A stretch of DNA of 49,975 bases, from the NCBI GenBank assembly GCA_947384955.1, contig CANDJC010000019.1, positions 1-49,975 of the forward strand. Reading direction: 5' to 3'. Both the position numbers and the translations under genes were made by a program. Position 1 is the first letter of the stretch. Each line of letters begins with the position of its first letter. The notes beneath the pieces were generated by a model. The model worked only from the letters and a program-made list of their open reading frames with translations. It did not search any database and was not told the DNA's origin. Source of the DNA: an uncultured Eubacterium sp. (GTDB lineage Bacteria > Bacillota > Clostridia > Lachnospirales > Lachnospiraceae). This document shows, piece after piece, positions 1-49,975 of this stretch.

Positions 1-73
1 CAGAAAACTTAGAACTTCCTGCTTTTTGGAAGCGGAACATCAGAAGGAAAAACTTTCTTTGTCCAGCGTCCCA
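1..73 (-). repeat. Hairpin element E0, partial (cut by window edge)
   Basis: This is the outer arm of a hairpin repeat whose other end lies outside the window. The first ~45 bases closely match the reverse complement of the left arm of element E1 (4831-5110): the inner stem with CAGAAAACTTAGAACT and the following TTTTTGGAAGCGGAACAT are nearly identical. It ends in GCGTCC, like the outer ends of E2 and E4. The orientation is therefore the same as E2. It sits immediately after the 3' end of the ABC permease gene. The function is unknown to me. Confidence 0.75.
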
Positions 74-158
74 TTCATCACCGTCCCCCTCCATTCCAGA
101 CATCCCTTTCTTTCCATCATCCACTGTCCCCCCCCCCCCTTGCTGCCCTCTCTTATAA
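74..158. other. Pyrimidine-rich flank with a 12-C homopolymer
   Basis: This short non-coding stretch lies between the permease stop codon and element E0. It is almost all C and T on the + strand and contains a run of twelve C at 128-139. C-rich flanks also lie outside E2 and E4, and G-rich ones outside E1, so the tract seems to belong to the repeat's outer flank. No terminator with a U-run was seen apart from the hairpin element. Confidence 0.5.
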
Positions 159-3023
159 TCATACCGCTTCTTCCCGCATCCACGCAAGCAGATTCTTCTC
201 TTTTTCCTTACGAAATGCGCACACCGTAAACCCCGTCACTGCCCCAGCCGCCGCCACCGCTGTCAGCAGCATAAACCCGGCTGGAATCTGAAGCGCCAGC
301 CGCCCAAACAGCGAACTCAAAACATAACGCATCCCGCAGATAAACACCGCAGATATTCCGCCAGCCGCCGCTGCCGCTTTTACAAATATCCCAAAGCATT
401 CTATCATAAGCATGCGCATCATCTGCCTGCCCGTCATTCCCGCAGATAATAAAACCGCCAGTTCTTTCCTTCGCCCGCTCATCCGTCCTCCGATAGAATT
501 GGCCAGATTCAGAAAACAGATTACCGAAGAAAGTGCCACAAAGCATGCCAGCAGAATATCCACAGCTGCCGCAATTGCTTCTCCCATTGTCTTTGCAGTG
601 TCTGCGGTGCTTTTCCTGAAAAATGAAATTCCGCTTACGGACTGCAGATATTCTGTCAGTTTTTCACTGTCTTTTGCAAATGTAATGTGAAGCGATTCCG
701 CAAGCATAAGAGACAGCTGCGCATAACCGAGCCTTTCCGCTAAGGCCTGCGCCGTCTGCTTTCCCATAATCAGCCAGGTATATTCTCCGCTGAGCGAAAC
801 ATAGTCTTTCAGCGCCTCTGCGTCCGCATATCCTGCCACAGTAAATGTCTGCGGTTCATCTTCGTCTGTTTTGTTATTATACATCGAGACAGAAAATGTT
901 TCCTTCTGATTTAATTCCGAAATATGCGCGATATCATAAAACAGGTATCTGTCCGGCTCTCCGCCTTCGAAACGTGTATTATCCGTGGAAAGCTCCGCCA
1001 CATCTGCAATCAGGACAGCTGTTTTCGTTTTATCGGTTAAAAGACCCCTGTCTGCCCCGCATCGCTGCGCAATCTGATTTAACGCGGCATCATCAACCGC
1101 CAGAATGCATACACTGCCAGAAGTGTTTGTGAAATAGCTGTCTGTGATTTCTTTTTCTGTCATCTGCTTTCCTACAAACGCTTTTGCAATATCCATCCTT
1201 GCATCCAGATATTCCCGGCTGTAAAACGAATCCTGATATCCAATGTTTCCGCACCAGATTCCTGTATACCATTCCTTTATATCCAGCACCTTTTCGCTGC
1301 TTTCCAGTTCCTTTTTTATCTCCTGAAACCGCAGTCTGTTTCCCTGTGCGCCGCCCTCTTCGCTCATCTCCGCATGCGACAAATCTGACACAATGCCCTC
1401 ATTTTCTTTTAGATTTGTTTCCATTAAATAAGTATTTCCCGTTTTTTTGTCCAGAATCATGTGTATGGTATCTGCTCCGAAAGCCGTCACTGTCAAAATG
1501 ACCATGAAAACAATCAGGGAAATGCAGACGCTGCGGTTTTTCCTTCTCTGACGCCTGATGGATGCGAAGGCCAGCATTTTTTCTGCCCCGTGTTTCTGGC
1601 AGTCAAAGCGGCTGATGGGAAATGTTTTGTTTTTTCTTTTGCGGCTTTCATTCCCCCGGATGCTTTCCACCGCACCGATTTTTCCAATTTTTGCAGCGGG
1701 AAGGAGCACGGAAAGCAGTACGGTCAGCACGCTTGCCAGAACCGCTGCCGCAAGTCCTTTCCAGGAGATTTGAAGCGTTATGGGGATATTTTCTGTCAGA
1801 AAACCATCTGCTGATATAAATTTTTCCAAAAACGGCTTTAACATGACCATCCCGCCGTAAATGACGGCAAACCCCGTAAGTATTCCGGCGGGTATCGCAA
1901 AAAACAGCAGGCAGAACGCCTCATAATAAATACTGCTGCGCCGCTGCTTTGCCGTCGCGCCGACAGATGACAGCAGTCCCAGATACATGCACCGCTCCTG
2001 AAAGGATAACTGAAATACATTATAAATCAGTATCACAGATGCCGACGCAGTCAGCACAACGAAAAACACCGTCATCAGCATTACCATCCGGTTCATTGTA
2101 CTGTCAGAAGAATTTCCTTCAAATGCCATATAATAGTCATTGGCGTCCACCTGTTCGCTTCCTGCAATTTCCTCCAGCTGCGGAGCAATCACCGCCGGGG
2201 CATGTTCGAAGTCAATCAGCATCGTAAGATTTCTGATATCTTTATCTGTAAGCGTATCCGCATCCAGCAGCGTCAGCGCCGTATACCCCGCCCCGTCCTG
2301 TTTTTCCGAAACCGGTATCTCCATAAACCCGGTTACTGTATACACATCACTCTTTCCTGTCATCTCTTTATTCATCCGAAAATCCTGATTCGGCTCAAAA
2401 TAAGGAAACTGTTCCGGCGCCTCCACGGTCTGTCCCGGTGAAATTTCCAGAAAATTGTAATTCGGAAATACGATTTTTTCGGTTTTTTCTTTTGTATTTT
2501 TCCTAAGTCCGGTAATTGTCCGATGAAAAAATTCTGCTTCTATCGTATCTCCAATCTGAATCCCGGAGCCGTCCGTAAGACACGCGCTGCTTAAAATTAT
2601 TTCATGAGGATTCTGCGGCAGGCGGCCCTCTGTCAGCTTTACCCGGTACCAGTCAAAGCATTTTTCCCCGTAGGCTTTGACATTCAGATACGGCCGTTTT
2701 TCATTCGCTGTCTGCGCAAACTCTGTCATGCCCAGAACTGCCGACTGCTCCATTTCCTTAATATAACCCAGATTTTCAATCTGTTCCTTTATTCTGCCAT
2801 CCGCCTCATACACTGCATAATGCCATTTTCCTTCCCGTACAGAAGCCGCCTCCTTCAAAAATGCGACCGCCGTATCCTTTCCGACAAATACGCAGGTCAT
2901 TAAAAGCACCATAAATACAATGCCCGCATACGTGGTAAACGTTCTTTTTTTATGAAACATCATATACTGATACGTAACATAATGCACAATATTTACTTTC
3001 CCTGCAAATCCTTTTTTTCTCAT
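159..3023 (-). CDS. ABC transporter permease, FtsX/MacB type
   Basis: The 954-aa protein has the architecture of a two-FtsX-domain permease. There is one membrane segment near residues 30-50, a large extracytoplasmic region, a three-helix FtsX block around 315-450, a second extracytoplasmic region, and a final three-helix block near the C-terminus. Such permeases pair with a LolD/BceA-like ATPase and export lipids, peptides or antibiotics, or act mechanically on the envelope; the substrate cannot be read here. The start overlaps the stop of the upstream ATPase gene by 4 bp, so the two are translationally coupled. The family call is firm. No histidine kinase or response regulator is adjacent, so a Bce-type resistance role is not shown. 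Confidence 0.9.
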   Translation of the reverse strand: MRKKGFAGKVNIVHYVTYQYMMFHKKRTFTTYAGIVFMVLLMTCVFVGKDTAVAFLKEAASVREGKWHYAVYEADGRIKEQIENLGYIKEMEQSAVLGMTEFAQTANEKRPYLNVKAYGEKCFDWYRVKLTEGRLPQNPHEIILSSACLTDGSGIQIGDTIEAEFFHRTITGLRKNTKEKTEKIVFPNYNFLEISPGQTVEAPEQFPYFEPNQDFRMNKEMTGKSDVYTVTGFMEIPVSEKQDGAGYTALTLLDADTLTDKDIRNLTMLIDFEHAPAVIAPQLEEIAGSEQVDANDYYMAFEGNSSDSTMNRMVMLMTVFFVVLTASASVILIYNVFQLSFQERCMYLGLLSSVGATAKQRRSSIYYEAFCLLFFAIPAGILTGFAVIYGGMVMLKPFLEKFISADGFLTENIPITLQISWKGLAAAVLASVLTVLLSVLLPAAKIGKIGAVESIRGNESRKRKNKTFPISRFDCQKHGAEKMLAFASIRRQRRKNRSVCISLIVFMVILTVTAFGADTIHMILDKKTGNTYLMETNLKENEGIVSDLSHAEMSEEGGAQGNRLRFQEIKKELESSEKVLDIKEWYTGIWCGNIGYQDSFYSREYLDARMDIAKAFVGKQMTEKEITDSYFTNTSGSVCILAVDDAALNQIAQRCGADRGLLTDKTKTAVLIADVAELSTDNTRFEGGEPDRYLFYDIAHISELNQKETFSVSMYNNKTDEDEPQTFTVAGYADAEALKDYVSLSGEYTWLIMGKQTAQALAERLGYAQLSLMLAESLHITFAKDSEKLTEYLQSVSGISFFRKSTADTAKTMGEAIAAAVDILLACFVALSSVICFLNLANSIGGRMSGRRKELAVLLSAGMTGRQMMRMLMIECFGIFVKAAAAAGGISAVFICGMRYVLSSLFGRLALQIPAGFMLLTAVAAAGAVTGFTVCAFRKEKEKNLLAWMREEAV

Positions 3024-3718
3024 ACGCCGCCTCCCAGTACCCGGATACGCTCGTCTAACGTAATGTGCCCGTCTTCCATATAAAGCATGCGGTCTGCCTG
3101 GACTGCGATGCTTTCATCATGTGTAATCAGAATCAGCGTCTGCTTCTGTTTCTGATTGGATTCCTTTAAGATTCTGATAATTTCCGCGCCGTTTTTCCGG
3201 TCCAGGTTTCCTGTAGGCTCATCCGCTAACAGAATTGCCGGATGATTAAACAAAGCCCTCCCAATCGATACCCGCTGCTGCTGCCCTCCGGAAAGCTGGC
3301 CCGGCAGATGATTCCTGCGGTTTGAAAGCCCCATCTGCTCTACAATAAAATCCAGCCTCTCCTGATTCATTTTCCTTCCGTCCAGTAAATGCGGCAGTAC
3401 AATATTTTCATCTACATTTAATACCGGCAGAAGGTTATAAAACTGATATACCAGCCCAATCTGGCGTCTTCTGAAAATCGCCAGCCTGTCCTGCGAAAGA
3501 GCGTGAATATCCGTATCCCCTATCAAGACCCGGCCTCCTGACGGCCTGTCTACGCCTCCTATCATATGCAGCAGCGTAGACTTACCGCTTCCAGACGGCC
3601 CGACAATCGAGACAAACTCCCCCTTTTCCACTTCAAAAGAGACATCGTCAAGCGCTTTTACACAATTATCCCCGTCTCCATATATTTTTGTAAGATGCTC
3701 ACAGCGTAATATGTTCAT
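3020..3718 (-). CDS. ABC transporter ATP-binding protein
   Basis: This 232-aa ATPase of the LolD/MacB/BceA class energises the FtsX permease encoded directly downstream. Walker A (GPSGSGKST) lies at about residues 40-48, the signature LSGGQQQR at about 142-149, and Walker B with its glutamate (LLADEPTGNLD) follows, then the H-loop (LITHD). The length is typical for the family. The start is preceded by a purine-rich AAAGGAAAA site. It overlaps the permease start by 4 bp. The gene diverges from the CPBP protease gene at 3937 with about 220 bp between. I could not pick a convincing promoter for this gene in that gap. Confidence 0.93.
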   Translation of the reverse strand: MNILRCEHLTKIYGDGDNCVKALDDVSFEVEKGEFVSIVGPSGSGKSTLLHMIGGVDRPSGGRVLIGDTDIHALSQDRLAIFRRRQIGLVYQFYNLLPVLNVDENIVLPHLLDGRKMNQERLDFIVEQMGLSNRRNHLPGQLSGGQQQRVSIGRALFNHPAILLADEPTGNLDRKNGAEIIRILKESNQKQKQTLILITHDESIAVQADRMLYMEDGHITLDERIRVLGGGV

Positions 3719-3877
3719 GGCTTTTCCTTTCTTTCTGCTTTTTTGCAGCAGTTTCTGATAACCTGTCAGACTGCTTCGTTTCTGTAAAGCAAGGTAACTG
3801 CTTCAAGTATATGCTAACAAAGATATATGACTCCTGCGTGAAAATGTAAGTGACAGTTTTGTCATTTAAAAACCTAT

Positions 3878-3906
3878 TTGCTTTTCTGCATATTTTGAGC
3901 TAAAAT
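3878..3906 (+). promoter_or_regulatory. Probable sigma-A promoter for the CPBP gene
   Basis: TTGCTT at 3878-3883 is followed by a 17-nt spacer and TAAAAT at 3901-3906. The start codon of the protease gene lies 30 bp downstream behind a CAGGAGG ribosome binding site. The -35 box is imperfect, so this rests on spacing and position. Confidence 0.5.
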
Positions 3907-3936
3907 AAACTATACCATTTCAGGAGGAAAATAATC

Positions 3937-4791
3937 ATGAAAAAAATCCGCTGTATTTTGTTTTGTCTGCTGCCTGTTATTATTACGATTGTGTTACAGA
4001 TACTCACCAGTATTCCTGTCTGCGGGATTACTGTGATTGCTGCTGTTTTAAAAAATTACCACCGCAAAATGCCGCTCAGTGAAGCACTCAATGACCTTTT
4101 ATCCCTCTGGTCTTCCAGTTCTTTTATTATCGGGGTATCTATGATTTATGCCATCGCAGCCCTTGTCCTATTCGGTTTCTGGTACCGGAAAAAAATAGCT
4201 GCGGACCAGGAGCTGGTTCCCGTTAAATATGCATTTAATATCCAGATTGTTTCGTCGCTGTTTCTGCTTGCAGTCGGACTTCAGTATGTCGTTCAGTATC
4301 TGATGAGTTTTATCGGCGCACTCCGCCCGGACTGGATGCAGGCTTATGCGGACTTATCTGATTCCGCTGGATTTGGCTCCATGTCGCCGCTGATGCTTCT
4401 GTATTCCTGCATCATTGCACCTGTTTCAGAAGAACTGATTTTCCGCGGAGTAACTCTTGGTTATGCAAAAAAATCCCTGTCCGCGGCCGCAGCTGTCTGC
4501 CTGCAGGCTGTTTTATTTGGTGTGTTTCATATGAATATTATTCAGGGGATTTATGCCGCCTTTCTGGGACTCTTTTTAGGATATATCTGCGAGGCTGGCG
4601 GAACGATTGCGGTTTCTATGCTGTTTCATGCTTTTTTTAATCTGTGCGGGTCGTTGTTTAATCCGTATATGTATTACCATATGGAACAGCCGTTCTTTTT
4701 TATGCTCTGGCTGACTGTGGGAGTGCTGCTGACGTATGCGGGTATTTTTTTGTTTCAGAGCGGGACGGAGATGAGGGATGAGAGGGACTGA
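3937..4791 (+). CDS. CPBP-family intramembrane metalloprotease
   Basis: The 284-aa polytopic membrane protein carries the CAAX-protease/bacteriocin-processing (CPBP, Abi) signature. Motif 1 is EELIFR with E165, E166 and R170. Motif 2 is FGVFHMN with H198. A third His/Asn helix (LFHAFFN) lies around residue 232. These residues form the metal-binding active site in the family. Members process prenylated or small peptides and are often linked to bacteriocin immunity; the substrate is unknown here. Predicted helices run through most of the protein. The start follows CAGGAGG with a 9-nt gap. It is divergent from the ABC exporter, and both genes lie between inverted copies of the hairpin element, so they may travel together. 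Confidence 0.88.
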   Translation: MKKIRCILFCLLPVIITIVLQILTSIPVCGITVIAAVLKNYHRKMPLSEALNDLLSLWSSSSFIIGVSMIYAIAALVLFGFWYRKKIAADQELVPVKYAFNIQIVSSLFLLAVGLQYVVQYLMSFIGALRPDWMQAYADLSDSAGFGSMSPLMLLYSCIIAPVSEELIFRGVTLGYAKKSLSAAAAVCLQAVLFGVFHMNIIQGIYAAFLGLFLGYICEAGGTIAVSMLFHAFFNLCGSLFNPYMYYHMEQPFFFMLWLTVGVLLTYAGIFLFQSGTEMRDERD

Positions 4792-4800
4792 GGGATGAAC

Positions 4801-4830
4801 TGGGGGGGGTGGGGGATTGGCTGAATGGAC
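4801..4830 (+). other. G-rich tract at the 5' edge of element E1
   Basis: Eight G, one T and five G lie at 4802-4815, 10 bp after the protease stop. The tract ends in GGAC directly before the GCCGG start of E1. It is the counterpart of the C-rich flanks outside E0, E2 and E4, and it could form a quadruplex-like structure on one strand. Confidence 0.5.
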
Positions 4831-5110
4831 GCCGGATGGAGCAATTTTTTCCCTGGTATGTTCCGCTTCCAAAAAGCAGGCAGTTCTAAGTTTTCTGCAT
4901 TCAGGCTGTGGCTGCGGACGGACCGGCGCCTGATGCCCTGGCGTTTCTGGCTGCTGTAAGCAGTGGCATTGGCAGGCGCCTTTTGGGGACTTCAGGGTTT
5001 TATCGGGTGGTAGGACGTGAGTCCCCAAATCCTGGGTATTGAGCAGAAAACTAAGAACTGCCAGCTTTTTTCCAGAGTCACATACCAGGGAAAAAATTGC
5101 TCCATCCGGC
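4831..5110 (+). repeat. Hairpin element E1 (280 bp, perfect 31-bp terminal stem)
   Basis: The outer arms 4831-4861 and 5080-5110 are perfect reverse complements over 31 bp, starting GCCGGATGGAGC. Inside lies a second stem: a left arm around 4870-4898 containing GTTCTAAGTTTTCTGC and a right arm around 5043-5070 containing GCAGAAAACTAAGAAC. The core folds into two further hairpins: GGCGCCTG at 4925-4932 with CAGGCGCC at 4973-4980, and GGGGACT at 4985-4991 with AGTCCCC at 5020-5026. The design resembles a MITE or a structured RNA. No ORF of credible coding character lies inside. It follows the 3' end of the protease gene. Confidence 0.85.
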
Positions 5111-5413
5111 TGATTTTGACTGAATTTACGTTTAGGATGATTTGCAGCATTTTGATAGTTTTGATGCTTTTCATATAATGCTTTTGATGCTATTATACTA
5201 TTGATACTTTTATGGTTTTGAGGTTTTGAGTTTTTGTTTTTTTGTTTTTTTGTTTTTGGAAACAATCGACACTGCTTTAACACTAAATAGCTGTCGCTGG
5301 GAGGTTAATTTTACCCACTGTATACATTTGCAGCTAAATCATTTTTTACTATGCGGCTTTACTAATTTATTTAACATACAGCCAGCACTAAAACGTAAAT
5401 TCATCCACTGTCA
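5111..5413. other. AT-rich spacer between E1 and E2
   Basis: This is a 303-bp non-coding stretch. Its two ends are related as an inverted repeat: GAATTTACGTTTAGG near 5116 matches the reverse complement of the ACTAAAACGTAAATTC near 5385. The middle is AT-rich, with reiterated TTTTGATGCT-like and TTTTTGT units around 5150-5260. I see no gene, tRNA or convincing promoter. Confidence 0.7.
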
Positions 5414-5696
5414 GCCGGAGGGAGGAGATGTTTCCTTTCTGATGTGACTTTTGCGGAAAGCTGGAAGTTCTTAACTTTCTGCCCAGTACCCAGGATTTGG
5501 GGACTCACGTCCTACCGCCCGATAAAACCCTGAAGTCCCCAAAAGGCGCCTGCCAGTGCCACTGCTTACAGCAGCCAGCAGCGCCAGGGCATCAGGCGCC
5601 GGTCCGTCCGTCTGCATAATCCCTGACGCAGAAAGTTTAGAACTTCCAGTTTTCCGCAAACGGAACATCAGAAAGGAAACATCTCCTCCCTCCGGC
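5414..5696 (-). repeat. Hairpin element E2 (283 bp, perfect 32-bp terminal stem)
   Basis: The outer arms 5414-5445 and 5665-5696 are perfect reverse complements over 32 bp. Their sequence (GCCGGAGGGAGG...) differs from that of E1. The core from about 5490 to 5605 is nearly identical to the E1 core in inverted orientation, including the GGCGCC and GGGGACT hairpins. E1 and E2 therefore form a head-to-head pair. The contrast between a conserved core and outer stems that changed while staying perfectly paired is the key observation. Confidence 0.85.
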
Positions 5697-6005
5697 GTCC
5701 GTCATTCACACACCCTTCCCCTGCACAGCCAGCATTTCCCCTCCCCTGCACAGTTCGTAATCCCCCTTGCACAGTCCGCATTCCCCAAATGTCATGAATA
5801 GCCCCCAAACTCCCCCGCAAAACTGTTAAGCATTTCCCAAAATCTTCCGATAAACTACTTAGTACAAGGATTGTAACAGCATGTCACGAAAACCACGGAC
5901 GGTATGTAATTTAGGCATCCAGCTTAAATTGTATGCCGTTTTTTGTGTACATCCGGATACATCCCCTTTCATTCCAGCTGTTTATTATTAAGGAGGTTTG
6001 AGTTT
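5697..6005. other. Intergenic region with C-rich direct repeats
   Basis: The first ~110 bp are C-rich and contain three imperfect copies of a CCCCTGCACAG-type motif near 5717, 5747 and 5772, spaced about 27-30 bp apart. The rest is AT-richer and should hold the promoter of the gene at 6006, but no pair of boxes is convincing. A clear ribosome binding site, AAGGAGG, precedes the start at 6006. Confidence 0.45.
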
Positions 6006-7070
6006 ATGATTATTCAGTCAAGCGCTGTAAAAATGAATTCCCAGAGAAATTACCGCTCCATATCAGCGATGAGCGGAGCCCTTGGCACAAGATTTTTAGG
6101 AAGCCTTTCCCGTTCTGCCGCTTCTTCTGCCCGCAGCACACAGAAAAAAAATAAAGACAGCGGACAAAAGCAGGAGAACCTGACGAATTCAGATGATGAT
6201 TTGATGGCACGTTTTTCCCAGAGCCGCAGCATCCGCGCGGCCGGTCTGGAAAGCAGCCGGAGTCTCAGGTCTTTGCACAAAATCCGCAGACAGTCGATTG
6301 GTTATATGCTGCATCAGATGTTTTGGGGAAGCCGCAATGTGGTCAGGGATATGGACCCTCTGTCTGCGCTGCTTTCCGATTATTCCTCTTTTTCATCTAA
6401 CAGTATGTTTCAGGCATCTGCCTCTCAAAAATACTATGAAGCGGAGCAGACCAGCTTTGCCACGCAGGGAACTGTCGTAACTGCTTCTGGCAGGGAAATT
6501 TCGTTTAACGTAGAAGTGGAGATGTCAAGGGCTTTTTATGAAGAGACTTCTGCCGTCATTGATATGAGCGCGGTGAAGCTGACAGATCCTCTTGTGATTA
6601 ATTTAGACACTGAAACTGCCTCGGTATCTGACCAGAAATTCTATTTTGACCTGGATGCAGACGGGCATCAGGAACAGATTTCCCAGCTCGGTGCCGGAAG
6701 CGGTTTTCTGGCTCTGGATAAAAACGGCGACGGTATCATTAACGATGGCAGCGAGCTGTTTGGCACTGCAAGCGGCAATGGTTTTGCGAACCTGGCGAAA
6801 TATGACCAGGATGGAAATGGCTGGATTGATGAAGCGGATGAAATATTTGATAAGCTTTTAATCTGGCAGAAGGATGAAAATGGCAAAGACATCCTGCGCG
6901 GGCTCGGCGCTGCCGGAGTCGGTGCTATTTACCTTGGAAATATTAATACGCAGTTTTCACTAAATTCTGCATCGGATAATAAAACAAATGCCATGATAAG
7001 ACAGACCGGGACATTCCTTTATGAAAACGGAACAGCCGGGACTATGCAGCAGATTGACCTGGCTCAGTAA
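6006..7070 (+). CDS. EF-hand-like calcium-binding protein, unknown role
   Basis: The start at 6006 was chosen because AAGGAGGTTTGAGTTT precedes it; an upstream in-frame ATG at 5943 has no such site. The 354-aa product has a Ser/Arg/Lys-rich N-terminal half with no signal peptide. A C-terminal domain from about residue 200 carries three Asp-rich loops: DLDADG (215-220), DKNGDG (238-243) followed by INDGSELFG, and DQDGNG (267-272). The middle loop with GSELFG is the type seen in calcium-binding domains of RTX-like and VCBS-like proteins. It likely binds calcium, but without a secretion signal or repeats the role is open. It precedes the ferritin-like gene by 21 bp, so the two probably form an operon. 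Confidence 0.75.
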   Translation: MIIQSSAVKMNSQRNYRSISAMSGALGTRFLGSLSRSAASSARSTQKKNKDSGQKQENLTNSDDDLMARFSQSRSIRAAGLESSRSLRSLHKIRRQSIGYMLHQMFWGSRNVVRDMDPLSALLSDYSSFSSNSMFQASASQKYYEAEQTSFATQGTVVTASGREISFNVEVEMSRAFYEETSAVIDMSAVKLTDPLVINLDTETASVSDQKFYFDLDADGHQEQISQLGAGSGFLALDKNGDGIINDGSELFGTASGNGFANLAKYDQDGNGWIDEADEIFDKLLIWQKDENGKDILRGLGAAGVGAIYLGNINTQFSLNSASDNKTNAMIRQTGTFLYENGTAGTMQQIDLAQ

Positions 7071-7091
7071 CATCAGGGGGAAAACAAAAAG

Positions 7092-7865
7092 ATGCTTCGT
7101 AAGAATCCTGAAAATTCACAGGACAGACCAAAACAGATTCGCCTGGAATATGCGTATGCCAGTCAGTTTACTTATGCAGACTGGCTGGATTATTTTAAAA
7201 AGAATGACAGACAGCGGCTGGAAATTTCTTTTGCGGGGGATATACTGACTGCCCGGGAACAAAAAATTATATTTCCGTCTGTCTGTTATTTCCAGCGCGG
7301 GGAACGCTCTAACGGTATGCATCTGCTAAATGCAGCGGACTGTTTTGCCAGAAGCAGCAGTCAGGCTGTTTATAAAGACTGTATCCGGTATTTTGTGAAA
7401 GAAGAAAACGTACATTCGGCATATTTGAAAACCTATATGGAGCATTATCATGTCCGCGAAAAGAATGTGGTGATTCTGGATTCTATATTCCGTTATCTTA
7501 GGAAACTGTTCGGGCTGCGGTGCGAGGTTATGGTACTTGTGACTGCTGAGATGATTGCGCTTTCTTATTACGATGCACTGATGCATGCTTCCGGTTCAAA
7601 GGCTTTAAAAAGTATCTGCAGGCAGATGCTTCAGGATGAAACTGCGCATATTTTGTTTCAGTCGTATACGCTTTCTTATTTTCCGAAAAGTATCTGGATG
7701 GATTTTTTCAGAATCATTCTGATGGAAGCTGCATCTGCCGCGGTTTGGGCTGCCTGCCACAAGGTATTTCTGGCTGGCGGCTGGACACTGAAACGTTTTT
7801 TAAGAGCAAATCTTGGCTGTTTAAAACGGTCCATTGCTTTATCAAATGCAGTTTCCGTTTCATGA
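7092..7865 (+). CDS. Ferritin-like (putative diiron) protein
   Basis: The 257-aa protein is not one I can name. Its residue pattern fits a four-helix diiron carboxylate fold: E105-x-x-H108 in the context of EENVH, E153 in a hydrophobic helix, and E183-x-x-H186 in DETAH, with E71 as a possible fourth-helix ligand. A similar E, ExxH, E, ExxH series is found in AurF-like oxygenases and other ferritin-like families. The C-terminal part from about residue 200 is hydrophobic and may associate with the membrane. The start follows CAGGGGGAAA. It sits 21 bp after the EF-hand-like gene and is followed by a strong terminator. An oxygenase or an iron-handling role are both possible. Confidence 0.6.
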   Translation: MLRKNPENSQDRPKQIRLEYAYASQFTYADWLDYFKKNDRQRLEISFAGDILTAREQKIIFPSVCYFQRGERSNGMHLLNAADCFARSSSQAVYKDCIRYFVKEENVHSAYLKTYMEHYHVREKNVVILDSIFRYLRKLFGLRCEVMVLVTAEMIALSYYDALMHASGSKALKSICRQMLQDETAHILFQSYTLSYFPKSIWMDFFRIILMEAASAAVWAACHKVFLAGGWTLKRFLRANLGCLKRSIALSNAVSVS

Positions 7866-7888
7866 AGCGCAGGGGAAGAGACACTGTC

Positions 7889-7936
7889 AAAAAACTCACT
7901 CTGGCTGCTTATTCGGCAGGCCACAGTGAGTTTTTT
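7889..7936. terminator. Bidirectional rho-independent terminator
   Basis: AAAACTCACT at 7891-7900 pairs with AGTGAGTTTT at 7925-7934. The inner CTGGC/GCCA pairing and the TGC-TTATTC-GCA tip extend the hairpin. A T-run follows on the + strand and an equivalent run follows on the minus strand. It separates the convergent ferritin-like gene and tpiA. Confidence 0.85.
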
Positions 7937-8009
7937 ATCCAGCTTTGTCTTACTTTTTCAGTTTTATTTAATAATTATCTAAATATTTAGAAATTTTATC
8001 CAGATTTCA

Positions 8010-8759
8010 TTATTTATAGTTTACAATCTTTCCAAAATCGGCCTTTAAGCTTGCACCGCCAACAAGGCCGCCGTCGATATCCGGTTTTCCGAATAATTCA
8101 GCTGCATTTGCTGCATTGACAGAGCCGCCGTACTGAATGCGTACAGCGTCTGCGGTTGCCTGGTCATACATTTCTGCAATGCATGCGCGGATTGCGCCGC
8201 AGACTTCCTGTGCCTGCTCAGAGGTAGCTGTCTTTCCTGTGCCGATTGCCCAGATTGGCTCATAAGCTATGACAAGGGATGCCACTTGCTCAGCGGTAAC
8301 ATCTTTTAAGTCAGATTTAATCTGCATGCGAATCCAGTCAAGCGTAATGCCCATTTCTCTCTGCTCTAATGTCTCGCCGCAGCACAGAATCGGTGTCAGA
8401 TTGTTTTCAAGCGCCTTCTTTACTTTTTTATTTAACATTTCATCGCATTCTTTGAAATAATCACGTCTCTCTGAATGGCCGATGATAACGTATTTTACTC
8501 CTGCATCGACTAACATTTCTGCAGAAATTTCGCCTGTGTATGCGCCCTTATCTTCATAGTACATATTTTCAGCGCCGACGGACACATTGGTTCCTTTTAC
8601 TGCTTCTATAACCGGTATAATATCAATTGCCGGAACACAGTATACGACTTCTACATCATCGCTTGCTACAAGCGGTTTTAATTCTTCTGCTAATTTCACA
8701 GCCTGGCTCGGCGTCATATTCATTTTCCAGTTGCCGGCTACAATTTTCTTTCTTGCCAT
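8010..8759 (-). CDS. tpiA: Triosephosphate isomerase
   Basis: This cytoplasmic glycolytic enzyme interconverts dihydroxyacetone phosphate and glyceraldehyde 3-phosphate. The 249-aa length is standard. The substrate lysine is in GNWKMN near the N-terminus, the catalytic histidine is in IIGHSERR, and the catalytic glutamate is in [11 protein letters not shown], the flexible-loop region. The GGSVN and GGLVGGASL phosphate-binding loops are intact near the C-terminus. The start follows GAGGGAG. It is the last gene of gap-pgk-tpiA, 30 bp after pgk, and ends at a bidirectional terminator. Confidence 0.98.
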
Positions 8760-8789
8760 GATAAACTCCCTCTTATGATTTTTTTACAA

Positions 8790-9998
8790 TTATTTATCAT
8801 TTGCTGCTGCTACGCCCGGCAGTTCTTTTCCTTCTAAGAATTCCAGGGAAGCGCCGCCGCCTGTAGAAATATGGGACATCTTATCGCCAAAGCCTAATGT
8901 ATTTACAGCTGCAGCAGAATCGCCGCCGCCGATAATGGTTGTTGCATCTGTTTCAGCCAGAGCTTTTGCTACCGCAATCGTGCCTTCTGCTAATGTCGGA
9001 TTTTCAAATACGCCCATCGGTCCGTTCCATACGACTGTCTTAGCAGATTTTACAGCTTCTGCAAATAATGCCTGTGTCTTAGGTCCGATATCGCATCCCT
9101 GTCTGTCAGCCGGCATTGCATTGGAATCGCAGATTTCTGTTTCTACTGCGGCATCAATCGGGTTCGGGAATTCTTTGATGGTAACAGCGTCAACCGGAAG
9201 CAGTAATTTCTTTCCGAGTTTTTCTGCCTTGGCAATCATTTCCTTACAGTAATCTACTTTAGAATCGTCTACTAAAGAGGTACCGATTTCATAGCCCTGT
9301 GCTTTTAAGAATGTATAAGCCATGCCGCCGCCGATAATGAGCGTATCGCATTTCTCCAAAAGGTTATCAATCACATTCAGCTTGTCTGCTACTTTTGCGC
9401 CGCCTAAAATTGCTACAAACGGGCGAACCGGATTTTCTACTGCGTTTCCTAAGAAATCAATTTCTTTCTGCATTAAATAGCCTACAACAGCTGTATCTGC
9501 TAACTGTGCCACGCCTACGTTTGAGCAGTGTGCCCTGTGAGCCGTGCCAAATGCATCATTTACAAATACGTCGCATAAAGAAGCGAGGTCTTTGCTGAAT
9601 TCTTCGCCGTTTTTGGTTTCTTCTTTGCGGTAACGGGTATTTTCCAGTAAAATAACATCTCCGTCTTTCATGGCTTCTACTGCAGCCTTTGCATTTGCGC
9701 CGACTACTTCATTGTCTGCTGCAAATTTTACTTCCTGGCCTAATAACTCAGAAAGTCTCTTAGCTACCGGTGCAAGAGATAATTCCGGCTTCGGCTCTCC
9801 CTTCGGCTTGCCAAGATGAGAGCAGAGTATTACTTTTCCGCCGTCTGCAATCAGTTTTTTAATTGTAGGAAGCGCTGCCACTAAACGATTTTCATCTGTA
9901 ATTTTGCCTTCTTTTAAAGGTACGTTAAAATCGCATCTGCAAAGAACTTTCTTTCCAGCTACGCTGATGTCATCTACGGACTTTTTATTTAAACCCAT
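8790..9998 (-). CDS. pgk: Phosphoglycerate kinase
   Basis: This enzyme transfers the acyl phosphate of 1,3-bisphosphoglycerate to ADP. The start at 9998 ([10 protein letters not shown]) is preferred because GGAGG lies 10 nt upstream; the longer frame from 10034 adds 12 residues without such a site. The resulting 402 aa is near the usual length. The N-terminal substrate motif RCDFNVP, the [11 protein letters not shown] segment, GGAKVADK and the C-terminal GGGDSAAAV nucleotide loop are all present. It lies between gap and tpiA and is preceded by a hairpin in the gap-pgk junction. Confidence 0.97.
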
Positions 9999-10030
9999 TT
10001 GTCTTTTCCTCCAGATTTCATTGATGAATA

Positions 10031-10064
10031 ACAAGGGCCCGGTCCTTACGGCCGGACCCTTTGT
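10031..10064 (-). promoter_or_regulatory. Intercistronic hairpin between gap and pgk
   Basis: In the minus-strand RNA the 34 nt fold into a GC-rich stem (GGGUCCGG paired with CCGGGCCC, including one G-U pair) closed by a GUAA loop of the GNRA type. No U-run follows, so it is not a standard terminator. It lies 19 nt past the gap stop. A role in differential mRNA stability or processing of the glycolytic transcript is an inference. Confidence 0.55.
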
Positions 10065-10082
10065 GAGTCTTTACTGCTAAAA

Positions 10083-11099
10083 TTATGCTAACTCTGAGAA
10101 GTACTTGATTGTACGAACCATCTGGGATGTATAAGAATTTTCATTATCATACCAGGAAACTACCTGTACTTCATACTGGTCATCGGAAACTTTGCTTACC
10201 ATTGTCTGTGTAGCATCAAACAGAGAACCATATCTCATGCCTACGATATCAGAAGATACGATTTCATCTTCGTTGTAGCCGAATGATTCGTTTGCTGCTG
10301 CTTTCATAGCTGCGTTGATGCCTTCAACTGTAACGTCTGCTTTGTTTACAACTGCTGTCAGAATCGTTGTGGAACCTGTTGGTGTCGGAACACGCTGTGC
10401 AGAACCAATCAGTTTGCCGTTTAATTCAGGAATAACAAGTCCGATTGCTTTTGCAGCACCTGTAGAGTTTGGAACAATGTTTACTGCTGCTGCACGGGAA
10501 CGTCTTAAATCGCCTTTTCTCTGCGGGCCGTCAAGAGTCATCTGGTCGCCTGTGTAAGCATGGATCGTTACCATGATACCAGACTGAACAGGAGCATACT
10601 TATTCAGTGCATCAGCCATTGGAGCTAAGCAGTTTGTTGTACAGGAAGCTGCTGAAATGATTGTGTCAGAAGCTTTTAATGTCTCATGGTTTGTATTGAA
10701 TACGATTGTAGGAAGGTCATTGCCTGCAGGTGCAGAAATAACAACTTTGCGTGCGCCGGCATCGATATGAGCCTGTGCTTTTGCCTTGCTTGTGTAGAAC
10801 CCTGAGCACTCTAATACAACGTCAACCTTTAAGTCACCCCATGGGCAGTTCTTTGCATCCGGGAATGCGTAAATCTTGATTTCTTTGCCGTCAACTGTGA
10901 TGGAATCTTCGCCAGCAGATACTTTGTCAGCCAGTTCGTATTTGCCCTGTGAAGAATCATACTTTAACAGATGTGCTAACATCTTAGGGCTTGTCAGGTC
11001 GTTGATTGCTACTACTTCATACCCTTCTGCTCCGAACATCTGTCTGAATGCAAGACGGCCGATACGGCCAAAACCATTGATTGCTACTCTTACTGCCAT
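10083..11099 (-). CDS. gap: Glyceraldehyde-3-phosphate dehydrogenase
   Basis: This NAD-dependent glycolytic dehydrogenase forms 1,3-bisphosphoglycerate. The start at 11099 ([11 protein letters not shown]) follows TAGGAGG at good spacing, giving 338 aa; the frame extended to 11120 is not needed. The NAD-binding GFGRIGR is at the N-terminus, and the catalytic cysteine is in [12 protein letters not shown] with the partner histidine in the following domain. It is the first gene of the operon and has a well-formed promoter at 11169-11197. The family call is certain. Confidence 0.98.
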
Positions 11100-11168
11100 G
11101 TTTGATTTCCTCCTAAACATATTTTAAAATATTTTATCTCTTTGGGAAATATACCCAAGCTATTACCT

Positions 11169-11197
11169 ATTTTAACCAATCTTTTGTAAAATTTCAA
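11169..11197 (-). promoter_or_regulatory. Sigma-A promoter of gap-pgk-tpiA
   Basis: On the minus strand TTGAAA (11192-11197) is followed by 17 nt and TAAAAT (11169-11174). The gap start is about 70 bp downstream. Both boxes are one base from consensus. Confidence 0.75.
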
Positions 11198-11259
11198 GTA
11201 GCATTCTGCACTTTATTAAAAAAATTTTTAGAAATTAATAACAGCCCTTGCTGTATCTC

Positions 11260-11454
11260 CTATTCTTTCATCATATCAAGTTCTGTTAAATTAACACCAG
11301 ATGAATTTAAAATGACCTTTAACCCGACGTATCTGATTCTCATTGTTTTATATGCGGGTGAGTCTTTTCCTGCCAGCAGCATATATTGCTGTAACCTTGT
11401 AAATTCCTCTATATTTTTCTGCATCATTTCTTTATCTGAAGCTGAATCTGACAT
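11260..11454 (-). CDS. Small conserved-looking hypothetical protein
   Basis: The 64-aa product is acidic at its N-terminus and appears helical throughout (MSDSASDKEMM... ending LTELDMMKE). I do not recognise the family. It is supported by a ribosome binding site AGGTGAG and by a good promoter with a TTTACA box and a TATGAT box at 17-nt spacing. It lies upstream of gap with its own promoter between the glycolytic operon and the first copy of the duplicated hisJ promoter. No membrane segment or metal motif is visible. Confidence 0.6.
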   Translation of the reverse strand: MSDSASDKEMMQKNIEEFTRLQQYMLLAGKDSPAYKTMRIRYVGLKVILNSSGVNLTELDMMKE

Positions 11455-11500
11455 CCACTCACCTGTCTTTCTATCATCTGTAATTGATTGTTACAGCTTT

Positions 11501-11529
11501 ATCATACCAGATTATAGAAAATGTGTAAA
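11501..11529 (-). promoter_or_regulatory. Promoter of the 64-aa gene
   Basis: On the minus strand TTTACA (11524-11529), a 17-nt spacer and TATGAT (11501-11506) lie about 47 bp before the start codon. It diverges from the duplicated promoter at 11554-11582. Confidence 0.65.
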
Positions 11530-11551
11530 GCCTTGCGGCAGCAAAAGTATC

Positions 11552-11674
11552 CCTTGCAAATCCCAGAAGTCCCCTCTATAATAAATACACGATGATAAGA
11601 AGTTTCGCCTGCTTTCTTCATCACCCTGCAGACTGAACTCTCCTCCCCTCCCCAAAAAAAGAAAGGAGTTCCTC
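11552..11674 (+). repeat. Direct repeat copy 1: orphan copy of the hisJ promoter and leader
   Basis: These 123 bp match 15562-15678 closely. The match includes the promoter (TTGCAA at 11554-11559, 17 nt, TATAAT at 11577-11582), the leader hairpin region and the AAAGGAG ribosome binding site through TTCCTC. Similarity stops exactly where the hisJ start codon would be. In this copy the leader stem is weakened by changes (TTCGCCTGC against GCAGACTGAA), and no gene follows. Together with copy 2 it brackets the M56/BlaI module. Confidence 0.85.
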
Positions 11675-11974
11675 GGGCGTTTGACAGTTAAATTGGAATA
11701 AAATCTCTACATGGTTATCCCGTTCAGGAAATTTTCCATGTCATGGCTCCGGCTGTTTCCGGTCTCCTCCGTGTTCTTCCTCAGGCAGCGGCACAGGTGC
11801 ACATTGCACTCCCCGCTGCCGGTCCCGAAATGATACATGGACATTTCATGATCGCAGGCAAGCCCCCCCGCAAAGTTATAGTTTTTCCTATAAAACCTGT
11901 AAAAATCAGCTGCCATCCTAATAGGTATAAATATATTTGACATGATAGAAGATTCGTAAGCACTTTATAATTTA
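11675..11974. other. Non-coding stretch with GC-rich hairpin, possible gene remnant
   Basis: No gene is convincing here. A GC-rich palindrome GGCAGCGG (11784-11791) and CCGCTGCC (11813-11820) with an inner GTGC/GCAC pair is the clearest structure. The orphan promoter upstream would transcribe across it. A 78-codon minus-strand frame (11707-11943) has no ribosome binding site and no family I recognise. The base composition is GC-richer than the adjoining accessory genes. Confidence 0.4.
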
Positions 11975-12008
11975 ACAAAAGCAAAAGCTATAAAAGCTTT
12001 TGCTTTGT
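11975..12008 (-). terminator. Terminator of the accessory operon
   Basis: An imperfect 15-bp inverted repeat (ACAAAAGCAAAAGCT paired with AGCTTTTGCTTTGT, one base offset) lies 50 bp beyond the last minus-strand gene of the module. On the minus strand the right arm is rich in T (GCTTTTGCTTTTGTT). Confidence 0.7.
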
Positions 12009-12057
12009 GATCATTTTTCCAAATATGCGTTTATTGTTTAAAAAATCTATTTTGTAA

Positions 12058-12483
12058 CTATCTGCGCCATGTTAATATTTTTTGATATGGCTCATATCCT
12101 TTTTTAGAAAAAGAATGTGAGGACATAGCACTATAAGCTTGGAAATTGAATGGATTCTTTGGAACTTCCACAATTGCAGAACAATTTTGTATGTTGCCTG
12201 AACCTGAAAGTGAGCGAACATCTTCATCTATTAATTTACCGCTTTCATAATACGCTGCACATGTAGTAGATATTCTATCCATAAGCACATTATACGCAGT
12301 AGAAGATGCCCAGATATACGTATAGCCGTTATATGCTCTTAACCAAATTTCATACTTTACATCATTATCCGAATATGGAAGAATACCATCAGCTGTATTT
12401 TCTTTCTGCAGCGTTCCTGTTTCATGGTATAATTCTTCATCTAATATTAATTCTTTTGTACTTTCATCAGATGGGCTTAGCAT
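12058..12483 (-). CDS. Hypothetical protein, probably N-terminally damaged
   Basis: The 141-aa frame matches no family I know. The N-terminus is suspicious. A good site, GGGAG, sits inside the stop codon of the upstream lipoprotein gene and points to an ATG at 12493. That ATG reads MKKHAKPI and then stops. The long frame begins at 12483, ten bases later in another frame, with an in-frame TGA just before it. A MKK start is typical of secreted proteins, so a frameshift or deletion may have removed a signal peptide. It is last in the M56/BlaI-like operon and precedes the terminator at 11975-12008. The product may still be made by translational coupling. Confidence 0.5.
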   Translation of the reverse strand: MLSPSDESTKELILDEELYHETGTLQKENTADGILPYSDNDVKYEIWLRAYNGYTYIWASSTAYNVLMDRISTTCAAYYESGKLIDEDVRSLSGSGNIQNCSAIVEVPKNPFNFQAYSAMSSHSFSKKGYEPYQKILTWRR

Positions 12484-12497
12484 GTTTTTTCATAAAT

Positions 12498-13481
12498 TTA
12501 TCTCCCTTCAAGTTTGATACGGAATGCTGCGTTTACCATAGCAGCCGGTCTGGATTCAAATGGAAGCTCGAACGCAAACATCTGATAAACAGCATCCTCT
12601 TTTATATTTGGAAAAATGATTTCATCATAACTGTTCCGGTCAGGAACCGAAGTATAACAGCGTACCAGCTGTCCTTTTGAAATTTCTGTCTGTTTCCAGC
12701 CGCAAAAAGCCACTACTGCATATGCTTGTGCTTCTTCTCTCATGCCTCCTAAACACAGACACGCACGGCTGCCTGCTTTCGCAGAATCAAATACCCGCAA
12801 ATCTTTACTGCTTTTCACGAGCTGAAACCCAGTATTTCCATCATGCTTTAATTCTCCCAGTTTATCTGTATCTGTCTGCTCATACACATGAGGAAAACGC
12901 TTGCCGCCACTTTTATCTTCCATCCGATAACTGCCGGTGAATACTCCCCGCGTTGCCATAAAATTGTTCCATCCAGAATCACTGTCCATTGAAAAATCTT
13001 TCGCATCAGGTTCTGGAACAATCAGATATTCCCATTCGTATGCGTCATCATCAGCCGGAAATTCTATTTGAATTATGGCTCTCTCCTCGTCTGTTAAGGA
13101 AAACCGGTAACAGTCAAATTGTTCATTTTGAACTGTAAATTTTTTTTGGACGAAATCCGCCATAATAATCAGCCCGTAGTTCATGGTCCCCGCCGTATTT
13201 TGCTGAAACTCAATCTGACCTTTGATACTGCCATTTTCACATTCTATAATACTGCCGGTATCAAACAGCGTTCCATCCTCTGCGTGAAAACCATGAGACG
13301 CATATCCTTCTGCTAATGTAATCGTTCCATCCTCATTCAGTTCCGGCTGCTGTGCCGTTTCTCTATCCTCACGGTCTGTCTGTTCAACAGCATTTTTGTC
13401 TTGCATTTTTTCAGAACATGCAGAAAAAACCGCCGTCAGTATCAGTACCGCTGTGATACAGATGACTCCCCTTTTATTCAT
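12498..13481 (-). CDS. Lipoprotein of the M56/BlaI module, unknown function
   Basis: The 327-aa product begins with a lipoprotein signal: MNKRG, a hydrophobic stretch and a lipobox VFSAC with the cysteine near residue 22. The mature part is acidic and likely extracellular, with no enzyme motif that I recognise. The start follows GAGGTGA. It lies downstream of the BlaI-like repressor gene with about 67 bp between, so it is a plausible target or effector of that system. It precedes the damaged 141-aa gene, whose ribosome binding site overlaps its stop codon. A role in sensing or envelope defence is only inferred from context. Confidence 0.7.
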   Translation of the reverse strand: MNKRGVICITAVLILTAVFSACSEKMQDKNAVEQTDREDRETAQQPELNEDGTITLAEGYASHGFHAEDGTLFDTGSIIECENGSIKGQIEFQQNTAGTMNYGLIIMADFVQKKFTVQNEQFDCYRFSLTDEERAIIQIEFPADDDAYEWEYLIVPEPDAKDFSMDSDSGWNNFMATRGVFTGSYRMEDKSGGKRFPHVYEQTDTDKLGELKHDGNTGFQLVKSSKDLRVFDSAKAGSRACLCLGGMREEAQAYAVVAFCGWKQTEISKGQLVRCYTSVPDRNSYDEIIFPNIKEDAVYQMFAFELPFESRPAAMVNAAFRIKLEGR

Positions 13482-13548
13482 ATTTTCACCTCACGGCTCT
13501 TCCTTTCATCATGCTGCTTCTTCCTCAAAAACAGCACCTCACTGCTAT

Positions 13549-13920
13549 TTACAACAGCTTTCTTAATTCCTCTGCCTCTTTTTCCGATAATTTTCCGTCA
13601 CCGATAAAAGCTGACACAAAGCGTGTAAAAGAATTTTCATAGCATTCTGCTACCATTTTTTTCGTCCAGTTATGAATATGCTGTTCCTTTGTACACAAAG
13701 CATAATACAGATTATAAGACGACATGCTCTTATCTGCCCCGACCAGACCCATTTTTTGCAGGCCAAGCAGAAATGTATTTAACGTCTGCACTTTCCAGGA
13801 CTTTTTCCACTCTGTCCTGGCAATATCCATAATGTCCCTGAATGGCATCGGCTCTTCTGCTGCCCACAGCAGTTCCATAATCTGCAGTTCTGTATTCGTT
13901 AAACCATAATTTTTTTTCAT
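13549..13920 (-). CDS. BlaI/MecI-family transcriptional repressor
   Basis: The 123-aa protein has the winged-helix start typical of BlaI/MecI (LTNTELQIMELLW...) and a recognition helix region (KVQTLNTFLLGLQKMGLV), then a C-terminal dimerisation helix pair. Family members repress beta-lactamase or other envelope-stress genes and are cleaved when a BlaR1-like protease is activated. It is encoded 24 bp after the M56 protease gene, the expected partner. The protease-repressor order is preserved, but no beta-lactamase or penicillin-binding protein gene is present. It probably represses its own operon through the palindrome at 15359-15374. Confidence 0.88.
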   Translation of the reverse strand: MKKNYGLTNTELQIMELLWAAEEPMPFRDIMDIARTEWKKSWKVQTLNTFLLGLQKMGLVGADKSMSSYNLYYALCTKEQHIHNWTKKMVAECYENSFTRFVSAFIGDGKLSEKEAEELRKLL

Positions 13921-13944
13921 CTGTCTCTTTCCTTTCCATAAATA

Positions 13945-15264
13945 TTAATGCGGGCAGGGCTTGTAAGTAACAGTGCTCTTCAGCCCAATTATCTTCACAT
14001 CAGAACACCTGAAACATATCAGTGCGTCATAACTTTTTATCACACACCCGCCTTTCCCGTCTTTTTTATGCTCGTTCAAAGTGCCGCGTCTGGAAAAATC
14101 ATGCACACATACTATTCTGCTATTTTTATCAGAACTGCTTATATCATAAATATTTCCAGTTCCGTCCATGAAAAAATAATCAGATGGCAGTTTCTGCTCT
14201 GCCTCTGCCGGCTCCGATACAAGCCAGAATTTTGCACCGGGATTCTGCTCTATAGGGCCAGAAATGGTATTCGGCGGATTATAAGCAAGAGCTGTCATTC
14301 CTCCAGACATAACTATCAGAACTGTCATAATAAATGCTAAAACTGTTTTCTGCTTCTTATATGTTTTCATTTCCAAAATCCTCCTTTTATACGCATTTTT
14401 GTTTCTGCTTCCTGCCATGCCCGCAAAAAACTTTTCCTTACCAGCATATTCATTTTTTGCAGCAAGCGTTAAAATCAAATCGCTGTATTTCCTGCGCTCA
14501 TTTTCTCCCTTCCCCCTGATAACGATGCTGTCACAATACATCTCACTTATAACAGAGAGTTCACGAAACAAGGCATACACCAAAGGATTATACCAGTGAA
14601 CTGCCATCACCAGCAGTCCAGTATACTTTATGAGCAGATCGTTATGTTTTATATGAATCAGTTCATGCCGAAACATATATTCATAATCATCCGCCCTCAT
14701 CTCATTCCGCCATACCGGAAATAACAGAACAGACGATACTGCCCCGCTTGCCATTGGCGATTTACAATACTCGGAATAAATCAGCTTCACATCTTTTTTT
14801 ATGCCTGTTTCTTTTTTTACCTTTCTAAAAAGCTCCAGTTCCCAGTCAGCCGGCTTTTCAGAGGCTGTGCCGCACACAGTTTTCCATTTCCAATACTGAA
14901 TCATCCTCCTTTGCATTATGACAAGCGAAACTGTTCCAATAAAAAACCCCGTTAACAGCATACGCCTGACATCTGACGAAATTTCTATAAAATCACTGCC
15001 CTTGATAATTATATATTCCATATCCACAATATCTGGCAGATATCCTGCATTTTTCCACGCTTCAGGAAAAAAGAAACGGATACCCTCTATGATTGGATAT
15101 TTACATACTGGCACTGGCAGCAGATAAAATGCTAATGCAGTCTTTAATATGCCGTATCTTTGTTTCAGTGAAAAATATCTATTCGTAACCGGATAAGTAA
15201 ATATATACAAAATAAAAACGATACTTCCTTCCAGTGACATTATGAACAGTAAATTTGAAAACAT
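13945..15264 (-). CDS. BlaR1-like M56 membrane metalloprotease
   Basis: The 439-aa membrane protein has several N-terminal helices and an M56 zinc motif H200-E-L-I-H204. A downstream glutamate motif (SEMYCD) and a last transmembrane helix near residues 310-330 follow. In BlaR1 and MecR1 the C-terminal part is a penicillin-binding sensor; here it is only about 105 residues and lacks that domain, so it must sense something else. The start follows CTGGAGAT. It is the first gene of a four-gene operon with a consensus-like promoter and an overlapping palindrome. It probably signals by cleaving the BlaI-like protein. Confidence 0.87.
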   Translation of the reverse strand: MFSNLLFIMSLEGSIVFILYIFTYPVTNRYFSLKQRYGILKTALAFYLLPVPVCKYPIIEGIRFFFPEAWKNAGYLPDIVDMEYIIIKGSDFIEISSDVRRMLLTGFFIGTVSLVIMQRRMIQYWKWKTVCGTASEKPADWELELFRKVKKETGIKKDVKLIYSEYCKSPMASGAVSSVLLFPVWRNEMRADDYEYMFRHELIHIKHNDLLIKYTGLLVMAVHWYNPLVYALFRELSVISEMYCDSIVIRGKGENERRKYSDLILTLAAKNEYAGKEKFFAGMAGSRNKNAYKRRILEMKTYKKQKTVLAFIMTVLIVMSGGMTALAYNPPNTISGPIEQNPGAKFWLVSEPAEAEQKLPSDYFFMDGTGNIYDISSSDKNSRIVCVHDFSRRGTLNEHKKDGKGGCVIKSYDALICFRCSDVKIIGLKSTVTYKPCPH

Positions 15265-15358
15265 ATCCGTTATCTCCAGTTCTTCCGTGCCAGACCGGAG
15301 TAAATTTTCTGTATGTCTGGCTGCTTCCAGAACATTTAAGTATTATTTATTATTCTTT

Positions 15359-15416
15359 ATTAGTTTTTTCTAATATATTCTAAAAACAGTATACAGCTGC
15401 TTTGACAGCTTGTCAA
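15359..15416 (-). promoter_or_regulatory. Promoter and palindromic operator of the M56/BlaI operon
   Basis: On the minus strand TTGACA (15411-15416), 17 nt and TATACT (15388-15393) form a strong promoter. Just downstream lies a perfect 16-bp palindrome, ATTAG-N6-CTAAT (15359-15374), a plausible repressor site near the transcription start. The -35 region is itself part of a 15-bp palindrome, TTGACA-N3-TGTCAA (15402-15416). Binding by the BlaI-like protein is an inference. Confidence 0.7.
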
Positions 15417-15561
15417 GCATTTTTTTATATATGTAATTTCATATGCCCAGGCTGAGTAACAGTTCAGACAGCCTCCGATTTCCATAACAAGTGCACCATA
15501 ACATAAATAACTGGTCATCTTGCGCCGGATAAATCTTCGAAAGTGCAAAACAAAAAAGAGA

Positions 15562-15678
15562 CCTTGCAAATCCCAGAAGTCCCTTCTATAATAAATACAC
15601 GATGATAAGAAGTTTCGTCTGCTTCCATCATCCCCCTGCAGACGAAGCTCTCCCCTCACAAAAAGAAAGGAGTTCCTC
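15562..15678 (+). repeat. Direct repeat copy 2: promoter and leader of hisJ
   Basis: TTGCAA (15564-15569), a 17-nt spacer and TATAAT (15587-15592) form the promoter. The leader folds a stem of TTCGTCTGC with GCAGACGAA, and the AGAAAGGAG ribosome binding site follows. The whole 117 bp is duplicated at 11552-11674. The stem is better paired here than in copy 1, which suggests this is the functional copy. Confidence 0.85.
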
Positions 15679-15679
15679 T

Positions 15680-16492
15680 ATGTACTGGGACACACACATG
15701 CACTGCAGCTTCTCCGGCGACAGCAAAAGCTCCCCGGATTCCATGATTCAGTCCGCTGTTTCCAAAGGGCTTTACGGCATCTGCTTTACGGACCACATGG
15801 ACTACGATTATCCGGCCCGGCCGCAGGAGCCGGTCACATTTGAATTTGAGCCTGCCTGTTATGAACGCGCCATGCTCGCCCTGCAGGAAAGCTATGCGGG
15901 GCGCATCCGCATTCTGCGCGGAATTGAATTAGGCCTCCAGCCTCACCTTGCTCAAAGGCATACGGAATTACTGGAAGCCTATTCCTATGATTTTGTCATT
16001 GCTTCTTCCCATGTTGTACACGGAAAAGACCCGTATTATGCGGATTATTATGAAGGACGCAGCGAGGATGCGGCTTATCTGGAATATTTTGAATCGATTC
16101 TGGAAAACATCTGTGCGTTTCATGACTTTGACGTTTACGGGCATATCGATTATGTCGTGCGATACGGCCCGGATAAAAATAAATATTACTCTTATGAAAA
16201 ATACAGCGATGTGATTGACGAGATTTTGAAAAAACTGATTTCGCTTGGAAAGGGAATCGAGCTGAATACGGCCGGATTCAAATACGGGCTCGGACATCCG
16301 AATCCATGTGAAGAGATTTTAAAACGATACCGCGGGCTGGGCGGAGAGATACTGACCATCGGAGCCGACGCGCATGAACCGCAGCATGTGGCTTATGCAT
16401 TCGACACTCTGCCGCAGCTTTTGTGCGCCTGCGGGTTTTCTCATTACACAGTATTTGAAAACCGCAGGCCGCAGTTTCTGCCTGTCAGCTGA
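15680..16492 (+). CDS. hisJ: PHP-family histidinol-phosphatase
   Basis: The 270-aa enzyme belongs to the PHP metal-dependent phosphoesterase family and most resembles HisJ/HisK, which removes phosphate from histidinol phosphate in histidine synthesis. Metal ligands are visible as DTHMHCSFSGDS at the N-terminus, ITDHMDYD-type context (FTDHMDY), E in RGIELGL, H in ASSHVVHG, and the C-terminal GADAHEP. The start at 15680 was chosen because AAAGGAGTTCCTCT precedes it; upstream in-frame codons belong to the leader. No other his gene is adjacent, so the substrate is inferred from the family. It is transcribed from the duplicated promoter. Confidence 0.85.
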   Translation: MYWDTHMHCSFSGDSKSSPDSMIQSAVSKGLYGICFTDHMDYDYPARPQEPVTFEFEPACYERAMLALQESYAGRIRILRGIELGLQPHLAQRHTELLEAYSYDFVIASSHVVHGKDPYYADYYEGRSEDAAYLEYFESILENICAFHDFDVYGHIDYVVRYGPDKNKYYSYEKYSDVIDEILKKLISLGKGIELNTAGFKYGLGHPNPCEEILKRYRGLGGEILTIGADAHEPQHVAYAFDTLPQLLCACGFSHYTVFENRRPQFLPVS

Positions 16493-16522
16493 TAAGCCGG
16501 CTCACTGTGGCTGCACTTTTTC

Positions 16523-16561
16523 AAAGCTGGCCTTTGCATCATCCGTGCACAGGCCAGCCTT
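16523..16561. terminator. Possible terminator hairpin between hisJ and the aminotransferase
   Basis: GCTGGCC (16526-16532) pairs with GGCCAGC (16552-16558) around a 19-nt loop. The flanking T-tracts are short on both strands, so it is a modest candidate for ending either convergent transcript. Confidence 0.4.
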
Positions 16562-16602
16562 AACGTTTCTTCCTGCAATGATTTTAAAATGCATCTGCCA
16601 TG

Positions 16603-17895
16603 TCAGTCATCCATATCTGCTAACAGCTTCTCGACGGAAGACAGCTTTACGCAGAGCACGAACAGCTTCGCCGCCTCTGTCATTTCTTCCGGTGTCGGGA
16701 AGGAAGGCGCAATGCGGATATTGGAGTCCTGCGGGTCCCTGCCGTAAGGATACGTTGCCCCTGCTTCGGTTAAAACCATGCCAAGCTGTCTGCATTTTGC
16801 CACAATGTCTTTCGCGCATCCCGGCAGGGATTCGAATGAAATAAAGTATCCGCCTTTTGGCTTTGTCCATGTGCCGATGCCGGTTCCTGCGAGTTCGGAT
16901 TCTAAGATAGTTAATACGGCTTCAAATTTCGGGCGCAGAATTTCTGCATGCTTTTTCATATGGGCTTTTAAGCTGTCCATGTCTTTTAAATATCTGGAAT
17001 GGCGCAGCTGGTTGATTTTATCGTGTCCGATAATCTGCGTTGTCATAAACTTTTTGATATAGTCCATGTTTTTCAAAGACGTCGCAATGGCCGATACGCC
17101 CGAGCCTGGAAAGCTGATTTTGGAAGTGGAGCCAAACATGTATACAATATCCGGGTTTCCGGCTTTTTCGCATTCTTCCAGAATATTTAAAATCTCAGCC
17201 TGTCCGTCGTCATAAAGATGATGGATACAGTATGCATTATCCCAGTAAATTCTGAAATCTTCTGCCTTCGGCTTTAAATTCGCAAATCTTTTAACTGTTT
17301 CATCGGAATAAGAGATGCCTGTCGGGTTCGAATATTTCGGCACGCACCAGATACCCTTGACGGATTCGTCATTGTTTACGTATTCTTCTACCATATCCAT
17401 ATCCGGCCCGTCTTCGCCGAGCGGAATGTTAATCATTTCGATATCAAACAGCTCTGTTATTTTAAAATGCCTGTCATAGCCTGGCACCGGGCACAAAAAT
17501 TTCACTTTATCCAGTTTGCACCACGGCACGGAGCCGCAGACGCCCTTGACCATGGAGCGCACGACCGTATCATACATAATATTCAGGCTGGAATTGCCGC
17601 ATACAATCACGTTGTCTTTTTTTACGCCGAGCATGGCGGCCATCATCCGCCTGCATTCTCCGATTCCGTCCCAGTCCCCGTAATTTCTTGTATCATTTCC
17701 TAAAAGCGTATTCATGTCTGAATCGCCGTTAATCACATCCAGCATCGGCATCGATATGGCTAACTGGGAAGCTCCCGGCTTGCCCCTTGCCATATTAAAG
17801 GAAAGTCCTTTTGCTTCCTGTGTTTTGTATTCTTCCTCCAGGCTGGATTTTAATGATAAAAGCTCTTCCCGGCTTTTTTCTAAATATGTCTTCAT
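16603..17895 (-). CDS. Aspartate-type aminotransferase (PLP-dependent)
   Basis: The 430-aa protein belongs to the PLP fold-type I aminotransferases of the subgroup often labelled MocR-like or type Ic aspartate aminotransferase (as in Mycobacterium Rv3722c). The motif FNMARGKPG is near the N-terminus. PKYSNPTG supplies the substrate and PLP-contact asparagine, the IYWDNAYCIHH segment carries the PLP aspartate, and FGSTSKISFPGSG carries the Schiff-base lysine. It probably interconverts aspartate and oxaloacetate. It follows sigH by 26 bp on the same strand and may be read from the same transcript. Confidence 0.88.
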   Translation of the reverse strand: MKTYLEKSREELLSLKSSLEEEYKTQEAKGLSFNMARGKPGASQLAISMPMLDVINGDSDMNTLLGNDTRNYGDWDGIGECRRMMAAMLGVKKDNVIVCGNSSLNIMYDTVVRSMVKGVCGSVPWCKLDKVKFLCPVPGYDRHFKITELFDIEMINIPLGEDGPDMDMVEEYVNNDESVKGIWCVPKYSNPTGISYSDETVKRFANLKPKAEDFRIYWDNAYCIHHLYDDGQAEILNILEECEKAGNPDIVYMFGSTSKISFPGSGVSAIATSLKNMDYIKKFMTTQIIGHDKINQLRHSRYLKDMDSLKAHMKKHAEILRPKFEAVLTILESELAGTGIGTWTKPKGGYFISFESLPGCAKDIVAKCRQLGMVLTEAGATYPYGRDPQDSNIRIAPSFPTPEEMTEAAKLFVLCVKLSSVEKLLADMDD

Positions 17896-17921
17896 GTTAT
17901 GTCACTCATTCCTTTCACTTT

Positions 17922-18521
17922 TTATATCCGTTTAATTTTCCCCCGAATCCGCTGCAGGGCGTTGTCAACCGCTTTCGGTGTTTTCCCGAGAAGGGCCGCT
18001 ATCTGGCGGTAATTCATGCCGTCCAGATACAGGGAAAGCACCTGGCGCTCCATGCGGCTTAACTGTTCGTCCGCCTGCTTTAAAAGCTGCCTGACATTTT
18101 CCTGGCTGATAAACAGCGTCTCCGGGTCCAGTGTCTGATACTGATTTTCTGCTTCCAGATACATGCCGCCTTCGTCTTCCCCTCCCGCGCTGAGCGGAAC
18201 GTATGTGTTTAACGGTGTATGTTTTTTCCGCTGGGATGCTTCCACAGCTGTATACATCTGCCTTGTAATGCAAAGCTGCGCAAAATGATAAAACGACGCT
18301 TCTTTATCCGGACAGTAATCCTGAACAGCTTTAAATAATCCAATCATTCCTTCCTGAATCAGATCTTCTGTCTCACCGCCGATTAAATATAATGCGTTCG
18401 CCCGCTTGCGGACCAGATTTTTATATTTTTCCATTAAATAATCCATCACCCCGGTCTGCCCGTCCCTGAGCAGGCCAATCAGCTGTTCATCTGATACATC
18501 CTTGTATTTGTCCTGTTCCAT
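17922..18521 (-). CDS. sigH: RNA polymerase sigma factor, SigH-like
   Basis: The 199-aa protein (from MEQDKYKDVSDE) has sigma region 2 with EDLIQEGMIGLFKAV, the core-binding and -10 recognition segment. A region 4 helix-turn-helix (MNYRQIAALLGKTPKAVDNALQRIR) follows. The position after cysS, mrnC and rlmB is the conserved clostridial location of sigH, the transition-state and early-sporulation sigma factor. The start is uncertain. The frame is open to an ATG at 18557 that has no ribosome binding site. The chosen ATG at 18521 lies 19 nt after a perfect AAAAGGAGG, which is longer than usual. Confidence 0.85.
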   Translation of the reverse strand: MEQDKYKDVSDEQLIGLLRDGQTGVMDYLMEKYKNLVRKRANALYLIGGETEDLIQEGMIGLFKAVQDYCPDKEASFYHFAQLCITRQMYTAVEASQRKKHTPLNTYVPLSAGGEDEGGMYLEAENQYQTLDPETLFISQENVRQLLKQADEQLSRMERQVLSLYLDGMNYRQIAALLGKTPKAVDNALQRIRGKIKRI

Positions 18522-18571
18522 GTGTTTCGTGTTTGTAATTCCTCCTTTTTGGAACATTTCATCACAGACCG

Positions 18572-20053
18572 TTACGCTTTGAGTGTTCTCTGCCTTACAA
18601 TTTCATACGAGAGCACGGCTGCCGCCGCTGACGCATTGAGAGAATCAAGTTCTCCCTTCATCGGAATGGAAGCTGTAAAATCGCAGTTTTCTTTTACAAG
18701 CCTGCTGACGCCTTCACCTTCGCCGCCAATTACAAGTCCCAGCGGCCCTGTCAGATTCTGGCGGTACATCACTTCTCCGTCCATATCCGCACATACAAAC
18801 CAGATGCCCTGCTCTTTTAATTCCCGGATTGTCTGGCTTAAATTTGTCACCTTCGCAACCGGCGTATAACTGACGGCTCCGGCAGACGCTTTTGCTACCG
18901 TTCCGGTCAGGCCTGCCGCACGGCGTTTCGGGATAATGACACCATGTGCTCCGGCAAGGTTTGCTGTCCTTATAATCGCGCCCAGATTGTGCGGGTCTTC
19001 AATGTTATCTAACAAAATTATGAACGGCTCCTCGCCTTTTTCCTCTGCCCTGGCCAGAATATCCTCAACCGAAGCATATTCATAGGCAGCTGTAACCGCA
19101 ATGACACCCTGATGCTTCCTTGTTTCGGACATTTTATTTAAGCGGTCTTTATCTACAAAATGTATCACGGTATCCTGCTTTTTGGCTTCGCGCACAATGG
19201 TCTGTACCGGCCCGTCCTTGCAGCCGTCGAGCACAAACAGCTTGTCGACGGTTTTGCCGGAACGGAATGCCTCAAGCACTGCGTTTCTGCCTTCGATTTT
19301 TGGAAGGGCAGCGTCTTCTTCCATTTTCGGCTCTGCAGAATGCTCTGCATCATACTGCGCAGGTTCCGCCTGATTTTCAGTCTGTGCGGCATATCTGCCA
19401 GAGTGCTTTTCTTCATATCTGTCTGCATCATTTCCAGACTGCTTTTCATGATATCTGTCTGCATCGTATCTGTCTTTAGCCCAGTCTGTTCCTCTTCCTG
19501 TTTTCGCCAGAGGCGCCTCTGCTTTTTTCCCCGGCCATACGGAAGGCTTTTTCCCGTTCCCGGACTGAAACCATGATGCACCCTTTTCCTCTTTTGCTCC
19601 CGGCCATTCCATACCTGCTTTCGAGCCTTTTCCAGATTTTCCCTCAGACCATTTTGCTCCTGCTTTCGGGCCTTTAGATGCTTTTGCCTCAGACCATTCT
19701 CCTGTTTTCGGGCCTCTGGATGCTTTTGTACCAAACCATTCCGCTCCTGCTTTCAAGCTTCTGGATGCCTTTGCTCCCGGCCATTCTGCTCCTGTCTTTG
19801 AGCCTCTGGATGCTTTTGCTCCCGGCCGTTCTGCTCCTGTCTTCGAGCCTCTGGATGCTTTTGCTCCCGGCCACTGCGTTTCTGTTTTCGAATATCTGCT
19901 TTCTTTTACATCCGCCCGCTCTGCTGCTTTCGGGCGTTCGCTTTCTGCCGCTGCTCTGGCATGCCTGCTTTCTTCTCTCTGCTTTGACTGCGAGAAAGGC
20001 CCTCTGCTGCCTTTTTTTTCCGTATTCATACGGTACTTCATTTTTCCAATCAT
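18572..20053 (-). CDS. rlmB: 23S rRNA 2'-O-methyltransferase RlmB with long repetitive N-terminus
   Basis: The C-terminal ~245 residues are a complete SpoU/TrmH-class enzyme that methylates the ribose of G2251 in 23S rRNA. There is a substrate-binding domain from about residue 252 (KIEGRNAVLEAF), then NIEDPHNLGAIIRTA, then the knot motifs with GGEGEGVS and MKGELDSLNASAAAA. The first ~250 residues are unusual. Residues 54-157 are seven tandem copies of a 15-aa unit of the type GSKTGAEWPGAKASR, followed by a DADRY-rich region. They are basic, low in complexity and probably disordered. Typical bacterial RlmB is about 250 residues. The start follows AGGAGC. It lies between mrnC and sigH. Confidence 0.92.
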   Translation of the reverse strand: MIGKMKYRMNTEKKGSRGPFSQSKQREESRHARAAAESERPKAAERADVKESRYSKTETQWPGAKASRGSKTGAERPGAKASRGSKTGAEWPGAKASRSLKAGAEWFGTKASRGPKTGEWSEAKASKGPKAGAKWSEGKSGKGSKAGMEWPGAKEEKGASWFQSGNGKKPSVWPGKKAEAPLAKTGRGTDWAKDRYDADRYHEKQSGNDADRYEEKHSGRYAAQTENQAEPAQYDAEHSAEPKMEEDAALPKIEGRNAVLEAFRSGKTVDKLFVLDGCKDGPVQTIVREAKKQDTVIHFVDKDRLNKMSETRKHQGVIAVTAAYEYASVEDILARAEEKGEEPFIILLDNIEDPHNLGAIIRTANLAGAHGVIIPKRRAAGLTGTVAKASAGAVSYTPVAKVTNLSQTIRELKEQGIWFVCADMDGEVMYRQNLTGPLGLVIGGEGEGVSRLVKENCDFTASIPMKGELDSLNASAAAAVLSYEIVRQRTLKA

Positions 20054-20239
20054 ATATCTGCTCCTGTATTCTTTTTCCTGATGACTGACTGCTGCCCTGC
20101 ACCTGGCTGCATGAGCCGTTTTCCTGTGCAGTTTTTATCCTGTTGTTTCTGTTTTTTTATCCTTGTTTCTGTTTGTTTATCCTTATTTATCGTATATCCA
20201 AAATCTGTATGCCCGGAAAGCTTCCCGCATAAAAACGCC

Positions 20240-20731
20240 TCATGCATCATCCTGCGGATACAGATTCCGCGTCTGCGTCCCTTCATGCTCTGCCGGCTGA
20301 TACTGCTTTAACGCTTCCTGCACCAGCTCCATAAGCCGCTCCATATCGCCCTGCAGATACAGATAACCCATTAAAGCCTCAAATCCGGTAGCTCTTCTGT
20401 AGTCATTCACCGATGCGTTTTTTGCCGTCGTATAAGATTTTGCATTCCGCCCGCGCCTGTAAATATCCGCTTCTTCCTTTGATAAAAGAGGAAGCAGCGT
20501 TTCCATCATCGCAGACTGTGCCTGAGCCTTGACCAGGCGGCTTGTATCCCGGTGAAGCTTTTGCACCTGCCTGTTTCCGCGGCGCACCGTCATGGTACGG
20601 ATAATGAGCTCGTAAATCCCGTCCCCGATATAGGCGAGCGCAAGCGGTGAAAACGAACGGATATCCTGTTTTTCAATTTGAAAAAAGTCCCGGATATACG
20701 CATCCAGGTCATATTTTATCTGTTCATGCAC
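20240..20731 (-). CDS. mrnC: Mini-ribonuclease III
   Basis: The 163-aa protein is the RNase III catalytic domain without a double-stranded-RNA-binding domain, as in Bacillus MrnC, which matures 23S rRNA. The signature YIGDGIYEL carries catalytic Asp, and the C-terminal GFEALMGYLYL carries the partner glutamate. The start is GTG at 20731 inside the end of cysS (8-bp overlap), with AAGGAG upstream; translational coupling to cysS is likely. The position between cysS and rlmB is conserved in Firmicutes. Confidence 0.93.
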   Translation of the reverse strand: MHEQIKYDLDAYIRDFFQIEKQDIRSFSPLALAYIGDGIYELIIRTMTVRRGNRQVQKLHRDTSRLVKAQAQSAMMETLLPLLSKEEADIYRRGRNAKSYTTAKNASVNDYRRATGFEALMGYLYLQGDMERLMELVQEALKQYQPAEHEGTQTRNLYPQDDA

Positions 20732-22136
20732 GTTTCCAGGTAACTCCTTGTCTTGTATCCTTTAACAGGATGCCTTTTGCTGCAAGTTCGTCCCGAATCT
20801 GGTCTGCTCTTGCAAAATCCCTGTTCTTTCTGGCCTCCTGACGCTCCTGTATCAGCTGTTCGATTTCTTCATCCAGCATCTCTTCTTCTTTTTCTGTTAA
20901 AATGCCAAGCACGCCGCAAAGCGTATTCAGCCTGTCATTCAGCTTCTGCGCAAAAGCAGCGGAGCTTTGTTCCGATACGTTTGTATTGATAAATTTCACC
21001 AGCTCAAATACAGCCGAAACAGCATCTGCGGTATTGCAGTCGTCGTCCATGGCAGCTTCAAATTTATCCTGGTACTCTTTCGAAGCAGCATACAGCGATT
21101 CCTCCTGCGATGTCATTTCATCTTCTGTATTTTCTTTCATTTTCAGCAGCCGGGTGAGATATTCTGCTGCGGTAAGTATCCGTTCCAGCCCGTTTTTCGC
21201 AGCCTGCATCAGCTCTTCGCTAAAATTCAGCGGGCTTCTGTAATGCGCGCTGAGCATAAAAAAGCGCAGCACCTGCAAATCGTATTTGTCTGCGATTTCC
21301 CGTACTGTAAAGAAGTTTCCCTTGGATTTGGACATTTTCTGGTTATCGATATTTAAAAAGCCGTTATGCATCCAGTAACGCGCAAATTCCTTCCCGCTGG
21401 CTGCCTCGGACTGGGCAATCTCATTTTCATGATGCGGAAATATCAAATCCTCGCCTCCCGCATGGATGTCAATGGTTTCGCCCAGATATTTTTTAGACAT
21501 TACCGAGCACTCAATATGCCAGCCGGGACGTCCCGGCCCCCACGGGGAATCCCATGACGGCTCGCCTTCCTTCTTCGGCTTCCATAATACAAAATCAAAC
21601 GGGTCTTCCTTCAGTTCCCCGGTTACTTTGATATCCCGGTGTCCGGCCTGCAAATCTTCCAGATTCTTATGAGACAGCTTTCCGTAATCCTTAAATTTCC
21701 CTGTCCGGTAATAAACGGTCCCGTCGGCCGCCGCATAAGCATAGCCTTTTTCGATTAAAACCGATATCATAGCCTTCATGCCGTCGATTTCTTCTGTTGC
21801 CAGCGGATGCACGCTGGCCGGACGCACATTCATGCCTTCCATATCCTTTTTGCATTCCGCAATATAACGTCTGGAAACCTCGGCGGCATCCAGACCCTCT
21901 TCCTGTGCTTTTTTTATGATTTTATCGTCTACATCCGTAAAATTCGACACATAATTCACATCATAGCCTTTGTATTCCATGTATCTGCGAAACGTATCAA
22001 ATACAATCATCGGCCTTGCATTCCCGATATGAATCAGGTTGTATACCGTCGGGCCGCAGACATACATGCGCACCTTTCCTTCTTCTATCGGAATAAACTC
22101 TTCCTTCTGCCTCGTCAGAGTATTATAAATTTTCAT
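20724..22136 (-). CDS. cysS: Cysteinyl-tRNA synthetase
   Basis: The 470-aa class I synthetase charges tRNA-Cys. The HIGH-type motif is IHIGNARP near residue 36, preceded by the zinc-binding CGPTVYN. The KMSKS motif is present as QKMSKSKGN. The zinc ligands in HIECSVMS and GGEDLIFPHHENE are intact. The start follows AGAGGAGAAAAC. It is followed by overlapping mrnC and preceded by ispF 54 bp upstream. Confidence 0.97.
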   Translation of the reverse strand: MKIYNTLTRQKEEFIPIEEGKVRMYVCGPTVYNLIHIGNARPMIVFDTFRRYMEYKGYDVNYVSNFTDVDDKIIKKAQEEGLDAAEVSRRYIAECKKDMEGMNVRPASVHPLATEEIDGMKAMISVLIEKGYAYAAADGTVYYRTGKFKDYGKLSHKNLEDLQAGHRDIKVTGELKEDPFDFVLWKPKKEGEPSWDSPWGPGRPGWHIECSVMSKKYLGETIDIHAGGEDLIFPHHENEIAQSEAASGKEFARYWMHNGFLNIDNQKMSKSKGNFFTVREIADKYDLQVLRFFMLSAHYRSPLNFSEELMQAAKNGLERILTAAEYLTRLLKMKENTEDEMTSQEESLYAASKEYQDKFEAAMDDDCNTADAVSAVFELVKFINTNVSEQSSAAFAQKLNDRLNTLCGVLGILTEKEEEMLDEEIEQLIQERQEARKNRDFARADQIRDELAAKGILLKDTRQGVTWKRA

Positions 22137-22190
22137 GTTTTCTCCTCTCTTTTTAATATAGATTATATATAGATACCTAAGCGCCCGGCA

Positions 22191-22784
22191 TCAAAAGCGT
22201 TCGCATCCATGGCAGCAGGAATGCGCCGGGCAGCTGTTTTGTGAGCCTTTCGCTGCCGCGCCGCTTTCTTCCCCCTGCAGGGCCGAATCCGCGGCGGCAA
22301 AGCTCCCGTCATAAAGCGACTGTATGGAGCAGACGGCATAAGCGGCAATCCCCTGCTCCGTGCCTGTAAAGCCCAGGCCTTCTTCTGTCGTGGCCTTGAT
22401 ATTAACCTGGTTTTTTTCTAAGCAGAGGATATCTGCAATATTCTGTTCCATCTGACTGATATAAGGCCGCAGCTTCGGCTTTTGCGCTACGACTGTGACA
22501 TCAATATTTTCAATCAGATACTGCTCCTTTATCAGCAGCTTTCCTACATGTTCCAGCAGCTTCATGCTGCTTATTCCTGCATATTTTTCGTCTGTATCCG
22601 GAAAATGTTTCCCGATGTCTCCAAGCGCGGCAGCGCCTAAGAGTGCATCCATCACCGCATGCACAGCCACATCCGCATCCGAATGTCCCAGCAGCCCGGC
22701 TGTGTGGGGTATTTCCACTCCTCCTAAAATCAGCTTCCTGTTTTCTGCCAGCCTGTGTACATCATATCCCATTCCTACGCGCAT
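22191..22784 (-). CDS. ispF: 2-C-methyl-D-erythritol 2,4-cyclodiphosphate synthase with C-terminal tail
   Basis: This MEP-pathway enzyme forms the cyclic diphosphate during isoprenoid synthesis. The zinc site is in GYDVHR (Asp, His) and the active-site loop is in [21 protein letters not shown]. The motif [11 protein letters not shown] near the end of the domain completes the enzyme. The family normally ends near residue 160. Here about 36 further residues follow, ending in a Cys/His-rich [14 protein letters not shown]. The tail could be a frameshift read-through or a genuine extension. The start follows AGGAGGAAC. It is likely the first gene of the ispF-cysS-mrnC-rlmB-sigH run. Confidence 0.94.
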
Positions 22785-22891
22785 ATGTTCCTCCTGTCAG
22801 TCTTTTTAATCAAATATTTATCCTGGTTTTTCCCGGATTTCTTCCGGCATTCTTAGTATATGCAGTTTTCAGTTTTTCAGTTTTTTCTATT

Positions 22892-23887
22892 TTAATTCAT
22901 ATACTGCGCAGCGTTGCCGGCATCTACTTTTTCAAACGGGACATAGACATATTTCCCGTCTTCTGTAATGCCTTCCATTTTATCTGCAGACTCACCCGAA
23001 ATCAGCTTCATGGCGGCATTGACTGCTGCTTCGCCCTGGCCCGGGCCGGACTGGCGGACGCTGAAAGCCATTTCCCCGTTCTGAATCGCCTGGCATCCGT
23101 CTGCGGACGCATCCACGCCTAAAATCAGCATGCTGCCCGGATCAATGCCGGCCTTTTTACATGCTTCAATCACGCCGAGAGCCATCGTATCATTATTGCA
23201 GATGACACAGTCCGCTTTTTTTCCGGTCTTTAAAAAGATTCCAAAAAGCTCTTCCGCCCGTTCTGCCGACCAGTCTGCATTGTCTTCAAATACATAGTTC
23301 ACCGTTTTCCCGCTTGCCGCAAACGTACGCTTGACCCCTTTCGTGCGCCCGGCTGTCGCGGAGTGCACAGCAGGACCTTTTATCAGCACTGCGTTTATTT
23401 CGTTTTGTGAAGCCAGCTTATCGAGTACATATTCTGCCTGATAGGCCCCTGCGACTGTCTCGCTTGACCCTGCGAACATATACTGGTCTTTTACGAGGTC
23501 TTTGTCTTTTGGACAGCTGTTGACAAATACAATCGGCAGCTCCCCGGCGCTTGCTTTTATCTCTACAGCCGTATCCACATCAATAATGCCGCATAAAATC
23601 GCGTCATATCCGTCAGACACAGCCTTTTGTATCTGGCTGACCTGATTTTCGATGATGCCTTCTGCATCCACAACCTCCAGCGATGCGCCGTATGCCTGTG
23701 CCGTCTCCTTTGCCCCGTCAGCCAGTGTCTGGCGGTATGTATCCATTTTGCTAATCGTAAGCAGCATCTTAATATCCCCGCCCTCAGAAGCGGATTTACT
23801 GCCGCAGGCACTTAACAGCGCGGTTCCAAGACAGACAGCCAGTGCGCTTTTTATTCTTTTGGTTTTATTTTTAATTATTTTATTCAT
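22892..23887 (-). CDS. Sugar-type substrate-binding lipoprotein (RbsB-like)
   Basis: The 331-aa protein has a lipoprotein signal (lipobox LSAC, cysteine at about residue 28). A type I periplasmic-binding fold follows, with the ribose/galactose-binding pattern: NQVSQIQKAVSDGYDAIL, then CNNDTMALG, then GVDASADGCQAI. It would be tethered outside the membrane. The start follows GAGGAGGGG, 21 bp after the stop of the chemoreceptor gene. No ABC permease or ATPase is next to it, so it more likely delivers ligand to the chemoreceptor or to a transporter elsewhere. The sugar cannot be deduced. Confidence 0.88.
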   Translation of the reverse strand: MNKIIKNKTKRIKSALAVCLGTALLSACGSKSASEGGDIKMLLTISKMDTYRQTLADGAKETAQAYGASLEVVDAEGIIENQVSQIQKAVSDGYDAILCGIIDVDTAVEIKASAGELPIVFVNSCPKDKDLVKDQYMFAGSSETVAGAYQAEYVLDKLASQNEINAVLIKGPAVHSATAGRTKGVKRTFAASGKTVNYVFEDNADWSAERAEELFGIFLKTGKKADCVICNNDTMALGVIEACKKAGIDPGSMLILGVDASADGCQAIQNGEMAFSVRQSGPGQGEAAVNAAMKLISGESADKMEGITEDGKYVYVPFEKVDAGNAAQYMN

Positions 23888-23908
23888 GACAGCCCCTCCT
23901 CTCCGGTA

Positions 23909-25930
23909 TTAATTTTCGATTTTAAAAATCTCAATCTGATGTGCAAGCTCCATAGCGGAATCCGTCAGCTCCTTCGCGCCGTTTGCGACCGATTCGCTGT
24001 TGCCTGTAATATGTCTGGCCTGTTCCACCATCGTATCCGAAGAGGCCAGGATTTCTTCGGAGCTTGCCGCCTGTTCCTGTGAAATGGCTGCCACATTGCT
24101 CGCTACTCCGTCTACCTGCTCTACCTGGTCTGTCATCTGGTGTACAAGAGCGCTTACGGCATCGATATTATTAAATATTTCATCAAATGTGTCAAGAGCG
24201 CTGTTTACCATTCTGCTGCTGCTGTTAATGCTTTCCGCGCTGTCGTCCGCCTGAGTCACCGCGTCTTTTACAAGCGCATTGATTTCGCTGATTAATTTTT
24301 CAATATTGCGCACGGAATCCGCACTTGTCTGCGCCAGCTGTCCAATCTGCGTTGCAACAACCGCAAATCCGCGCCCGGCGTCTCCGGCCCTTGCGGCTTC
24401 AATCGAAGCATTCAAAGACAAAAGATTGGTTTCGTCGGCAATATTGCCTATGACATTCGTAATATTGGTAATCTCTTCGGATGCCTGTCCGACTCTGCCG
24501 ATTGCCTCCTGCAGCTTTAATACGGAATCGTTAATATTCTGCATGGCATGGCTTACGTTCTGCATATCCGATTTGCCCTGCTGGGATACACTGACCGTCT
24601 CCTGCATCTTCTCATTGGCTTTCACGCTGTTTTCTCTTGTATCCGAGACAACCATGGCAAGCGTCGTGGCATTTTCCGCTATCTCATTGACCGATATGGA
24701 CAGCTGTTCTACGGTTTCATTCAGCTCCTGCATCGAATTGCTCTGCATCCTGGACGCATCATACATCTGCCCGGAAACATCGTTGCTGCTGTCCGCCTGC
24801 TTGTGCAGCTTGCTGGATACCCCGTGTATCGATGCTATCATGCTGCGCATCGTTTCGGCATATTTTTCCATGCACCGCGCCATCACTCCGATTTCATCAC
24901 GGCTGCGTACTTTGATGCCGACTGTGAAATCGCCTTCTGTCATTGCTGTAATGGCAGTTGTCAGCTCCTTCACCGGCCTTACGGTTACATGCACAACCCG
25001 CCAGATTAGCAGCGCTAATAACAGCACGCTGATGATACCCGTTACAATCATGGCTGTGCGAATCGTATCCACATCACGGTAAATGACATTCACCGGAATA
25101 TAAGAAACCAAAATCCAGTCCGTTCCGCCGATTTCAGCAAAAGCAGCCATATTCCCGTCAATCTGCACGGTGCTGAGGTCGTCGTCCTTCAGTTTCTGTG
25201 CGATATGCTTCATAAAAATATCGCCCGATTCATCCAGCTTTGCCGACAGCAGGCTGCTGTCCCTGTGGGCTAAAATGCTGCGGTCCGTATTATCTACGAG
25301 AAAGGCCTGCGCTTTGTCCATCCCTACCAGGCTGCTTACAATAATACTGATGCGCTGCAGCGACAGCTCCGCGGAAATCACTCTCAGTTTCCCGGAGCTG
25401 TCGTTTAAAATACCGGATGCACTGATTACCTTTTCGCCTTTTTCATTTGTATAGGCGCTTGTAAGGCCCATATTAACCCTTGTCAGGCCCTGCTGATACC
25501 ATACTTCCCCTGAGAGGTCTGTTTCTGCCTGCCTGATGCCCTCAGCCGATATCACACAGCCGCTTTCATCTGCAACGTACAGCCCCTGCGGATAATTATC
25601 ATTGTATCCATAATATCCGCTTAACAGCTGCTGCAGCTGCATGTCTGTCAGATACATTGTTTCTGCTGCCTGTTTTACTGCACTGAAAGCTGACAGGTTC
25701 CCGTCCAGCCATGCTCCGATTTCATTGACCTGGTTTTCTACCGAGGTATTGAGCAGGTTTTCCGAAGACCTTGTAATTGCAGTGCGCGAAATGCTGTAGG
25801 ATATGGCTACCAAAACGGCTACAATCACAATGACTACCGGAAGAATCACACCTAAAAGCCTGGTTCTTATCGATATGATTCGTCCCTTTTTCTCCCTTTT
25901 TTCTCTTTTTTCATTTTTCTTTTTCCCCAT
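23909..25930 (-). CDS. Methyl-accepting chemotaxis protein
   Basis: The 673-aa receptor has an N-terminal membrane helix (about residues 26-48) and a Cache-type extracytoplasmic sensor of ~230 residues. A second helix near 285-305, a HAMP domain ([19 protein letters not shown]) and a long cytoplasmic coiled coil follow. The conserved tip that contacts CheA/CheW is present ([18 protein letters not shown]). The start follows GGAGGG. It is followed after 21 bp by a lone sugar-binding lipoprotein, a pairing that suggests indirect ligand sensing. No flagellar or che gene is in the window. Confidence 0.94.
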
Positions 25931-25962
25931 TGCAGAATCCCTCCCCGTATTTTTATGTCTTA

Positions 25963-25972
25963 CAGACGTCTG
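25963..25972. promoter_or_regulatory. 10-bp palindrome upstream of the chemoreceptor
   Basis: A perfect CAGACGTCTG palindrome lies about 35 bp before the receptor start codon. It could be an operator, but a 10-bp palindrome occurs by chance often enough that this is weak. Confidence 0.25.
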
Positions 25973-26117
25973 CTTTTATCAAAACGCAAGATTTGGGTAT
26001 ATTTTACCACATAGTTGAGAGAAAGAAAATGTTTTTTTTGATGTAAGAAAGTGATTCAGGAGTGAATAGATTCGGGAGTGAATAAAGTCTCCGCTTTAAA
26101 AGCTGGCAAAACACTGC

Positions 26118-26145
26118 TTGTAACAGATGCAGAATTTGATATAAT
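26118..26145 (+). promoter_or_regulatory. Promoter of the DUF4160-type gene pair
   Basis: TTGTAA (26118-26123), a 16-nt spacer and TATAAT (26140-26145) lie about 37 bp before the TTG start codon of the first gene. Confidence 0.65.
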
Positions 26146-26181
26146 AAACATATCATAATATAAAGAAAGAGGGGTTTTAAA

Positions 26182-26463
26182 TTGAAAAATTATTTTAGTA
26201 CAATGGATGATACTGTACTCACATTTTCGGATATTGAAGAAAGAAACGGATTTGATGAAATTACAGTATATTTTGAACGTCCCAATGAAACTGGTTTTGA
26301 TTTTGCCGAAGGCAGACTGCCAGACAATTTATTTTATAAAAGTTTTGGCTTTTCTGAAGATGAATTGCTGCAGTTAGAAAGATATCTGAGAAATAATGCC
26401 CCCTTAATATGGGAAATCGCAAATGAAAAGGCAGGTGAACCCATTGCCAAAACCATTGCTTGA
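26182..26463 (+). CDS. Small acidic protein, partner of a DUF4160-type gene
   Basis: The 93-aa product is not one I recognise. It starts with TTG, behind AAAGAGGGG. It is acidic, rich in Phe, and has no membrane segment. It overlaps the next gene by 20 bp (or 41 bp if that gene starts at its ATG), so the two are made together. DUF4160 genes are commonly paired with a small gene in a toxin-antitoxin-like arrangement, usually of the DUF2442 family. This sequence does not show the DUF2442 pattern clearly, so its identity is left open. Confidence 0.6.
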   Translation: MKNYFSTMDDTVLTFSDIEERNGFDEITVYFERPNETGFDFAEGRLPDNLFYKSFGFSEDELLQLERYLRNNAPLIWEIANEKAGEPIAKTIA

Positions 26464-26701
26464 TTTTATGGGATATGCTTTTTATTTCTGGTCTAATGAA
26501 AATGCTGAGCCAATTCATATTCACATTTCTAAAGGAAAACAGACGGCAAATGCAACAAAATTCTGGATACGAAGAGATTCCATAGAATTAGTTCACAATA
26601 AAAGCAATATTCCACAAAATGATTTAAAAAAAATATATAAATATCTATGGTCTAACCGGGATACCATTATAGCCAGATGGTATCATTACTTTGGCATGTA
26701 A
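26444..26701 (+). CDS. DUF4160-family protein
   Basis: The recognisable core is GYAFYFWSNENAEPIHIHI near the N-terminus, a DUF4160 signature with a His-x-His pair. A Lys-rich and Trp-containing C-terminal half follows. I place the start at TTG 26444, giving 85 aa beginning MPKPLLDF, because AGGTGA lies 5 nt upstream and family members start close to this motif. An ATG at 26423 is a longer alternative. It overlaps the upstream partner gene. The biochemical role of the family is not established to my knowledge; a toxin-antitoxin relation is only suggested by gene pairing. Confidence 0.7.
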   Translation: MPKPLLDFMGYAFYFWSNENAEPIHIHISKGKQTANATKFWIRRDSIELVHNKSNIPQNDLKKIYKYLWSNRDTIIARWYHYFGM

Positions 26702-26702
26702 C

Positions 26703-26835
26703 ACTGCCAGGGAACCAGACGGCCAAGTCGAAGCGGCACCCGCAGCTTATGGCTGTAAGCCGGGACGGGGGTGTAAACCATTGGTTGCCGGATGCCGCAG
26801 CCGTCCGGCATCCAGGAGTCCGTACTCCCCTCCTC
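26703..26835 (-). repeat. Relic of the hairpin element core (E5)
   Basis: Starting two bases after the DUF4160 stop, CTGCCAGGGAACCAGACGGC and the following AAGTCGAAGCGGCAC match the E4 core (35360-35395: GCCAGATAACCAGGCGGC, then GAAGCCGAAGCGGCAC). Similarity fades after that into a GC-rich stretch. No paired outer stem is left. It again lies at a gene 3' end. Confidence 0.65.
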
Positions 26836-26891
26836 CATCCAGAGCTCTTCTCTCAAAAATACCGCTTTTTCGTTTTACTATGCTAAAAACC

Positions 26892-26920
26892 TTGACATCC
26901 CGCCAGATTTCTTTTATAAT
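26892..26920 (+). promoter_or_regulatory. Perfect-consensus promoter of the DUF969-pcp operon
   Basis: TTGACA (26892-26897), exactly 17 nt, and TATAAT (26915-26920) match the sigma-A consensus fully. The next gene begins at 27145, so the transcript has a leader of roughly 220 nt. Confidence 0.8.
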
Positions 26921-27144
26921 TTACTCATTGTTTTGTAAGTTTTTCACAACCATCCAGCAAATATTCTAACGGCTGTCATTTCCAAACTGCACATATTTAG
27001 TGAAATACATCTGCTATATTTATTCCCTCTGCTACTCAGGACTCAGCCTTTTCGAAGCATTTGCCCGCACAATGTATTTTCAGCAGCACAGGCACTGCAT
27101 GCATGCTGTAAAATAAATCAAACTGACAGAAAGGTGGAATTTAC
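26921..27144 (+). promoter_or_regulatory. Long 5' leader of the DUF969 operon
   Basis: About 220 nt separate the promoter from the first start codon. I see no riboswitch class that I recognise and no terminator-antiterminator pair. A 14-codon frame at 27072-27116 is rich in His and Gln (MYFQQHRHCMHAVK) but has no ribosome binding site. The gene start itself follows AGAAAGGTGG. Confidence 0.4.
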
Positions 27145-27813
27145 ATGGAACTTATCAAACTTTTAGGGATTGTTATCGTCATTGCCGGATTTGCATTAAA
27201 GCTTGATTCAATCCTCATTATCGCAGCAGCTATGATTTTTACCGGACTGGTGGGAGGACTTGACCCGGTAACCCTTTTAGAAACCGTCGGCAGCAATTTT
27301 ATCGCAAACCGGAATATGGCTATTTTTATTCTGATTATGCTGGTAACCGGGACTTTGGAGCGCAACGGTCTGAGAGAAGCCGCAGCGGCGCTGATTGGCA
27401 GATTCAAGGGCGCGACCTCCGGCCTTGTCATTGGCATTTACGGTATTATGCGCGCGATATTTGCGGCATTTAATGTCGGCTTTGGCGGCGTGGCAGGATT
27501 TGTACGTCCGGTTATTATGCCGATGGCAGAAGGAGCGATTACCGCTTCCGGCAAAAAGCCTCATGAAAATCATCTGGAAGAATTAAAGGGCATGGCTGCC
27601 GGCATGGAAAATGTCACATGGTTTTTCGGACAGGTGCTGTTTGTAGGCGGCTCGGGCGCTATTCTTGTACAGAACACGCTTGCCGGACTCGGATATGAAG
27701 TGGAGCTTGGCTCTCTGGCTGCAGTAGAAATTCCTGTCTGTGTCATTGCAACTGCCATTACCATTATCTTTTATTATCTGAAAGACCGGTATCTGATTAA
27801 AAAATATTACTAA
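27145..27813 (+). CDS. DUF969-family membrane protein
   Basis: The 222-aa protein is almost entirely hydrophobic helices with conserved Gly-rich turns (TGLVGGLDPVTLLETVG, NVGFGGVAGFVRP), as in the DUF969 family. Members are encoded next to DUF979 and often near pyroglutamyl peptidase genes, as here. The pair resembles the two halves of an ion-coupled transporter; transport of 5-oxoproline or small peptides is an inference. It starts behind AAAGGTGG and ends 26 bp before DUF979. It is first in a four-gene operon. Confidence 0.85.
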   Translation: MELIKLLGIVIVIAGFALKLDSILIIAAAMIFTGLVGGLDPVTLLETVGSNFIANRNMAIFILIMLVTGTLERNGLREAAAALIGRFKGATSGLVIGIYGIMRAIFAAFNVGFGGVAGFVRPVIMPMAEGAITASGKKPHENHLEELKGMAAGMENVTWFFGQVLFVGGSGAILVQNTLAGLGYEVELGSLAAVEIPVCVIATAITIIFYYLKDRYLIKKYY

Positions 27814-27839
27814 TAACGAACCGTTAAGGAGGAAAAGAA

Positions 27840-28793
27840 ATGAGCTTTTTTTTCGACCCTGAAATTGCAATGAGCAGCAAGCTGATGGAGATTATTTATT
27901 TTTTTATAGGATTTATGGTTATCTATACCGCAGTCAAAAATCTGCGCGATAAAGAAAATCCAGAACGCATCGGTACGTTTACATTCTGGTTCGTGCTCGG
28001 TATTCTGATTGCTTTTGGCAACTGGCTGCCTTCTGTTGTCAGCGGCGTTTTGGTATTTGTCATGTGCGTGCCTGCGATTTTACATAAAGTGAAAAAAGGC
28101 AGAACAAACGCGCCTTCGAAAAAGGAAACCGAGGCTGCTTTTGCATCTATTGGAATGAAAATATTTATTCCTGCTTTAAGTATCGGTATTCTTGCTGTTG
28201 CCGCGGCGCTTACCACAAAAGTGATTGGCTTAAGCGCATTAAACGGCGTTGCTGTCGGCGTATTTGCAGCTGCTGTATTCCTTATGATATTCAATCAAAA
28301 GAATACGCCTATGGTACTGTTAAATGATTCCGAACGCATGCTCTCAACCGTAGGCCCGCTGTCCATGCTCCCGATGCTGTTAGCATGTCTGGGCGCTGTT
28401 TTTACAGCTGCCGGAGTCGGCGATGTGGTAGCTTCTTTGGTAGAGCGCATTATCCCGGCCGGGAATGTCAATATCGGAATCATTGTGTATGCTTTCGGCA
28501 TGATGCTCTTTACGATGATTATGGGCAATGCTTTTGCTGCCATAACCGTTATGACTGTAGGAATCGGCGGCCCGTTTGTACTGGCATATGGCGCAAACCC
28601 GGTAGTTATCGGCATGCTCGCCTTAACCTGCGGCTTCTGCGGCACCCTTTGCACGCCGATGGCTGCAAATTTTAATACCGTGCCGGTTGCGCTGTTAGAT
28701 ATGAAAAAGCAGTTCGGCGTAATTAAAAACCAGGTGCCGATTGCCATTATCATGATTCTCATTCAGATTATCATGATGATGATACTCAAATAA
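27840..28793 (+). CDS. DUF979-family membrane protein
   Basis: The 317-aa polytopic protein matches the DUF979 pattern. It has a first helix pair, a short charged cytoplasmic loop (about residues 83-100), and many helices with MGNAFAAITVMTVGIGGPF and CGFCGTLCTPMAANFN near the C-terminus. The latter resembles re-entrant loop segments of secondary transporters. With DUF969 it probably forms one membrane complex. The start follows AAGGAGGAAAAGAA. It is followed after 9 bp by an M29-like gene. Confidence 0.87.
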   Translation: MSFFFDPEIAMSSKLMEIIYFFIGFMVIYTAVKNLRDKENPERIGTFTFWFVLGILIAFGNWLPSVVSGVLVFVMCVPAILHKVKKGRTNAPSKKETEAAFASIGMKIFIPALSIGILAVAAALTTKVIGLSALNGVAVGVFAAAVFLMIFNQKNTPMVLLNDSERMLSTVGPLSMLPMLLACLGAVFTAAGVGDVVASLVERIIPAGNVNIGIIVYAFGMMLFTMIMGNAFAAITVMTVGIGGPFVLAYGANPVVIGMLALTCGFCGTLCTPMAANFNTVPVALLDMKKQFGVIKNQVPIAIIMILIQIIMMMILK

Positions 28794-28802
28794 ACCGTTA
28801 TC

Positions 28803-29789
28803 ATGGATATCGGGCAAGGCGCCAGAATCATTATCCGTGACTGGGTACAGCTCCGTTCCAGGGAACGTCTGCTCATTGTTTCGAGCAGGCGCTACCAGAC
28901 GGAAGCAGACGCACTGCTGCACGCGGCCAGACAGGTCAGCAGCCATATCGACATCATGATGTTAGACGAGCTGTCCATCTATGCAGGCGCCTATTTTAAC
29001 GGCAGAGAAAATGCCTTTGACGATTACGATGCCGTTATCGGAGCCGCAGAATATTCTCTGATTACAACCAAGGCAGTCAGACGGGTGATATCGAGAAAAA
29101 AACGCTTTCTTTCCCTGCCGCTCAGTACAAATGACAATAGAAGCATGCTGTCTTATGATTTTCTAAAAGCCGATACGGTGAAAAGCAAAATCATGGCGGC
29201 GGCAATTCTGGATTATTACCAGTCTGCCAGCAGAATCGATATCAAAACGCCCCTTGGAACGAATCTGCACCTGTGTACCAAAGGACGCAGAGCCGGATTT
29301 TTCAATGGCTGCTGCCGGGACGGAAAAGGACTGTCTTCCGCCAGTGTAGAAGTATACGTTTCCATTGTAGAAACCATGACCCGCGGAACCCTGATTTTAG
29401 ACGGCTCCATGGGATATATCGGAACCGTCGAAAGCCCGGTCGCCATTCAGATCTGCGATGGAAAAATTACCAGCATCGAAGATAATCCGAGCGGACGCCG
29501 GCTAAAGGAATATATCAGCCTGTTTCAGGATGACCGGATGCTGACCGCTTCGGAATTCGGAATCGGGCTGAATACGTATTCCAAATGCTGCGGCCGCTGC
29601 TATATTGAAGATGAATCCGCATACGGCACATTCCATATCGGCTTTGGCAGAAATATCGCCTTAGGCGGAATCCAGGATGCTGTCGGGCATTTTGACTTAG
29701 TCGCTCATAACGCAGATATTTATATCGACAACCAGATGGTTATGGACCATGGAAAAATAACCGTATTAGAACCGCACATTTATATATAA
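28803..29789 (+). CDS. M29-aminopeptidase-like protein
   Basis: The 328-aa protein shows the layout of M29 leucyl aminopeptidase-type proteins (also shared by NicX-like dioxygenases). It has an N-terminal Rossmann-like half, then a C-terminal half with SEFGIGLN, a GTFHIGFGRN segment and a GHFDLV segment, where M29 enzymes place their metal-binding Glu and His residues. It probably hydrolyses peptides, which fits its place between a putative transporter and pyroglutamyl peptidase. No clear ribosome binding site precedes the ATG, so translation may depend on coupling to DUF979, whose stop is 9 bp upstream. A TTG or GTG further in cannot be excluded. Confidence 0.7.
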   Translation: MDIGQGARIIIRDWVQLRSRERLLIVSSRRYQTEADALLHAARQVSSHIDIMMLDELSIYAGAYFNGRENAFDDYDAVIGAAEYSLITTKAVRRVISRKKRFLSLPLSTNDNRSMLSYDFLKADTVKSKIMAAAILDYYQSASRIDIKTPLGTNLHLCTKGRRAGFFNGCCRDGKGLSSASVEVYVSIVETMTRGTLILDGSMGYIGTVESPVAIQICDGKITSIEDNPSGRRLKEYISLFQDDRMLTASEFGIGLNTYSKCCGRCYIEDESAYGTFHIGFGRNIALGGIQDAVGHFDLVAHNADIYIDNQMVMDHGKITVLEPHIYI

Positions 29790-29848
29790 CACCCGTTTAC
29801 AGGTTTTTGATTTCATAATACAAAATAATGAACAGGAGGCAGAAAAAC

Positions 29849-30493
29849 ATGAAAATTTTAATTACAGGATTTGACCCATTCGGCGGCGAGCCGGTGAATC
29901 CGGCATACGAGGCTGTAAAGCTCCTTCCGGATGAAATAGAAGGTGCACAAATCATCAAACTGGAGGTGCCGACGGTATTTGGAAAGGCGGGCGAGACATT
30001 AGAAGCTGCCGTTGCCGCTCACAACCCCGACGCCGTAATCTGCGTAGGACAGGCAGGCGGCCGCAGCGGCATGTCCATTGAAAAAGTGGCCATCAACTTT
30101 CAGGACGCCCGTATCCCGGACAATGAAAACCGCCAGCCGGTTGATAAATGCATCAAAGAAGACGGGCAGACTGCTTATTTTGCATCCATTCCGGTCAAAG
30201 CTGTCACAGAAAAAATGCGCGAAAACGGCATTCCTGCATTTGTATCCTATACCGCTGGCACCTATGTATGCAATGACCTGATGTACTCCCTGCTGTATCT
30301 GATTGATAAAAAATATCCAAAGATGCGCGGAGGCTTTATCCATGTGCCGTATTCCATGGAACAGGCTGTCAGCAAACCGAACGGAACGCCGTGCATGTCG
30401 TTAGACGCCATTGCAAAAGGGCTCGAATGCGCTGTGATGGCTGTGACTGAAAATAAAGAGGACATTTCTAAGGCCATGGGAACCACCCATTAA
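29849..30493 (+). CDS. pcp: Pyroglutamyl-peptidase I
   Basis: This cytoplasmic cysteine peptidase removes N-terminal pyroglutamate from peptides. From the start at 29849 (MKILITGFDPFGG, behind AGGAGGCAG) the protein has 214 aa. The catalytic triad matches the family: E79 in SIEKVAIN, C141 in TYVCNDLMY and H165 in GFIHVPY. It ends the DUF969-DUF979-M29-like operon and overlaps the convergent LysR gene by 4 bp at the 3' ends. With a possible transporter and an aminopeptidase the operon looks devoted to pyroglutamyl-peptide use. Confidence 0.96.
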   Translation: MKILITGFDPFGGEPVNPAYEAVKLLPDEIEGAQIIKLEVPTVFGKAGETLEAAVAAHNPDAVICVGQAGGRSGMSIEKVAINFQDARIPDNENRQPVDKCIKEDGQTAYFASIPVKAVTEKMRENGIPAFVSYTAGTYVCNDLMYSLLYLIDKKYPKMRGGFIHVPYSMEQAVSKPNGTPCMSLDAIAKGLECAVMAVTENKEDISKAMGTTH

Positions 30494-31419
30494 TACTCCG
30501 CGGCGGGTATGGGTACAAATCCAGGAATTTTCTGTCTTTCCTTTAGATATTCCTGCAGCTTCATCCCCAGTGCGCTCCTCCCCCTGCCTTTGTCATAGAC
30601 CAGGCATATCTTACGCTCCGCAAGCCCGCATGCAAGATGGACGCGCACCACACTCCCCGCTCTCACCAAAGGCTCAGCCATAGCCTCCGGCACAAAGCCG
30701 ATTCCAAAATTATTCTGGATTAGCGGAAGCAGCAGGTCAGAAGAAGCTGCTTCCATATCCAGGCCGATATCCGCATGGTTTTTCATAAAAAACTCCTTAT
30801 ACAGCTCATAGGTCGCTGTTCCTTCCCCAAGCCCGACCCAGGAATACGCCTCCAGCTCCCGCAGCTCCCATACGCCCTGTCCAAGCTCCTGATACTGGCT
30901 GCCCGCAGCAAGCACTTCCCGAAAAGATATCAGCTCTTTGGATACAAAAGATTTCTGCAGTTCAAACGGCGTCGTCAGCACCGCAAAATCCAGCCGTCCG
31001 TAAGCAAGGTTTTTCAGTATTTCCGGTGTCGCATGATTATGGATTTTAATTCTCGCCTTCGGATAGCGCTCCTTAAATCCCTGCAGTGCATCCAGCAGGA
31101 ACAAATGCAGCGCCGTTTCCGTAGCTCCGATTTCCACCGTGCCAGTCCCGCTCATTTCCCGGGCCAGCAGTTCCTCCTGGGCATTCTGAATCTGCGATAC
31201 CGCGATTTTGACATGCGCATATAAGCGTTCCCCTTCCTCCGTCAGCACCACGCCCCTTGCTTCCCGCACAAACAGTTTGCACTGCAGCATAGACTCTAAC
31301 AGCTTCATCACCCGGGTTACATTCGGCTGGTTACTGCCCATGGCTGCAGCTGCTTTTGTAATATTCTTATACTTTGCGACATAATAAAACACCTTATAAT
31401 ATTCGTAATTGATATCCAT
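30490..31419 (-). CDS. LysR-family transcriptional regulator
   Basis: The 309-aa protein has an N-terminal winged helix-turn-helix (ITKAAAAMGSNQPNVTRVMKLLE) and a LysR effector-binding domain. It is convergent with pcp (4-bp overlap) and divergent from the MATE transporter gene, about 215 bp away. By LysR custom it more likely controls the divergent gene and itself; control of the pcp operon is possible. The effector is unknown. The ribosome binding site AGGAGAT lies 15 nt from the ATG, rather far, but the N-terminal sequence fits the family well. Confidence 0.9.
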   Translation of the reverse strand: MDINYEYYKVFYYVAKYKNITKAAAAMGSNQPNVTRVMKLLESMLQCKLFVREARGVVLTEEGERLYAHVKIAVSQIQNAQEELLAREMSGTGTVEIGATETALHLFLLDALQGFKERYPKARIKIHNHATPEILKNLAYGRLDFAVLTTPFELQKSFVSKELISFREVLAAGSQYQELGQGVWELRELEAYSWVGLGEGTATYELYKEFFMKNHADIGLDMEAASSDLLLPLIQNNFGIGFVPEAMAEPLVRAGSVVRVHLACGLAERKICLVYDKGRGRSALGMKLQEYLKERQKIPGFVPIPAAEY

Positions 31420-31454
31420 GTATTTAATATATATCTCCTATACAATCTATGTAT

Positions 31455-31483
31455 TTTAAATATTTCTCATCCAGCATTATAAT
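31455..31483 (+). promoter_or_regulatory. Possible promoter of the MATE gene
   Basis: TTTAAA (31455-31460), 17 nt and TATAAT (31478-31483) lie in the LysR-MATE divergent region. The -10 box is perfect and the -35 poor, as expected for an activator-dependent promoter. Confidence 0.5.
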
Positions 31484-31591
31484 AAAAAACCGCGGGGCTG
31501 TAAATATCATTCTGTTCCTGCAGCCACAGCATCATCCGTGACCTGCCCGAACGATGCCCGTAACAGCATCCATTCAGACAGGGGGATACAT

Positions 31592-31729
31592 ATGGCCCAT
31601 AACTATTACACGTATACAGACTGGAGGAATATTTATGAACAAAGACCTGACTTGCGGAAACCCGCAAAAAGTGTTATGGCAGTTCTGCCTTCCCATGTTT
31701 GGCAGTATCCTGTTCCAGCAGCTTTATAA
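31592..31729 (+). CDS. Overlapping upstream ORF (possible leader peptide) of the MATE gene
   Basis: A 45-codon frame starts 11 nt after AGGGGG and overlaps the first 95 bases of the MATE gene in another frame. Its first residues are strikingly aromatic (MAHNYYTYTDW). The ribosome binding site of the MATE gene, TGGAGG, lies inside this frame. This arrangement could couple or limit MATE translation. There is no homology that I recognise, so it may also be a chance frame. Confidence 0.35.
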   Translation: MAHNYYTYTDWRNIYEQRPDLRKPAKSVMAVLPSHVWQYPVPAAL

Positions 31730-32978
31730 TATCGCCGATTCGCTTGTCGCCGGTAAATTTATCGGTGAAAATGCGCTTGCCGCGGTCGGTAACAGTTATA
31801 ACATCACACTCATTTTTATAGCCTTTGCTTTCGGATGTAATATGGGATGCTCTGTTATCGTATCACAGCTGTTCGGAGCAAAAGATTTCTCTTCCATGAA
31901 ATCCGCCGTTTATACAGCACTCATTGCAAGCGCCGTACTCTGTGCCGCTTTAATGGCATTCGGGCTTGTATCATGCGAACCAATGCTGCGCCTGATGAAG
32001 ATTCAGGAAGAAATTATGGCAGATTCCTCTTTATACCTGAACATTTACATATACGGACTGCCGTTTTTATTTTTTTACAACATCGCAACCGGCATTTTTA
32101 CCGCGCTCGGAGATTCCAAAACCCCGTTTCTGTTTCTGGCTTTCTCATCCACAGCAAATATTTTAGCAGACATCCTATTTGTGAAAACGTTTGCCATGGG
32201 AATTGCGGGAACTGCCTGGGCAACCTTCCTGTGTCAGGGTATCAGCTGCATCTGCTCGCTTGCGCTCGTCCTAAAGCGCCTTGCAGCCATAAAAACAAAT
32301 ACAAAAACCAGCCTCTTTTCCTGGAATCTGTTAAAGAAAATTGCAGTCATTGCCATCCCGAGCATCCTGCAGCAGTCCTTTATATCCGTCGGCAATATTA
32401 TGATACAGGGCTGCATTAACAGTTTCGGCGTCAGCGTAGCCGCCGGATACTCCGCCGCCGTAAAGCTCAACAATCTGGTCATTACCTCTTTTACCACCAT
32501 CGGTAACGGAATGTCCAATTTTGCGGCGCAGAATATCGGAGCCAGACTGTACCCGCGCATTCACCAGGGATTTCTTGCGGGCATCCGGCTCGTATGGATT
32601 CTATGCATTCCGCTCTGCCTGCTGTATCTGTGTTTCGGAAGATACCTGCTTTTGCTGTTTATGGATGAATCCTCGGCTCTGGCACTCCAGAGCGGACAGC
32701 AGTATTTACAGATTCTGTCACCGTTTTACTTTGTCATATCCTTAAAGCTTATCGCAGACGGCGTGTTACGCGGGACCGGTGCCATGAAGCAGTTTATGGC
32801 TGCCACGTTTACAGACCTGATACTCAGAGTAACGCTGGCATTCCTGCTTTCCGGGATTTTTCAGTCGCCGCTTGGAATCTGGAGCTCGTGGCCTGTGGGG
32901 TGGTGTATCGGAACCGGGATTTCGATTCTGTTTTACCGGAAGGGTTACTGGAACTGCAGCCTGACGGATGCCGGATAA
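31635..32978 (+). CDS. MATE-family efflux transporter
   Basis: The 447-aa membrane protein has the twelve-helix MATE pattern: an N-terminal LPMFGSILFQQLYNIADS helix, then VAGKFIGENALAAVGN, and a matching repeat in the second half (IPSILQQSFISVGNIMIQG). MATE proteins export drugs or metabolites with Na+ or H+ coupling. The start at 31635 (MNKDLTCGNPQ) follows CTGGAGGAA; earlier in-frame codons lack a site. The divergent LysR gene is the likely regulator. The substrate is unknown. Confidence 0.93.
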   Translation: MNKDLTCGNPQKVLWQFCLPMFGSILFQQLYNIADSLVAGKFIGENALAAVGNSYNITLIFIAFAFGCNMGCSVIVSQLFGAKDFSSMKSAVYTALIASAVLCAALMAFGLVSCEPMLRLMKIQEEIMADSSLYLNIYIYGLPFLFFYNIATGIFTALGDSKTPFLFLAFSSTANILADILFVKTFAMGIAGTAWATFLCQGISCICSLALVLKRLAAIKTNTKTSLFSWNLLKKIAVIAIPSILQQSFISVGNIMIQGCINSFGVSVAAGYSAAVKLNNLVITSFTTIGNGMSNFAAQNIGARLYPRIHQGFLAGIRLVWILCIPLCLLYLCFGRYLLLLFMDESSALALQSGQQYLQILSPFYFVISLKLIADGVLRGTGAMKQFMAATFTDLILRVTLAFLLSGIFQSPLGIWSSWPVGWCIGTGISILFYRKGYWNCSLTDAG

Positions 32979-33054
32979 CAGGACCGGCTTTCCGGCTCTG
33001 CCCCCTCTATAGGGAAATTCTGACTATTCCCTGCAAATTTACAAGTATTCAGTC

Positions 33055-33083
33055 TTGAATTTTACCTCTCTTTATTATATGAT
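33055..33083 (+). promoter_or_regulatory. Promoter of pyrBI
   Basis: TTGAAT (33055-33060), a 17-nt spacer and TATGAT (33078-33083) lie 48 bp before pyrB. The leader is too short for a PyrR-type attenuator and none is visible. Confidence 0.65.
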
Positions 33084-33130
33084 TGTAAAAATGCCCATCA
33101 TATGGATGACAAAATTCAAGGAGGCTAAAC

Positions 33131-34051
33131 ATGAAGCACTTACTTAATCCGCTGGATTTATCTGTAACAGAACTGGAAGACCTGCTAAAGCTGGCAAACG
33201 CCATCGAAGCTGAGCCGCAGAAATACGCACACGCCTGTGAAGGAAAAAAGCTGGCTGCCTGTTTTTATGAACCAAGCACCAGAACAAGGCTCAGCTTTGA
33301 AGCTGCCATGTTAAATCTTGGCGGCAGCGTCATTGGCTTTGCAAGCGGCGACAACAGTTCCGCCGCAAAAGGGGAAAGCGTCTCGGATACCATCCGTGTA
33401 ATTTCCTGTTATGCTGATATCTGTGCAATCCGCCACCCAAAAGAAGGCGCTGCCCTCGTTGCAAGCAGCCGTTCTTCGATTCCTGTAATCAATGCCGGTG
33501 ACGGCGGTCATCAGCATCCGACACAGACACTGACTGATTTGTTAACCATCTATTCTCTGAAAGGTCACTTTGACCATTTAAAAGTTGGTCTTTGCGGCGA
33601 TCTCAAATTTGGCCGTACCGTTCATTCTCTCATCGATGCTTTAATCCGTTATCCTGGTGTAGAATTTGTACTCATTTCACCGGAAGAGCTGCGCGTACCG
33701 GGCTATATCCGTGAAGATGTGCTCAACGCAAACCATATTCCGTATAAGGAAGTAGAACGGCTGGAAGACGCCCTTGCTGACCTGGATATTTTATATATGA
33801 CACGCGTACAGAAGGAACGTTTCTTCAATGAAGAAGACTATATCAGAATGAAAGATTTTTACATCCTGGACAAGTCCAAAATGCAGCTCGCCCCAAAAGA
33901 CATGCTTGTACTCCATCCGCTTCCGCGTGTAAATGAAATTTCTGTGGAAGTCGACGACGACCCAAGGGCTGTATACTTTAAACAGGCACAGTACGGCGTC
34001 TATGTCCGCATGGCTTTAATTCTGACTCTGCTGGACATTCATATCGATTAA
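33131..34051 (+). CDS. pyrB: Aspartate carbamoyltransferase catalytic subunit
   Basis: This enzyme joins carbamoyl phosphate and aspartate in the committed step of pyrimidine synthesis. The 306-aa length is standard. The carbamoyl-phosphate motif [13 protein letters not shown] lies near residue 47. [14 protein letters not shown] and the C-terminal HPLPRVNEI motif are present. The start follows AAGGAGG. The regulatory gene pyrI follows after 21 bp, so the enzyme should be allosterically controlled by nucleotides. Confidence 0.97.
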
Positions 34052-34072
34052 GAATGAGGGAGGTTCTAACAT

Positions 34073-34513
34073 ATGCTTAATATTAGCGGAATTCATGAGG
34101 GTTTTGTATTAGACCATATTCAGGCCGGCATGAGCCTTCAGATTTATCATGACCTGAAACTAAAACGGCTGGACTGCTGCGTTGCTATTATCAAAAACGC
34201 AAAAAGCAATAAAATGGGGAAAAAAGACATCATTAAGGTAGAATGCCCGATTGATGCGCTGGATTTAGATATTCTTGGATTTATCGACCATAATATCACA
34301 GTCAATATTATTAAAAACGATAAAATTGTAGAAAAACGAGTGCTTTCTCTTCCAAAAGAAATTAAAAATGTGATTCGCTGTAAAAATCCGCGGTGCATTA
34401 CTTCGATTGAACAGGGGCTGGACCAGATATTTGTGCTGACAGATGCTGAAAAGCAGGTTTACCGGTGTAAATACTGTGAAACAAAATTTAAGGGGCGAAG
34501 AACACTGGCCTGA
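34073..34513 (+). CDS. pyrI: Aspartate carbamoyltransferase regulatory subunit
   Basis: The 146-aa protein is the nucleotide-binding regulatory chain. The N-terminal allosteric domain is followed by a zinc domain with four cysteines, CKNPRC and CKYC, that contacts PyrB. The start follows GGGAGGTTC. It is the last gene of the operon; hairpin element E3 begins 83 bp after its stop. Confidence 0.96.
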   Translation: MLNISGIHEGFVLDHIQAGMSLQIYHDLKLKRLDCCVAIIKNAKSNKMGKKDIIKVECPIDALDLDILGFIDHNITVNIIKNDKIVEKRVLSLPKEIKNVIRCKNPRCITSIEQGLDQIFVLTDAEKQVYRCKYCETKFKGRRTLA

Positions 34514-34596
34514 TACAGAACTGAATGCGGCGCTTACTGGCTCAGTGGTGTTTAGGGAACTGAGCGGCAAGGGGTGTTGTTTGTGGCTGCACGGAC

Positions 34597-34835
34597 GCCG
34601 GGAGAGGGGATTTGCCAGGTCTTCCCGGAGCGGCTCCAGAATGTTAAGAATCCCTAAGCATTCTGCATTTACACTGTGGCCCCGGACGGGACGCGGCACT
34701 CAGTTCGCCCTGGCCTGCAGCCAGCAGCTAAAAGTGCCGCTACGGCTTCGCCGCCTGGTTATCTGGCAGAATACTAAGGGATTCTAAACATTCTTCCAAT
34801 GCTCCGGGAAGACCTGGCAAATCCCCTCTCCCGGC
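34597..34835 (+). repeat. Hairpin element E3 (239 bp, perfect 35-bp terminal stem)
   Basis: Arms 34597-34631 and 34801-34835 are perfect reverse complements over 35 bp, starting GCCGGGAGAGGGG. An inner stem pairs GTTAAGAATCCCTAAGCATTC-type sequence near 34643-34673 with its partner near 34767-34795. A core hairpin pairs GCGGCACT (34693-34700) with AGTGCCGC (34733-34740), and a GGCTTCGCC mini-hairpin follows. The core shares CTGTGG, CGGACGG and GCCCTGG with E1. It lies at the 3' end of pyrI. Confidence 0.85.
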
Positions 34836-35291
34836 TGGTTTTGGCTGGTTTTACATGAAATATTCCAGGGTGCTGCATACATATATACATATTTTCCAGC
34901 GACGGTTTGCTGTCTGCCAATAGTATCTGGCGTTTTTCATTTAATGACTGCGAAAGCCAGACAGGTGATGTGAAGATATTCTGAAAAACCTGGCAAATCT
35001 CCTCTCCTGGCTGGCTTTACATAAAACGTCCCAAATACAGCATATATATTTCCCAGCAGCAGTTCACTGTCTGCCAATATAAATTCTGCAAAGCATCTGT
35101 CATATTTCCCGGCAGCAGTTTACCGTCTGCCATTTTCAATTTCTGCAGAGCATCTGTCATTTTTCATATATATTTCGCAGCAGCAGCCCGCTGTCTGCCA
35201 TTTTTAATTTCTTCAGTACATCTGCCATTTTTCATATTTCCCAGCAGCAGCCCGCTGTCTGCCATTTTTCATGTAAAACTTACGAAAACCA
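34836..35291. other. Spacer between E3 and E4 with tandem repeats
   Basis: This 456-bp stretch holds no gene. Five imperfect copies of a unit carrying CAGCAGCAG...CTGTCTGCCA end near 34919, 35076, 35132, 35200 and 35264, with a period of about 56-68 bp in the last four. A second copy of the E3 3' arm (34988-35014, two differences from 34812-34838) shows that the region grew by internal duplication. Both spacer ends, next to E3 and E4, carry inverted copies of a TTTTACATGAAA motif. Confidence 0.75.
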
Positions 35292-35532
35292 GCCGGATGA
35301 CGGGAAGATGCCCCGGCTTCCCGTGACATTGGAGGAATGTTTAGAATCCCTTAGCATTCTGCCAGATAACCAGGCGGCGAAGCCGAAGCGGCACCTTTAG
35401 CTGCTGGCTGCAGGCCAGGGCGAACCAGGTGCCGCGTCCCGTCCGGGGCCACAGCGCAGATGCAGAATGCTTAGGGATTCTTAACATTCCGGAGCCGGAA
35501 CCGGAAGCCGGGGCATCTTCCCGTCATCCGGC
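35292..35532 (-). repeat. Hairpin element E4 (241 bp, perfect 30-bp terminal stem)
   Basis: Arms 35292-35321 and 35503-35532 are perfect reverse complements over 30 bp, starting GCCGGATGACGGG. The core is an inverted, near-identical relative of E3, with its hairpin stem changed in a compensatory way: GCGGCACCT (35388-35396) pairs with AGGTGCCGC (35427-35435). It lies at the 3' end of malQ, so E3 and E4 separate two convergent genes. Confidence 0.85.
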
Positions 35533-35557
35533 GTCCGAGAGGCCATCCCCCTCCCCT

Positions 35558-37087
35558 CTATCTTCCTGAATCCCCTCCCGATACCTGCGGAATCCTTCCA
35601 TATATCTTCGCCATATTCTTCATCAAAATCCCAGCCTGCAGCGTCAGCTGGTCCGGCAGCAGCCTCCACCTCCAGTTCTTTCCAAGCGTAGACGGTTCAT
35701 TCATCCTGGCACTGTTATCCAGAAACAGATAATCCTGCATCGGAATAATACACAAATCAGCCGCACTAGCCTGTGCCAGACGGATAATTTCGGTTATCAT
35801 CTCTTTTTTATCCGTAATCTTCCGCCCGATATACTTTTCAATCATTCCGTAATCCGCCTTCGGAATCGAATCCAGCCAGCCGTACAGTGTTTCATTGTCA
35901 TGAGTTCCGGTATATACAACGCAGTTCTTATCATAATTATACGGCAGATAATCTTTCGGGCCGCTCGAATCCCTTGCATCAAACGCGAACTCCAGCACCT
36001 TCATATTCGGGAATCCGGCACGCCGTACCAGCTCGCGCACAGAATCCGTAATAAACCCTAAATCTTCTACAATGACATTCAGGCTGCCAAGGGACCTTTT
36101 CAGTGCGTCAAACAGCTCCATGCCAGGACCTTTCTCCCATATGCCAAATTCAGCTGTTTTATCCCCGGCCGGGATGGAATAGTATTCATCAAAGCCGCGG
36201 AAATGGTCGATTCTGATTACATCATACATCTTATAGCATGCCCGGACGCGGCGCACCCACCATGCGTACCTTGTCTTTTTGTGATAGCTCCAGTCATACA
36301 GAGGATTGCCCCACAGCTGCCCGGTCTCCGAAAACGCATCCGGCGGACAGCCCGCCACAGCCGACGGCCTGCGGTCTTTGTCAAACTGAAACAGCTCCGG
36401 CTCGGCCCATGCATCGGAGCTGTCAAGCGCTACATAAATCGGAATATCGCCGATAATCTGAACCCCCTTGTCATTGGCATAGCGTTTTAACGCCTCCCAC
36501 TGACTGTAAAATTCATACTGCAGATACTCATAGAAAAGTATTTCCTGTTTTAATTTTTCCTTATATTCCTTTAATGCCCCCGCTTTCCTAAGCCGGATAT
36601 CGTCCGGCCATTCCAGCCAGCTCTTTCCTTTGAAGCTGTCTTTTAAAGCCATAAACAGCGCATAATCCCAAAGCCAGGCCGCCTCTTTTTCCTTAAATGA
36701 CAAAAAAGCCGCATAGTCTGCATCTTTAACCGCTTCAAACTGTTCAAAGGCCTTTTTCAAAAGCCGGTAACGCGCCCGGTACATTTTGCCATAATCTACA
36801 TCTGCCGGGTCGCTCCCAAAATCATAGGCATCGCAGTCTTTCCTTTTGAGAAGCCCTTTGCTCACTAATGTCTCCAGACTGATAAAATACGGATTTCCCG
36901 CAAACGTGGAAAATGACTGATACGGTGAATCTCCGTAACTCGTCTGTCCTAACGGCAGAATCTGCCAGTAACTCTGTCCGTGTTTCTTAAGAAAATCTAC
37001 AAACTGATATGCCTCTTTTGAAAAGCATCCAATTCCATACCTGGATGCGAGGCTGCTCACCGGGAGCAGTACACCACTTGCACGCAT
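35558..37087 (-). CDS. malQ: 4-alpha-glucanotransferase (amylomaltase)
   Basis: The 509-aa GH77 enzyme transfers segments of alpha-1,4-glucans and supports maltodextrin or glycogen use in the cytoplasm. Family motifs are clear: GIGCFSKEAYQFVDFL near the N-terminus, GDIPIYVALDSSDAW, then IRIDHFRGFDEY with the catalytic nucleophile Asp, VEDLGFIT with the acid/base Glu, and YTGTHDNETLYGW. The start follows GAGGAGG. It comes 79 bp after a solute-binding lipoprotein gene and may be read together with it and the upstream sensor kinase. Confidence 0.96.
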   Translation of the reverse strand: MRASGVLLPVSSLASRYGIGCFSKEAYQFVDFLKKHGQSYWQILPLGQTSYGDSPYQSFSTFAGNPYFISLETLVSKGLLKRKDCDAYDFGSDPADVDYGKMYRARYRLLKKAFEQFEAVKDADYAAFLSFKEKEAAWLWDYALFMALKDSFKGKSWLEWPDDIRLRKAGALKEYKEKLKQEILFYEYLQYEFYSQWEALKRYANDKGVQIIGDIPIYVALDSSDAWAEPELFQFDKDRRPSAVAGCPPDAFSETGQLWGNPLYDWSYHKKTRYAWWVRRVRACYKMYDVIRIDHFRGFDEYYSIPAGDKTAEFGIWEKGPGMELFDALKRSLGSLNVIVEDLGFITDSVRELVRRAGFPNMKVLEFAFDARDSSGPKDYLPYNYDKNCVVYTGTHDNETLYGWLDSIPKADYGMIEKYIGRKITDKKEMITEIIRLAQASAADLCIIPMQDYLFLDNSARMNEPSTLGKNWRWRLLPDQLTLQAGILMKNMAKIYGRIPQVSGGDSGR

Positions 37088-37166
37088 GAAAATTCCTCCT
37101 CATCTTTTTTCGTCCCAATGCATGTATCATACCATAAATTACCAGGCAAATGCAACATCATGGATT

Positions 37167-38477
37167 CTATTGCAGAGATTCTTCCTGAAGCTTATCAAAT
37201 TCAGCCATACACGCATCGACGGACGCCCCTTCTAACAGCTTCCTTACAATCAGGCAGGTATTTCCCCACTGCTCCACCTTCATCCCTGCATTCGAGCCGA
37301 GGACATAGATATTTTCTTCGATTTTATCATTTAATGGTTTTAATGCCTCAATACATTCTGTTGCCACATTTTTAGACGGTGAAATGACCTTGTTTTTTTC
37401 CGCATAAATCTTTAACGCCTCATCCGAAAGAATCGTATCCAAAACGGCAGTGGCACTTTCCTTATTTTCTGCTTCCGTGCTGATTCCATAACCCGTCATG
37501 GACACGACAGGCATCTGCCCGTAACTGCTCGGAAAGCCGATGACTTTAAGTTCAAAATCCGGCTGCCCGTAAGCAGTATCGGCATTTGCAGCTGACCAGT
37601 ATGCCATTACAATCGGTGTCTTTCCAGCCAGAAAATCCGGTCCTTCTCCTTCGATTGCCTCTGATGTATAAGCTTTTTGCGCGTCAACATAGCCTTTGTC
37701 GATTAATTCCTGAAGAAACTCAAAGCCGGAACGCATATAATCGCTGTATTTTCGCTCTCCTTTGTTCAGAGCCTCAATTTGTGCATCCGTATCTTTGCCA
37801 TTATATAAATCCGCATAAGCCTGTGCAAAGACAAAGTTCTCCAGCCACCAGCGGTTTGCCCCTACAGGCGTTTCAATTCCGTTTTCCTGAAACACTCTGC
37901 AGCACTCTAAGAAATCTTCCGGCGTTTCAGGCAGGGCAAGCTGATACTGTCTGAACATATCCTGATTGACAAACAGGCCGTGTGCTACTACTTCCTGAGG
38001 AATCGCCGCCAGCTTTCCGTCCACTGTATTCGCCGCTTTTACCACATCCCTTAAATTTTCTGCACTGTCAAGTTCAGACAAATCCATCAGCTTTCCTTCC
38101 AGACCTAGTATCTGAATGGTATCCGGATTTAACAGGTACAAATCATCCATGTGATTCCGTGCCCGGTCAAGCGAAACGTCATCATATGTCTTTTCCTGAT
38201 AATTTTCTGCTGTATAAGTCCGGTATTCCACGGTCAGCCCTAGTCTTTCTTCTGCTATGCCAACCGTCAGATCAAAGGCGCTTCTGGCAGCATTTTCTTT
38301 ATCCGGGTCCGGGTTCGATTTTTCCATAGGCCCGAACAGATTTACTATTTTTTCACCGCCAGAATCCGGCTGAGCCAGATTCTGCATATGCTTCTTTCCG
38401 CTTCCGCAGGCTGTCATGACAAGCACGGCAGCGCCTGTCAGACACAGTGCCATAAATCCAGATATTATTTTTTTCAT
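37167..38477 (-). CDS. Extracellular solute-binding lipoprotein (sugar-type)
   Basis: The 436-aa protein has a lipoprotein signal (lipobox VMTAC). It shows the family 1 solute-binding fold used for oligosaccharides: an N-terminal ligand lobe, DDLYLLNPDTIQIL-type hinge segment, and C-terminal AVLDTILSDEALKIY. Its start overlaps the stop of the histidine kinase gene by 4 bp, so both are translated together. No permease genes follow. It could feed a distant ABC transporter or present ligand to the kinase. The nearby malQ hints at a glucan-derived ligand, but that is inference. Confidence 0.88.
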   Translation of the reverse strand: MKKIISGFMALCLTGAAVLVMTACGSGKKHMQNLAQPDSGGEKIVNLFGPMEKSNPDPDKENAARSAFDLTVGIAEERLGLTVEYRTYTAENYQEKTYDDVSLDRARNHMDDLYLLNPDTIQILGLEGKLMDLSELDSAENLRDVVKAANTVDGKLAAIPQEVVAHGLFVNQDMFRQYQLALPETPEDFLECCRVFQENGIETPVGANRWWLENFVFAQAYADLYNGKDTDAQIEALNKGERKYSDYMRSGFEFLQELIDKGYVDAQKAYTSEAIEGEGPDFLAGKTPIVMAYWSAANADTAYGQPDFELKVIGFPSSYGQMPVVSMTGYGISTEAENKESATAVLDTILSDEALKIYAEKNKVISPSKNVATECIEALKPLNDKIEENIYVLGSNAGMKVEQWGNTCLIVRKLLEGASVDACMAEFDKLQEESLQ

Positions 38478-41059
38478 CCCTGCTCCTTTCTGTTAAGCTG
38501 CTGTCTGATTACTTTTTTCAGCAGTTCAATATCAACCGGTTTTGACAGATGCACATCCATTCCCGCATCCAGCGCCTCTTTTTCATCTTCCGCAAAAGCG
38601 TTCGCCGTCATGGCTATAATCAGTATGCTTTCTGCGTCCTCCCGTTCCAGCGCCCGGATTGCCCTGGCCGCATCGTATCCATTCATAACCGGCATCTGCA
38701 CATCCATTAAAATCGCATCAAATTCCCCCGGACTGGAGCTTATAAAACGTTCCAGTACAAGCTGTCCGTTTTCTGCCACTTCACAGCCGGCACCCTCCAT
38801 GTCCAGAATTGCTTTTAAAATTTCTGCATTAATTTCATTATCCTCCGCCGCGAGAAAATGCAGCCCTTCCAGATTTTCGTTCTTTTCCGATGTCCCGGTA
38901 TCAGCCTTGTCTGATTCCTGCCGCATCTCCTTTAGTTTCTCCTGAAAAGCGGATACAAAAAACGGCTTTGTCAGAATACCTGTATTCGAAATCTGCAGCG
39001 CATCTCCCAGGCCGTCCGCATCGTAAACCGCATGGAACAAAACCGGCACCTTATCCGTCAAAGCTTCCCGAAGCTTCCTTATTATATGGATGCCTTCTGC
39101 CGCTGCCGTATCCCAGTCCAGCAAAACAGCCTGATAAGGCTCTCCTTCTTCCGCGGCTTTGCAAACCAGGCTCACGGCCTCCTTTGTATTCCATGCCGTA
39201 TCCGCAAGAACTCCGGATTCTATGAAAAGCATCTGTATGTTATCATTTTCTTCCGCATCGGCACCCGCCGCCAGTACGCGGGAAATCAGATTTTCCTCCC
39301 AGAACTGTTTTTCAAACCGTCCTTCCGGAATGCGAAATTCCAGTTCCACGATAAACCGGGTTCCTTTTCCGACTTCGCTTGTAACTTCAATCGTCCCGCC
39401 CATCAGCTCCACAATATTTTTCGTAATTGCCATGCCAAGCCCGGTTCCCTGGACTTTATTTGTCGTACTGTTTTCTGCCCTTGTAAATGCATCAAATATT
39501 GTTTCCAGATATTCCGGCGTCATGCCGTAGCCATTATCTTCGACTTCAATCCGGATATGCTCAAACTGGCTGGAATGCTGCTTTAATCCCGTCATGCGAA
39601 GAAAAATGCTGCCCCCCTCCTGTGTATACTTGACGGCATTCGACAAAAGGTTGATAAGGACCTGACTGATTCTTGTTTCATCACCCAGCAGATGTTCATG
39701 CTGAATCCCTTTCACCTTTACCTGGAAATTCTGTGCTTTTTCCTTCGCCATCGGACGGATAATGGCATCCACCGAAGAAATCAGGTCATTGAGCGTAAAT
39801 TCCTGTACATTCAGCACCACCTTTCCGCTTTCAATCTTAGAAACATCCAGGACATCATTAATCAGTCCCAGCAGATGCTGTCCCGAAGCCATTATCTTTT
39901 TCGTATATTCCCTGACCTTAGCCGGGTCATCGGCTTCCTTTGCCAAAAGCGTCGTAAACCCAATCACCGCATTCATCGGCGTGCGGATATCATGAGACAT
40001 ATTCGAAAGAAACATCGTCTTAGACTTGCTCGCCATCTGCGCCGCCTGCAGCGCTTCTGCCAGCCGCTCGTTATGTATCTCGCGTTCTGCTTCCTGTTCC
40101 TTTCGGATTTTATTCTGCTGTCTGTGGTTTAAATAATACAAAAGACAGCAGATGAAAAACGCAGTCAGCATAACGGCCACTACGATGAATATATTCTGGT
40201 TGACAGTCCTTCCTTCCTGCTGCACCGCATCAACCGGCACATAGCCAATCAGGTAAAGCGTCCCTTCGTTAATCGACCACATATAGTTCAGCGCTTCTTT
40301 CCCGCGGACATTATGGTAAAACATAATATGCCCGCCGCGTCTGATGCACGCTGAAACCTCTTCCTGTAAATCCTTCTCCACAATATTGTTTGCACGGTAA
40401 AAATCCTGCAGATTCAGATGCCCCGCCGAGCGTTCTCCCATTCCTTTCGGCTTCAGCACAAGCCTTTCGCTTTTCGCATCCATAATATAAAGCATCGCCT
40501 TTCCATCGTAAAAGCCGTTCGGAAGCGATTTTTCCAGCGTATCATACACATATTCGATATACAGCTGCGCCGTTTCCTTTCCGTCTTTTATCACGGGGCA
40601 CTTCATCGTATAGGCCCACGTCCCCATATAATTTAAATAAGACTGGGTAAATGGCAGCCCTTCAATGGACTTTCCCGCTGAAAAATCTAGCTCTTTGTCT
40701 GAAAAAGTTTTCTCTGTATTTGAAACGCCTTCTGTCTCCCCTGTCAGAATCAGCGACATTTTTACCATCGTCTGGTTTCTGTTGTAGGAACGCACAAATT
40801 CTTCCGGGTCCTCTATCGCTGCAATTTCCTGAGCTATCAGTTTTTGAAATTCTGCCTCTTTATTTAGAATCGCCTCAATCGTCCCTTTCATCAAATCTAA
40901 GCTCTCACTCAGATTCTGAATCGCGGACGCAGACATTTCACGGGATATTTTGTGCGATACGGAAAATACGACTGCTCCTAAAACCGCAAACACTGCTATA
41001 ATGGAAAAAAGCAGTGTGCCGCCCTTCTCGTGTCTGCCTTTATTCGGTTTTCTTTTCAT
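38474..41059 (-). CDS. Hybrid sensor histidine kinase with two receiver domains
   Basis: The 861-aa protein has two membrane helices (about 17-36 and 290-310) around a ~250-residue extracytoplasmic sensor. Next come a coiled linker and HisKA with H356 in SNMSHDIRTPMNA, then HATPase motifs (DNGYGMTPEYL, QGTGLGMAI). A first receiver region follows (LLDWD, TKPFF). A second, better-conserved receiver holds the EDN acidic patch, ILMDVQMPVMNG and LSKPVD. No DNA-binding output domain is fused and no response regulator is adjacent. It is co-translated with the solute-binding lipoprotein. Phosphate must flow to an unlinked partner. Confidence 0.92.
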   Translation of the reverse strand: MKRKPNKGRHEKGGTLLFSIIAVFAVLGAVVFSVSHKISREMSASAIQNLSESLDLMKGTIEAILNKEAEFQKLIAQEIAAIEDPEEFVRSYNRNQTMVKMSLILTGETEGVSNTEKTFSDKELDFSAGKSIEGLPFTQSYLNYMGTWAYTMKCPVIKDGKETAQLYIEYVYDTLEKSLPNGFYDGKAMLYIMDAKSERLVLKPKGMGERSAGHLNLQDFYRANNIVEKDLQEEVSACIRRGGHIMFYHNVRGKEALNYMWSINEGTLYLIGYVPVDAVQQEGRTVNQNIFIVVAVMLTAFFICCLLYYLNHRQQNKIRKEQEAEREIHNERLAEALQAAQMASKSKTMFLSNMSHDIRTPMNAVIGFTTLLAKEADDPAKVREYTKKIMASGQHLLGLINDVLDVSKIESGKVVLNVQEFTLNDLISSVDAIIRPMAKEKAQNFQVKVKGIQHEHLLGDETRISQVLINLLSNAVKYTQEGGSIFLRMTGLKQHSSQFEHIRIEVEDNGYGMTPEYLETIFDAFTRAENSTTNKVQGTGLGMAITKNIVELMGGTIEVTSEVGKGTRFIVELEFRIPEGRFEKQFWEENLISRVLAAGADAEENDNIQMLFIESGVLADTAWNTKEAVSLVCKAAEEGEPYQAVLLDWDTAAAEGIHIIRKLREALTDKVPVLFHAVYDADGLGDALQISNTGILTKPFFVSAFQEKLKEMRQESDKADTGTSEKNENLEGLHFLAAEDNEINAEILKAILDMEGAGCEVAENGQLVLERFISSSPGEFDAILMDVQMPVMNGYDAARAIRALEREDAESILIIAMTANAFAEDEKEALDAGMDVHLSKPVDIELLKKVIRQQLNRKEQG

Positions 41060-41128
41060 TCTTAAATCTCCATTTTGCTGATTTGGCTGAAATGCACAGG
41101 GACATTACTCTTGCTTAGAATATGACTC

Positions 41129-41197
41129 TTGACATAAATACCCTGCAGAATATATAGCTGCTAATCTATTATACTCTGCCGGGTATTTTTATGTCAA
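41129..41197 (-). promoter_or_regulatory. Promoter of the kinase operon inside a 69-bp inverted repeat
   Basis: On the minus strand TTGACA (41192-41197), 18 nt and TATAAT (41168-41173) are perfect boxes leading to the kinase. The sequence is an imperfect inverted repeat, so the + strand carries a mirror promoter: TTGACA (41129-41134), 16 nt and TATATA (41151-41156). The two face each other with a tip of about 11 bp. Confidence 0.65.
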
Positions 41198-41226
41198 TGA
41201 TATTTGTTATGCAGATACAGAAAATC

Positions 41227-41258
41227 AAAAGCCGCCCTGCACACACAGAACGGCTTTT
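41227..41258 (-). terminator. Terminator of the mtaB-to-lactonase run
   Basis: On the minus strand AAAAGCCG (41251-41258) pairs with CGGCTTTT (41227-41234) around a 16-nt loop, only a few bases after the lactonase stop codon. Confidence 0.8.
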
Positions 41259-41264
41259 CCTCTC

Positions 41265-42323
41265 TTACCCCAGCTTATGAATATACACGCAGTTCGGCGT
41301 CTCTACCTCCACCGGCTTGCCGTGCATCAGAAAATACTTCCCTTCATAATTCATAGAAAATATTCCAATCGTATTATCATCGTGATTCAGGCACATAAAA
41401 TGCTTCCCATCCGGGAACACCGCAATCGCTTTCGGAAATTCCCCGCCGATACGGTTATTGCACACAAGTGTCAAAAGCCCCGTTTCTTTATCTACCGCGA
41501 ACACCAGCGCCGCATTAATCCCGGCATCTGTACAGAACAGATAATTCCCGTCCGGCGAAAATTCCATGGTCGTAGCGCTGCATATTTCATCTTCTCCCGG
41601 GTCCCCGGTTCCGATGGTCTGAATCAGTTCGAATTCCGGATTATCTCCGTCGATAACCGAATAGCGGTATACGTTTACGACATTCGTAAGCTCGCATAAA
41701 ATATATGCAAACCTGCCGTCTTTGCTGAAACGCATCGCGCGCGGCGCGGAATCCAGCGGGCATCTGATAATATCATGATTAATCAGCTGGCCGCCCTCGT
41801 AATCCAGCCTGTATATTTTTACATGGTCCAGACCGCCGTCTACCGCGCATAAAAATTTCTGGTCCGGCGTTACTTTGACGCAGTGTACATGCGGCCTGGA
41901 ATTGCGTTCCGCGATGCAGCGGCCCATGCCTTTATGAAATACGCCGTCTGCTATGCCTGCAATGGAGCCGTCTTTGTTCAGGCGCATCATGGAAACTCTC
42001 GCATCGTGGTAGCCGGCTACGAATAAATAGCGGTCTTTATCATCCAGCTCCAGATAACAGCCGCGCATGCCGCCAATCCATTCTTTGTTGATTTCCTTCA
42101 AATCTCCGTCCTCTAAAATATGGAATGCCTCCACGCCCTCATCCGCAATCGAGTACAGAATTTTACGGTTATGCGCGATAATTAAATCCGATGAGTTGCT
42201 GATGGGAACCATTTTGCGCTCTTTGATTCTTCCGTTTTCCACATCCACATCATAAATATGAATGCCTAAGCTGTTCTCATGCGTATAGGTGCCCACATAT
42301 GCTACATACCTGTCCTTTCCCAT
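41265..42323 (-). CDS. Lactonase-family beta-propeller protein (Pgl/YbhE-like)
   Basis: The 352-aa protein belongs to the seven-bladed propeller lactonase family that includes cytoplasmic 6-phosphogluconolactonase of the YbhE type. Repeated blade motifs are visible: YVGTYTHENSLGIHIYDVD at the start, HCVKVTPDQKFLCAVD, ATTMEFSPDGNYLFCTD and AVFPDGKHFMCLNHD. It would hydrolyse a sugar lactone; the exact substrate is inferred from the family. It starts behind GAGGAGG, 2 bp after the U32 gene stop, and ends the long minus-strand run. Confidence 0.85.
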   Translation of the reverse strand: MGKDRYVAYVGTYTHENSLGIHIYDVDVENGRIKERKMVPISNSSDLIIAHNRKILYSIADEGVEAFHILEDGDLKEINKEWIGGMRGCYLELDDKDRYLFVAGYHDARVSMMRLNKDGSIAGIADGVFHKGMGRCIAERNSRPHVHCVKVTPDQKFLCAVDGGLDHVKIYRLDYEGGQLINHDIIRCPLDSAPRAMRFSKDGRFAYILCELTNVVNVYRYSVIDGDNPEFELIQTIGTGDPGEDEICSATTMEFSPDGNYLFCTDAGINAALVFAVDKETGLLTLVCNNRIGGEFPKAIAVFPDGKHFMCLNHDDNTIGIFSMNYEGKYFLMHGKPVEVETPNCVYIHKLG

Positions 42324-42325
42324 TG

Positions 42326-43573
42326 TCAGTCCTCCTCTTTTCTGCGTAGAATATCATATTTCTCTAAATCATCCGGTTCCCCGGATACACCCTCTAAATC
42401 CAGATACAGCACCTGCTTTGGATGAGGCGCTGATTCTGCTTCCCGGCCTTCCTCATCAAAAATCGCCCGCACCGTTACCGCAAGGTTCCTGCCGTCCGGC
42501 TTCATGACTTCTATCTTATCTCCCCTGCAGAATTTGTTGCGCTGGGTGATTTGATAATACCCCGCTTCGCTGCGCGCTTCTATTATGCCAAGGTATGTAT
42601 AATTCTTTACATAATCACTGCTGTCATATACCTGGGCTTCTTCTGACGGCGGGCCGTAAAAAAAGCCTGTCGTAAACTGGCGGAATGTTCCGCTGGAAAT
42701 CTGTTCCAGATACCAGGGCAGATTCTGTTTATATTTTTCTTCTGATTCCAGATAATCATCCACTGCCCTACGGTATGTCCTTGCGACGGTTGCGATATAC
42801 AGCGCCGTTTTCATGCGGCCTTCGATTTTAAAGCTGTCAATTCCCGCGTTTACCAGGTCCGGAATATGCCCGATCATGCATAAATCCTTGGAATTAAACA
42901 GATAGGTGCCGCGCTCATTTTCATAAACAGGCAGATATTCTCCGGGCCTTTTTTCCTCCACTACCGCATATTTCCAGCGGCAGGGATGCGTGCATTCTCC
43001 CTGGTTCGCATCCCGGCCCGTGAAATAATTGCTTAACAGGCAGCGGCCCGAATAGGAAATGCACATAGCCCCGTGAATAAAAACCTCCAGCTCCAGTGAA
43101 TCCGGAATCCGGCCGCGCATTTCCCGGATTTCCTCTATCGATAATTCTCTTGCGCACACAACGCGCTTTGCTCCCAGACGGTGCCAGAACAGCAGCGAAG
43201 CATAATTCGTATTGTTCGCCTGGGTGCTGATATGCAGCTCTAGTCCGGGGCATTCCTCTTTCGCAATGGAAAATACGCCCGGGTCTGAAATAATCAGCGC
43301 ATCCGGCTTTATTTCAGAAAGCTGCCTGAAATATTCCCGCACCCCGTCCAAATCCCGGTTGTGGGCAAAAATATTAGCCGTTACATAAACCTTCGCCTGG
43401 TGCTCATGTGCAAACGCAGTCCCTTCGGCCATTTCTTCTAATGTGAAATTTTTTGCTTTGGCACGCAGCCCGAATGCTTCCCCGCCGATATATACCGCGT
43501 CCGCGCCGTAGATTACAGCGATTTTCAGCACTTCCAGACTGCCTGCCGGAACTAACAATTCCGGACGTTTCAT
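42326..43573 (-). CDS. Peptidase U32-family protein (TrhP/RlhA-like)
   Basis: The 415-aa protein carries the U32 pattern: MKRPELLVPAGSLEVLK, YGADAVYIGGEAFGLRAKA, and the signature EVFIHGAMCISYSGRCLLSN with following cysteines (QGECTHPCRW). Proteins of this family, including Bacillus YrrN/YrrO and E. coli TrhP, hydroxylate tRNA uridine 34, and RlhA acts on 23S rRNA. The neighbour upstream is a TrmR-like methyltransferase that completes the same tRNA modification, and the genes overlap by 4 bp. A tRNA 5-hydroxyuridine role is therefore favoured over proteolysis. Confidence 0.88.
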   Translation of the reverse strand: MKRPELLVPAGSLEVLKIAVIYGADAVYIGGEAFGLRAKAKNFTLEEMAEGTAFAHEHQAKVYVTANIFAHNRDLDGVREYFRQLSEIKPDALIISDPGVFSIAKEECPGLELHISTQANNTNYASLLFWHRLGAKRVVCARELSIEEIREMRGRIPDSLELEVFIHGAMCISYSGRCLLSNYFTGRDANQGECTHPCRWKYAVVEEKRPGEYLPVYENERGTYLFNSKDLCMIGHIPDLVNAGIDSFKIEGRMKTALYIATVARTYRRAVDDYLESEEKYKQNLPWYLEQISSGTFRQFTTGFFYGPPSEEAQVYDSSDYVKNYTYLGIIEARSEAGYYQITQRNKFCRGDKIEVMKPDGRNLAVTVRAIFDEEGREAESAPHPKQVLYLDLEGVSGEPDDLEKYDILRRKEED

Positions 43574-44247
43574 AGTAAATCCTTTCCTGAACAGAGTTTT
43601 TCCCGCGCCGTTTTGCTGCTGACTGTAATTCCGTCGCCTGTCGGAAAAACTGCCGTCACCAGCTGCTCGTGATGCGTCAGCGCATACAGATATTCCCGCA
43701 TGCGCCGGTGGATGGTCCGGTTGCGCCTGATTACCGCATAATGCGACTCAATAATATCCCCGTCCTGCAGAATATTATCCGAAATCAGCAGCCCGTCCTG
43801 TTCCAGCAGACGAAACACCTGGGGCAGAAAATGAATATACTGCCCCTTCGCGGCGTCCATAAATATCATGTCATACGGCCCGCTCAGCTCTTTTAATACC
43901 TGGCCGGCGTCTCCTTCTATCAGCTCAATGCTCTCTTCCATCCCGGCGCGCTTAAAATTACTGTGTGCAAGCGCGATTCTCGGTTTGTAATTTTCTATTG
44001 TCGTAATCTTACATTCTGCCGGATTGTACGTTTTCATTAAAATCGAGGAAAAGCCTACTGCCGTACCGACTTCCAGAATGCGCGCCGGTTTTTTCATCGC
44101 CAAAAACAGCTTCAGGCAGTTCTGCGTTTCTTTTCGTATCACCGGTACATCCGTCTTTACCGCCTGGGCTTCGATTTCATCTAACAGCTTTGTATTTCCG
44201 CAGTCCAGCGAATTGATATAAGTTACGAATCTTTCATCAACAATCAT
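43570..44247 (-). CDS. trmR: O-methyltransferase, TrmR/YrrM-like
   Basis: From the start at 44247 (MIVDERFVTYI) the protein has 225 aa. This start overlaps the previous gene by 4 bp and follows CAGGAAAA; the longer open frame to 44397 reads through coding sequence of that gene. It is a class I SAM-dependent methyltransferase of the catechol-O-methyltransferase-like group, with LEVGTAVGFSSILM for SAM, TTIENY, and DMIFMDAAKGQY. The Bacillus homologue YrrM/TrmR methylates 5-hydroxyuridine 34 of tRNA, and the U32 gene next to it fits that pathway. Confidence 0.88.
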   Translation of the reverse strand: MIVDERFVTYINSLDCGNTKLLDEIEAQAVKTDVPVIRKETQNCLKLFLAMKKPARILEVGTAVGFSSILMKTYNPAECKITTIENYKPRIALAHSNFKRAGMEESIELIEGDAGQVLKELSGPYDMIFMDAAKGQYIHFLPQVFRLLEQDGLLISDNILQDGDIIESHYAVIRRNRTIHRRMREYLYALTHHEQLVTAVFPTGDGITVSSKTAREKLCSGKDLL

Positions 44248-44639
44248 TCTTTTTCCTGTTCCGATTCCGCGGTATCGTCTTCTTTGCTCATAATCTGCAT
44301 CATTTCCTTCGCCGTCATCGATGTATTCAGCGTATAACGGCCGGGTTCGATGCTTTTGCTGTATTCTGACAGCTTCAGCTGAATGACAAACAGCCATTTA
44401 TCACGAATCAGACCTTTTTCTTCCAAAAGCTCTCCGATATCCGATGCATCCATGGAGCTTTTTATCTGCACCAGCCTGTCCCTGCCATCCCCGGAGGTAA
44501 CCGCAGATTCTGTAAAAATACGGTATCCATAATCATAAGACCGCAGTCCGAGCTGATACAGTCCGTATACGATTACAAGAAATACCAGAACATGAAAACT
44601 GATGCTGACAAGCCTCATTACAATTTTGCTAACGCTCAT
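44244..44639 (-). CDS. Short MltG/YceG-related membrane protein
   Basis: The 131-aa protein has one N-terminal membrane helix (about residues 7-28). A small extracytoplasmic domain resembles the LysM-like N-terminal part of MltG (SSMDASDIGELLEEKGLI, then PGRYTLNTSMTAKEMMQ). The catalytic YceG domain is absent, so it cannot be a normal lytic transglycosylase. In Bacillus the mltG gene lies beside yrrM, so this is a reduced version at the conserved place. It overlaps trmR by 4 bp and starts behind AAAGGGGC. Confidence 0.8.
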   Translation of the reverse strand: MSVSKIVMRLVSISFHVLVFLVIVYGLYQLGLRSYDYGYRIFTESAVTSGDGRDRLVQIKSSMDASDIGELLEEKGLIRDKWLFVIQLKLSEYSKSIEPGRYTLNTSMTAKEMMQIMSKEDDTAESEQEKE

Positions 44640-44690
44640 AACCAGACGCCCCTTTTTATCCTGACGGTTCAGCCTTTGGCTCTGCCGGCT

Positions 44691-45158
44691 TTACTGGCCG
44701 GCATCAAATCCCAGGTCAAAGTCAATATTTAACACGAGTTCCCAGTTAATCTTCTGAAACAGCCTGCAGATTCCAAGCTCTGCATCCAGATACTCATTGA
44801 CCAGCGGATTTTTGCGAAACTGCGCGCCTTCCCGCTCCAGCTCATCCACCTGGTCAAACAGGGCGTGTTCATCCGCAAAATTCTGTGTCTGATAGTTTTT
44901 CTTTCGAAATGCGTGAATATCTGCTTCTAACTGCGGAAGCTCATGCACCTTCGCCCGGATATGCTGATAACGCCGGTATTCCGGACTCTCCCAGACTGCC
45001 TGTATCAGATTCTGCAGCGCCAGCTCCACTCCCGGGCCGTTTTCTTCCTGCGTGCCTGCCTGCATCTGCGCGCTGTCAGACAGATATTCCGCTGCCTGTG
45101 TCTGCCAGCTGTGGTTCATCTGATTTAGCTCCATTTGATTTAGCTCCATTTGATTCAT
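44691..45158 (-). CDS. YlbF/YmcA-family regulator-like protein
   Basis: The 155-aa protein has a helical C-terminal part of the YlbF/YmcA type (ESPEYRRYQHIRAKVHELPQLEADIHAFRKKN), a family that acts with RNase Y in Bacillus on mRNA turnover, competence and biofilm. It lies 18 bp after the RNase J gene, which suits such a role. The N-terminus is repetitive (MNQMELNQMELNQMNH): in-frame ATG codons occur at 45158, 45149, 45134 and 45119. Two of these (45134 and 45119) have their own GGAG 9 nt upstream, made by a 15-bp tandem repeat. The true start is uncertain. Confidence 0.78.
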   Translation of the reverse strand: MNQMELNQMELNQMNHSWQTQAAEYLSDSAQMQAGTQEENGPGVELALQNLIQAVWESPEYRRYQHIRAKVHELPQLEADIHAFRKKNYQTQNFADEHALFDQVDELEREGAQFRKNPLVNEYLDAELGICRLFQKINWELVLNIDFDLGFDAGQ

Positions 45159-45176
45159 AGCTTATCTGTACGCTCC

Positions 45177-46832
45177 TTATACTTCCATAATAATCGGAAT
45201 AATCATCGGCCTGCGTTTCATCTCTTTCCATACAAAATCGCCCAGGGCATCTTTAATTTCCGTCTTAATTCTGCCCCAGTCTGTAATGTGCCTGTTCATG
45301 CAGCCGTCCATCGCGGCATTTAACACATGCCTTGCCTCGTCCATCAGGCTCTCAGAGCCTCTGACATATACAAACCCGCGGGATACAATATCCGGTCCTG
45401 CTACCACCATGCCGGAACCGCTTTCCAGCGTCAGCACTACGATGATAATCCCTTCTTCTGCCAGATGCTGCCTGTCGCGGAGCACAATATTCCCCACGTC
45501 TCCGACGCCAAGGCCGTCCACCATGACATCGCCCGCATGAACCCTTCCGGTTACTTTTGCGCTGCTCTCGTCCAGCTCCAGCACATCCCCGGAGGAAAGA
45601 ATGAAAATATTCTCTTTTGAAACGCCCAGTTCTTCTGCAAGCTTCGCCTGCGCTTTTAAATGCTTATATTCCCCGTGCACAGGGATTGCATATTTTGGAT
45701 GAACCAGCGAATAAATCAGCTTGATATCTTCCGCACATGCATGCCCCGATACATGCACATCCTGAAAGATGACCTCAGCCCCTTTCATCGACAGTTCGTT
45801 AATAATTTTCGTAACCGCTTTTTCATTGCCTGGAATCGGACTCGAGCTTAAAACAATCAAATCGTTCGGCTTAATCGACACTTTGCGGTGCATGCCGCTC
45901 GCCATGCGGGATAATGCCGCCATCGATTCTCCCTGGCTGCCTGTCGTAATCAGAACCGTAAGCTCGTCCGGATAATCCTTCAGCTGCTCGATATCAATCA
46001 GCGTATGCTCTGGAATATTAATATACCCAAGCTCTGTCGCCGTGCTGATGATATTGACCATGCTGCGGCCTTCGATGACCACTTTTCTGCCGTGGTTATA
46101 CGCACAGTTAATAATCTGCTGCACCCTGTCCACATTTGAGGCAAACGTCGACACAATAATCCGGTTGTGCTTATGGTCCATAAAGATAGAGTCTAATACT
46201 TTACCGACGGTTTTTTCCGACATCGTAAAGCCGGCGCGTTCCGCGTTCGTACTGTCACACATCAGCGCAAGCACGCCTTTTTTTCCGATTTCTCCGAGGC
46301 GCTGAAGGTCAATGGCATCGCCGAATACCGGGGTATAATCCACCTTGAAATCTCCGGTGTGTATCACGACTCCTGCCGGAGAATAAATTGCAAGAGCTGC
46401 CGCGTCCTGAATGCTGTGGTTCGTCTTGATAAATTCCACGCGGAAACATCCAAGGTTGATATGCTGCCCGTATTTGACTACTTTGCGCTTGACCGTGCGC
46501 ATCAGGTCATGCTCCCGAAGCTTATGCTCGATAATTCCTACGGTTAATTTGGTTGCATAGACCGGCACATTGATTTCCTTGAGCACGTAAGGAATCGCGC
46601 CGATATGGTCCTCATGTCCGTGAGTAATAAAAAATCCCTTTACTTTTTCTATATTTTCTTTTAAATAGGTAATGTCAGGGATTACAAGATCGATTCCCAG
46701 CATGTCGTCCTCTGGGAATGACAGTCCGCAATCCACAACAATAATACTGTCCTCATATTCAAAGGCAGTAATGTTCATTCCAATCTGTTCTAATCCGCCC
46801 AATGGAATGATCTTTAATTTTGAATCCGCCAC
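45177..46832 (-). CDS. rnj: Ribonuclease J
   Basis: The 551-aa metallo-beta-lactamase/beta-CASP ribonuclease has both endonuclease and 5'-3' exonuclease activity in Firmicutes and shapes mRNA and rRNA ends. The zinc motif HGHEDHIG lies at 71-78 and further ligands lie in VIHTGDFKVD. The beta-CASP motif VHVSGHACAEDIKL and a C-terminal domain are present. The start codon is GTG at 46832 behind AAGGAGA. It lies between DUF1292 and the ylbF-like gene. Confidence 0.95.
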   Translation of the reverse strand: MADSKLKIIPLGGLEQIGMNITAFEYEDSIIVVDCGLSFPEDDMLGIDLVIPDITYLKENIEKVKGFFITHGHEDHIGAIPYVLKEINVPVYATKLTVGIIEHKLREHDLMRTVKRKVVKYGQHINLGCFRVEFIKTNHSIQDAAALAIYSPAGVVIHTGDFKVDYTPVFGDAIDLQRLGEIGKKGVLALMCDSTNAERAGFTMSEKTVGKVLDSIFMDHKHNRIIVSTFASNVDRVQQIINCAYNHGRKVVIEGRSMVNIISTATELGYINIPEHTLIDIEQLKDYPDELTVLITTGSQGESMAALSRMASGMHRKVSIKPNDLIVLSSSPIPGNEKAVTKIINELSMKGAEVIFQDVHVSGHACAEDIKLIYSLVHPKYAIPVHGEYKHLKAQAKLAEELGVSKENIFILSSGDVLELDESSAKVTGRVHAGDVMVDGLGVGDVGNIVLRDRQHLAEEGIIIVVLTLESGSGMVVAGPDIVSRGFVYVRGSESLMDEARHVLNAAMDGCMNRHITDWGRIKTEIKDALGDFVWKEMKRRPMIIPIIMEV

Positions 46833-46846
46833 CTGTTATTCTCCTT

Positions 46847-47173
46847 TTAAATCTGTATATTCAAGTCGTCGCTCACTAATTCCGCAAATACTTTTCCCAC
46901 TGCTTCCATCTCGGTTTCATCTTCGACCAGCTCTAATTCCATCATCAGCTCGTCATTTTCATCTCTCTGCTCCGCAATCACTTTAAAAATATATCCGTCT
47001 GCGTCCTGATTCAGATCCTGAGTCGCCAGAAGATATTCTGTACCGTTTACTCTTGTCCGCTCTAATACGAAAAATTCTGCAAATCCGTCCTGTTCTTCAT
47101 CATAAAACGATATTTTCTCGTATTTCGGCTCTCCCTGTGTCATCTGCTCGACTTCACGTAACATATCATCCAT
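46847..47173 (-). CDS. DUF1292-family protein (YrzB-like)
   Basis: The 108-aa acidic protein has the DUF1292 pattern, with FYDEEQDGFAEFFVLERT, then YLLATQDLNQDADGYIFKV. The function is unknown. In Firmicutes it is encoded with ruvX and ireB, as here. It follows ruvX by about 70 bp. An alternative start at ATG codon 4 (MLREVEQM) is close by. Confidence 0.88.
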   Translation of the reverse strand: MDDMLREVEQMTQGEPKYEKISFYDEEQDGFAEFFVLERTRVNGTEYLLATQDLNQDADGYIFKVIAEQRDENDELMMELELVEDETEMEAVGKVFAELVSDDLNIQI

Positions 47174-47244
47174 TTTATTTCATTTCCTTTCTTTCCTGTC
47201 AATGTGTTTCATTTTCTGCAGCAGTTATGGGCCTGCTGATATTT

Positions 47245-47688
47245 TTAATTTTGTACTGCTTTGGACGGCTGATGCAGACTGTCCAGGTATCCCTGCAGAA
47301 TCAGGACAGCGGCAATCTTGTCCACATATTCTTTCCGGTTCTCCCGGCGGATACCGCTTTCCATCATAATCCTGCCCGCGGCTGCTGTCGTAAGCCGCTC
47401 GTCCCATAAAATCACTTCCAGGCCGGTTCTTTTTTCTAACATCTGACAAAATTCCTGTGTCTTTAGGCAGCGCTCTCCCTGCGTATTATTCATATTTTTC
47501 GGATAACCCAGCACAATTTTAGATACCTCATATTCTTTAATCAGCTCTTCAATCCGCGCTAACGTCTGCCGCAGCTTAGAGGGCGACTTACGCCAGATAG
47601 TTTCCACGCCCTGCGCTGTCAAAAGCAGCGGGTCGCTTACCGCAGCGCCGACTGTTTTTGACCCGTAATCAAGACCTAAGATACGCAT
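47245..47688 (-). CDS. ruvX: YqgF/RuvX-type Holliday junction resolvase-like nuclease
   Basis: The 147-aa protein has the RNase H-like fold of YqgF, with the catalytic Asp in [14 protein letters not shown], the LGYPKNMN motif and LWDERLTT. Family members process pre-16S rRNA ends and have been proposed as Holliday junction resolvases. The start follows GGGAGGT. It lies 17 bp after ireB, the conserved order. Confidence 0.93.
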
Positions 47689-47705
47689 ATGCCTGATACC
47701 TCCCG

Positions 47706-47966
47706 CTACTGGAAATTTTCCCTGATATATTCTTTCAGGATTTCTTCTACCAGTTCATCACGCTCCACTTTCATGATCAGGCTTCTGGCATTGTTGTGGC
47801 TTGTAATATAAGTCGGGTCCCCGGACATAATATACCCTACAATCTGATTCAAAGGATTGTAGCCTTTTTCACTCAAAGACCGGTATACATGCCCGAGTAC
47901 GTCCTTTACCTGAATTTCCGGTTCCTTTTCCACTCTGAAAAACTGTGTATTACTTTTATCCTGCAT
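47706..47966 (-). CDS. ireB: IreB-family regulatory phosphoprotein
   Basis: The 86-aa protein matches IreB (YrzL, DUF965): the N-terminal [11 protein letters not shown] and a helical core [36 protein letters not shown]-type region are nearly family-typical. In Enterococcus, IreB is phosphorylated by the PASTA kinase IreK and affects cephalosporin resistance. Threonines near the N-terminus could serve here. The order mtaB-ireB-ruvX-DUF1292 supports the call. Confidence 0.94.
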
Positions 47967-48042
47967 ACTTCACGACCTCATTCCTGCTTCTTTTGTCTGC
48001 TTCATCCAAAGCATTACTATCTATATTTTAATATACTCAGCG

Positions 48043-49446
48043 TTAAAATTCAACCATAAGATATATATCACCTGTCAAATGTCCGGTAATTTTTCCCCGG
48101 ATGAAGGTATTGGCTCTGTTTTTTCCGGTTTCTGCGGCTATTTTTACATATTCTTTTGTATATCCGCTCATATACTCTTTTCCGTTATACACAAACGGTT
48201 CTTCCAAAAGAGCCTCCGCTGTCCTGCCTGTAAAGCCTTCCCGGTAACGGGCTGACATCTGTTCTTCGAGCAAAAGAAGCTGCGCGCTGCGTGCCGCCTT
48301 TACCGCTTCTGTAATCTGACCGTCCATGGCGGCCGCTTTTGTGCCCTGCCTTTTTGAATACTTGAAAATATGCATTTCATAAAACTGTATCTTTTCTAAA
48401 AACTGCCTGGTTGTTTGAAACTCTTCTTCTGTTTCTCCCGGAAAGCCCGTAATCACATCGGTCGTAACCGCCGGATTATCAAACAGCTTTCGCAGAATCT
48501 CACAGCGCATGGCATATTCCGCCGTCGTATACCTGCGGTTCATGCGCTTTAATACGCTGTCGCAGCCGCTCTGCAGGGAAAGATGAAAATGCGGGCAGAT
48601 TTTATCCATTCCGGCAAGCTGCGCCGCAAATGCTTCCGTAATAATGCCAGGCTCTAAAGAACCGAGCCGGATGCGCCGGATTCCTTCGATTTGCTGAATC
48701 TGTCCGAGCAGACGCAGCAGTCCTTCTCCCTGGGCAAATCCAAAATCCGTTCCATAAGAGCTTATATGAATCCCCGTCAGCACCGTCTCCCTGCAGCCTT
48801 TTTTTGCAAGGATTTTAATTTCATTTAAAATATCCTCCGCCTTTCTGCTGCGCACACGGCCTCTGGTATAAGGAATGATGCAGTAGCTGCAGAACTGGCT
48901 GCAGCCGTCCTGGATTTTAATAAACGCCCGCGTATGCTCCGCTGTCTGCGTTATTTTCAGACATTCGTACTGTTTTTTCCCGTCATTGATATCTTCCCAG
49001 GCTGTTACTGCGTGACGGCCTTGTGACGAGTCTGTATTTCTGCCTTCTTCTTCGTACTGCGCATATTTACCGGCTTCTTTTTCGTATTCCTGGAGCATGG
49101 AAATCAGATGCTTCTTTTTATTATTGCCAAGAATGATATCGGCAATTCCTTCTGTCTGCATCTGAGGCCCCTGTGCCTGGACATAACAGCCGGCCGCAAC
49201 TATTACGGCATCCGGATTCAGCCTTTTCGCGCGGTGCAGCATCTGTCTGGATTTTCGGTCTGCAATGTTTGTGACGGAACAGGTGTTAATGACATACACG
49301 TCTGCTTTTTCCTGAAACGGCACTATCTGATATCCGGCTTCTTCTAACATCTGCTGCATAGCCTGCGTTTCGTAGGCATTGACTTTACAGCCTAAATTGT
49401 GGAGTGCTGCTCTTTTCATATTTTTTATACTCTTTTCTTTTTCCAT
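48043..49446 (-). CDS. mtaB: tRNA t6A37 methylthiotransferase MtaB
   Basis: This radical-SAM enzyme adds a methylthio group to N6-threonylcarbamoyladenosine at tRNA position 37. The N-terminal UPF0004 domain has cysteines in LGCKVN, NTCSVTN and AAGCYVQ for one iron-sulfur cluster. The radical SAM motif CSQFCSYC holds the other, and a C-terminal TRAM-like domain is present. The frame from 49446 gives 467 aa. A start at 49419 (MKRAALHNLGCK) matches the family N-terminus and has a weak AAAGAG site, so the first 9 residues are uncertain. It heads the long minus-strand run. Confidence 0.93.
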   Translation of the reverse strand: MEKEKSIKNMKRAALHNLGCKVNAYETQAMQQMLEEAGYQIVPFQEKADVYVINTCSVTNIADRKSRQMLHRAKRLNPDAVIVAAGCYVQAQGPQMQTEGIADIILGNNKKKHLISMLQEYEKEAGKYAQYEEEGRNTDSSQGRHAVTAWEDINDGKKQYECLKITQTAEHTRAFIKIQDGCSQFCSYCIIPYTRGRVRSRKAEDILNEIKILAKKGCRETVLTGIHISSYGTDFGFAQGEGLLRLLGQIQQIEGIRRIRLGSLEPGIITEAFAAQLAGMDKICPHFHLSLQSGCDSVLKRMNRRYTTAEYAMRCEILRKLFDNPAVTTDVITGFPGETEEEFQTTRQFLEKIQFYEMHIFKYSKRQGTKAAAMDGQITEAVKAARSAQLLLLEEQMSARYREGFTGRTAEALLEEPFVYNGKEYMSGYTKEYVKIAAETGKNRANTFIRGKITGHLTGDIYLMVEF

Positions 49447-49537
49447 ATATTGACTTTTTCAAATAAAAACGTTACTATAAAATGCGAAGATGTATTTTTC
49501 GAATGATCTGAACACCATCATCAAGGAGGTTATATGA

Positions 49538-49771
49538 ATGAAAACAGTACAGATTTCTTTAAATTCTATCGATAAGGTAAAATCATTTGTGAATGCGATT
49601 ACTCAGTTTGATTATGACTTTGATCTGATTTCCGGCAGATATGTGATTGATGCAAAATCTATCATGGGTATCTTCAGCCTGGATTTGTCTAAGCCGATTG
49701 ACCTGGCTATCCATGCGGAAGAGGAAATGGATGCTATTTTGGAGGTTATTAAACCTTACCTGGCTGAGTAA
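49538..49771 (+). CDS. HPr-like protein lacking the active histidine
   Basis: The 77-aa protein has the HPr fold signature around the regulatory serine (DAKSIMGIFSLDL, S41), as in PTS phosphocarrier HPr. The N-terminal region where HPr carries its phosphorylated histidine (usually HARPA) reads NSIDKVKSFVN and has no histidine. It therefore cannot pass phosphate like HPr and may be a regulatory relative, perhaps Crh-like. The start at 49538 follows AAGGAGG; an overlapping out-of-frame ATG lies 4 nt earlier. It diverges from mtaB and ends before a strong terminator. Confidence 0.85.
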   Translation: MKTVQISLNSIDKVKSFVNAITQFDYDFDLISGRYVIDAKSIMGIFSLDLSKPIDLAIHAEEEMDAILEVIKPYLAE

Positions 49772-49821
49772 AGGGCTGCTTGCGGCTCTGAGTAAAGGGC
49801 TGCTGTATGCGGCTGTGTGGA

Positions 49822-49857
49822 AGTTCCGGCGCGAGTGCTGTGCCGGGGCTTTTTTTA
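49822..49857 (+). terminator. Terminator of the HPr-like gene
   Basis: AGTTCCGGC (49822-49830) pairs with GCCGGGGCT (49842-49850) and is followed by TTTTTTTATT. It is a classic stem and U-run about 50 bp after the stop codon. Confidence 0.85.
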
Positions 49858-49859
49858 TT

Positions 49860-49975
49860 GTGCGGGAGCGCTTCTGGGCTGGCGCTTTTTTATTGTGCGG
49901 GAGTGCTTCTGGGCTGGCGCTTTTTTATTGTGCGGGAGCGCTTCTGGGCTGGCGCTTTTTTATTGTGCGGGAGTG
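49860..49975 (+). repeat. Tandem 35-bp terminator-like repeats
   Basis: Units begin at 49860, 49895, 49930 and 49965 (GTGCGGGAG...), exactly 35 bp apart; the last is cut by the window end. Each full unit carries a short stem (AGCGC or AGTGC with GCGCT) followed by TTTTTTATT. The middle unit has G-T in place of G-C pairing. No CRISPR-like spacers exist, since the units are contiguous. Confidence 0.9.

Follow-up and report, generated by a model that had tools for sequence, protein, structure and literature searches.

The sponge RNAs CsrB, CsrC, RsmX, RsmY and RsmZ carry many loops each, against two in TwoAYGGAY elements, and bcr1 of Bacillus cereus is a mobile intergenic repeat with a conserved RNA-like fold and no protein of its own. 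TwoAYGGAY, named in 2010 and unexplained since, is a probable RNA and probably not cis-regulatory according to the available part of its description (Weinberg 2010; PMC2864571), and in 2015 it was proposed to bind CsrA, as given in the available text of PMC4333381. REP sequences and BIMEs, on the other side, are palindromes of intergenic DNA that occur as inverted pairs, in some cases with stems of two types; among them the CGTC-tagged REPs, which have CGTC at the foot and no known transposase, form head-to-head heterodimers, in so far as the available sections of PMC3733652 describe them. At the DNA level, the arms of inverted repeats can be homogenised by template switching in quasipalindrome correction (PMC8604942, available part).

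Here we describe a pair of large inverted hairpins, E1 and E2, from a genome of the Lachnospiraceae. The reading that we favour, with a probability of roughly 0.7, is that the two hairpins are the ends of a protein-less repeat unit that arose from TwoAYGGAY, lost its loops, has its arms copied at the DNA level and is mainly selfish.

Architecture of the hairpin pair

The window, i.e. the whole stretch of 49,975 nucleotides that was analysed, is contig C19 of a source genome of 5.06 Mb in 271 contigs. For a protein encoded nearby, the nearest named records, in a search from which the source genome's own record may be missing, are MAGs of Lachnospiraceae type at 63-73% identity, and seven of the nine best carry the label uncultured Eubacterium sp. 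Its initial annotation reported E1 and E2 as a mutually inverted pair with perfect outer stems and near-identical cores, and re-counting of the pairing upheld this: 4831-4861 pairs with 5080-5110 over 31 bp in E1, and 5414-5445 with 5665-5696 over 32 bp in E2, with zero mismatch in either, while the core at 4915-5083 is 92% identical to the inverse of 5442-5610. The inner hairpin motifs were likewise found at the positions given, GGCGCCTG/CAGGCGCC at 4925/4973 (E1) and 5545/5593 (E2) and GGGGACT/AGTCCCC at 4985/5020 (E1) and 5499/5534 (E2), as were the spacer ends, which are inverted copies (TGATTTTGACTGAATTTACGTTT versus TGACAGTGGATGAATTTACGTTT). The predicted folds reach -162.9 kcal/mol for E1 (z -13.2) and -182.5 kcal/mol for E2 (z -15.25), values equalled by 0/200 shuffles in each case. 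Two further hairpins, E3 and E4, are genuine and belong to a second sub-family. The features are as follows.

1..67, no strand: end of another element, cut by the contig end
4792..4826, plus: G-rich outer flank on the E1 side, not seen in the sister species' interval
4827..4830, plus: outer tag GGAC at the E1 side
4831..5110, minus (the RF01731-type RNA strand; the GCCGGATGG... of the initial annotation reads on plus): E1 hairpin, E1 sub-family, from the fold and a match to model R2 at 4859-5086 (plus)
4831..4861, plus: E1 outer stem P1, 5' arm, 31/31 paired with 5080-5110
4871..4898, plus: E1 inner stem P2, 5' arm, A.A mismatches 4878/5063 and 4888/5053
4925..4980, no strand: E1 inner hairpin P3 (GGCGCCTG/CAGGCGCC), without a GGA loop, situated in the inner domain that carries the GGA-loop hairpins in TwoAYGGAY
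4985..5026, no strand: E1 inner hairpin P4 (GGGGACT/AGTCCCC), without a GGA loop
5043..5070, plus: E1 inner stem P2, 3' arm, pairing with the P2 5' arm
5080..5110, plus: E1 outer stem P1, 3' arm, pairing with 4831-4861
5111..5413, no strand: AT-rich spacer between E1 and E2, about 23 nt at either end being inverted copies
5414..5696, plus (the RF01731-type RNA strand): E2 hairpin, E1 sub-family, inverted relative to E1
5414..5445, plus: E2 outer stem arm, 32/32 paired with 5665-5696
5665..5696, plus: E2 outer stem, other arm, pairing with 5414-5445
5697..5700, minus: outer tag at the second end (GGAC on minus)
5701..5787, minus: second outer flank, E2 side, G-rich on minus, not seen in the sister species' interval
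34597..34835, minus: E3 hairpin, E3 sub-family, stem type GGGAGAGGGGATTTG
35292..35532, plus: E4 hairpin, E3 sub-family, stem type GGATGACGGGAAGATG, partner of E3

A repeat family built of two-ended units

Searches of the source genome with the E1 core and the E4 hairpin gave 205 and 429 first-look candidates, respectively; 40 of each were scored and all matched (in 73 rows for E4, reverse-strand echoes included). In a 449,975-base sample, made up of the window and 20 stretches (17 contig starts and three placed elsewhere, two of these over known copies), a covariance model recovered 33 elements longer than 140 nt, one of them (L083) cut by a contig start, and seven shorter ones at contig ends, these 40 hits being taken from 75 rows after reverse-strand echoes and a weak 56-nt match (L074, E 0.0011) had been dropped. 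The sample is not fully unselected, because contigs tend to break in these repeats and 17 stretches are contig starts; without the window and the three chosen stretches, it contains 23 elements in 340 kb. From either sample proportion, the copy number is estimated at a few hundred per genome. The elements are intergenic, with 0/33 inside a long ORF.

Pairing is the usual arrangement, the sample holding 14 inverted pairs and 12 unpaired hits, seven at contig starts and five elsewhere; for these five, which are among the 33 elements, a partner was not detected within 1.7 kb. An inverted partner, whole or cut, was present at 20 of 24 distinct first-fetched E1-type loci, including L027, which may not be a true pair since a host gene lies between its hairpins and the inner end sequence is missing on one side. 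In three of the four partnerless loci the contig stops no more than about 640 nt away on the side of the spacer; the other, L015, shows no partner in 1.47 kb. Spacers of those 20 pairs are 224-1034 nt long, with one case of 2.3 kb besides. In so far as they were compared, what they have in common is their ends (GTTTTGGCTGAATTTACGTTT and its inverse) and stretches of other repeats up to about 127 nt long, not the spacers as wholes.

Many spacers are filled with degenerate tandem repeats (window 5200-5260, L018, L020, L028, L303), and another repeat, around AAAACTTGTAAACTGG, is common to several of them. At L303, tandem repeats of the element's outer end (CATCCAGCGTCCCC...) stand just outside the second hairpin, which suggests slippage at the tag.

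Over 26 distinct pairs, core identity is 0.915 within pairs versus 0.885 between pairs of the same type, and outer-stem identity is 0.727 within versus 0.767 between. The outer stems are less alike within pairs because the two ends carry different stem types: in 17/17 E3-type pairs exactly one end is GGGAGAGGGG (or GGAAGAGGGG) and the other is of the TGACGGGAAGATG type or a variant of it, which argues that the pair is one two-ended unit. By inspection, the corresponding GGAGGGAGGAG/GGATGGAGAAA contrast is clear in only 5/9 E1-type pairs. The description of the stems as copy-specific thus stands in so far as such variation exists, and needs amending for the E3-type pairs, whose stems fall into two end types. 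Outside the core, GGACGC occurs within 70 nt in at least 89 of 91 source-genome elements. Further out follows a strongly G-rich flank, with a GC skew of 0.55 in its last 25 nt and, within 60 nt, a five-G run in 69% of cases and a five-C run in 0%. None of the 15 longest alignments across the core gave evidence of whole-unit copying: identity stops at most about 106 nt from the core on the inward side and 85 nt on the outward side. Inverted pairs are also found in other genera (L156, L160, L164, L200, L209), so pairing is not special to this genus.

Relationship to TwoAYGGAY

The initial annotation assigned the hairpins to no named family, a view that is not supported, as covariance models applied both ways and Rfam matches identify them as a derived lineage of TwoAYGGAY (RF01731). 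The search of related genomes and Rfam that links E1-E4 to RF01731 elements of other genera proceeded with several models. RF01731 itself gave 24 matches of 92-142 bits, aligned over the full length, in 19/20 loci of other genera, and in the same genus it matched 6/13 loci, those with GGA loops, some copies again aligning along their full length; its cut-off was passed in 6/13 species of the genus. In the source genome, where 105 of 229 candidates were scored, it had at least 19 matches, 17 of them over the 43-bit cut-off and reaching 76 bits. Within the window, cmscan at the gathering cut-off returned no RF01731 match, and the interval 4700-5800, which covers E1 and E2, returned none even at E 10.

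Of our own models, R1 was built from several sub-types and contains L033, itself an RF01731 element; homology rests on R3 for this reason, a model built solely from copies without GGA loops, which gave 41 matches (E 3e-17 to 8e-7) in 36/43 loci of other genera, with one further weak match and none in six. In the reverse direction, R2, built from 22 GGA-type copies and oriented opposite to RF01731, matched E1 at 1.2e-28, E2 at 2.4e-26, E4 at 7e-19 and E3 at 8e-14. The part common to RF01731 and E1-E4, by R3 towards other genera and R2 towards E1-E4, is the inner stem and its junction. A(N)GGA loops were looked for in the inner hairpins of E1-E4 and are absent, and among 91 source-genome copies 79 have no core GGA-loop hairpin, 11 have one and one has two.

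Since E1 and E2 fall below the RF01731 listing and 79/91 copies lack a GGA loop, E1-E4 are, judged by sequence and predicted structure, a derived lineage of RF01731 and not typical members of it, and E1/E2 represent a known family in a derived and amplified form. What is described here in addition is the long outer stem, the arrangement as paired, two-ended units and the amplification; among the papers listed in literature searches, none was recognisable as an account of this repeat. The earlier suggestion of a mobile-like repeated hairpin gains support, together with a structured-RNA ancestry.

In another genome, G157, TwoAYGGAY hairpins occur singly (L147-L152), no partner being detected in 4.2 kb. 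Their palindromes extend into copy-specific sequence (e.g. TTGTATAGGATTAGGG in L152), as if the flank had been duplicated in inverted form or insertion targeted palindromes.

GGA loops and CsrA

On the strand opposite to that of the initial annotation, the inner hairpins of other-genera elements have two GGA loops in 21/24 elements, one in two and none in one; among 49 distinct other-genera elements, 40 have two GGA-loop hairpins, seven one and two none. The opposite-strand control shows any GGA loop in 1/24 and 1/34 elements. The 49- and 34-element counts lean to the GGA type, as they consist wholly or partly of R2 hits, while the 24-element set and a set of 59 loops from the genus and other genera start from R1 hits. 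These 59 loops define an octamer, C (50), A (46), N, GGA, N, G (57), in which both N are free and GGA itself was the search term. C A N GGA N G is the CsrA/RsmE consensus.

The element was found in at least 65 of 397 genomes of the family, a lower bound because six candidates were scored per genome, and CsrA in 210. CsrA is present in 60/65 element-bearing versus 150/332 other genomes (Fisher p 1e-13, the lists having been overlapped by hand), the exceptions being G149, G165, G203, G354 and G393; the genus-level figure of 56/60 presumes that the genera of these exceptions hold no further sampled member with CsrA. The source genome itself has three CsrA matches. This co-occurrence agrees with the CsrA binding proposed for TwoAYGGAY in the available text of PMC4333381, and it may instead reflect motility or shared ancestry.

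A working trans-acting RNA, in which hairpins transcribed outward from the spacer would sequester CsrA or a paralog in the manner of CsrB or RsmZ, could account for the CsrA-type octamer of the GGA-type relatives, for two such hairpins in most other-genera elements and their near-absence on the opposite strand, and for the association with CsrA, whose binding to RF01731 had been proposed. Such a function is nevertheless improbable for the present copies, the large majority of which (79/91) have no GGA-loop hairpin in the core; moreover, outward promoters show no bias toward the hairpins, the trend in the source genome being the opposite one (p 0.016), and the outer stems lack the mismatch preference of an RNA, as set out below.

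CsrA paralogs were considered as proteins encoded by the element and rejected, because they adjoin flagellin genes outside the elements. They belong to a recurrent group in which a small tyrosine recombinase of ~190-215 aa (assigned to Pfam Phage_integrase in L174) accompanies a divergent CsrA paralog of ~90-110 aa, with flagellin as a third member in contigs that extend far enough (L167, L169, L170, L172, L174, L175, L176, L177, L178, L180). The group is found in genomes with and without elements (G028, G013 and G110 gave none). In the source genome the full group occurs once (L174), and CsrA-flagellin at a contig start (L173) has a cut element ~330 nt away; in G078, an element lies ~1.2 kb from the group.

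Complementarity of the outer arms and the core

In the outer stems of the 91 source-genome copies, 2888/2933 aligned positions are Watson-Crick and 54/91 stems are perfect. An RNA under selection tolerates G.U, so an excess of G.T over A.C mismatches would be expected (the reverse if the other strand is read). Over 174 elements, which include the 49 distinct other-genera elements, outer-stem mismatches comprise 140 G.T and 132 A.C (p 0.67), and with no preference between them RNA selection on the outer stem was rejected; an excess of A.C noted by inspection in 30 copies (9 to 1) vanished in this larger set. Near-equality of the two mismatches suggests that the outer arms are kept complementary at the DNA level, one arm being copied from the other.

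The core shows another pattern: 81/91 source-genome copies and 28/34 in the genus have an inner stem with exactly two A.A mismatches, which in E1 are spaced by 10 bases, and other genera have exactly two in 25/49 elements and one in 19/49. The persistence of these mismatches, in spite of the fact that unselective correction would erase them, points to selection on the core. Covariation is extensive there, 31/35 core pairs being compensated, and G.U is in excess on the RF01731 strand (39 versus 22, one-sided p 0.02), which allows an RNA still under some selection. The choice posed by the initial annotation, template copying or selection, is therefore best divided: copying fits the outer stems better, and selection seems to act on the core.

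Pure selection on folded DNA, as a cruciform or a single-stranded hairpin, would dispense with arm copying and treat each compensation as two separate mutations. It would explain why the pairs next to the A.A mismatches and the internal loop vary, although these features themselves are conserved. In alignment A1 (30 copies), where compensated changes affect 32/88 predicted pairs, the outer stem shows two-sided variation and a single one-sided change between standard pairs; if G.T is not tolerated, the intermediate with a single mutation should be met with more often, and we hold this explanation to be unlikely.

Insertion history and candidate mobilising enzymes

The focus pair sits between a gene with an Rce1-like (CPBP) domain and the ORF at 5943-7070. 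In six sister species (G002, G005, G007, G008, G009, G010) both flanking genes are adjacent without the pair, and three of these intervals (G002, G008, G010) have extra sequence of another kind; the G003 stretch ends in an E3-like hairpin arm, which indicates a different element there. The G-rich outer flanks were not seen in these sister intervals. Defined inverted ends and insertion polymorphism are thus both present, the comparison being between species and not strains. R1 matches occur in 11/13 species of the genus, G011 and G012 being the two without, with a copy number that varies between species, and in 8/150 genomes of the family. At L306 1226-1891 (G419), hairpins flank an Rce1-like (CPBP) protease gene, and the focus pair likewise adjoins an Rce1-like gene.

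A transposase-driven MITE, whose ends would be the long inverted repeats, palindromic by chance, and whose enzyme would come from an IS elsewhere, would suit the two distinct end types, the insertion relative to sister species and the differing copy numbers. No transposase was recognised in the spacers examined, whether in ORF lists read by eye or among six ORFs situated between hairpins, for which Pfam gave an Rce1-like protease, a tRNA-editing domain, DUF6783, a sub-threshold DciA match and, in two cases, nothing; no target-site duplication was seen either, the flanks being too diverged between species for one to be read. The structure, moreover, covaries well beyond the ends, and the MITE is on balance a doubtful account. 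Y1 transposases matched at two places in the genome only, an IS200-type gene of the ordinary kind and a decayed copy, and the 2.7 and 3.4 kb around these contain no element; mobilisation by RAYT or IS200 was rejected as the Y1 transposase is not flanked by repeats. The possibility of cargo or autonomous copies was also dropped, the longer spacers examined holding degenerate tandem repeats or unrelated genes.

Strong hairpins in intergenic positions, 0/33 within a long ORF, could also serve as transcription terminators or, as the initial annotation suggested, mRNA 3'-end stabilisers. The outer neighbour genes point away from the hairpin in 16 cases and toward it in 17, which speaks against the stabiliser and likewise led cis-regulation by gene orientation to be rejected, and the elements lie mostly in inverted pairs with long spacers; this function is very improbable.

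Proposed origin of the unit

In the favoured reading of E1 and E2 as the ends of one repeat unit, the unit would comprise a hairpin, an AT-rich spacer and a second hairpin in inverted orientation, bordered on its outer sides by GGACGC tags and G-rich tracts. Its ancestor would be the TwoAYGGAY RNA of many Lachnospiraceae, with two inner hairpins bearing CsrA-type loops, and in this genus the E1-type and E3-type sub-families, which carry other hairpins in place of the loops, would have multiplied. One outer arm was probably copied repeatedly from the other, by foldback template switching or by hairpin-primed synthesis during spread, while selection would preserve the inner stem, including the pair of A.A mismatches (U.U in RNA), and the unit would now be mainly a selfish intergenic repeat. 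Most likely, hairpin-templated DNA synthesis starts from the annealed inner stem, so that inner mismatches survive and outer arms become perfect. It is the distribution of the copies that argues for spread of the unit, and the mismatch statistics that argue for arm copying.

A bolder version, which we put forward as speculation with a rather low likelihood, is that of a two-ended mobile element without a protein of its own that was born from a CsrA-binding RNA. It would have a selected core with two spaced A.A (U.U) mismatches and an outer arm rewritten, at each spread, from the other arm by hairpin-primed synthesis, and the loss of its CsrA loops, as though to evade a host regulator, would have been followed by hyper-amplification.

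Comparison with known systems

Over 397 Lachnospiraceae genomes, the presence of TwoAYGGAY tracks the CsrA gene; the loops agree with the CsrA consensus, and a relative without them occurs in one genus as a paired, highly repeated element. Two questions are thereby made testable, namely whether CsrA sponge RNAs exist in Clostridia and how a structured RNA gene turns into a repeat. Copying of DNA from one arm to the other may, besides, have left a natural record in the outer stems.

Compared with TwoAYGGAY, E1-E4 have the inner stem in common and lack the two AYGGAY loops. The sponge RNAs CsrB, CsrC, RsmX, RsmY and RsmZ resemble the TwoAYGGAY relatives in their GGA hairpin loops, which are absent in E1-E4, and they differ from the elements described here, which are repeated intergenic copies in this genus. 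As far as descriptions can be compared, bcr1 is not an inverted hairpin pair, unlike the E1/E2 units. Quasipalindrome correction is described, in the available part of PMC8604942, for short imperfect repeats, whereas here two inner-stem mismatches survive. By comparison of descriptions, REPs and BIMEs share with the present elements the intergenic inverted palindrome pairs and CGTC at the foot; however, according to the available sections of PMC3733652, REPs are 20-40 bp long with CGTC stems of 8-9 bp, whereas the elements described here extend over ~240-290 nt and have a conserved internal fold.
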